Shown piece by piece: positions 1 to 30,351 of a stretch of DNA of 30,351 bases. Below the pieces are notes generated by a model. It saw only the letters and a program-made list of their open reading frames with translations. It was not told the DNA's origin and ran no database searches. Position 1 is the stretch's first letter; every line of letters starts with the position of its first letter. Source of the stretch: a virus; IMG/VR virus record IMGVR_UViG_3300030090_006672, positions 1-30,351 of that record. One strand, given 5' to 3'. The position numbers were made by a program, and so were the translations under genes.

Positions 1-100
1 TGTACAAATAAACATGTTCTAGAAAAAGACATACAGCGTGGAATAATGGACTTGCTGTGTATATATGGGATTAATTTCTGGCGACAAAATCAGGGAAACA
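1..100. repeat. Terminal overlap: left copy (right copy 30252-30351)
   Basis: Bases 1-100 match 30252-30351 with a single difference, C at 99 against T at 30350. The repeat lies inside the VRR-NUC gene, and joining the ends restores that gene's start codon. This is what an assembler leaves when it walks around a circular or circularly permuted molecule, so the unit length is 30,251 bases. The mismatch changes AAC to AAT, both Asn, which fits two co-existing variants better than a read error, although one base cannot settle that. Confidence 0.93.
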
Positions 101-372
101 TTTCTATTAATGATAAATTTGGTATGCCAACACGCCGTTTTATGGCTGCTCGTGATCAGCGAGGCAGGGCTGTTAAAGGTATTAGTGATATTATTGGTAT
201 TCTCAATGATGGAAAGTTTTTAGCTATAGAAGTTAAACGCCCAGGAAATAAACCCACTCCAGATCAAATTACTTTTATAGAAAATATTAATAAAAACAAC
301 GGCCTTGCTTTTGTCGCTTATTCTGTAGATGATGTTCAAAATATTCTGAGACGAGAAGGCTATGTAAAATAA
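1..372 (+). CDS. VRR-NUC domain nuclease (main part; start lies at 30246 across the junction)
   Basis: This is a small nuclease of the VRR-NUC family, PD-(D/E)XK fold, which phages often use on branched or damaged DNA during recombination and replication. Reading frame 1 is open from the first base. Joined to 30246-30351 it gives about 125 residues, typical for stand-alone phage VRR-NUC proteins. Visible motifs, in order: an N-terminal E-x-x-I-Q helix, F-W-R-Q-N, G-I-S-D-I-I-G with the metal-binding Asp, F-L-A-I-E-V-K-R with the catalytic Glu and Lys, and T-P-D-Q-I-x-F with the trailing Gln. It is the last gene of the early plus-strand operon and overlaps the end of 30050-30262 by 17 bases. 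The Met at 46 is internal (codon 18 of the joined gene) and is not the start. Its place after Erf, SSB and the initiator suggests a role in resolving recombination intermediates. Confidence 0.9.
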   Translation, partial: CTNKHVLEKDIQRGIMDLLCIYGINFWRQNQGNISINDKFGMPTRRFMAARDQRGRAVKGISDIIGILNDGKFLAIEVKRPGNKPTPDQITFIENINKNNGLAFVAYSVDDVQNILRREGYVK

Positions 373-432
373 TATTTTTTTCAAGTTTTTGCTAACGCCG
401 TTTTCGTTTAAATTTTATTCTGTTTACTTACG

Positions 433-786
433 TCACCTTTCTTTTAATAGATGACTTTGTAACGTTCTACTGATATCTTTAATTTGCATTTTTATATCGT
501 TAGACTTGATATCCGCGTTCTGCTTCCAAAGCTTATCAACTTCGCAATATGATTGAAAATCACGTTGTATATGTGATACGGTTTCCGATATCGCCTTTGT
601 TTCTTGCCGTAAATTATTAACCTCTCCGGTCTCGGCGTACATCTTATCACTTTCTGTTTTTGAATAAGCGTATCCTTTTTTCATGAATGACCTAGAAATC
701 CAGTAGATCAAATACCCAAAAGATCCTAAAAATAAGGATGGAACGGCCACTACACTATTATTTGAAATAATATTTAAAGGGTCCAT
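433..786 (-). CDS. N-anchored coiled-coil protein, possible inner-membrane spanin
   Basis: The protein has 117 residues. Residues about 9-31 form one hydrophobic membrane helix (V-V-A-V-P-S-L-F-L-G-S-F-G-Y-L-I-Y-W), followed by a basic turn and then a long, charged, predicted coiled coil to the C-terminus. That layout is shared by Rz-type inner-membrane spanins and by several phage families of unknown role such as DUF2730. The start codon overlaps the previous stop (TAATG), so translation is coupled. It is the last gene of the minus-strand lysis block, where a spanin would be expected in a phage of a Gram-negative host. No outer-membrane lipoprotein partner was recognised, so spanin is an inference from topology and position. 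A holin accessory or a structural protein remains possible. Confidence 0.75.
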   Translation of the reverse strand: MDPLNIISNNSVVAVPSLFLGSFGYLIYWISRSFMKKGYAYSKTESDKMYAETGEVNNLRQETKAISETVSHIQRDFQSYCEVDKLWKQNADIKSNDIKMQIKDISRTLQSHLLKER

Positions 787-1145
787 TACAATACCTTTAC
801 ATTTACCGAAGTCCCGTTAGTTTTGTCCCAACTGATAGAGATATCTTTAAAAAGCTTCCCATCTTTGTTTACAGTGTTTAAAAATTGATTACGTTTCGTT
901 TTTGATACTTTGTTTTTTGTAGCATAAAATATTATATTTTTTATTGTTAATGCGAGATTATCCTCTTTGTCTTCGGTGTTCCATGCTGATTCATATGGAA
1001 TATTTGTATTAAAGAGTTCATTTGCAATTTTATAAAGAGCTAGCTTTTTTATAATTGTAAAGATTGAGTTGCTAGCCCCATGCCAAATAACATTAAAATC
1101 CAGCCAATTTTTTACCCATTTACAAAACGCTTTTAAATAAATCAT
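786..1145 (-). CDS. Hypothetical protein of the lysis block
   Basis: The protein has 119 residues and I do not recognise it. The N-terminal 45 residues are basic and aromatic, with amphipathic character (residues 25-45 contain S-I-F-T-I-I-K-K-L-A-L-Y-K), but no segment is a clear membrane helix. The C-terminal third looks like short beta strands. Its ribosome binding site, GGGAGATAAAAAATG, is strong, and the 19-base sequence around its start is identical to that at 11057. It ends in a TAATG overlap with the coiled-coil gene. Its position between a one-helix peptide and a spanin-like protein suggests a lysis role, but the sequence itself shows none. Confidence 0.7.
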   Translation of the reverse strand: MIYLKAFCKWVKNWLDFNVIWHGASNSIFTIIKKLALYKIANELFNTNIPYESAWNTEDKEDNLALTIKNIIFYATKNKVSKTKRNQFLNTVNKDGKLFKDISISWDKTNGTSVNVKVL

Positions 1146-1166
1146 TTTTTATCTCCCTTTTTTTAT

Positions 1167-1256
1167 TTACAGTGTTGAGTCTAGGCAATATATTAATATC
1201 ACTGTCACAACAATTAAAAATGCCAAATAAAGATTTTTAAATACCATTTCATACAT
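1167..1256 (-). CDS. 29-residue single-helix membrane peptide in the lysis block
   Basis: This short frame encodes 29 residues (start M-Y-E-M-V-F-K-N, end Y-C-L-D-S-T-L). Residues about 9-24 (L-Y-L-A-F-L-I-V-V-T-V-I-L-I-Y) are one uninterrupted membrane helix. It fills the otherwise empty gap between the DUF5675 gene and the next gene, and its start codon lies 8 bases inside the end of the DUF5675 gene, which indicates coupled translation. A second in-frame Met at 1247 would give 26 residues. One-helix peptides in lysis cassettes can be small holins, pinholin-like proteins or signal-arrest-release anchors. Which of these applies cannot be told from sequence, and a chance frame is not excluded. 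Confidence 0.55.
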   Translation of the reverse strand: MYEMVFKNLYLAFLIVVTVILIYCLDSTL

Positions 1257-1668
1257 ATCTATTCTCGATTGTTAACATAAATTCTTTCTCTGTTTTTGCT
1301 TTTAACACTTTCATTGCCTCTCTACTTTGCCAAACCCCGTTTTTCTTTGCATAGGTGCCCGCAGATCGCCCAACCAAAATACAGCCTTTACTATCTGCTA
1401 TCGTATTACCTGCATGGATTAAAATATCTGTTCGTCCCGGAACATCTTCTAATCGCCAGGTTAAACCGAATTTACGCGATTGATATTGCCGTACCTTGTA
1501 AGTTCCTTCCGGTATGCAACTAATATTCGTTTTATTATCAAGCAAGGGCCTCTCCAAGGACCAAACTAATGGGGGGGCAGTTTGGTCCATTGAAGAGATA
1601 ATAAAACCATATACACCGTCGTCTGTGCATCTGATTCTAATTAGTTTTAAATAACTATATTTTATCAT
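1249..1668 (-). CDS. DUF5675-family protein, probable phage lysin
   Basis: The protein has 139 residues. It shows the DUF5675 pattern: an N-terminal L-I-R-I-R-C-T-D-D-G-V-Y-G-F strand pair, W-S-L-E-R-P, I-P-E-G-T-Y-K-V, L-E-D-V-P-G-R-T-D-I-L-I-H-A-G-N-T, and then S-K-G-C-I-L-V-G. His85 and Cys96 are arranged like the His and Cys of the L,D-transpeptidase (YkuD) active-site motif, an idea based on motif shape only. No signal peptide is present. It is first in the lysis block, 8 bases overlap the 29-residue peptide gene, and no lysozyme, amidase, CHAP or transglycosylase domain was seen anywhere else in the genome. That makes it the best candidate for the peptidoglycan-cleaving enzyme. Family membership is more certain than the activity. 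Confidence 0.82.
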   Translation of the reverse strand: MIKYSYLKLIRIRCTDDGVYGFIISSMDQTAPPLVWSLERPLLDNKTNISCIPEGTYKVRQYQSRKFGLTWRLEDVPGRTDILIHAGNTIADSKGCILVGRSAGTYAKKNGVWQSREAMKVLKAKTEKEFMLTIENRYV

Positions 1669-1720
1669 TTCTTATCCTAAAACCCTCACTTGATGTGTAC
1701 TATTATTATATCATGTTTAA

Positions 1721-1729
1721 TGCTATAAT
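1721..1729 (+). promoter_or_regulatory. Extended -10 promoter of the 1739 gene
   Basis: The sequence TGCTATAAT is a full extended -10 element. No good -35 sits 17 bases upstream (TATTAT at 1701). The expected transcription start, about 1736, is only 2-3 bases before the ATG at 1739, and there is no Shine-Dalgarno sequence, so the messenger would be essentially leaderless. Confidence 0.6.
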
Positions 1730-1738
1730 CAAAGCTAT

Positions 1739-2107
1739 ATGAAATTTATTTTTACAATCTTTTTTTTTGTTTTTTGTTTTGTTTATCACCCCCACCCTTC
1801 TTACGATTATTCTAAGGATCCGCTATTAGATACATCTGTCCAACTTGGCTTCGGTATACGTAAATCTGAGTGGATTGTCTTTTTAAATAATTTTATTCGA
1901 CTATCTCCAGATTTTTTTTTAATCATCGGTTCTGAATCCACAATTGATAAAAAAGATCCAACCGATATTGGGTTTATGCCACGCCAAATTAATTATAGCT
2001 TCGGTATTCAATACAAAAATATGGGGTTTATTCATGATTGTGCCCACGACATAGACCGCCATCGAGTACACCAAGAGAATAAAAATAGATTTTATATTGA
2101 CCTTTAG
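1739..2107 (+). CDS. Exported protein with beta-strand pattern, candidate lysogenic-conversion gene
   Basis: The protein has 122 residues. Residues 1-20 form a signal peptide: a Lys at position 2 and then a run of Phe, Ile, Val and Cys residues. The rest has alternating polar and hydrophobic residues with aromatic girdle-like positions (S-V-Q-L-G-F-G-I, I-N-Y-S-F-G-I-Q-Y), as in small outer-membrane beta-barrel or periplasmic beta proteins. It is the only plus-strand gene inside the late minus-strand block, has its own extended -10 promoter, and meets the tail fibre gene tail to tail with a 4-base overlap. An independently expressed envelope protein next to the receptor-binding gene suggests a lysogen-expressed moron, for instance one that blocks superinfection. 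The family was not recognised, so function is inference. Confidence 0.75.
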   Translation: MKFIFTIFFFVFCFVYHPHPSYDYSKDPLLDTSVQLGFGIRKSEWIVFLNNFIRLSPDFFLIIGSESTIDKKDPTDIGFMPRQINYSFGIQYKNMGFIHDCAHDIDRHRVHQENKNRFYIDL

Positions 2108-2793
2108 GGTAAATAAGTAACATATACATACCCCCGATTTACTGAGTTATCGTTGAACATAGTAAATTGATTTGAGTTTGTGTTGTATTGCCAGTAGTCG
2201 CGCGTAGAACTAGAAATTGTGTTTGTATTCAAATTACAATCGACATCACCGATTCGTATACTTAAAGTAAAAGAGCCCGAGTTTTGAGTACCATAACGAA
2301 CAATTTTTCCAATGACAGGGGGGTTGTCAGATTGAGATAATGAGTTTGTTCCGCCTGTTGCATAAATATGCAACATATTGCCTAAACCAAAAATAGATGT
2401 AACATTTGCGTAGTCTCCATTATCATCTAAAATAGATACTTTTATGTCGATTACTTTACTTGCCTCTATGTTTACCGTAATGTCTTGTTGTAAATCATTA
2501 TCAAATGACCAGTTTCCAATATTTTGAATGTGATGTTTAATTGCAGTCCCGCCGCTAATTTCGACTCCTCCAGTAGCTACAACCTTACCGGCAATGTTTG
2601 CATCATTTGATAAGTGCAGGTCTTTCCATTTATTTGTGGATGTTCCTAGGTCATTCGAACCGTTATTGTAGTTTGACGTTGAACCATCAATAGGCTTTAA
2701 ATGTCCGCGCCTTGCCCCGGATATTTTTTGCATATTTGTTGCAGTTAGGGTATCCCCTGATTCTAAGTCGCTATCTTCGATATAGTCTGGCAT
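2104..2793 (-). CDS. Tail fibre / receptor-binding protein candidate
   Basis: The protein has 229 residues. The N-terminal 40 residues (D-S-D-L-E-S-G-D-T-L-T-A-T-N-M) look like a virion-attachment segment. Residues about 45-72 carry the motif L-G-T-S-T-N-K-W-K-D-L-H-L-S followed by a short beta-turn repeat, which is common in trimeric tail fibres and spikes. The C-terminal half is beta-rich, Ser/Asn-rich and low in charge, typical of a receptor-binding tip. It is the last gene of the tail operon, directly after the tail hub gene with a 1-base gap, which is the usual fibre position. No chaperone or peptidase domain is visible. The tip shows nothing I can tie to a particular receptor. Confidence 0.75.
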   Translation of the reverse strand: MPDYIEDSDLESGDTLTATNMQKISGARRGHLKPIDGSTSNYNNGSNDLGTSTNKWKDLHLSNDANIAGKVVATGGVEISGGTAIKHHIQNIGNWSFDNDLQQDITVNIEASKVIDIKVSILDDNGDYANVTSIFGLGNMLHIYATGGTNSLSQSDNPPVIGKIVRYGTQNSGSFTLSIRIGDVDCNLNTNTISSSTRDYWQYNTNSNQFTMFNDNSVNRGYVYVTYLP

Positions 2794-2794
2794 T

Positions 2795-4186
2795 TTATAA
2801 TTCCTCCAATATTAATTTTGTTATACAAAAAGGCGGTCGGTATGAGCATTCTAAAACTACTAAATCTAGTTTCTCATTAATCCCAAACCCTTCTTCTCCG
2901 AGCGTGTCATCATTGAGTTCGAATTGCCCTACTCTTTTACTTGACTCTTTATAGTTATCTTTTCGCAAATCTAACGTTACTATCTGACCGGGCTCAAAAA
3001 AACATGGTATTGTTTCAAGTGTGAATCGTCGTTTCGGTGTTCCGTAATGAAACAATAGTTTTTCTGCTAAGTCGTTCGCCATTGCTGCGTTCAGCAGCAT
3101 CGGTAAATTTACAGAATATGCTTTTTTTGTTGTAAGTGACGTATCAACATTTTCTTTTTTAATTACATTACTTTGATCGCCATAAGTGATTTTTACAGTT
3201 TGAATAATATATTTTGAGCCGTCATCTACTTCTACTTTTGATATATTCGTTTGATTAAAAGTAAATTTAGAAGTGTAGGTGGTACTGATAACAGTGTTTT
3301 CTGGCTCTGCATATTCCGACGATAATACCTCATCAGATAATTTTCCCTTTGCTCGAATACAAAAACCGCCTGTTTTTAACGTGTATGGGTATGCCCCATA
3401 AATTACACAAAGCATTTGTATTACATGAAATCCTGTCTTGTCTTCGATGGTAATATTTTTAACCTCTGTCAAACCTTTTACAGTGTATTCTGGAGGGTTT
3501 CCGCCCAAATCATCTGAAAACAATTGTTCAACTTTATTAATATAATTAGGGTTATCTGCTACTTGGGTGTCAAATAAATTTGAAAATTTACCTCCAGGTC
3601 TCTCATGCTCAAAAACTTGAAGTAATGCACGTTCAAGGGTTATAGGGTTATTATTGTACGAAATCGCTGATTCGTTTTTAGCTTGACCTAAACTAAGTCC
3701 GTCAAAATCCTGGTTTTTAAAAGCTAATATTTTGTTTTTTAAATTATATGTAGCTGTGTAATCATCCTGTTTTGGCAATTCATCACAAAAGAAATCGATT
3801 TGATCTACAAGATGCTCTTTAAAAGTAGTTGCTGATGCAGATTTTGAGGGCATCGAATAAATTTTAATAGTTAAAATAAAATAGACTTTATCTTGATGAG
3901 AAAAGATGGATTTTGGATGGCGAGGTCCACTATATTTTCTTGATCTGTTATATAATTTTATTTGTGTTTTCGGGTACGTAAATGTCCCATAATTTAGTAA
4001 ATCGCCTCGTGTATGCTTAATCACTGGCCAAGAGATAACATCGTTAGTAATGTCTGTTTTGTTTGTGTCAGCTTTAAAAGTGCCATTTGTATCATACGTA
4101 TAGATAAATGCCTTATATTTTAGTTTAATACATCTGTCGTTAATTCGTTCTGAAACTACTAACCTTCTATCTAGTTCGTTAGTCAT
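2795..4186 (-). CDS. Tail hub / tail-tip protein
   Basis: The protein has 463 residues. It follows the distal-tail-like gene and precedes the fibre gene, which is where siphophages encode the tail-associated hub (gp27-like) protein. The N-terminal third has a beta-domain pattern (Y-K-A-F-I-Y-T-Y-D, D-V-I-S-W-P-V-I-K-H). The middle has a helical stretch around P-I-T-L-E-R-A-L-L-Q-V-F-E-H. The C-terminal part has E-P-G-Q-I-V-T-L-D-L-R-K-D, resembling the final beta domain of hub proteins, where an F-x-P-G-x-x-V motif is common. No peptidoglycan hydrolase domain is seen. The call rests mainly on gene order and fold-like pattern, not on a family signature. Confidence 0.6.
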   Translation of the reverse strand: MTNELDRRLVVSERINDRCIKLKYKAFIYTYDTNGTFKADTNKTDITNDVISWPVIKHTRGDLLNYGTFTYPKTQIKLYNRSRKYSGPRHPKSIFSHQDKVYFILTIKIYSMPSKSASATTFKEHLVDQIDFFCDELPKQDDYTATYNLKNKILAFKNQDFDGLSLGQAKNESAISYNNNPITLERALLQVFEHERPGGKFSNLFDTQVADNPNYINKVEQLFSDDLGGNPPEYTVKGLTEVKNITIEDKTGFHVIQMLCVIYGAYPYTLKTGGFCIRAKGKLSDEVLSSEYAEPENTVISTTYTSKFTFNQTNISKVEVDDGSKYIIQTVKITYGDQSNVIKKENVDTSLTTKKAYSVNLPMLLNAAMANDLAEKLLFHYGTPKRRFTLETIPCFFEPGQIVTLDLRKDNYKESSKRVGQFELNDDTLGEEGFGINEKLDLVVLECSYRPPFCITKLILEEL

Positions 4187-4192
4187 AATTTT

Positions 4193-5068
4193 TTAACCTG
4201 CACATATAAATTTCCCTCTTATATATCGAGGGTTGCTTGAAAGGTTGCCCAAAAATGTTTCGCCGATTTGTGAGTTAGGATCCAGAAAGTAATATCCTGC
4301 TGTGCCCCAGACACCTAAATTATCTGTATCATATACAAAGTAAAAGTCTTCTTTCTCGCTATTCTCAAGCAGTTTTTTCCACTTTCCCTTGTTGCCGGAC
4401 CCAAAATTCGCGTTTGACTCTTCTATAAAAAATTCAAATTGATAATCTCTTTTCTTGTTTACATTGATCTTTCGATAAGAACCATCTTGCATTTGAAAAA
4501 CACTGGAAATTTCTTTATGTACTGGCGTTATTGTCTGTGCTCCGGGCGGCCCTACAAAATTTTCCTCGAAGTTTTGCCCGTCATGAATCGCAATATGCCC
4601 TATACGTAAAACATCGTCATCTGAATGGACGATCATATCATCAATTTCTATTTTTGATACACCATTTGAGCTAAAACCAGATGTTAACTCATATAAATGA
4701 TTTGTTTCATTAACTCCTGCTATCATATCTTGGCCCGACGCCGTATAGTTAAAGGTATGAGCTAAGGAATTCGCGTTGTTTACCCATTTATATACACGTA
4801 TTTCAAAACGAACCAGATTGTGTCCCATAAATGACAAATATAACTTTGGCCCTGCATTTTTCACTTGCAAAACCCCATCTCCTTCACCTATGGTTATCTT
4901 TGCGTCACTCGGACCTGATATCTCTGTTGCAGGGTACACCAATGCGTCTTCTACATCTCTTGTAAATACTCTCTTTAACACTTCGTCATCAGGATCTGTT
5001 ACCCAATTCGTCACTGAAATTGTATTGTACAAGTTAGGGTCAATAACCTTTAAAATTAGATTAGCCAC
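4193..5068 (-). CDS. Distal tail-like protein
   Basis: The protein has 291 residues. It lies between tape measure and hub, the canonical distal tail (Dit) slot, and its start overlaps the tape-measure stop by one base. The sequence is beta-rich. The C-terminal half has Y-R-K-I-N-V-N-K-K-R-D-Y-Q-F-E-F and G-K-W-K-K-L-L-E-N, in which a helix follows beta strands and may mark a tube-like hexamerisation core. Residues 60-170 look like an inserted carbohydrate-binding-like beta sandwich (L-Y-L-S-F-M-G-H-N-L-V-R-F-E-I-R-V). I did not recognise a named family. The insertion may help contact the host surface. Confidence 0.55.
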   Translation of the reverse strand: MANLILKVIDPNLYNTISVTNWVTDPDDEVLKRVFTRDVEDALVYPATEISGPSDAKITIGEGDGVLQVKNAGPKLYLSFMGHNLVRFEIRVYKWVNNANSLAHTFNYTASGQDMIAGVNETNHLYELTSGFSSNGVSKIEIDDMIVHSDDDVLRIGHIAIHDGQNFEENFVGPPGAQTITPVHKEISSVFQMQDGSYRKINVNKKRDYQFEFFIEESNANFGSGNKGKWKKLLENSEKEDFYFVYDTDNLGVWGTAGYYFLDPNSQIGETFLGNLSSNPRYIRGKFICAG

Positions 5069-7503
5069 TAAATTCTACCTCCTTCGTATGCTGCGTAGGT
5101 TTGATCATGATAAACAATTAAATTTTCGCTGAGTTCTTGACCGTCTATATTTATTTGCGGTGGGTTGGCGCTTATCGCGCTCGCTACGGCTTGACCGAGT
5201 TTATTATAATCAATTGGTGTTTGTTCTCCTTGATTAATATTTTGCAAACTATTTGCAATTGATGAAGAGACCAGATTCGAAAATTTACCACTATTAAAAA
5301 AATCAGCTAAATTATTGACTGAATCTATAATATTTCCTTGCTGATTAGTATTTAATATTGCCTCACCAGAATTGACTCGTATAGGGACTTTGTCCCCGGT
5401 ATAGGATGAACCGCCTACTATTCCCCCCGTCGCAAATTTTTGGACTTTTTCCGATTTTGCAAATCTCTCTGCTCCTGCATGCGTTGCTATTCCCCCTGTT
5501 TCAAAACTGTATCTTCCCGGCATTCCGGCTCTTTTCGGTGCGCCACCATAATCGGCACTAAACGATGTATTAGCGACTTTATTACCTAGATTAAGTACTT
5601 CCATAAGTTTTGATACTGCTTTAATTAACGCCCCTTCTATTAAGTCTTTTAATATTTTCTTTTTTAGACTTTCAAAAGACTCCTCCATGTTGAAATTACC
5701 TTCAACTATTCTGTCCGCGACTTCTTCTGTATAGGTTTTTGCAAGCTGATTGATGTTCGCAATCATACGCGTTGTATTTTTTTCTTGAAGTCTTAAAATT
5801 TGTCCCTCTATCTCCATTCGTTTCGTTGCTGTTAATTCAGTCGTTTCTAGAACCTCGTATAGGGCTTCTATTTGTCTTTGCGTTTTTTCCTCCTCAAACT
5901 CAAACAAACGCTCTTTATCTGATGTTGCTCGTTTAATTTTTTCATCTGCCTGCTTGTCACGCAGTTCCCCTACGCGGTTGTCTATTGCAATTAATTCGGC
6001 TGAAGTTTTAGAACTCGTTTCTTTCACGTGTTGCCAATAATTAATTTCTCTTTCTATGGCACGAGTGTTAGCCTCATCGCGTAACTGATCGAGTTCTGAG
6101 ATACTTTGTTTTGCTTTGTCCACGTTCTGGGTGATATCTTCAATAGTTTCCGTTCTATTACTAATTCTATTTTCTGTGTTGTTCGTTGTATTATTATTTA
6201 AATTGTTATTTACATTATTGTCAGTATTATTACTTAAATTATTATTAGTATTATTATTAGTATTATTATTTACATTATTGTCAATGTTGTTGTCAGTGTT
6301 ATTTTCAATGTTATTTTCAATGTTGTTTTTTTGAGTCGTGGTTATAATATCTTCAATATTCTCAGGTTTTCTTTTATTTCTACTACGTATTTCTTGAATG
6401 TCTTTTGCTAGTTTTTCTTCAATTTTTATATATTCTTCGGATAACGATAATTGTTCAACCTTTTCTTTTTCTATTAAATCTTTTCGTTTGTTAAATAAAT
6501 TTAGTGCTCCTTTTTCGATCGCTGTGAACGCGTCTAACATACTGTCCGACATTTCAACGAATAATGCAGTATACGTTGATGGACGAAAAGGCGCAGTAAT
6601 TAACTTTGTTACTGTGACCGACCACTTTTCGGCTATTGCCTGCGTGTGCGCAAAGAAAATTTCTATTTTTTCAGGTGTTATTGACCCTAGAGCATTATTA
6701 AAGGCAGTTATAATGTTTTTTGCCATTGGCAGTAAAGATTTTCCAATTTCAGAACTAACTTGAAAAATATTATCTTTTAAATTGCTAAACTGCCCATTTA
6801 ATGTTGTGGATAGCCGACCCATCATACCGCCAAACATTCCTGTTTCAGAGGATAATCGTTTTAGAGCATCTTCCACATCTTTAAACCCAATTTGTCCTTT
6901 TGATGACATCTCTAGTACTTTAGCTGTTGATACATCGTACCCTTTTGCTAATTCATCGAGAATGGGAACACCGGCCTCCAGAAGCATATTAAGCTCTTCC
7001 ATAGATGCTTTACCTTTTACCTGAATTTTTCCAAAGGCACGCACTATAGTAGGTAATTTTTCTGTTCCAACACCTGCTGCGATATCTCCAAGACTCGTTA
7101 AAGTAGGGATTATATTTTCAGTATCTACACCGAACGCCAATAGCTGTTTAGACGACTCTATTAATCCAGGTAATTCAAAAGGTGTGTTAGCTGCAAAATC
7201 TGTTACCTCCTTAAGAACTTTTTGGCCTTTTTGGGCTGATTTCGTCATCGTCTCAAATTGGATTTGATAATCTTCCATTTTCCCTGCAGCTTTTAAAAAT
7301 GCAACGGACGTTGCCCCAACCGCAGCAGAAACTGCAAGTAACGGAATTTTTAAAGTAGATACTTTAGCTGCAAGCTTTACAATTTTTGAGCGCGTTTTAT
7401 CAAGGGCTAGCCCTAATTTTGAAGCACTATTTTTTACACTTTTAATGCCTTGGCTTGCTTTGTCTTGTAATGCTATTAATATCGAAACTTTTTCTTGTGC
7501 CAT
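5068..7503 (-). CDS. Tail tape measure protein
   Basis: The protein has 811 residues. It sets tail length, fills the tail lumen and usually helps DNA enter the cell. Residues about 50-75 are hydrophobic. Residues 75-245 carry the tape-measure core (P-F-E-L-P-G-L-I-E-S-S-K-Q-L-L-A-F-G-V and a glycine-rich M-F-G-G-M-M-G-R-L-S-T-T-L-N-G-Q-F), matching the TIGR01541/TP901-type N-terminal domain. A highly charged coiled coil (about 340-385) leads into an unusual Asn-rich period-4 repeat (about 388-446), then a second long coiled coil. The C-terminal part holds G-G-I-A-T-H-A-G and G-G-I-V-G-G-S-S-Y-T-G-D-K-V-P-I-R-V-N-S-G-E-A-I-L, a standard tape-measure ending. At about 0.15 nm per residue the tail would be near 120 nm. 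Its start overlaps the small membrane gene (TAATG). Confidence 0.93.
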   Translation of the reverse strand: MAQEKVSILIALQDKASQGIKSVKNSASKLGLALDKTRSKIVKLAAKVSTLKIPLLAVSAAVGATSVAFLKAAGKMEDYQIQFETMTKSAQKGQKVLKEVTDFAANTPFELPGLIESSKQLLAFGVDTENIIPTLTSLGDIAAGVGTEKLPTIVRAFGKIQVKGKASMEELNMLLEAGVPILDELAKGYDVSTAKVLEMSSKGQIGFKDVEDALKRLSSETGMFGGMMGRLSTTLNGQFSNLKDNIFQVSSEIGKSLLPMAKNIITAFNNALGSITPEKIEIFFAHTQAIAEKWSVTVTKLITAPFRPSTYTALFVEMSDSMLDAFTAIEKGALNLFNKRKDLIEKEKVEQLSLSEEYIKIEEKLAKDIQEIRSRNKRKPENIEDIITTTQKNNIENNIENNTDNNIDNNVNNNTNNNTNNNLSNNTDNNVNNNLNNNTTNNTENRISNRTETIEDITQNVDKAKQSISELDQLRDEANTRAIEREINYWQHVKETSSKTSAELIAIDNRVGELRDKQADEKIKRATSDKERLFEFEEEKTQRQIEALYEVLETTELTATKRMEIEGQILRLQEKNTTRMIANINQLAKTYTEEVADRIVEGNFNMEESFESLKKKILKDLIEGALIKAVSKLMEVLNLGNKVANTSFSADYGGAPKRAGMPGRYSFETGGIATHAGAERFAKSEKVQKFATGGIVGGSSYTGDKVPIRVNSGEAILNTNQQGNIIDSVNNLADFFNSGKFSNLVSSSIANSLQNINQGEQTPIDYNKLGQAVASAISANPPQINIDGQELSENLIVYHDQTYAAYEGGRI
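6170..6335 (-). repeat. 12-base minisatellite coding Asn-rich tetrapeptides in the tape measure
   Basis: About 15 tandem units of 12 bases encode the tetrapeptide pattern N-N-[I/V/L/T]-[E/D/N/S/T]. Thirteen units keep both Asn residues, and two at the 3' end are N-R. On the plus strand the units read as ATT-rich triplets. The block lies between two copies of an I-E-D-I-T-like peptide (P-E-N-I-E-D-I-I-T-T and T-E-T-I-E-D-I-T), so it looks like expansion from a small seed. Confidence 0.9.
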
Positions 7504-7646
7504 TATTCTTTATTTAGCCTTGAAAAATGAAATATTATATTTATAAATGCACCAACTAAAAATACAGCAACGGCTATAATAGGCGTCATAACTCCCATTT
7601 CGAAGAGTAAATAACATGATGCGAAATAATAAAATAAAAATGTCAT
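7503..7646 (-). CDS. 47-residue two-helix membrane protein upstream of the tape measure
   Basis: The frame encodes 47 residues and is very hydrophobic. A first helix is formed by residues about 2-15 (F-L-F-Y-Y-F-A-S-C-Y-L-L-F). A second is formed by about 21-41 (P-I-I-A-V-A-V-F-L-V-G-A-F-I-N-I-I-F). They are separated by a short E-M-G-V-M turn, with a basic end S-R-L-N-K-E. It starts at ATG 7646 and stops in a TAATG overlap with the tape-measure start, which strongly supports real translation. A G-x-x-x-x-G-A small-residue face is visible. This slot usually holds tail assembly chaperones; I found no chaperone-like gene here. It might be a holin-like protein or a membrane factor for tail function; the sequence does not decide. 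Confidence 0.7.
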   Translation of the reverse strand: MTFLFYYFASCYLLFEMGVMTPIIAVAVFLVGAFINIIFHFSRLNKE

Positions 7647-7655
7647 AACTTACTC

Positions 7656-8672
7656 CTAATTTATTACTAGGGAATCATAATTTTGCTGTATCACCGAATC
7701 CCCGTTATCATCTGCTAAAGCCTGAAAGGTATAAACTATTTCATTCCCGTTGTTATTTGTCAGAGAGAAACCATCCGTATCTGTCGAAGTTTTGGGTAAT
7801 TGTATTGACCAAAGACGTTTTATCAGTGCATTATTTCCGTCTACACTATTTGTTTTTATTTTAACTGACGGGTTATTATTTGCTTTCACAGCAGTCAATA
7901 TCGTATTATTAGTTGTCTTGTACTGCGTTACAGATAATATGGTTTTCATGTCTGCAACATCTTGGGTGACACCACTAACGACGCCCGCTGAATTATAGAC
8001 TAATTTAATACCCGTTGTTTGTGTAATTGTGATTTCTTTATAGTCGTAGGCTGTTCCGTCTACCTCAAATATTAACTCCATACCCGGCACTATTGTCCTA
8101 AAATCGGCTGTAGAATTACCACTACCGTCTATAGGCTCGGTCCCTGAGTTTAAATTCGTTTCTTTACCGCCTATCCATTCAGTCGATACATTAATAATTG
8201 GAATTTCTGAACTTATCGTATACGTACGCGAGGTTAAAAATAAATCCTTTTGAAAAACGGTGTGATCATCATCACCCTTTTTATATTGTATATTTGCGGT
8301 CCAACCAAAATTGGGATTTTTATCAAAATTTTTATATGTCTTTGTTTTGATTGTTTGATTGTTTATCGTTGTATCGGCACCTGTCGTCCCAGTCATGTAA
8401 TTTTGGTTAATTTGATTCTCAAGACCGTCTTCAAAGGAAAGGTAATAATTAAAAGTACCCGCGCACGTTTCGACACCTGAAAAGACACTTGACGGTGCCA
8501 GCTTTCCAAACCCACTAATATTAAAATCTCGTGCTTTGTTGTTTTTTACGTCATAGGATAGTGGATAATTTGAGAATTTTTCTATATTCGTTCCGTCCGT
8601 ATTCGCCACAGTGTTGTGCGCTGTCTGCGGGCAATGACGCACATGAAAATCTTTTGCATCGTAAATACTCAT
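7656..8672 (-). CDS. Tail tube-like protein, paralogue of 8684-9721
   Basis: The protein has 338 residues. The N-terminal half aligns along its whole length with the next gene upstream. Shared features are M-[S/T]-I-Y-D-A at the start, Y-P-L-S-Y-[D/E]-V-K, F-x-[I/V]-x-G-F-G, the identical F-Q-K-D-L-F-L-T near residue 140, and P-[I/L]-I-x-V. The C-terminal halves have diverged. Such proteins resemble siphophage major tail proteins (a beta-sandwich tube domain plus a variable outer domain). The position just before the tape measure fits a tail protein, although tube genes are normally single. It may be a second tube subunit, a tube-decorating protein or a tail terminator-proximal ring. A good AAGGAG site precedes it. 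Confidence 0.65.
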   Translation of the reverse strand: MSIYDAKDFHVRHCPQTAHNTVANTDGTNIEKFSNYPLSYDVKNNKARDFNISGFGKLAPSSVFSGVETCAGTFNYYLSFEDGLENQINQNYMTGTTGADTTINNQTIKTKTYKNFDKNPNFGWTANIQYKKGDDDHTVFQKDLFLTSRTYTISSEIPIINVSTEWIGGKETNLNSGTEPIDGSGNSTADFRTIVPGMELIFEVDGTAYDYKEITITQTTGIKLVYNSAGVVSGVTQDVADMKTILSVTQYKTTNNTILTAVKANNNPSVKIKTNSVDGNNALIKRLWSIQLPKTSTDTDGFSLTNNNGNEIVYTFQALADDNGDSVIQQNYDSLVIN

Positions 8673-8683
8673 CTATTTTCTCC

Positions 8684-9721
8684 TTATAATGCGTCGTCGA
8701 CAGATTGATATAAAAAGCTCGTGGAACTTGTCCCATCAGTGTTGGCGACTGGGGTAACTGTAAAATCTACAGTTGGTACGCCATCCGACCCCATATTAAC
8801 AGCACTCATTGCTGTGATATTACATCTTGAAAAGTGCCAATTATATTTTAAATTAGCATCTGAAAATCCTGATGTTTCTATTTTAAAATCTACGTTTTCA
8901 CCATTTTTATAAATACTATGGAGTTGCCTTGTATATCGTGCAGCGGTGTCCCCATAATATGGAGTTGTGAATGTAAACTCACATAAGTTATCACTATGGT
9001 TTTGAGCTGTATTTGTTGGCGCTAATCCTGCCCCATAAAGTAAACTCGCTCCGGTCTTCATAGTAATTGTCATGTTTGTCCAATTTATAACTCCATCATC
9101 TACATTATTAGAATTTAATGTTAACGAAGTGTTTAATGATGAGGCTAACTCACCGTCACCAAGATTAACATTCCCAACCCCGCCTGCCTCATCAAGCGCA
9201 GTGTCCTCGCCTCCTATAAAACTATGAGTAACTGTAATTAATGGATTGTCCGTGTTAAATTGAATGGTTTTTTCAGTAAGAAATAAATCCTTTTGAAACA
9301 TTGTATGTTCTTGATCCCCATCTATATATTGTACGTGTGCGCACAGACCATACGACGGTAAAGTAGCAGGGTCTTTATAGGTTCTACCAACAAAAATGTT
9401 TTGTGCATTTTCGGTTCCTGCTGCCGATTGTGTGTAGTATTTATCCATTAAATAATAGTCGAGATTGTCAGTTCTTCCGTTTGCTGTATTCATTATTAAA
9501 TACGAAGTCATTGATCCAGCTGTCGTTTTTCGCCCTGCCAGTATTTCTTTTGCGTCACTTCCGAACCCTCTAACTTCGAATTCTCTGTTATAGCTCGTTT
9601 TCACTTCGTAGCTTAATGGCATATAATTGCTATATGCTGTGATTGGACCTACTTGGCGCTGATTAAAAGAGGTTTGTTGTTGAAAAGATATGGAAAATCT
9701 ACTTGCGTCGTAAATCGTCAT
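8684..9721 (-). CDS. Tail tube-like protein
   Basis: The protein has 345 residues and is a clear paralogue of the downstream 338-residue protein over residues 1 to about 190. It has the same opening (M-T-I-Y-D-A-S-R-F), S-N-Y-M-P-L-S-Y-E-V-K, E-F-E-V-R-G-F-G and F-Q-K-D-L-F-L-T. The last 150 residues form a separate beta-rich part (L-T-L-N-S-N-N-V-D-D-G-V and V-P-T-V-D-F-T-V-T-P-V-A-N), which resembles an Ig-like outer domain. One base separates it from the preceding gene. It is likely a structural tail protein. Which of the three tube-like genes makes the actual tube cannot be told from sequence. Confidence 0.65.
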   Translation of the reverse strand: MTIYDASRFSISFQQQTSFNQRQVGPITAYSNYMPLSYEVKTSYNREFEVRGFGSDAKEILAGRKTTAGSMTSYLIMNTANGRTDNLDYYLMDKYYTQSAAGTENAQNIFVGRTYKDPATLPSYGLCAHVQYIDGDQEHTMFQKDLFLTEKTIQFNTDNPLITVTHSFIGGEDTALDEAGGVGNVNLGDGELASSLNTSLTLNSNNVDDGVINWTNMTITMKTGASLLYGAGLAPTNTAQNHSDNLCEFTFTTPYYGDTAARYTRQLHSIYKNGENVDFKIETSGFSDANLKYNWHFSRCNITAMSAVNMGSDGVPTVDFTVTPVANTDGTSSTSFLYQSVDDAL

Positions 9722-9722
9722 T

Positions 9723-10730
9723 TTACCAACCTCCGTCTGTTTCTAAGTCAACTAATACATAATTGCAAATATCGCCCGATGTAGGTTCTTCAATTTTACA
9801 CAAAATAGTTTGCTCTGTAGGATTCTCTTCAGTTGTTCCATGGTCCTCAGAAATAAATCTTACTCTATTATATATATATTGTTGTTTTAGCTGGACGCCG
9901 CCAACAGAAACATCATGTTTTAACCAAATTCTTAACGAACCAACCTCGTTGTTTTTTACAAAGTTCCATAATGTTACGTCTGTTGTCATGTCAATTGTAA
10001 ATGAAAACTCGATGCCGGCGTTATCAAGATTCTGAATAACGGTGTTATCAGCAAATTGAGTTCCCGGTTTTTCTGCATATTCGAAACCTGTATTTTCTGT
10101 TAATGTCCATGCCTTTATTTGTGATCGTGTGTGACCTGCTGACCAAGACGTTTCGTTTTCATTCGGTGATATATCGATCTGCGCATCAAAGCCATTAAAA
10201 GGAGCATAGCCTTTATCCGCGACTTTACTTGATTGGGCATTTGTGCTCACAGACGATTCGTTATTGCAAATAAAATTTACTGTTTCTTTTATTATCGGTG
10301 ACCCGGCCTCTTTCTGTATAGTTCGACTAGTAATAACCATATCCTCATGATTATATGTTATTCGATTGGTCCCGGCGTCTTTCATTTCTACTCTTATGTT
10401 ATTATCGGATATTAGTCCCTCTCTAAAATAACCATCAAATTCTTGCGTGTAACTATTGACGTTGTTTGAAGTGTTAGTTGAGTGAGTATGGTTCCCCGCA
10501 CTAAACATTAACCGTAAAATAGCTGAGGTAAATGTAGGATGAGAGATATAACTCAATGATCCCGTTACTAAAGTTTTTCCTGTTTGAGTGGACAAATTAA
10601 GCGCGTTTCCTAGCACTCTAACTGGGAAGTTGCGTCCCTCGTCAACTGTTGCATTGTATTCTTGAGGAAACTCCGGCCTCCATTTACCGCCAAGATCCAC
10701 ATAATGATTTCTGGATTGTAAAAGTCCCAT
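9723..10730 (-). CDS. Major tail tube protein candidate
   Basis: The protein has 335 residues. It resembles the Phage_tube_2 kind of siphophage tail tube protein. An extended N-terminal arm (G-L-L-Q-S-R-N-H-Y-V-D-L-G-G-K-W) is followed by strands with G-x-T-L-V-T-G-S-L-S-Y-I-S-H-P-T-F and a central F-D-G-Y-F-R-E-G-L segment. The C-terminal half repeats the strand pattern (I-E-F-S-F-T-I-D-M, Q-Q-Y-I-Y-N-R-V-R-F). It is not obviously alignable to the two following tube-like proteins by eye, so it may be an older member or a different fold. It is directly adjacent to the Glu-rich gene. Family placement is moderate. Confidence 0.6.
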   Translation of the reverse strand: MGLLQSRNHYVDLGGKWRPEFPQEYNATVDEGRNFPVRVLGNALNLSTQTGKTLVTGSLSYISHPTFTSAILRLMFSAGNHTHSTNTSNNVNSYTQEFDGYFREGLISDNNIRVEMKDAGTNRITYNHEDMVITSRTIQKEAGSPIIKETVNFICNNESSVSTNAQSSKVADKGYAPFNGFDAQIDISPNENETSWSAGHTRSQIKAWTLTENTGFEYAEKPGTQFADNTVIQNLDNAGIEFSFTIDMTTDVTLWNFVKNNEVGSLRIWLKHDVSVGGVQLKQQYIYNRVRFISEDHGTTEENPTEQTILCKIEEPTSGDICNYVLVDLETDGGW

Positions 10731-11057
10731 TTATTTTTCTCCTTTTTTTGTTTTTACTGTCTTTTTTTTTGGTTTTTCTTGTTCTTGATCTTGTTCTTCC
10801 TCTTTCTCTTCCTCTTTCTCTTCCTCTTGTTCTTCCTCTTCTTGTTCTACTAAAATAAATTCTTTTGTTTGTAACAACATGTGCGCTGTTTCTAAATGTG
10901 AAATTTCAAAAGCCTTATCTGTCATTATTTCGTATGTTATTTCTTGGCTATCGTTATAACCAACTTTTAAAACTCTATTTCCATCGATATCAAACGCATT
11001 TTTCAATTTTTCAGAAGCTACAATATTTCCTTTCCCCTTAACACTTATTAATTTCAT
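10731..11057 (-). CDS. Small protein with Glu/Gln-rich and Lys-rich tail
   Basis: The protein has 108 residues. The first 70 form a small mixed alpha/beta domain (M-K-L-I-S-V-K-G-K-G-N-I-V-A-S). Residues about 71-94 are almost only Glu, Gln and Lys, and the last 14 are Lys-rich. The 65-residue protein at 12840 has the same plan: a short domain and then a basic tail with K-K-T-K-K. Both sit beside structural genes, which suggests small virion or joining proteins, but I know no family for either. The ribosome binding site and start (AAAGGGAGATAAAAAATGA) is identical to that at 1145. The next gene starts directly after its stop. Confidence 0.7.
   Translation of the reverse strand: MKLISVKGKGNIVASEKLKNAFDIDGNRVLKVGYNDSQEITYEIMTDKAFEISHLETAHMLLQTKEFILVEQEEEEQEEEKEEEKEEEQDQEQEKPKKKTVKTKKGEK
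10790..10850 (-). repeat. 12-base tandem repeat coding the Glu-rich tail
   Basis: On the plus strand the unit TCTTCCTCTTTC is repeated with small changes, giving E-E-E-K/Q blocks on the minus strand. Such purine-rich tandem units change copy number easily, so the length of this acidic tail may vary between related phages. Confidence 0.75.
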
Positions 11058-11070
11058 TTTTTATCTCCCT

Positions 11071-11553
11071 TTATAAATTTGACGAACGCATTGCAGTAAT
11101 ATTAAATTGCGGGACCTCAACCGAATATAAAAATTCGCTTATAAACATTGCTCCCTCTTGTTCGTTTATATGTGAAATTTCTTCAATTGTTGGCGCATAT
11201 AACTTGCCATTTTCATAATCTAACATGAGAACATCGTGTATTTGCTCGACGACGCTCAAATGCATACCATAACTTTCACTATCTAAATTACCGTAAACTT
11301 TTGGATCATAGAGACGTATTATCATTGAAACCTTAGTTCTAAAATTTTTTCCGTTACTTTTGTGACCATTATTCAATTCAGCTTTAAAATTAACAGCGGT
11401 ATGTATAAAAGAATTTTCTAGACCAGAAATATCTTTTCTTAAAGGGCCCTCATATACACGGCTTTCGTCTATAAAGGGGATTATTTGACCTGCACCACAG
11501 TTATCCTTGATTTTGCCCGTAACTGCTTCTAATGTTTGTTTAAGTATACCCAT
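11071..11553 (-). CDS. Tail terminator / tail completion protein candidate
   Basis: The protein has 160 residues. It lies between a gp10-like joining protein and the tube genes, the expected slot for the tail terminator that caps the tube and binds the head. Sequence traits agree with that fold: a long N-terminal helix (L-K-Q-T-L-E-A-V), a strand with F-R-T-K-V-S-M-I-I-R-L-Y-D, a helix with H-L-S-V-V-E-Q-I-H-D-V-L, and a final strand F-L-Y-S-V-E-V-P-Q-F. No family signature is strong enough to name. Start and stop are tightly packed with its neighbours, one base shared with 11553-12101. Confidence 0.55.
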   Translation of the reverse strand: MGILKQTLEAVTGKIKDNCGAGQIIPFIDESRVYEGPLRKDISGLENSFIHTAVNFKAELNNGHKSNGKNFRTKVSMIIRLYDPKVYGNLDSESYGMHLSVVEQIHDVLMLDYENGKLYAPTIEEISHINEQEGAMFISEFLYSVEVPQFNITAMRSSNL

Positions 11554-12101
11554 TAAAACGCCTTTTTTATTGCAGCTAATACACCTTTTGTAAGATGTCT
11601 GGAAATTTTTGGTTTATACACATTTTTTATTAGAAATTTACCTGCTCTGGCTTTTTGATTTACTTTTTTAGAAAGGAATATTCCTTGCTGTTTCATCACG
11701 GAATAACGTTCTTTGTTTGTTCTGGTTTCCTTCAACTTATTAAAAAACGCTCTTTTCGCTGCCTGTTTAATAGAGCCTGACTTTGTTCGTTTATTTGGTT
11801 TAGTTGTAAATAGTAGAAATTTCCCTCTTTTCGGGGTAATAACCTTGGCTTTAGCCCCAAACTCAAGCGATGCAATATAATTTAAATCGTTTTTTATTTC
11901 ATAAGAAAGATCTGATTTTTTTTGAATTGTAAAAGCTTTTCGCGCCATACCTGACTGTTTTGGATAGGTACGCTTAATATCTGATATTCCCATTAAAGAT
12001 GTTTTTTTTATTTCTCTCACTAAGCCTTTTCTATTTTTTGTTAAAGCTTTATCCAAGTAAATCTCTAAACTTTTGTTCATTTTCACTGTTGCCGTGCTCA
12101 T
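11553..12101 (-). CDS. HK97 gp10-like head-tail joining protein
   Basis: The protein has 182 residues and is very basic. It fits the HK97 gp10 / minor tail component family. There is an N-terminal amphipathic helix with R-E-I-K-K-T-S-L-M-G-I-S-D-I-K-R. This is followed by Y-P-K-Q-S-G-M-A-R-K-A-F, the S-G-x-x-[R/K] step typical of the family. Next comes Y-I-A-S-L-E-F-G-A-K-A-K-V, the 'Y-A-x-x-x-E-x-G' feature that marks it. The central K-R-G-K-F-L-L-F region and the C-terminal P-K-I-S-R-H-L helix complete the plan. It would sit at the neck between head and tail. Genes on both sides overlap by 1-4 bases. Confidence 0.72.
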   Translation of the reverse strand: MSTATVKMNKSLEIYLDKALTKNRKGLVREIKKTSLMGISDIKRTYPKQSGMARKAFTIQKKSDLSYEIKNDLNYIASLEFGAKAKVITPKRGKFLLFTTKPNKRTKSGSIKQAAKRAFFNKLKETRTNKERYSVMKQQGIFLSKKVNQKARAGKFLIKNVYKPKISRHLTKGVLAAIKKAF

Positions 12102-12694
12102 GTATTTAACCTCATGTTTGCACTGATGAATTTCGTAACTGTTACTGGTATTTCGTTCTCCATGATTTGACTTTCGATTCCTTCTGATGACATTGTGCTG
12201 GAAACATTCTTCTTTAAAAAGTATCGTGCAAGGTCTATTGTCGTCTGTATTAAATCATCTGGATATGTTTGATAACCAAACGTTAATGAAATTTTTAAAC
12301 CTTCACTTCCATCTTCGTTACGCCTTTTTTGTGTCCACAATCCATTTTTGATTAAACAACCGCCATCATTTGATGTTGCTCCGCCTTCATCGACCCAAAA
12401 ATCTACATTTTTTGTTAATGTTACATCATCTTCCTTGACTAATGTGCATGCGGTTATTTGAGAAGGAAATAATATAGTATCGTCGCAACACATTAAGTTA
12501 TATATACTGTTGTGAATATCAAAAATATAATTGTCTAGGATAACTTGATACCAGAAACGACCGGTTTTTAACTCTATATATTTTGATGCAGACTTCAACA
12601 CCTGGTTGTAGCGTGTATCGTCATTTGTTGCAGCTTGATTCAGTACATTTCTTAGTTGTGCCGCGGTAGCATATTGTACATTTTGTAATGTCAT
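12098..12694 (-). CDS. Head-tail connector (adaptor) protein
   Basis: The protein has 198 residues. It looks like the gp6-type adaptor that docks under the portal. The first helices contain A-T-A-A-Q-L-R-N-V-L-N-Q-A-A, then a run ending in A-S-K-Y-I-E-L-K-T-G-R-F-W. The 'I-E-x-x-T-G-R-x-F/W' step is typical of adaptor proteins. A beta segment follows (L-K-I-S-L-T-F-G-Y-Q-T-Y-P-D-D-L), and then a helix I-Q-T-T-I-D-L-A-R-Y-F-L-K-K, again common in this family. It overlaps the genes on either side by 1 and 4 bases, and lies two small genes downstream of the capsid gene, the expected order. Confidence 0.72.
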   Translation of the reverse strand: MTLQNVQYATAAQLRNVLNQAATNDDTRYNQVLKSASKYIELKTGRFWYQVILDNYIFDIHNSIYNLMCCDDTILFPSQITACTLVKEDDVTLTKNVDFWVDEGGATSNDGGCLIKNGLWTQKRRNEDGSEGLKISLTFGYQTYPDDLIQTTIDLARYFLKKNVSSTMSSEGIESQIMENEIPVTVTKFISANMRLNT

Positions 12695-12840
12695 TAGTTT
12701 ATAGACCTTTGCGCAAAGTTAAAAATTGCTTTGCCTATTTCATCACTTTTTTTCAATGAATCGAGTGTAATTAAATAGGGTTTAACTTCATTTTTATTAT
12801 TATCTCTATATTCAAAATCTAGAGTAAGAATTTCTAACAT
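12694..12840 (-). CDS. 48-residue hypothetical protein between capsid and adaptor genes
   Basis: The frame encodes 48 residues (M-L-E-I-L-T-L-D-F-E-Y-R-D and onwards to F-A-Q-R-S-I-N). Both ends are TAATG overlaps: it starts in the stop of 12840-13037 and stops in the start of 12098-12694. That double coupling in an operon packed the same way is good evidence that it is translated. It has a short beta start and a helix in the second half, no membrane segment, and no family I recognise. It could be a small head-tail joining or capsid-associated protein. Confidence 0.7.
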   Translation of the reverse strand: MLEILTLDFEYRDNNKNEVKPYLITLDSLKKSDEIGKAIFNFAQRSIN

Positions 12841-13037
12841 TACTCGACCTCTTTTTTCTTTGTTTTTTTTACAGGCTTTTTTTTATTTGGTTTTTTTTCT
12901 GTTTCTTTGTCAGATATTGCGCCAAGCTCTTTAAGACTAAATACATCGATGTCATTTATGTAAATACTATTCAATTCTTCTTGTGACCTCACGGATCTGT
13001 TGCCAATATTAAACTTCTTTATAAATTTGTATTTCAT
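12840..13037 (-). CDS. Small protein with Lys-rich tail downstream of the capsid gene
   Basis: The protein has 65 residues. Residues 1-40 form a compact part (Y-K-F-I-K-K-F-N-I-G-N-R-S-V, then D-V-F-S-L-K-E-L-G-A-I). The last 22 are mainly Lys with some Glu and Pro. It is the first gene after the major capsid gene, where many phages encode a small head decoration or head-tail protein. The general plan, with a charged C-terminal tail, resembles that of 10731-11057. Its ribosome binding site lies inside the hairpin at 13040-13084. I cannot assign a function. Confidence 0.68.
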   Translation of the reverse strand: MKYKFIKKFNIGNRSVRSQEELNSIYINDIDVFSLKELGAISDKETEKKPNKKKPVKKTKKKEVE

Positions 13038-13039
13038 AA

Positions 13040-13084
13040 TAACGTCTCCTTTATACCCCCCCCTTTTAAGGCGGGGGGGCGTTA
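13040..13084 (-). promoter_or_regulatory. GC-rich hairpin between capsid gene and next gene, enclosing its ribosome binding site
   Basis: An inner stem pairs the C-run at 13056-13063 with the G-run at 13073-13079 around a TTTTAAGGC loop. An outer 5-base stem pairs TAACG (13040-13044) with CGTTA (13080-13084). The AGGAG site of the downstream gene (13046-13050) lies between the stems. No U-run follows, so it is not a classical terminator. It may slow translation of the next gene or protect the capsid message. Confidence 0.6.
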
Positions 13085-13094
13085 CCTAGCTTTT

Positions 13095-14342
13095 TTAGAT
13101 TACAGCTGTTAACTTAGCCCATGCGCTTGCATTAGGTAATGCAAACCCATAGCGGTATGTAGCTCTAAATAAAGTGCTGTCGCTTACAAATCCGGCCTCG
13201 TTTGATACATCAATTCGTAAACCACCTCGTTCAGCTAGAACGATTTCTGTTGGATTTCCAAAAAGGATATAACTTTTATCAGCATCTCCATCACCAGTGT
13301 CGATATCTGAAGGTATCGCGTCATTGATCTCTACTCGAAAACCACCTAATGTTGCCTCTCTTAAGTTACCCATCATACGAATTCCGAAATGTGCATCGTT
13401 ATTATTCCCTGATAGGGCAGCTAACTTTGTATATGAAGCTGTGTTCATAACAAAAATATTATTAGGATTAGAGAAACCTTCCCCACATTGTGCAACTAGG
13501 TTCATGATATCGCTAAGAGCTAAAGCTGCGCCTGCTTGTGCTACCGCACCAATTCCAGTTGTAGTGAAAATTGGAGTGCTTCCAGCAGCGTTAGCTAATG
13601 CATTTCCGCCTAAGTCTGTTTTTAGTCTAGATGTTAAAGCGTCGCCGTATCTCTGAGCCATAATATCTGTTACATCTGCGTGTGAGTCCTCGAGTAATTC
13701 GTTTGCAACTTTTGTGTAGGCACCGCATTTTTCTACAGATAAAACAGGTCCTGCAAGTGTAGGATCTACACTGTCCAAATCTGCCCCTTGAGCTTTGTAT
13801 GTGAATGCAACGTTACCACTAGAAATTAAATTTATTGTGTCAGACCCAGTCGTAATCTTGTTAGCGCCTGCGTACATTAATGATTGCAATTCCGGAACTG
13901 CAAATACCTGTGAGTGAAATTCTTCTGGAACGAGAAATCTGCCTGTGTTATTGCCCGCATCCGCATTTAAAGCTTTTGATTGAAAACTTTTTGAGATTGC
14001 CTCAGCTTCAGTGTATTCGCTTAACTTTAAATGGCGTAACATTTTGTTAAATTGAGGTCTCCACGTATTATCCTTCGTAACAATCGCACTGCCTTGTCGT
14101 GAAGTAATTATTTCTTTTCTAAGTTTTTTGATTTCTTTATCAACGATATCTTTTGATAATTCAGTTGCACGTTCCTCAATTTTCGCCTTAGTTTCAGCTT
14201 CTTTCGCCTCAGTTTCTAGGGCTTTTGTTGCTGCTGCCATTTCTTTTTCAGCGATTATTTTCTTATACGCCGCTTGAATTTCATCAGCTTTTAGTTCTGG
14301 CTGATCTGACTTAATTTGATCTAAAATATTTTGATCTATCAT
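13095..14342 (-). CDS. Major capsid protein, HK97 family
   Basis: The protein has 415 residues and forms the icosahedral shell. Residues 1-80 are a charged, Ala/Glu/Lys-rich helical region, a scaffold-like delta domain. The junction near residues 120-135 (S-K-A-L-N-A-D-A-G-N-N-T-G-R-F-L-V-P) is where HK97 capsid precursors are usually cut. After it come the expected landmarks: A-N-K-I-T-T-G-S-D-T-I, K-V-A-N-E-L-L-E-D-S (the E-L-L-x-D-S spine helix), G-N-A-L-A-N-A-A-G-S-T-P-I, N-N-I-F-V-M-N-T-A-S-Y (the P-x-x-x-V-M-x-x-x-T strand) and R-A-T-Y-R-Y-G-F-A-L at the end. It follows the protease gene with a 10-base gap, the standard order. Confidence 0.95.
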   Translation of the reverse strand: MIDQNILDQIKSDQPELKADEIQAAYKKIIAEKEMAAATKALETEAKEAETKAKIEERATELSKDIVDKEIKKLRKEIITSRQGSAIVTKDNTWRPQFNKMLRHLKLSEYTEAEAISKSFQSKALNADAGNNTGRFLVPEEFHSQVFAVPELQSLMYAGANKITTGSDTINLISSGNVAFTYKAQGADLDSVDPTLAGPVLSVEKCGAYTKVANELLEDSHADVTDIMAQRYGDALTSRLKTDLGGNALANAAGSTPIFTTTGIGAVAQAGAALALSDIMNLVAQCGEGFSNPNNIFVMNTASYTKLAALSGNNNDAHFGIRMMGNLREATLGGFRVEINDAIPSDIDTGDGDADKSYILFGNPTEIVLAERGGLRIDVSNEAGFVSDSTLFRATYRYGFALPNASAWAKLTAVI

Positions 14343-14352
14343 TTTTTTTCTC

Positions 14353-15078
14353 CTATTTATTTATTTTTTCTAATATCATTCGTGCAGATATTTCAATTTT
14401 TGCTTTTTCGAACTCAGATAATCCAATCATAGGTTTCGATTTTTCATCTACTTGCAATTGTTTCTCTGTTTCTTTTTGCTTAACATCTTCCGCTACAAAT
14501 GATTTAGTTTCGTTTTCATCGACGCTAGTGATTAACGCGTCTTTATTCATGGGAACAGCTACGATTGACGTCTCAAATAGTTTTCCTTTAATTATCTGTT
14601 TTGTGTTTTTTGGGCCGTCTTCATATACCCAGATACCGCCAATTGAGACGGTATTAATAGCTCCGTTCTTCACCATTTCATAAACATGCTCTGTTTCAGG
14701 TGTTTTATATAGCTTTCCTGTGGCCAACCAACCTTTGTCGTCTTTTTTAAACTTATACCAATGCCCTACTACAGAAGAGACTGACTGGTCATGATCTTTC
14801 AACATAATCATGCCCTTTCTTCCCCTCATATCCTTGTCAAAAGCAGTAGGTGCTATAAAATCCCCGCCACGATCAGGGTTTTTAGCATTTCCAAACGTCA
14901 TAATATAAGCTTTTATAGTTAGATATTTAGCATCATCTTCAGCATTTTCTTTTACGTTAATCTCAAAACCTTTTTCATGCTCGATATAGGTATGAAATGC
15001 TTTTACATCATCTTTGTTTAGTTGATGCTCTTTTACATAGTCATACACTTTTCTTTCAAGTCGTTCATTTATATTCAT
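14353..15078 (-). CDS. Prohead protease, HK97 type (S78/U35)
   Basis: The protein has 241 residues from the start chosen here. It cleaves the capsid delta domain during head maturation. The catalytic residues line up as in HK97 gp4: His96 in M-L-K-D-H-D, Ser145 in N-T-V-S-I-G-G, and Glu169 in L-F-E-T-S-I-V-A-V-P. The upstream D-R-G-G-D-F-I-A-P-T-A-F motif is also typical. The frame stays open to 15339, but that would add 87 residues that only shadow the portal gene. The ATG at 15078 lies 2 bases after the portal stop, with GGAG upstream, and gives the usual family length. The C-terminal tail is charged and may be removed on maturation. Confidence 0.93.
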   Translation of the reverse strand: MNINERLERKVYDYVKEHQLNKDDVKAFHTYIEHEKGFEINVKENAEDDAKYLTIKAYIMTFGNAKNPDRGGDFIAPTAFDKDMRGRKGMIMLKDHDQSVSSVVGHWYKFKKDDKGWLATGKLYKTPETEHVYEMVKNGAINTVSIGGIWVYEDGPKNTKQIIKGKLFETSIVAVPMNKDALITSVDENETKSFVAEDVKQKETEKQLQVDEKSKPMIGLSEFEKAKIEISARMILEKINK

Positions 15079-15079
15079 C

Positions 15080-17176
15080 TTATGCGTCACTCCTTTTTTC
15101 AACCGGTACAATCGCGCCTGTGTGATTAGGTTTGAAATTCCATTGTGAACCAACCCTTTTTTTCCCGGACTCTCCTTGCGCCGCGCATTCCCATTTGGAA
15201 AGGTCAGGCTCCGTGCAACCAACAACCATTTCGTATTCGAAGCCTGCCTCTTTATAACCTTGTTGAACACCCGCGTCGTATCCGCGCCCCATCTCTGTTC
15301 TTGCAATTCGCGTTGCCTTCCATCTTGAATCTGGGTCAAGAAATTCTTGCTTAAACGTGTCCTCTATTTTTACCGTTGTTTCGGATATGCTTAACCCTTC
15401 ATCTAAAGCTGTTTTTATTATTGCCTTTAACTCATCCCGTCTTGTATTTAACGTTTCTTGTGCATATTTAATTTTTAACGCTTCAATTGCCAGTCTAAAT
15501 TCTGGATTTTTAAACGGTTGTGCAATATCGGTTGAATCTGGAGTTTTTCCGTATACTTTTTGTGTAATCGCCAAGGCTGAAACAGCAATTGACACAAATG
15601 CCGGTTCTATTTGCTTTTGAGCTTCATTGACCTCAGCATCAAAATCGAACATGTCATTTATATCTAATTCTTTTGTATTTGGTATTTTCATTGCTTTTTC
15701 AAGTCCATTGATTACTCTCTCTTTTAAACCCTTGTAATAAGACGTAATACTTTTTTCAAACCGTGAAATATGTTTCTTTTCTGACAGCGTCTCTCTTTTT
15801 AATTTTAAAAGACGTTGATGCCCTACACTCAAAGACTTGCTATGAGTGCACCCCCCTTCATGGGCATGCAACGCCTTCCCGTCTTCTACCTGTGTATTGA
15901 CGGGCGTATTTATTATTGATTCAGCCGTGGTCAAAGAAAACGGCAATGTATAGGTATCATTTAAAGGGTTTTCGGTATTTTCTCTATAGCCTAATTCTTC
16001 TCTAGCTTCATGGCGATTCATTGCGCCTATATCTACCAACGATTTAACTTCGTTTAATTTCCGTTCTGGAGTTTTATAATTATTATAACGAAACTTGAAC
16101 CTTATATCTGTCTTACGTAGTCTCGTATCTAGGTTAGAGACTTTTTTAATTATTTCTGTGATTATGTCGGCTACAATATCCCCGTACCCCGGTATCGTGT
16201 TTTCATGATAAAGCGATGACTGCTCAGTTAGACTTGATGCAAATTGACCGCTGGCATCATAAAAAATTGGGGGAACTCCAAAAGCAGAATAAATATTTTC
16301 ACGAACGTTTTTTAATTGTTCAAGATATTGAATTTCATGATTACTGGTCTTAAGCTCCTTTACCTGGTCGATACCTTTCATAATTAAAGGCTTGCCATTG
16401 TTTCTCTTACCAGAATATTGTTTCTTCAATGCTTTTATTGCAAAGTTGAACTCTTTATCTGAGATGTGTTCGTTTTTCATACTCATAAATATATTTGAAA
16501 CAATACCGTTATCGGACCAAGCTCTTGCAATTTGAACTAGTTTGCGCGCATTCTCAAAAACTTGTTTATTCTGAGCAATTACACCGCTGTAACTTACGGC
16601 ATGTATTAGCGATTGCATACCACCAATAACGTACAGATCTTTTAGGTCTTGCTTCGATATTACCTTAGATTTATCACCATAATTAATTTTAAGAGAGTCA
16701 ATATGCGAAAAATTATACTCACCCGCATCGTCAATTGTTCTACTATTTTCACCTTTTAGTGTTACGGTAGATGGGTTGAGAACGTTAATGTTTAATTCAT
16801 TTGAATTATCAAGATACATTAACTCTATAACGCACTTATCTAACAAGGTGTTTGAAGTTAAAATGCCAATTAAATTTTTTAATGAACCGGCATTTGTGTT
16901 ATTTAAAATACTATCTATTTCATTAGTAGTATTACTGTTAAGCTCATTTCCTTGACTATCTGTATAAAAATAATCAAGTTTAGAAACGTCTTTTACTATT
17001 GTTTGAATGGCGTGGCCAGTAAAAGGGGTTTGGTACATCGCTTTCATAAAGTCTTTTGATTCTGTGTACTCTTCATTAGAGCTAGCATCATTACCTTTAA
17101 GGAAATCGAGATTATTTAAAGCTTTTCTTTGTTCAAAAACATTTCTATTTAAGTATCTTTTAATTCTTTTTATCAT
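15080..17176 (-). CDS. Portal protein fused to a MuF-like minor head domain
   Basis: The protein has 698 residues from the start used here. The first two thirds are an HK97-type portal: F-T-G-H-A-I-Q-T-I-V near residue 45, the I-L-T-S-N-T-L-L-D region, G-V-P-P-I-F-Y-D (a strong portal signature) and L-R-K-T-D-I-R-F-K-F. The last 170 residues are a MuF / Mu gpF-like minor head domain with I-A-R-T-E-M-G-R-G-Y-D-A-G-V-Q-Q-G and a following W-x-C segment. In most phages these are two genes. The frame extends to 17215, but the ATG at 17176 overlaps the LamG-like gene's stop (ATGA) and starts with a basic helix as portals do. A His/Cys segment (H-A-H-E-G-G-C-T-H-S) lies in the linker. Confidence 0.92.
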   Translation of the reverse strand: MIKRIKRYLNRNVFEQRKALNNLDFLKGNDASSNEEYTESKDFMKAMYQTPFTGHAIQTIVKDVSKLDYFYTDSQGNELNSNTTNEIDSILNNTNAGSLKNLIGILTSNTLLDKCVIELMYLDNSNELNINVLNPSTVTLKGENSRTIDDAGEYNFSHIDSLKINYGDKSKVISKQDLKDLYVIGGMQSLIHAVSYSGVIAQNKQVFENARKLVQIARAWSDNGIVSNIFMSMKNEHISDKEFNFAIKALKKQYSGKRNNGKPLIMKGIDQVKELKTSNHEIQYLEQLKNVRENIYSAFGVPPIFYDASGQFASSLTEQSSLYHENTIPGYGDIVADIITEIIKKVSNLDTRLRKTDIRFKFRYNNYKTPERKLNEVKSLVDIGAMNRHEAREELGYRENTENPLNDTYTLPFSLTTAESIINTPVNTQVEDGKALHAHEGGCTHSKSLSVGHQRLLKLKRETLSEKKHISRFEKSITSYYKGLKERVINGLEKAMKIPNTKELDINDMFDFDAEVNEAQKQIEPAFVSIAVSALAITQKVYGKTPDSTDIAQPFKNPEFRLAIEALKIKYAQETLNTRRDELKAIIKTALDEGLSISETTVKIEDTFKQEFLDPDSRWKATRIARTEMGRGYDAGVQQGYKEAGFEYEMVVGCTEPDLSKWECAAQGESGKKRVGSQWNFKPNHTGAIVPVEKRSDA

Positions 17177-17991
17177 TCGTTGAAATATCCTTTTGGCTGT
17201 GACGTGACGGCCCATTTCTTAGAGAGATATTTATGCATTGCAACTTTTTGTTGATGGGAATGATACGTATCAAAAATCAACAATTGAAAAAAACAAAAAT
17301 CTTCATGCATATTGTCTGTGCCATCTTGTAACGACATAATCGACAACGTTGTTAAATCTTCTAGGTCTAAAATTACAGATAGATCCTCTGTGTTTCGATG
17401 CCGTCCATTTAAATAAACGGTTTGTATTCGGCCGTCTGCGTGGGCATCTGTGCGCAATGAACTAGAAAAAATCATCGGTTCGCCTTCTATATTATGAGGA
17501 GAAAAATTTCCTTCATATTGGTTCCCTTTAACCTTAATTTTTCTAGTGACTCCATCTGATTTGGTGGTTAATTGAGAACGTGTAAAGTTTTCAGGGTCAA
17601 ATTCGTTTAATATTTGTACTGACGAATCAGCGTTTGCAAGTTCGACTAATATCCCGTCAGCATTATCCCAGCCGGGGCTATTGTCATCAGCCCCTTTATT
17701 CACAGGTCGAAAAACATTATAAATAGTAAGCTCTGGCTTCGTTAATGAAGGGTTTATAGTTAATTTAAGAGGAGTGTAATCAACACCTACATCTTTAGAT
17801 ATTGCGAATTTTCCTGTTTGCGAATCAACCCTACACCCTGCAAGGTCAGTTACCGAATTTGATACCAACGCTGCGCCACTCTTTCTACACTTGAGCTGGC
17901 TTATCTTTCCATTATTTACACTTATATTTTCAGGTACACTAGTATCAAAATCGTATACTAGCCCCGGCAAACAGTTAGTATCGTATATCAT
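17173..17991 (-). CDS. LamG / concanavalin-like domain protein, virion-associated
   Basis: The protein has 272 residues. The C-terminal strands and helix (F-C-F-F-Q-L-L-I-F-D-T-Y-H-S-H-Q-Q-K-V-A, then Y-L-S-K-K-W-A-V) match the usual end of LamG/ConA-like domains in phage and bacterial proteins. There the last strand is followed by 'x-x-x-x-x-V-x-x-Y-L-x-x-K-W'. The middle is beta-rich, with T-I-Y-N-V-F-R-P-V and V-Y-L-N-G-R-H as core strands. It sits between the small virion-like protein and the portal, an unusual place for a carbohydrate-binding fold. It could decorate the head or bind host or mucus glycans. No catalytic site is seen. Confidence 0.68.
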   Translation of the reverse strand: MIYDTNCLPGLVYDFDTSVPENISVNNGKISQLKCRKSGAALVSNSVTDLAGCRVDSQTGKFAISKDVGVDYTPLKLTINPSLTKPELTIYNVFRPVNKGADDNSPGWDNADGILVELANADSSVQILNEFDPENFTRSQLTTKSDGVTRKIKVKGNQYEGNFSPHNIEGEPMIFSSSLRTDAHADGRIQTVYLNGRHRNTEDLSVILDLEDLTTLSIMSLQDGTDNMHEDFCFFQLLIFDTYHSHQQKVAMHKYLSKKWAVTSQPKGYFNE

Positions 17992-18446
17992 TACTCAGAA
18001 AATATTTTTATTTTAAATGTTTCGGCACTTACTGGCGTAAAATCTGTCTGCGCTACTAAAATAACCCCTAAATCGTCAGAATTATTAGAGTCAATATCAA
18101 TATCCATGTTTTCAGTAAAATGAATTATCGAATCACCACCTGTAAAAGTTGAGATAGGATCTATTACTGCAACGACGCTTTTATTTTCTGCATCTGATAA
18201 GCTTAATGCTGTGTTGTCTTCCGATGTGTAAGTGCCATTTAAAAGCACAAGTTTAAATCTTGGGTCATTAGTTTCTTTTTTATCTCTAAATATCTGGACT
18301 TTTTTAATTTTTAATGTGCTAGATCGCCCACTAAAAAATTTAGACACCTTTAGTTCTTCCCCCGGATCTGCACTGCCCGATATTACATCATTTGCAGCGT
18401 AAGCATTCGTGTCTGCTACCCTAGTAATTGAAAGTGAATGTATCAT
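17991..18446 (-). CDS. Phage virion-like beta protein
   Basis: The protein has 151 residues. The start M-I-H-S-L-S-I-T-R-V-A-D-T-N-A-Y-A-A-N-D-V-I is the well-known 'T-R-x-A-D-T-x-A-Y-A-A-x-D-V' opening of a family of phage structural proteins found near head and neck genes. Their exact role is not established. The rest is beta-rich (L-K-I-K-K-V-Q-I-F-R-D-K, G-V-I-L-V-A-Q-T-D-F). It shares one base with the LamG-like gene, so the two are probably made together and may be partners on the capsid or vertex. A strong GGAGG site precedes it, directly after the terminator at 18474-18517. Confidence 0.72.
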   Translation of the reverse strand: MIHSLSITRVADTNAYAANDVISGSADPGEELKVSKFFSGRSSTLKIKKVQIFRDKKETNDPRFKLVLLNGTYTSEDNTALSLSDAENKSVVAVIDPISTFTGGDSIIHFTENMDIDIDSNNSDDLGVILVAQTDFTPVSAETFKIKIFSE

Positions 18447-18473
18447 TTATAATTTTCCTCCTGTTTTTAAAGC

Positions 18474-18517
18474 AAAAAAAAAGCGTCGTTCAAGGTTTCT
18501 TATTCCTTGAGCGACGC
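18474..18517 (-). terminator. Rho-independent terminator inside the head operon
   Basis: Arms 18483-18495 (GCGTCGTTCAAGG) and 18505-18517 (CCTTGAGCGACGC) form a 13-pair stem with one mismatch or wobble and a 9-base loop. On the minus strand it is followed by nine T residues (18482 down to 18474). On the plus strand only four T residues follow. It should stop minus-strand transcription coming from the 18597-18812 gene and, unless antitermination acts, from the terminase genes too. Confidence 0.88.
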
Positions 18518-18596
18518 TTTTGATTGCGGTAGCTGATATTTAAATTTATTAATTTACTAACGGCACGTTTGATTGTGAATAATTAGTAAACTTTGT

Positions 18597-18812
18597 TTAT
18601 TTTATGTCGTACATTCCTAGAAGTGGCTCTAGCCTTACGACACTTCCTCTGTGATAGTGAATATTAATTTTTCCTGACTCTACTATTCCAAATTTTTTAA
18701 ATAAGGTAACTAATAGATCTTTTTCACTATGACTTAACGTAATACTTTTCAAATCTACCCCTTTTGAAAATTTATTATACTCTTTACTAATTCTACCCTT
18801 ATTATACCACAT
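18597..18812 (-). CDS. Small DUF2292-like protein, self-contained transcription unit
   Basis: The protein has up to 71 residues. Its C-terminal 40 (L-F-K-K-F-G-I-V-E-S-G-K-I-N-I-H-Y-H-R-G followed by S-V-V-R-L-E-P-L) resemble DUF2292, a small domain of the form 'G-x-I-x-I-x-x-x-x-G-x-V-V-x-I-E'. The resemblance is by eye. The ATG at 18812 overlaps an extended -10 element, so if that promoter is used the real start is probably the TTG near 18754, which has AAGGGG upstream and gives about 50 residues. A terminator follows the stop by about 80 bases. Promoter, one gene and terminator inside a structural operon is the classic layout of a moron. Function unknown. Confidence 0.6.
   Translation of the reverse strand: MWYNKGRISKEYNKFSKGVDLKSITLSHSEKDLLVTLFKKFGIVESGKINIHYHRGSVVRLEPLLGMYDIK
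18801..18809 (-). promoter_or_regulatory. Extended -10 promoter at the start of the DUF2292-like gene
   Basis: On the minus strand the sequence is TGGTATAAT, a full extended -10 (TATAAT at 18806-18801). The -35 region 17 bases upstream is weak (TTCGCT). It falls within the first codons of the longest reading frame, which argues for an internal start. Confidence 0.55.
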
Positions 18813-18830
18813 TTAAACGGGAAAGCGAAA

Positions 18831-20264
18831 TTATAATGCCTCTATTCTTAAGTACTCATTTCTTAATCGCGTACTATAACGTCCTGTTTTTAAAATTGTA
18901 AAACAACAGTAACGTAAAGCATCTACTGCATGATCATTTTCCTTAACAATCTCTTCTGTCCTTCTAGTGTCATAACGCATTAACTGGATTTCATTGATTA
19001 AATTGGGGCAATACTGTTTATTTATTCGTAACCTAACATCTTTATCAACAGGCGTGAATAATGTCATTAGCCAATCAAAGCCGGGACGTCTTGCATTCAT
19101 ACCCTTTTCCGCTCTTATTCCGGCCCTCCGTACTGACTCTATATACTCTGGTTCTGCTGGATCACAAAACACCGTAGTAACAGCATTGTCATACTGCCCT
19201 GTTCGTATAACTGATTCGTTATATCCTTTTACTTTTATCCCCAAGCTTTCAGTGAATTCTAAAAACCCTTTACCTTTGTCTTTATGATTGAATAAACTGT
19301 GTAATCGGCTTATCCATGTATCATCGCCTTCATTTTGAGGTACGATTCTAACACCAGTTTCATATAATTCGAAAAGCACATCTAACTTATCGTCTTCCTC
19401 ACCTGTTTGTCGGTGACCTACTACTATTATAGTGCCAGGATTATCTCCAAAGCCAAAGTCCATTCCCGCATAAATATGTTCGTAATCATTTAGATCTATA
19501 TCCCAATTAACAAACGTTTTGTCTTCCTCAATCATATCAAACACTTGCCCTTCCATCTGTGTTAAAGAAGCATTGTAACGCCTATTAAACACTTTTGCAG
19601 GTAAAGAGTCCTTGAGTTGCTGTATTTTTTCTTTGGACCAATACGGATTATCCTCACTGCACCAAGTATGAAACCCATAACGTTGATCTTTCATTAACGC
19701 TGGTTTGATAATCGTGTCTTTAATCCATCCTAGTTGGTCGGGCTTTACTGATCCCGTACATATAACACGGCCGTTTGTGATAGCTGTTCTCGAATGCACT
19801 TGATCATAAAAGTTTTTTGGACATTGGAAAACTTCGTCTAACCACGCAATAAATACCGTATCTAAACCCTCAATTTTCGCCTCGGTCTGTTCATACGATG
19901 ACATTATTATTTGAACTTTAACATCTGGATGTGACGACTGCATTATTATAGTTTTATCTGAAATGTTTTTATCTATTAATAAGGAAAATCCGGCATATAA
20001 AGACAGTTCTTCAATTGTATTTTTGACCATGGGCCAAGCTACAAGCTTCAACTGTTTTTGGGTTGGCTCAACAATTAAAATTTTATAGTTTTTTTTCTCT
20101 TTTAAAAATGTTTCATTGTAACCGTCTAGCATAAAGGCTGATAGTAATACCTTGTAACATGCCGCTATTGTTTTTCCTGATTGCTCACCAGCAGCAGCTA
20201 GTACAGTCTTTGAGCTATCTTGTACAAAATCAGCCTGTTTAGCGTTTGCCGTTAGATTGATCAT
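18831..20264 (-). CDS. terL: Terminase large subunit
   Basis: The protein has 477 residues. It is the DNA-packaging motor and nuclease. The ATPase half has the Walker A motif G-E-Q-S-G-K-T at residues 26-32, Walker B T-V-F-I-A-W-L-D-E-V at 136-145 with the catalytic Glu144, and the coupling motif C-T-G-S-V at 169-173. The nuclease half (Terminase_6C, RNase H fold) opens with Y-A-G-M-D-F-G-F-G-D (Asp269), continues with V-F-C-D-P-A-E-P, and ends with H-A-V-D-A-L-R-Y, giving the three metal-binding acids. Length and motif order are standard. It lies 11 bases after a membrane-protein gene that separates it from the small subunit. Confidence 0.97.
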   Translation of the reverse strand: MINLTANAKQADFVQDSSKTVLAAAGEQSGKTIAACYKVLLSAFMLDGYNETFLKEKKNYKILIVEPTQKQLKLVAWPMVKNTIEELSLYAGFSLLIDKNISDKTIIMQSSHPDVKVQIIMSSYEQTEAKIEGLDTVFIAWLDEVFQCPKNFYDQVHSRTAITNGRVICTGSVKPDQLGWIKDTIIKPALMKDQRYGFHTWCSEDNPYWSKEKIQQLKDSLPAKVFNRRYNASLTQMEGQVFDMIEEDKTFVNWDIDLNDYEHIYAGMDFGFGDNPGTIIVVGHRQTGEEDDKLDVLFELYETGVRIVPQNEGDDTWISRLHSLFNHKDKGKGFLEFTESLGIKVKGYNESVIRTGQYDNAVTTVFCDPAEPEYIESVRRAGIRAEKGMNARRPGFDWLMTLFTPVDKDVRLRINKQYCPNLINEIQLMRYDTRRTEEIVKENDHAVDALRYCCFTILKTGRYSTRLRNEYLRIEAL

Positions 20265-20275
20265 TATTTTTTTAC

Positions 20276-20683
20276 TTAATTTATTATAAAACCAACAATA
20301 TATATTCCAATAATAACTTGAAATAATATTAATGATATTTTTAGTATTTTAGATTTTTTACTATTCAACTCTTTGTTTCTTTCAAAACGTGTTTCATACC
20401 TATATCTTGATCGTTGAATTATTTCCTCTATTGTTTTTTCATCATCAAATTCACTTAGTGGGAGTCCTGCCCCTTTATAAGGTAGAGGATATAGACCCGT
20501 CATCAAATACATAGATAAAGCAAATAAGAATATACTTATAAAATGAGATGTTAATAAACATGCTAATAAAAGAATAAGTATTAATAGGTTATATATTTTT
20601 TTATCTAGTTCTTTAGAGAAATCAAGTATAAAGAATATTCTTTTTTCTCCTTGTCGCAACAATTCATGTAATTTTTTTGTCAT
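20276..20683 (-). CDS. Three-helix membrane protein between the terminase genes
   Basis: The protein has 135 residues. Two closely spaced membrane helices (about 31-48, N-L-L-I-L-I-L-L-L-A-C-L-L, and 47-64, F-I-S-I-F-L-F-A-L-S-M-Y-L-M) are followed by a charged loop. That loop contains R-S-R-Y-R-Y-E-T-R-F-E-R-N-K-E. A third helix closes the protein (about 114-134, I-S-L-I-L-F-Q-V-I-I-G-I-Y-I-V-G-F). AGGAG stands 7 bases before the ATG. A membrane protein between small and large terminase is unusual. It might be a holin, an exclusion protein or a late insertion, and nothing in the sequence links it to packaging. Confidence 0.72.
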   Translation of the reverse strand: MTKKLHELLRQGEKRIFFILDFSKELDKKIYNLLILILLLACLLTSHFISIFLFALSMYLMTGLYPLPYKGAGLPLSEFDDEKTIEEIIQRSRYRYETRFERNKELNSKKSKILKISLILFQVIIGIYIVGFIIN

Positions 20684-20692
20684 ATATAGCTC

Positions 20693-21094
20693 CTAGTTTT
20701 TATTATTAAACTTAAATGGATTGCTGATCCCTAAGGCTTTCTGTAACGGCTCTAACTCATCAGTAACACTCTTTAATTGCTGTGCTTTTTGTATACTAAG
20801 ATCAATTTCGCTCTTATGCTTCCACCTATCTTTTGCCCTATTCGTTAGAAAAAAAATAATTGCAGTTGTATTTCCTGTTATTGCTTGCTTGTACAAGCTG
20901 TCTTCAACATCAAAAACTCTACTATCCAGCTCTTGATAGAATGAATCCTTAAATTCTTTGTTACTACTTAAATGTTTATAGAATGTACTTCGACCTATTC
21001 CGACTTTTTCACATGACTTTTTAACCGTGAAGCCCTGAGTAATATAAAGCTTAACCTCTTCCAGTTTTCTGTTATTATTCTTTAACGTTTCCAC
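20693..21094 (-). CDS. terS: Terminase small subunit-like helix-turn-helix protein
   Basis: The protein has 133 residues. It should recognise the packaging site and hand DNA to the large subunit. The N-terminal HTH (V-K-L-Y-I-T-Q-G-F-T-V-K-K-S-C-E-K-V-G-I followed by G-R-S-T-F-Y-K-H-L) and the downstream V-E-D-S-L-Y-K-Q-A-I-T-G-N-T-T-A-I-I-F helix pair are typical. The N-R-A-K-D-R-W-K step also matches phBC6A51-type and related small terminase proteins. The frame begins with GTG at 21094, preceded by AAAAAGG, and overlaps the previous gene by 20 bases. The position two genes before the large subunit supports the call. A plain DNA-binding regulator is the alternative. Confidence 0.78.
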   Translation of the reverse strand: METLKNNNRKLEEVKLYITQGFTVKKSCEKVGIGRSTFYKHLSSNKEFKDSFYQELDSRVFDVEDSLYKQAITGNTTAIIFFLTNRAKDRWKHKSEIDLSIQKAQQLKSVTDELEPLQKALGISNPFKFNNKN

Positions 21095-21305
21095 TGGAAT
21101 ACCTTTTTAGCTTGTCCTTCACAAGCTTTAAGTACTTAGGTGATTTATATATTAAGTTTTGCGTCTGCCTATGATCTAGTTTATAAGCATTACACAAATC
21201 GGGTAACGAGATATTTAAATTAATATGAGCATGCGCAACATCATCAACTCTTTCAAGTAATGTTTTTTTTGATAGAATTTGTTTTACTTTAGGCGATAAT
21301 TTCAT
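21075..21305 (-). CDS. Small putative HTH protein before the small terminase
   Basis: The protein has 76 residues, basic, all helical by eye. Residues 33-56 (I-S-L-P-D-L-C-N-A-Y-K-L-D-H-R-Q-T-Q-N-L-I) could form a helix-turn-helix. It overlaps the small terminase gene by 20 bases and follows a promoter at 21354-21362, so it may be expressed with packaging genes. It could be a DNA-binding partner of the small terminase or a regulator. No family was recognised. Confidence 0.65.
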   Translation of the reverse strand: MKLSPKVKQILSKKTLLERVDDVAHAHINLNISLPDLCNAYKLDHRQTQNLIYKSPKYLKLVKDKLKRYSSGNVKE

Positions 21306-21353
21306 TGATTTTTCTTGTCTCTTTTTTTTTATAGTGTCTCGTCTGTCTCTTTA

Positions 21354-21362
21354 ATTATATCA
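21354..21362 (-). promoter_or_regulatory. Extended -10 promoter before the packaging genes
   Basis: On the minus strand TGATATAAT is a full extended -10; the -35 region is poor. The same nonamer occurs at the repressor promoter (26097-26089). The transcribed start region contains AGAGACA, also present just after the main late promoter at 22487. It lies in the 69-base gap between the ParB-like gene and the 21075-21305 gene. Confidence 0.55.
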
Positions 21363-21374
21363 CAGTAAGTGAGA

Positions 21375-21884
21375 TTAATGGCATTTATAGCCTAAATCCA
21401 TTAACTGCCTTATACCTGTTTTTCTTTCTTTTTCAGTATCAAATATAACTGATACTTTAAACGTTTTTGTTTTCTTTTCTTCTTCTTCTTCTTTCTCTTC
21501 GATTAGATCATTAAAATTATGTACCCCTAAATCTTGCGCAGAGAATCCCCATCCTTTTAGATCATCCAATTGAAACTCGTTAGACAAAATATCAAAATCC
21601 CATTCCCCTGAGTTTTTGTTTAATCGTATATTTAACTCTTTCTCATCTTTATCGCTTAACTCTATGTAATAAACTGGTATAGAACTGTTTCCCAGTAATG
21701 ACCATATCTTAGCCCTTTGATGACCACCGACTATGTTATTATTATTTTTATTTACTATAATAGGTTCTACCATACCGTACTTTAAAAGACTTTTCCTTAA
21801 ATCCTCATACTGTTTTTTAGTTAACCTTCTAGGGTTGTATTTAGCTTCGTTTAACTCTGATAATTTTACATTTTCTATTTTCAT
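21375..21884 (-). CDS. ParB-like (ParB/Srx) domain protein without methylase domain
   Basis: The protein has 169 residues. Residues 1-95 are a ParB/Sulfiredoxin nuclease-like domain: V-K-L-S-E-L-N-E-A-K-Y-N-P-R-R-L, then L-R-K-S-L-L-K-Y-G-M-V-E-P-I-I-V, and the defining G-G-H-Q-R-A-K motif. In phages this domain usually sits at the front of a DNA methyltransferase. Here a short linker with a Glu-rich stretch leads to a C-terminal beta segment (F-K-V-S-V-I-F-D-T-E-K-E-R) and stops, with no methylase gene nearby. Known homologues bind CTP or cut DNA. It may act in DNA packaging or host DNA handling, but the role is not visible. Confidence 0.85.
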   Translation of the reverse strand: MKIENVKLSELNEAKYNPRRLTKKQYEDLRKSLLKYGMVEPIIVNKNNNNIVGGHQRAKIWSLLGNSSIPVYYIELSDKDEKELNIRLNKNSGEWDFDILSNEFQLDDLKGWGFSAQDLGVHNFNDLIEEKEEEEEKKTKTFKVSVIFDTEKERKTGIRQLMDLGYKCH

Positions 21885-21888
21885 AATA

Positions 21889-22110
21889 TCAATCCTCTAC
21901 CGGTAATTTATCTTTATTTTTTAACCAGTAGTTGTAACAATCTGAGGATAGCGTAGCAACTCCTTTATATATTTTCACCAGCCCTTTCTCTTGTAAAGAA
22001 AACAATGATGGATTAACTAAAGTTAATGCTTGGGCTTCTTTTTTGATATAACAGTGTATAAGTCTTTTTTCTTCTAGATTAAGCTCTTTTATAGTATTTT
22101 TACGTGTCAT
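21889..22110 (-). CDS. Small winged-helix-like protein
   Basis: The protein has 73 residues. The pattern L-N-L-E-E-K-R-L-I-H-C-Y-I, then L-F-S-L-Q-E-K-G-L-V-K-I-Y-K-G-V-A-T-L looks like a helix-helix-wing unit, as in small winged-helix DNA-binding or C-terminal SieB-like domains. It shares four bases with the gene before it and is followed by the ParB-like gene after four bases. No membrane segment is present. The function is unknown; a regulator or exclusion-related protein is possible. Confidence 0.62.
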   Translation of the reverse strand: MTRKNTIKELNLEEKRLIHCYIKKEAQALTLVNPSLFSLQEKGLVKIYKGVATLSSDCYNYWLKNKDKLPVED

Positions 22111-22463
22111 ATTATCTTTTTTTCCCCGTTGACTATCTCCATAACAAACACCTCGTTTACCATGTATAAATAACCCTTGTCCTTATCCATTATAGTAAAC
22201 TCTATAGGACATGTTTCAGTAGGGCAATACGTAGGAAGATTTGTTATTTCTATGTAGGTGTTAGCTTCTACAGACGTTGTTAATAGAAAGTCTTTTAATA
22301 ATGTTTCAGCATATAGAATTTTAGATATTGTTTTTAGTTTGTAGTTTATTGATACATCTTCAGTGTAGATGTCATTTAATATCTCTTGATACATAGGGCG
22401 TCTTTGTTTAATCTCTGGCATTTCTGATCCAGTTAAGCCTAAATTTAGATATTCTCTAAGCAT
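22107..22463 (-). CDS. Hypothetical protein, first gene of the long minus-strand operon
   Basis: The protein has 118 residues and was not recognised. An N-terminal helical part (Y-Q-E-I-L-N-D-I-Y) is followed by a longer helix and then a beta-rich C-terminal half. That half contains a C-P-T-E-T-C pair of cysteines in N-L-P-T-Y-C-P-T-E-T-C-P-I-E-F, and ends with Y-M-V-N-E-V-F-V-M-E-I-V. The two Cys residues are four apart, which could bind metal or form a disulfide. It has a GGGAGG site and directly follows the promoter at 22487-22518, so it is the first product of the operon that leads to terminase and virion genes. Confidence 0.68.
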   Translation of the reverse strand: MLREYLNLGLTGSEMPEIKQRRPMYQEILNDIYTEDVSINYKLKTISKILYAETLLKDFLLTTSVEANTYIEITNLPTYCPTETCPIEFTIMDKDKGYLYMVNEVFVMEIVNGEKKII

Positions 22464-22486
22464 AAAAAACCTCCCTTTTTGTCTCT

Positions 22487-22518
22487 ATTATAGTACCATA
22501 TTTTTTGTCTTTTTTCAA
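22487..22518 (-). promoter_or_regulatory. Promoter of the late minus-strand operon
   Basis: On the minus strand TTGAAA (22518-22513) precedes an extended -10-like TGGTACTAT at 17 bases, overlapping a perfect TATAAT (22492-22487) at 20 bases. Either would start transcription near 22480, followed by GGGAGG and the ATG at 22463. The -35 lies inside a 14-base palindrome, so a repressor bound there would block the promoter. Confidence 0.65.
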
Positions 22519-22525
22519 TTGAAAA
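22512..22525. promoter_or_regulatory. 14-base palindrome, candidate operator in the divergent promoter region
   Basis: TTTTCAATTGAAAA is a perfect inverted repeat. It covers the -35 of the late operon promoter and lies about 25 bases upstream of the -10 of the opposite HTH gene, a layout suited to one protein controlling both. The Fis-like HTH protein encoded next to it is the natural candidate ligand. Confidence 0.5.
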
Positions 22526-22544
22526 CTTTCACTTTATGTGTATT

Positions 22545-22555
22545 TGCATTATAAT
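22545..22555 (+). promoter_or_regulatory. -10 element of the leaderless HTH gene
   Basis: TATAAT at 22550-22555 is a perfect -10, preceded by TGCAT. The ATG of the HTH gene is at 22562, seven bases past the element, so the transcript would begin at or next to the start codon. No Shine-Dalgarno sequence is present. Confidence 0.6.
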
Positions 22556-22561
22556 AAAAGT

Positions 22562-22738
22562 ATGAAGCAGAGGTATATAAAAAAAGAATTTTTAAAATCC
22601 ATTAACGCTGTTTTGCAACAATACCCAGAAAGCACGAACGCGGACATCGCACGTCACTTAAATATGTGTAGAAGTGCGTTTCAAAAACGTCTTTGCTATC
22701 ATAATATAAAATGGAAAATAAAACGACGTGCTTACTAA
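22562..22738 (+). CDS. Small Fis-like helix-turn-helix regulator
   Basis: The protein has 58 residues and is strongly basic. Residues 23-49 (S-T-N-A-D-I-A-R-H-L-N-M-C-R-S-A-F-Q-K-R) look like the Fis/NtrC-type C-terminal HTH ('A-A-x-x-L-G-I-x-R-x-x-L-x-x-K-L'). The frame can be extended to a GTG at 22538, but that would place the start upstream of the -10, so ATG 22562 is preferred. It lies back to back with the late operon and shares a promoter region containing a palindrome. This suggests a switch protein for late genes, either repressing them in the lysogen or activating them. Its last 4 bases overlap the opposite gene at 22735. Confidence 0.72.
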   Translation: MKQRYIKKEFLKSINAVLQQYPESTNADIARHLNMCRSAFQKRLCYHNIKWKIKRRAY

Positions 22739-22917
22739 GTATTTAGTGTGATTTTATATTTTATTTCTTTTCTTATTGTACAGTTTCTTTTTAACCATTG
22801 CGTCAAAGATTGGTGGTTTTTACAACCTATTTTTTTAGCAATTGCTCTATATGAATAACCACTATTTAATAAATTTTCAATTTTTTCTATATCATATATC
22901 AATATTTCTCGTCCCAC
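22735..22917 (-). CDS. Small helix-turn-helix protein
   Basis: The protein has 60 residues. Residues 8-43 (D-I-E-K-I-E-N-L-L-N-S-G-Y-S-Y-R-A-I-A-K-K-I-G and then S-L-T-Q-W-L-K-R-N) are a clear homeodomain-like HTH, as in resolvase tails and transposase-type regulators. It starts with GTG at 22917, eight bases after AAGGAG. That start region is one copy of a 33-base direct repeat whose other copy ends the 67-residue membrane gene. It is last in the accessory cassette and meets the Fis-like gene tail to tail. Probably a regulator; the target is unknown. Confidence 0.7.
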   Translation of the reverse strand: MGREILIYDIEKIENLLNSGYSYRAIAKKIGCKNHQSLTQWLKRNCTIRKEIKYKITLNT

Positions 22918-22943
22918 TTTAAAAACTCCTTGTCAATTCTTTT
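22911..22943. repeat. Direct repeat R, copy 1 (copy 2 at 23691-23723)
   Basis: Thirty-three bases match the second copy with one change (A or G at the sixth base). Weaker similarity, 7 of 10, continues for ten bases to the left. Copy 1 lies downstream of the DUF4116-like gene and supplies the ribosome binding site and GTG of the HTH gene. Copy 2 encodes the last residues of the 67-residue membrane protein (I-D-K-E-F-L-K-R-D). Confidence 0.92.
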
Positions 22944-23652
22944 AAAAGATTTTTACAAGTATTTCTTTTGGCACAAATTTCAGAATACGTTTATACTCTT
23001 CAATGGCATGTGCTTCGTATTCGTATTCAAATTCAACCCTTTCAATCACAGATAAACACATTTCTAGATTTTTATGTTCTTCAGGTACAAATTCGAGGTT
23101 ATGATAATTGGCATTAACAGCGACCCAACACATTTCCTTAGTTTTATGTTCTTCAGGTACATATCTAAGATTAGGATTATGGTTTTCTTTAACCGAAAAT
23201 AAACAAATGTCCTTAGTTTTATACTCTTCAGGTACAAATTCGAGGGAGGATTCACAATCTTCGACCGCGTCCCGACACATATCTAGATTTTTATGTTCTT
23301 CAAGTACATACCGTAGGTTTTTTCCATATTTTTTGACAGCAGCAACACACATTTCCTTAGTTTTATGTTCTTCAGGTACATACTCAAGGGCGCGTCCCCA
23401 TGTTTCGACTGCGACCCTACACACCTCTGGAGTTTTATGTTTTTCCAACAAGTATCTAAAAACAAAGTCATATTTTTTAACCACAATTAAACATATTTCT
23501 TCAGTTTTATATTCTTCAGGCAGATCGTACTTAAATTTATCCCAAACTTCATCAGAAGTAGCATTTTTAAAAGTTATCAACCAATCTTCATATGTGTTAT
23601 TCTCTTTTAACCAATCTTTATATTTTTTCTTATTTATCCCTTCTTTATTCAT
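22942..23652 (-). CDS. DUF4116-like repeat protein
   Basis: The protein has 236 residues. After an N-terminal helical part (Y-K-D-W-L-K-E-N-N-T-Y-E-D-W) it consists of about seven repeats of 24 residues. Each reads like 'L-x-[Y/F]-V-P-E-E-H-K-[T/N]-x-x-M-C-x-x-A-V-x-x-x', the DUF4116 pattern. Each repeat should form a pair of helices, together making a solenoid, usually a protein-binding surface. It is the only such protein in the genome. DNA copies alternate between K-T-K-E-M-C and K-N-L-D-M-C types and are nearly identical, pointing to recent expansion. It lies in the accessory cassette behind a strong promoter, consistent with a host-modifying or defence role. The activity is not visible. 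Confidence 0.85.
   Translation of the reverse strand: MNKEGINKKKYKDWLKENNTYEDWLITFKNATSDEVWDKFKYDLPEEYKTEEICLIVVKKYDFVFRYLLEKHKTPEVCRVAVETWGRALEYVPEEHKTKEMCVAAVKKYGKNLRYVLEEHKNLDMCRDAVEDCESSLEFVPEEYKTKDICLFSVKENHNPNLRYVPEEHKTKEMCWVAVNANYHNLEFVPEEHKNLEMCLSVIERVEFEYEYEAHAIEEYKRILKFVPKEILVKIF
22990..23530 (-). repeat. 72-base tandem repeats coding the DUF4116-like units
   Basis: About seven units of 72 bases (one of 78) share blocks such as TTTTATGTTCTTCAGGTACA on the plus strand. Two unit types, with TAGATTTTTATGTTCTTC or TTAGTTTTATGTTCTTC, alternate roughly every second or third unit, which suggests duplication of blocks larger than one unit. Confidence 0.8.
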
Positions 23653-23673
23653 TGTTTAATACCTTTGTTTGTT
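23649..23673. repeat. Direct repeat L, copy 1 (copy 2 at 23882-23906)
   Basis: Twenty-five bases match copy 2 with one change. On the minus strand each copy carries the ribosome binding site and start codon (AAAGG, then TTAAACAATG) of the gene that follows: the DUF4116-like gene for copy 1, the 67-residue membrane gene for copy 2. Confidence 0.9.
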
Positions 23674-23681
23674 ATTTATTA

Positions 23682-23885
23682 TTATTTCGAGTCCCGCTTT
23701 AAAAACTCCTTGTCAATTCTTTTGCTTTCTCTTATTTCACGCCGTTTTAAAATGATGAATAGTAGCAACATAAATATAGAAAAAATAAAATAACCAAAAT
23801 AAATATATAGAGCTGTTTTAACAGAAATAAGATTAATTTCTGTTAATATAAAAAGTATTATTATAGTACAAGTATGTTTCTTCAT
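23682..23885 (-). CDS. 67-residue two-helix membrane protein
   Basis: The protein has 67 residues. Helix one is about 6-15 (C-T-I-I-I-L-F-I-L-T) and could be part of a signal anchor. Helix two is clear at about 25-47 (A-L-Y-I-Y-F-G-Y-F-I-F-S-I-F-M-L-L-L-F-I). A basic, charged tail follows (K-R-R-E-I-R-E-S-K-R-I-D-K). The start is in repeat L copy 2 and the end is in repeat R copy 2. It is the first gene after the promoter at 23919-23947, so it is likely well expressed, also in the lysogen. A small membrane partner for the DUF4116-like protein, or an exclusion protein, is possible. No family was recognised. Confidence 0.68.
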   Translation of the reverse strand: MKKHTCTIIILFILTEINLISVKTALYIYFGYFIFSIFMLLLFIILKRREIRESKRIDKEFLKRDSK

Positions 23886-23918
23886 TGTTTAATTCCTTTG
23901 TTTGTTTGTTATGTATTA

Positions 23919-23947
23919 ATAATAAAACCATGTATTGCCACTGTCAA
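23919..23947 (-). promoter_or_regulatory. Consensus promoter of the accessory cassette
   Basis: On the minus strand TTGACA (23947-23942) and TATTAT (23924-23919) are 17 bases apart, a near-perfect sigma-70-type promoter. The TGA in TTGACA is the integrase stop codon. Transcription would start near 23912, ahead of AAAGG and the ATG at 23885. The 58-base gap 23886-23943 is also a possible phage attachment site. Confidence 0.75.
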
Positions 23948-25464
23948 CATTTAATTATATAAGTAAACTTTTTTATAATCTCTTTCGATATAATAAATAT
24001 ATTTTTTTTGTTGCGTATTAACTCAAGTTTGGGGAGCCAAACATTACTTAACGCGGAACACTTAAGCGTAATCTCTGTTTTATTCTCACCAATTTCAATT
24101 TTATCTACAAATTTATCAATTTCTTTCTTTGTAATATTTTCACAATAGTCTTTTAATAATTTATCAACGACTGTTATAGATTCATTCAATTCTTTAATTG
24201 TAAATGCACTTTTAAACTTTGTAATTTGATTTAATCTTTGCTCATAAATTTCTTTATCGTTTCTTATTTCTATTAATTTATCATCAAGCTCATCCGTGCC
24301 GATACGAGCAATTGCCGAAATAATGTTAGATATTTGTTTTTCAGCAGTTTTTATTTTTTTTATTAATATCGACTTTTCATTGCTATTTTCTTTATTATAT
24401 TGTTTTGCCTCTCTATATAAAGTTGTAGCTATACTTGTTACCATTGTTTTTTTGCATACCAGCCCTTTTATTTTTTTTTGGACTTTGTTTTCGATTTCGC
24501 TTTTATTTACTGGCGCCTGATTACACATTTTCTTTCTTGCTTTTATGCATTGGTAATATTGATATAACTTACCCCTTGTCTTGCTGCTTATCCCTGTAAC
24601 TTTAGACCCACAACTACAGCTTATTAATCCTGATAAAATATAATTATTATTTCGTACCCTGTTTTTATTCCCTACCCTGCTTTTTAATAAGGTTTGAGCT
24701 TTATCAAAAATTTCTTTTTCTATTATAGGTTTATGAGTATTTTCATATAGTTGATTAGAAAAGTATATATGCCCTAAATAGGTACTATTTGAGATAATTG
24801 TGCGAATAGACATAGTTGTAAACATAGAGCCTCTTTTTGTTTTGTACCCCTTATTATTGAGTTCCTGCGCAATTAATGCCAACCCTTTACCTTTGTTTAC
24901 ATAAGTATCAAATATCGAGATAATGATTAAGCTCTCTTCAAGGCATGGTTCCAACTTCTTTGTTTCTTTTCCTCTGATATACCCTAACGGAGCCATGCCG
25001 TTTTGCCAAACCCCCGATTTGATTGATTGTAACATCCCCGCCCGGGCTCTAATTCCGATACGTTTACTCTCGCTTTCTGCAAGGCCATTATAAACAGCCT
25101 CCATCAGGATTGATTCAGGTCCTGTACCTATAGATTCGGTTACACTTTTAATTTCACATTTATATTTGTTAAACTCGGCCTTTAACATGTAATAGTTAGA
25201 AATATTTCGGCCAAATCTGTCCAATTTCCAGACAATACAATAGTCTATATTTTTATATTTTTTTATATATGAGTACATTTCTTGAAACGCTTCACGCGCA
25301 GCATTTGTTCCAGTTTTTGCTTTATCCTCGTATATACAAACTATTTCCATGTCATTGTCATCGCAAAATTTTAAACATGCTTCTTTTTGCAACTCAATGG
25401 AGAACCCTTTTGATTGCTTTTCATCAGAAAACCGTGTATAAATTATCGCTTTTTTATATTTCAT
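23944..25464 (-). CDS. int: Large serine recombinase, phage integrase
   Basis: The protein has 506 residues. It integrates the phage genome by single-strand exchange through a Ser-DNA link. The resolvase catalytic domain (about 1-150) has R11 and the nucleophile S13 in Y-T-R-F-S-D, and the L-D-R-F-G-R-N motif at 81-87. The recombinase domain follows (about 155-265, N-G-M-A-P-L-G-Y and G-L-A-L-I-A-Q-E-L-N-N-K-G). A zinc ribbon has C283, C285, C306 and C314. A coiled-coil part (about 350-430) resembles the one used for attP/attB synapsis in large serine integrases. The length is normal for the family. It sits next to the repressor region and before the accessory cassette. Confidence 0.96.
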   Translation of the reverse strand: MKYKKAIIYTRFSDEKQSKGFSIELQKEACLKFCDDNDMEIVCIYEDKAKTGTNAAREAFQEMYSYIKKYKNIDYCIVWKLDRFGRNISNYYMLKAEFNKYKCEIKSVTESIGTGPESILMEAVYNGLAESESKRIGIRARAGMLQSIKSGVWQNGMAPLGYIRGKETKKLEPCLEESLIIISIFDTYVNKGKGLALIAQELNNKGYKTKRGSMFTTMSIRTIISNSTYLGHIYFSNQLYENTHKPIIEKEIFDKAQTLLKSRVGNKNRVRNNNYILSGLISCSCGSKVTGISSKTRGKLYQYYQCIKARKKMCNQAPVNKSEIENKVQKKIKGLVCKKTMVTSIATTLYREAKQYNKENSNEKSILIKKIKTAEKQISNIISAIARIGTDELDDKLIEIRNDKEIYEQRLNQITKFKSAFTIKELNESITVVDKLLKDYCENITKKEIDKFVDKIEIGENKTEITLKCSALSNVWLPKLELIRNKKNIFIISKEIIKKFTYIIKC

Positions 25465-25473
25465 TAGTTTTTA

Positions 25474-25482
25474 TGCTATTAT
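25474..25482 (+). promoter_or_regulatory. Extended -10 element of the 25489 gene
   Basis: TGCTATTAT is an extended -10 with one change from TGCTATAAT at 1721. The ATG at 25489 is six bases downstream and has no Shine-Dalgarno sequence, so the transcript would be leaderless. Confidence 0.5.
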
Positions 25483-25488
25483 TTACAA

Positions 25489-25650
25489 ATGCCAGATTAC
25501 CAAGATTTACAGTTTTTTGAGCTCGAAGACGAACAAGAAATAAAAGAATTATTAAATAAATTCATTGTTCCGAATGGTGAAATTATAAATATTGTTTCAG
25601 AAGCCATAAATCAAGATCCTTTCAAATTTCTTTATAATAATAAAAATTAA
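25489..25650 (+). CDS. 53-residue acidic protein opposite the integrase gene
   Basis: The frame encodes 53 residues and is acidic (M-P-D-Y-Q-D-L-Q-F-F-E-L-E-D-E-Q-E-I-K-E). The C-terminal half is more neutral (I-I-N-I-V-S-E-A-I). It fills the 182-base gap between the integrase start (25464) and the repressor end, overlapping the latter by 4 bases. The reading frame is open over the whole gap with normal codon use, which supports it as a gene, although it has no Shine-Dalgarno site. Small proteins beside large serine integrases are sometimes recombination directionality factors, and those next to repressors can be antirepressors. Neither can be read from the sequence. Confidence 0.58.
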   Translation: MPDYQDLQFFELEDEQEIKELLNKFIVPNGEIINIVSEAINQDPFKFLYNNKN

Positions 25651-26036
25651 AACGCATTTAACATTTTAATAATTCTTTGTCTTTCAATATCATTTAATCT
25701 TGATATCTTATCAAGAATATCTATTATCTCTTTTTCTTGCAATAGTTTATGGACAGCTTGTGAGGTTTCTCCGATCATTAACCCGTCTTTTTGGTCTACA
25801 ATCACTATTAAATCTTTTTTTGTGATATATCCTTTTTTTATCATTAAGGTGCTATAACTAACATTTAGATGTTTAGCTAGTTTCTTTAATACGATAGGGC
25901 TTATATTTTCGACTTGGTTATTTTCAATATTTCCTATCATAGAATAAGAGACGTTACTTTTCTGATACAAAGCCCATTTTGACAACATGGCCTTCTTTCT
26001 TAATTTTTTAAAATATTCGCCAAAACTTTCTTCCAT
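25647..26036 (-). CDS. XRE-family repressor (CI-like)
   Basis: The protein has 129 residues. Residues 5-65 are an HTH_XRE domain: F-G-E-Y-F-K-K-L-R-K-K-A-M-L-S-K-W-A-L-Y-Q-K-S, S-Y-S-M-I-G-N-I-E-N-N as the recognition helix region, and V-L-K-K-L-A-K-H-L-N-V. A linker leads to a short C-terminal helix (I-L-D-K-I-S-R-L-N-D-I-E-R-Q-R-I), probably a dimer contact. There is no LexA/S24 self-cleavage domain, so induction would need an antirepressor or ClpP-type turnover. It is divergent from the early operon with 142 bases of operator-rich DNA between them, and its promoter is at 26089-26097. Confidence 0.9.
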   Translation of the reverse strand: MEESFGEYFKKLRKKAMLSKWALYQKSNVSYSMIGNIENNQVENISPIVLKKLAKHLNVSYSTLMIKKGYITKKDLIVIVDQKDGLMIGETSQAVHKLLQEKEIIDILDKISRLNDIERQRIIKMLNAF

Positions 26037-26088
26037 AACTATATATCCACCATACTTTCACTATTTAAACACTATGAGTTTAATTATT

Positions 26089-26097
26089 ATTATATCA
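26089..26097 (-). promoter_or_regulatory. Repressor gene promoter, extended -10
   Basis: On the minus strand TGATATAAT (TATAAT at 26094-26089) is a full extended -10. The leader would be about 46 bases. It overlaps TATATCAATA (26091-26100), which is one half of the palindrome at 26437, so the two may share a binding protein. Confidence 0.5.
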
Positions 26098-26116
26098 ATA
26101 ATACAATTATTTACTA

Positions 26117-26145
26117 TTGACATCTTATAGTTAACGGTATACTAT
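26117..26145 (+). promoter_or_regulatory. Early operon promoter
   Basis: TTGACA (26117-26122) and TACTAT (26140-26145) are 17 bases apart. Transcription would start near 26152 and run into the AAAGGAGG site of the Cro-like gene. The -10 lies inside the 26-base palindrome, so bound repressor would shut it. Confidence 0.82.
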
Positions 26146-26152
26146 TAACTAT
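26127..26152. promoter_or_regulatory. 26-base palindromic operator over the early promoter
   Basis: Outer arms ATAGTTAA and TTAACTAT are perfect inverted repeats, and the centre GTATAC is itself palindromic; 22 of 26 positions match symmetry. ACTAT half-sites recur at 26060, 26072, 26113 and 26141 in the same intergenic region, suggesting several repressor-binding sites. Confidence 0.72.
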
Positions 26153-26178
26153 ATAACAACAAAATAAAGGAGGTTAAT

Positions 26179-26433
26179 ATGAAACGAAAAAAATTTAAGA
26201 TTAATAAGGAATATCTATTTGAAGCTATGCAGAATAAAAAAGTTTATTCATTCGCTCAGCTCGAAAATAAGATTGGTGAATATAACGGGACTATTTCACG
26301 CCTAGGTCGTGCAAACAAGACTGATAGTCATTATGTGTGCTCACGCCAAAAAAGGGATAAAATTTATGATGGTTTATTAGGATTAGATTTTAAAAACAAT
26401 GAACTAGATAAGATTTTTTTTGAAGTTGATTAG
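26179..26433 (+). CDS. Cro-like early regulator
   Basis: The protein has 84 residues and is basic in its first half. Residues 11-45 (Y-L-F-E-A-M-Q-N-K-K-V-Y-S-F-A-Q-L-E-N-K-I-G and G-T-I-S-R-L-G-R-A-N) look like a degenerate XRE-type HTH. The end (L-G-L-D-F-K-N-N-E-L-D-K-I-F-F-E-V-D) may dimerise. It is the first early gene, opposite the repressor, with the strong site AAAGGAGG, the standard place for Cro. The HTH assignment is by pattern, so other small DNA-binding proteins are possible. Confidence 0.7.
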   Translation: MKRKKFKINKEYLFEAMQNKKVYSFAQLENKIGEYNGTISRLGRANKTDSHYVCSRQKRDKIYDGLLGLDFKNNELDKIFFEVD

Positions 26434-26436
26434 CAC

Positions 26437-26454
26437 TATATCAATATTGATATA
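26437..26454. promoter_or_regulatory. 18-base perfect palindrome before the 42-residue gene
   Basis: TATATCAATATTGATATA reads the same on both strands. It sits in the short gap after the Cro-like gene, just before an AAAGGAGG site, and its left ten bases recur over the repressor -10 (26091-26100). It may be an operator, or a weak mRNA hairpin. Confidence 0.55.
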
Positions 26455-26467
26455 AAGGAGGTGTAAC

Positions 26468-26596
26468 ATGATAAGCGAGCCAACTGAAGAACAAAAGAAA
26501 TTATATGAACCGATAATCTCACTAATTAACAAAGGGGTTACTCAAGAACAATTTGTAGAAATGATATTAAAAAGAAGGAGTGAAGAAAGTGAATAA
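26468..26596 (+). CDS. 42-residue hypothetical early protein
   Basis: The frame encodes 42 residues (M-I-S-E-P-T-E-E-Q-K-K-L-Y-E-P-I-I-S-L-I-N-K-G-V and onwards). It starts at ATG 26468, seven bases after a near-ideal AAAGGAGG site, and its end overlaps the next gene by 8 bases. That is strong evidence for translation. It is charged and helical, no family recognised. A helix with I-I-S-L-I-N-K-G-V-T-Q-E-Q-F could contact another protein. Confidence 0.68.
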   Translation: MISEPTEEQKKLYEPIISLINKGVTQEQFVEMILKRRSEESE

Positions 26597-26831
26597 TAAA
26601 AACGATTTAGAAAATATGGAGTTAGACAGACTTAAGAGGCTTACTGAGCAATTTTCTCTTACTGCACAAGTATACTCTAGAGAGCTTGAGAAAAGACAAC
26701 TCGAGTCAAAAACAAGACAAGCATTTCATAAACTAGAAAACGCCAATTCTGGTTTTACTTTCAGTATAAGCAGTGTAAATACTGATGATTTAAGAAATCA
26801 AGAAATTTTATATCATGGAGGTATAAATTGA
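26589..26831 (+). CDS. Hypothetical early protein
   Basis: The protein has 80 residues from GTG 26589. An in-frame GTG at 26580 is too close to AAGGAG (26575-26580); the one at 26589 has an 8-base spacing and is preferred. The first 50 residues are a charged helix (M-E-L-D-R-L-K-R-L-T-E-Q-F), then a short beta end (G-F-T-F-S-I-S-S). It ends one base into the next start. Not recognised; small coiled-coil proteins of this kind are frequent in early phage operons. Confidence 0.65.
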   Translation: MNNKNDLENMELDRLKRLTEQFSLTAQVYSRELEKRQLESKTRQAFHKLENANSGFTFSISSVNTDDLRNQEILYHGGIN

Positions 26832-27118
26832 TGGAAAACTCTACCACAAATTTCCCATCAATTAAAAATGCTCAAAAAAACCATTATGAATTAAAAGGAG
26901 TTTCGAACATGTACAGATCTATTTTACCACAAAAAAAGTTAACAACACAAAATGCAGTCCTGAATTTACTGGATTTTCAGTTAAAAAACCAACGAATTTC
27001 ACAAGACTCGTACCTTGAATTTTCTCAAGCAATTCGGCACGGCGTTATACATAAAGAAGATTTAAAAAATTTCCTGCCTGGGTATCGTCGGATGGTTTTG
27101 GAGGATTTCAATGACTAG
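26831..27118 (+). CDS. Hypothetical early protein
   Basis: The protein has 95 residues from ATG 26831, with GGAGG 9 bases before it. A second start at 26909 has a better AAAAGGAG site at 8 bases and would give 69 residues beginning M-Y-R-S-I-L-P-Q-K-K; I cannot choose between them. The C-terminal part is helical (L-N-L-L-D-F-Q-L, Y-L-E-F-S-Q-A-I-R-H). It overlaps the next gene by 8 bases. No family recognised. Confidence 0.62.
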   Translation: MENSTTNFPSIKNAQKNHYELKGVSNMYRSILPQKKLTTQNAVLNLLDFQLKNQRISQDSYLEFSQAIRHGVIHKEDLKNFLPGYRRMVLEDFND

Positions 27119-27824
27119 AGAATATGACATTGTTCAGCAAATAAACGATTTGGATGCGGATCTTGTCTGTCTAGAGCTAAAAGTTAAGGAGTTACAAAAC
27201 AATATTATTGCTTTAAAAAAGTCTATAAATATGCAAGACACTTTTCGTCATATTTCTAATACAAAAACGAGTTTATGGGAGGTAAAAATAAATATGTTAA
27301 ACGATATCAATATAAATGAAAGAGAATTATCCAATGAATTTGAAATGATAAATGAGATTGTTTATATGGACGAAATGCCAAATGAATTTAGCTATGATAG
27401 TGCCAAGAGCTATATTTCAGAAATTGGTAGTTTTCGTGATTTGTCTATTTTTCATCGTTGGTTAGATTCTAATCATTATTTAGGTGATGGCGTTGAGCAA
27501 AGTTGGCTATACCAGGACATGGAAAACCATTACGACTTATTAAGCAATATAAGTGTGATAAAAGAATCAATTTTAGGTGAAGAAACCTTTATTTCTACGA
27601 GAAAATTAAGAACGAAAATATTTGTAATTAACAATAAAGAAACTTTAGATATTATACAAAAATACATTTTACACACTTTGCCCAAAATCGATCACCAGCT
27701 AATCACTGTGTACATCGAAGAAAGAAAACGCACAATAGACGAAGAGAATGAGTTAATGAAGCTTGATAGACCTATTTCGTGTGAAGATGCAATTAAAACA
27801 TCTGTGAAAGAGGGGTTATTTTAA
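27111..27824 (+). CDS. Coiled-coil early protein of unknown function
   Basis: The protein has 237 residues. Residues 5-50 form a predicted coiled coil (V-Q-Q-I-N-D-L-D-A-D-L-V and L-E-L-K-V-K-E-L-Q-N-N-I-I). The rest is acidic and helical, with an aromatic segment F-H-R-W-L-D-S-N-H-Y-L-G and a final charged helix. It directly precedes the Erf-family gene, overlapping by one base, the place where phages often encode recombination or replication helpers. I cannot name it. Confidence 0.65.
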   Translation: MTREYDIVQQINDLDADLVCLELKVKELQNNIIALKKSINMQDTFRHISNTKTSLWEVKINMLNDININERELSNEFEMINEIVYMDEMPNEFSYDSAKSYISEIGSFRDLSIFHRWLDSNHYLGDGVEQSWLYQDMENHYDLLSNISVIKESILGEETFISTRKLRTKIFVINNKETLDIIQKYILHTLPKIDHQLITVYIEERKRTIDEENELMKLDRPISCEDAIKTSVKEGLF

Positions 27825-28306
27825 TGGATAATAATTTTTATATTAAAGTAGTCAAAATACAATCGGAGTTATCCGTACCGAAAGCCCAAAGAAATTCTTT
27901 TGGTAAATACAACTATCGTAGTTGCGAGGACATTTTAGCTAAATTAAAACCTTTGTTGGAAAAATATGAACTCGTCCAAAATATAACAGATGAAATTCTT
28001 CTTATAGGCGACCGTTATTATGTTAAAGCAACAGTTCGCTTATCAAATGGGAAAGAAATTATTGAAAGCCATGGCTATGCCAGAGAAGCATCTGAAAAAA
28101 AGGGTATGGACTTTGCTCAATTAACTGGGTCATGTAGTTCTTATGCTAGAAAATATGCATTAAACGGACTATACGGAATAGATGATACAAAAGATCAGGA
28201 TACCGACGAATTCGTACGTCAATCTCAATATAAAAAGCCTTACAGTTCTAATAAAACTTATAACAACGAGCCGAATTATAACGATTCTGCTTTTTTTCAA
28301 AGTTAA
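27824..28306 (+). CDS. erf: Erf-family single-strand annealing protein
   Basis: The protein has 160 residues. It anneals complementary single strands during phage recombination and circularisation. The family markers are P-K-A-Q-R-N-S-F-G-K-Y-N-Y-R-S-C-E-D-I at the start, V-K-A-T-V-R-L in the middle, and the hallmark L-T-G-S-C-S-S-Y-A-R-K-Y-A-L-N-G-L-Y-G-I followed by D-D-T-K-D-Q-D. The C-terminal 35 residues are polar and Tyr/Asn-rich, a flexible tail. It shares one base with the gene before it and is followed by SSB, its usual partner. No exonuclease partner is seen. Confidence 0.95.
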   Translation: MDNNFYIKVVKIQSELSVPKAQRNSFGKYNYRSCEDILAKLKPLLEKYELVQNITDEILLIGDRYYVKATVRLSNGKEIIESHGYAREASEKKGMDFAQLTGSCSSYARKYALNGLYGIDDTKDQDTDEFVRQSQYKKPYSSNKTYNNEPNYNDSAFFQS

Positions 28307-28331
28307 TTTAATATAAAAAAGGGAGATAATA

Positions 28332-28670
28332 ATGTTAAATACAACAACTTTAATAGGTCGATTGGTAAATAAGCCTGAGCCATTTATTCCGGATACGGGT
28401 GTTGAAAATAAATTTTGCAGGTTCACTCTTGCAGTGAATTCCTTTAATAAGAGTCGAGATGCATCGTTTTTTCCATGCATCGCTTTTAAGAAGCAGGCTG
28501 AGATCTTAGTTGCTTGGAGCAAAAAAGGCTCACTTATTGCCGTCCAAGGCCGAATTGAAACCTCGAAGAATGTTTCTAGCGATAAGTCGGTTACTTATCA
28601 TAATTTTAACTTGATTTGTAATACGGTCGAGTTCTTAGATAAGCGTGAAGAGGGTAAAGGCAATGGTTAA
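28332..28670 (+). CDS. ssb: Single-stranded DNA-binding protein
   Basis: The protein has 112 residues. The OB-fold core is complete: L-N-T-T-T-L-I-G-R-L-V-N-K-P-E at the start, F-C-R-F-T-L-A-V-N-S-F, F-P-C-I-A-F-K-K-Q-A-E (the usual W is replaced) and S-L-I-A-V-Q-G-R-I-E-T-S. The family's acidic D-D-D-I-P-F tail is missing, and it ends in E-G-K-G-N-G, so it should bind DNA but may not recruit the host partners that use that tail. A GGGAGATAATA leader precedes it. It overlaps the next gene by 8 bases. Confidence 0.95.
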   Translation: MLNTTTLIGRLVNKPEPFIPDTGVENKFCRFTLAVNSFNKSRDASFFPCIAFKKQAEILVAWSKKGSLIAVQGRIETSKNVSSDKSVTYHNFNLICNTVEFLDKREEGKGNG

Positions 28671-28854
28671 TAAAAACGCTGTTTACACGGATGATCAATT
28701 AAAAAGTATGATCTTTAAATTTGAAAATGATGCCACTGTTTATCAAAATCGGATATTTAAATCTAGATCCGCTCAATATCACAACACACTATTAGTTAAT
28801 TATTGGCGCATGGTAAGAATGCTCAAGGAAAGTTTTGCTACAAATGAAAGGTAA
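28663..28854 (+). CDS. Small hypothetical protein between SSB and the initiator
   Basis: The protein has 63 residues from ATG 28663; the frame could begin at GTG 28645, but that is deeper inside SSB with no better site. It is charged and helical (D-D-Q-L-K-S-M-I-F-K-F-E-N-D-A and L-L-V-N-Y-W-R-M-V-R-M-L-K-E). It overlaps the initiator gene by 11 bases, so it may be made in step with replication proteins. Not recognised. Confidence 0.68.
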   Translation: MVNKNAVYTDDQLKSMIFKFENDATVYQNRIFKSRSAQYHNTLLVNYWRMVRMLKESFATNER

Positions 28855-30049
28855 TTGGATTTCAGCAGATATTTGCAACCTAGAGATTTCTCTAACTGAA
28901 AAGTGGTTATTATCTATGGTGAAGAATCTATCTAAAAATGGTGGTTGTACAGCTACGAACAAATACTTTTGTGATGTCTTGGGTATTTCTAGGCGTCACA
29001 CACAAAGACTATTAGAAAAGCTGGAAGAACAAAATTTGATTGTAACAGAAGTTTTAAATCACAATAAAAGGATTATAAAAACTTGTAGTATAAAAAAACC
29101 ACTAGAAAAACCACTTAAAATGTCACGGGGGGGTGACATAGATGTCATGGGGGGGGTGACCTCTATGTCACCCCTTATATATAATAAAGAAGATAATAAA
29201 TATATTTATAATATAATAAGAGAGCGGGGGATTGATTTTCTGAATTTTTCTTTTCCTCTTCTAGAAAAGATAAATTGGGACGATTATTTACTTTTTAAAG
29301 AAGGAATTGAAAAGAAGATGTTACAAGATGTTAATTTTAGTAATGTTTGTTTAGATAAGGGTAATATTTTATCTTTTATTGAAAAGTCTATGACTTTTTT
29401 ATATTTGAATAATCCGCATCAAAGAGTGGATAAAGATCATATCAAAGAAGTTTCCCCTATTATCTACAGGTTTGAAAGAAATTGGAACATAGCAAATTTA
29501 ATCGCATTTGTAAGTACAATCGAGTTCTTCTTTGATAATCCAATAGAGGTTAAGCAGCATAAATGGTATACACATCGTATTCCTCATTTAAATGAAATTA
29601 AACGTAAATATTGTAAACTAAAACCAAGAGTTAACGATATTTATGAAAATCAAACAAAAATAAAAGCAAAGGGAAAATTTGTTATTCCTACAAGATATAA
29701 AGAGCTTTTCGAAATTATCCACCCTTTACCACCGTACCTTAACAATTTAACAAATGAAATGAACTTTCATATGTTTAAAGAATTTTTAATTTCTACGAAG
29801 CCTTATCTTTTTGAACTACTAGATATGCTTAAGAACAATTCGGAAATTGAAACTTCATTTATTTATGAATTTTACTCAAATCTCACCCCCGATGATTTTT
29901 TAATGCCGGAGAAGGATAACCATGATACCGAAATGTTCTTCTTGTCATTACTTGGTGGTAGAGTTTGCGAAGATTTCTTTTCAACAGAAAGTGAACTACT
30001 TATGTTTACATACGACGATAATGAAAATAAATTTGTAACCATAAAATAA
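28844..30049 (+). CDS. Replication initiator / replisome organiser with winged-helix domain
   Basis: The protein has 401 residues from ATG 28844; an in-frame TTG at 28835 is less likely. The first 90 residues are a winged-helix DNA-binding domain: L-T-E-K-W-L-L-S-M-V-K-N-L-S-K-N-G-G-C-T, then the recognition helix V-L-G-I-S-R-R-H-T-Q-R-L-L-E-K-L-E-E-Q. A low-complexity linker (residues about 91-115, R-G-G-D-I-D-V-M-G-G-V-T-S-M-S-P) is coded by repeats that look like an origin. The remaining 285 residues are helical and not recognised by eye as DnaD, DnaB or DnaC parts. Low-GC phages commonly place their origin inside such a gene, so initiator is a well-supported inference. Confidence 0.82.
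   Translation: MKGNWISADICNLEISLTEKWLLSMVKNLSKNGGCTATNKYFCDVLGISRRHTQRLLEKLEEQNLIVTEVLNHNKRIIKTCSIKKPLEKPLKMSRGGDIDVMGGVTSMSPLIYNKEDNKYIYNIIRERGIDFLNFSFPLLEKINWDDYLLFKEGIEKKMLQDVNFSNVCLDKGNILSFIEKSMTFLYLNNPHQRVDKDHIKEVSPIIYRFERNWNIANLIAFVSTIEFFFDNPIEVKQHKWYTHRIPHLNEIKRKYCKLKPRVNDIYENQTKIKAKGKFVIPTRYKELFEIIHPLPPYLNNLTNEMNFHMFKEFLISTKPYLFELLDMLKNNSEIETSFIYEFYSNLTPDDFLMPEKDNHDTEMFFLSLLGGRVCEDFFSTESELLMFTYDDNENKFVTIK
29121..29215 (+). other. Candidate replication origin inside the initiator gene
   Basis: Between 29121 and 29174 the core TGTCA or its complement TGACA occurs five times, four with G- or C-runs. A perfect 13-base inverted repeat pairs GGGGTGACATAGA (29130-29142) with TCTATGTCACCCC (29162-29174). 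The 40 bases after it (29175-29215) are almost all A and T, as expected for a DNA-unwinding element. The G-runs at 29127-29133 and 29149-29156 stand out in an AT-rich genome and may form unusual structures. Confidence 0.7.
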
Positions 30050-30262
30050 ATGAATAGTGAAAAGAAAAAAGAACTAATTCAAGAATCACAATTACTAAAT
30101 GAAAAGTTATTTCAATTAATAAGATTATCTGAGGATATTTCTATACACGAAACGTTTTTAAAGTCTCACGAGGACACGTTAAAAGCTCTTAAAAAGGAAA
30201 AATTAGAAGTTTGGCTATCCTACAAGGAAAAAAAGAGAATATTCGATGCGTTGTACAAATAA
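30050..30262 (+). CDS. Small coiled-coil early protein
   Basis: The protein has 70 residues and is nearly all charged helix (K-K-K-E-L-I-Q-E-S-Q-L-L-N-E-K-L-F-Q-L-I and L-K-A-L-K-K-E-K-L-E-V-W). It starts directly after the initiator stop and its end overlaps the VRR-NUC start by 17 bases. Position between initiator and nuclease suggests a small partner for one of them. No family recognised. Confidence 0.68.
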   Translation: MNSEKKKELIQESQLLNEKLFQLIRLSEDISIHETFLKSHEDTLKALKKEKLEVWLSYKEKKRIFDALYK

Positions 30263-30351
30263 ACATGTTCTAGAAAAAGACATACAGCGTGGAATAATGG
30301 ACTTGCTGTGTATATATGGGATTAATTTCTGGCGACAAAATCAGGGAAATA
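30246..30351 (+). CDS. VRR-NUC nuclease, 5' part (continues at 1-372)
   Basis: ATG at 30246 opens the frame that continues across the circular junction into 1-372. The first residues, M-R-C-T-N-K-H-V-L-E-K-D-I-Q-R-G-I, contain the N-terminal helix normally seen in VRR-NUC proteins, which is missing if the internal Met at 46 is used. It starts 17 bases inside the end of the small coiled-coil gene, with AAAGAGAAT upstream. Confidence 0.88.
   Translation, partial: MRCTNKHVLEKDIQRGIMDLLCIYGINFWRQNQGN
30252..30351. repeat. Terminal overlap: right copy
   Basis: This copy corresponds to 1-100 with T at 30350 in place of C at 99. See the entry for the left copy. Confidence 0.93.

Follow-up and report, generated by a model that had tools for sequence, protein, structure and literature searches.

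Repeated gene flanks beside a phage serine integrase look like the leftover ends of one rearranged accessory slot

Directly downstream of the serine integrase gene of a temperate phage, two accessory genes are accompanied by two pairs of short direct repeats, L and R, which from their sequences look like what remains of the ends of a single slot after duplication or unequal crossing-over; mosaicism of this kind is known from phages. We favor, with moderate confidence, the reading that the region is an accessory operon in which the two-gene state resulted from one unequal or illegitimate crossover between slot copies. The region, an ordinary accessory one, bears the well-preserved scar of a rearrangement, and a new gene-swapping mechanism is not established by it. 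With the truncated start of the next gene retained in the scar, the region offers a footprint of an integrase-side slot growing from one gene to two.

The window, an IMG/VR virus record of 30,351 nt, carries a 98-bp direct terminal repeat (1–98 and 30252–30349), from which the last two bases of the record depart. Such a repeat makes it probable that the record represents a complete, circular molecule of approximately 30.25 kb. Its phage gene set, assigned by family, includes a serine integrase, a Cro/C1-type HTH protein, ERF, SSB, terminase, portal, and capsid. The integrase is a large serine recombinase encoded on the minus strand at 23944–25464 (PF00239, PF07508, and PF13408; phrog_95, E 2.7e-98), and the ERF single-strand-annealing recombinase is encoded on the plus strand at 27824–28306 (PF04404, E 1.3e-36). 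On the minus strand, the integrase gene is followed by a promoter-like site, L2, the gene of a 67-aa protein containing R2, L1, a DUF4116 gene, R1, and an HTH gene. The two accessory genes thus sit between modules, with the integrase on one side and phage genes on the other, and both match no core-phage family. The initial annotation had placed a promoter at the integrase stop, and a sigma-70-type sequence match, TTGACA-17-TATTAT, is indeed present on the minus strand at 23919–23947, overlapping the integrase stop codon and agreeing with 11 of the 12 consensus positions. Of the region's 29 promoter-like sites it is the best, and the genes could be transcribed from it like any accessory ("moron") operon; in the reading favored here they probably are. 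The only terminator-like site, at 22655–22637, is located 80 bases past the HTH gene and does not rise above shuffle expectation, and none was found between the accessory genes or immediately downstream of the HTH gene.

The first accessory gene (23682–23885, minus strand) encodes a predicted membrane protein of 67 aa, for which no family was found above the Pfam cut-off and none in PHROGs. The second (22942–23652, minus strand) encodes a DUF4116 repeat protein of 236 aa (Pfam PF13475, E 9.5e-29), in which a repeat of mostly 72 nt (24 residues) occurs seven times. An AlphaFold model of the latter is all-helical (pLDDT 80.7, pTM 0.59), and a fold search with this model returned nothing significant, the matches being to generic helical repeats at low TM-scores. 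In a published model built from contacts, the DUF4116 family forms an alpha-solenoid (PMC8078820). As a guess, the protein might be a protein-binding lysogenic conversion factor.

L, of 25 nt, is present in two copies on the minus strand, L2 (AACAAACAAAGGAATTAAACAATGA, 23906–23882) and L1 (AACAAACAAAGGTATTAAACAATGA, 23673–23649), which differ at one of 25 positions. The two copies of R, of 33 nt and also on the minus strand, are R2 (AAAAGAATTGACAAGGAGTTTTTAAAGCGGGAC, 23723–23691) and R1 (22943–22911), with one mismatch in 33. Across the whole window, the third-best match to L has 7 mismatches and R has no further match beyond its two copies. When at most one mismatch is allowed, the longest direct repeat is 33 nt, compared with a maximum of 19 nt and a mean of 14 in 100 dinucleotide shuffles of 22700–24000. 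The initial description of L and R as each occurring twice with one mismatch, in this order around these reading frames, is therefore accurate, and the repeats are far above chance. The aligned homology extends to approximately 50 columns at R and 42 at L, longer than the 33 and 25 originally delimited. The longest exact run is 27 nt for R, whose copies are 780 nt apart, and 13 nt for L, whose copies are 233 nt apart.

R can be traced to the HTH gene, which encodes a 60-aa HTH_38 protein on the minus strand (22735–22917; PF13936, 29 bits against a cut-off of 27). R1 overlaps both the DUF4116 stop codon and the HTH gene start, and it holds the ribosome-binding site AAGGAG, an 8-nt spacer, the GTG start, and the first HTH codons. 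In R2, GTG is replaced by GCG, and the repeat codes for the C-terminus of the 67-aa protein; no HTH gene lies behind it, and L1 comes next. Because the HTH leader and codons match, the start is GCG, and no HTH gene follows, the best reading of R2 is that it was left over from a duplication of the HTH front. Judged by these matches, R is the beginning of the HTH gene rather than an independent frame element, and the case that the initial annotation itself had named as refuting, an ordinary duplication of coding ends within a single lineage, fits R well. R2 together with the adjoining downstream bases supplies the last 13 codons of the 67-aa gene, reading KRIDKEFLKRDSK up to the stop. If the frame of this gene is carried into R1, it is open and then stops at once (KRIDKEFLKWDEKY, followed by a stop), as expected if the 67-aa gene once overlapped the HTH start, although this point is weak on its own. 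The proposal that each gene is framed by L and R thus holds for the positions of L and of R1; R2 lies inside the 67-aa coding sequence and does not follow the gene. On the plus strand, a small HTH-like gene (22538–22738) converges on the HTH gene of the operon and overlaps its last 4 bases.

The junction between R2 and L1 (23674–23690, minus strand) is AT-rich. For approximately 17 nt beyond the R2 originally delimited, homology to HTH codons 3–8 persists (12 of 17 positions) and runs into the homology upstream of L, so that the two meet between R2 and L1. This layout is as a tandem duplication or an unequal crossover would leave it. The interiors of the two units show no similarity, with a best alignment score of 21 against a shuffle median of 20 and a maximum of 29, and the idea that they are diverged copies of one gene was rejected on this basis. 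Because the flanks are 96–97% identical while the interiors are unrelated, we infer that a single slot probably held two different genes in the past. The comparison points to two gene contents joined in one genome or to a replacement after duplication, being compatible with both. Direct repeats on either side of L1 and the DUF4116 gene would also result if this segment had been inserted with R duplicated as its target, but such an origin is very improbable, given that no transposase is found in the region (ORFs and Pfam), the match between L1 and L2 is left unexplained, and a target duplication of 33–50 nt would, as a matter of general knowledge, be unusually long. As for transposon or integron features more broadly, besides the lack of a transposase, the AT-rich inverted repeats found in the region do not enclose the units.

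L, in contrast to R, is weaker evidence for descent because similar leaders occur in unrelated DNA and within this phage. L2 and L1 comprise the Shine-Dalgarno leader, with the element AAAGG, and the ATG of the 67-aa and DUF4116 genes, respectively. A scan of IMG/VR viral contigs for L returned four contigs, two of which carry matches to the 21-base L pattern at gene starts and are otherwise unrelated; the other two match by chance, within a single coding frame of tape-measure-like character. L-like leaders are also present in sampled bacterial genomes, and another pair of leaders in this phage (1142–1168 and 11054–11080) matches at 89% over 27 nt. The similarity of L taken alone could be leader convergence. 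Upstream of L, the match goes on once one AAAC unit is gapped, and this extension favors descent. With R being an HTH front, R2 a truncated copy of it, and L a leader form shared with unrelated DNA, there is no support for regarding L and R as elements made for framing genes. They could instead be regulatory leaders kept alike for a common function such as translation control, as L and R1 hold the ribosome-binding sites of three consecutive genes and start-associated repeats have been described in Cluster K mycobacteriophages (PMC3203893). We consider this improbable, because R2 is not at a gene start, having GCG inside a coding sequence, and neither L nor R recurs at the other genes of the phage.

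In the crossover that we favor, each ancestral copy of the slot would have consisted of a leader (L), an accessory gene, and the HTH front (R). One unequal or illegitimate crossover, in an AT-rich stretch, would have connected two breakpoints, one shortly after the HTH gene begins in the first copy and one immediately upstream of L in the other, giving the two-gene state; microhomology alone may have been enough for this originating junction. Two phages that had different genes in the slot are the probable sources of the copies; alternatively, the slot was truly duplicated in tandem and a gene was replaced afterwards. The ERF recombinase of the phage is a possible agent of the rearrangement. 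Minimal efficient pairing requires 23–27 bp for Red-beta and 31–34 bp for RecA, and the Erf protein of phage D3 recombined diverged DNA as efficiently as Red-beta did (PMC3945230). With an exact run of 27 nt, an exchange between the R copies by the phage ERF enzyme is plausible by analogy, whereas an exchange between the L copies is not, its 13-nt run being too short for pairing by Red-beta or RecA. Recombination between the R copies should thus remove the DUF4116 gene more easily than recombination between the L copies removes the 67-aa gene, and the scar makes exact predictions for both, namely variants shorter by 780 bp (R with R) or 233 bp (L with L).

The same features could be taken as an active exchange slot, in which L and R serve as flanks for repeated addition or swapping of genes by homologous recombination. 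Unrelated interiors within conserved flanks, the nearly exact fit of the DUF4116 ORF between an ATG within L1 and a stop within R1, and the 27-nt exact run of R together with an ERF recombinase would suit such a slot. We regard it as unlikely, because the L run is below the published pairing lengths (PMC3945230), R is already accounted for as the HTH gene front, and only one locus is seen, with no relatives carrying other contents found in viral contigs. Still less likely is the stronger form, a phage slot that stacks and swaps ORF-sized accessory units through the leader of the unit and the front of a resident regulator gene, possibly driven by ERF. From the swap slot of the initial annotation, what stands is an integrase-adjacent operon with a promoter match, conserved flanks, and unrelated interiors; what is not supported is its status as a new system.

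The IMG/VR viral contigs were scanned with the integrase, terminase, capsid, DUF4116, and HTH proteins as well as the L and R patterns, and no close relative was found. Relatives of the integrase reach at most approximately 33% identity; the terminase and capsid have none in the viral contigs and only distant ones elsewhere. R patterns of 23 and 20 nt gave zero matches in these contigs. Two HTH matches (L013 and L014) were rejected as relatives, representing an unrelated phage with a common HTH motif and without L or R. A blastn search of the region against phages yielded only chance AT-rich matches. Against 398 genomes of one phylum, a weak test because the host may belong to another, an 80-nt query spanning R2 and L1 yielded only short leader-like or AT-rich matches, and the DUF4116 query, run without a positive control, yielded no match.

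Phage morons, or lysogenic conversion genes, are accessory genes that lie between phage modules with a promoter and a terminator of their own and that some relatives carry and others lack. The present operon resembles them in its position between modules beside the integrase and in its own promoter match, but it differs in its tandem units with repeated flanks and in having no terminator-like site between the genes or right after the HTH gene. At module joins of lambdoid phages, unrelated genes that can be exchanged are bordered by short conserved boundary sequences, at which recombination could take place. Short conserved flanks around unrelated genes are likewise seen here, except that a single genome contains both copies and that R is the beginning of a neighboring gene. 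T4-type phages reportedly carry mobile regulatory cassettes, the subject of Arbiol et al. in 2010; the idea of a repeated regulatory sequence around swapped genes is similar, but no repeated promoter or stem-loop is present here. The start-associated sequences of Cluster K mycobacteriophages, repeated a few bases before start codons (PMC3203893), share with L the location just before start codons, but L has only two copies, R2 is off a gene start, and there is no phage-wide recurrence.

Elsewhere in the window, two neighboring genes at 7656–8672 and 8684–9721 are paralogous, with 33% identity over 254 alignment columns, and represent a further tandem duplication in this phage, one of much greater age. 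An Asn-rich low-complexity stretch with 12-nt repeats lies in the middle of the tape-measure-like gene (6116–6334). The listed ORFs of a protease-like gene (14353–15339) and the portal gene (15080–17215) overlap by 260 bases in different frames, and the true start of the protease-like gene may be later than listed.
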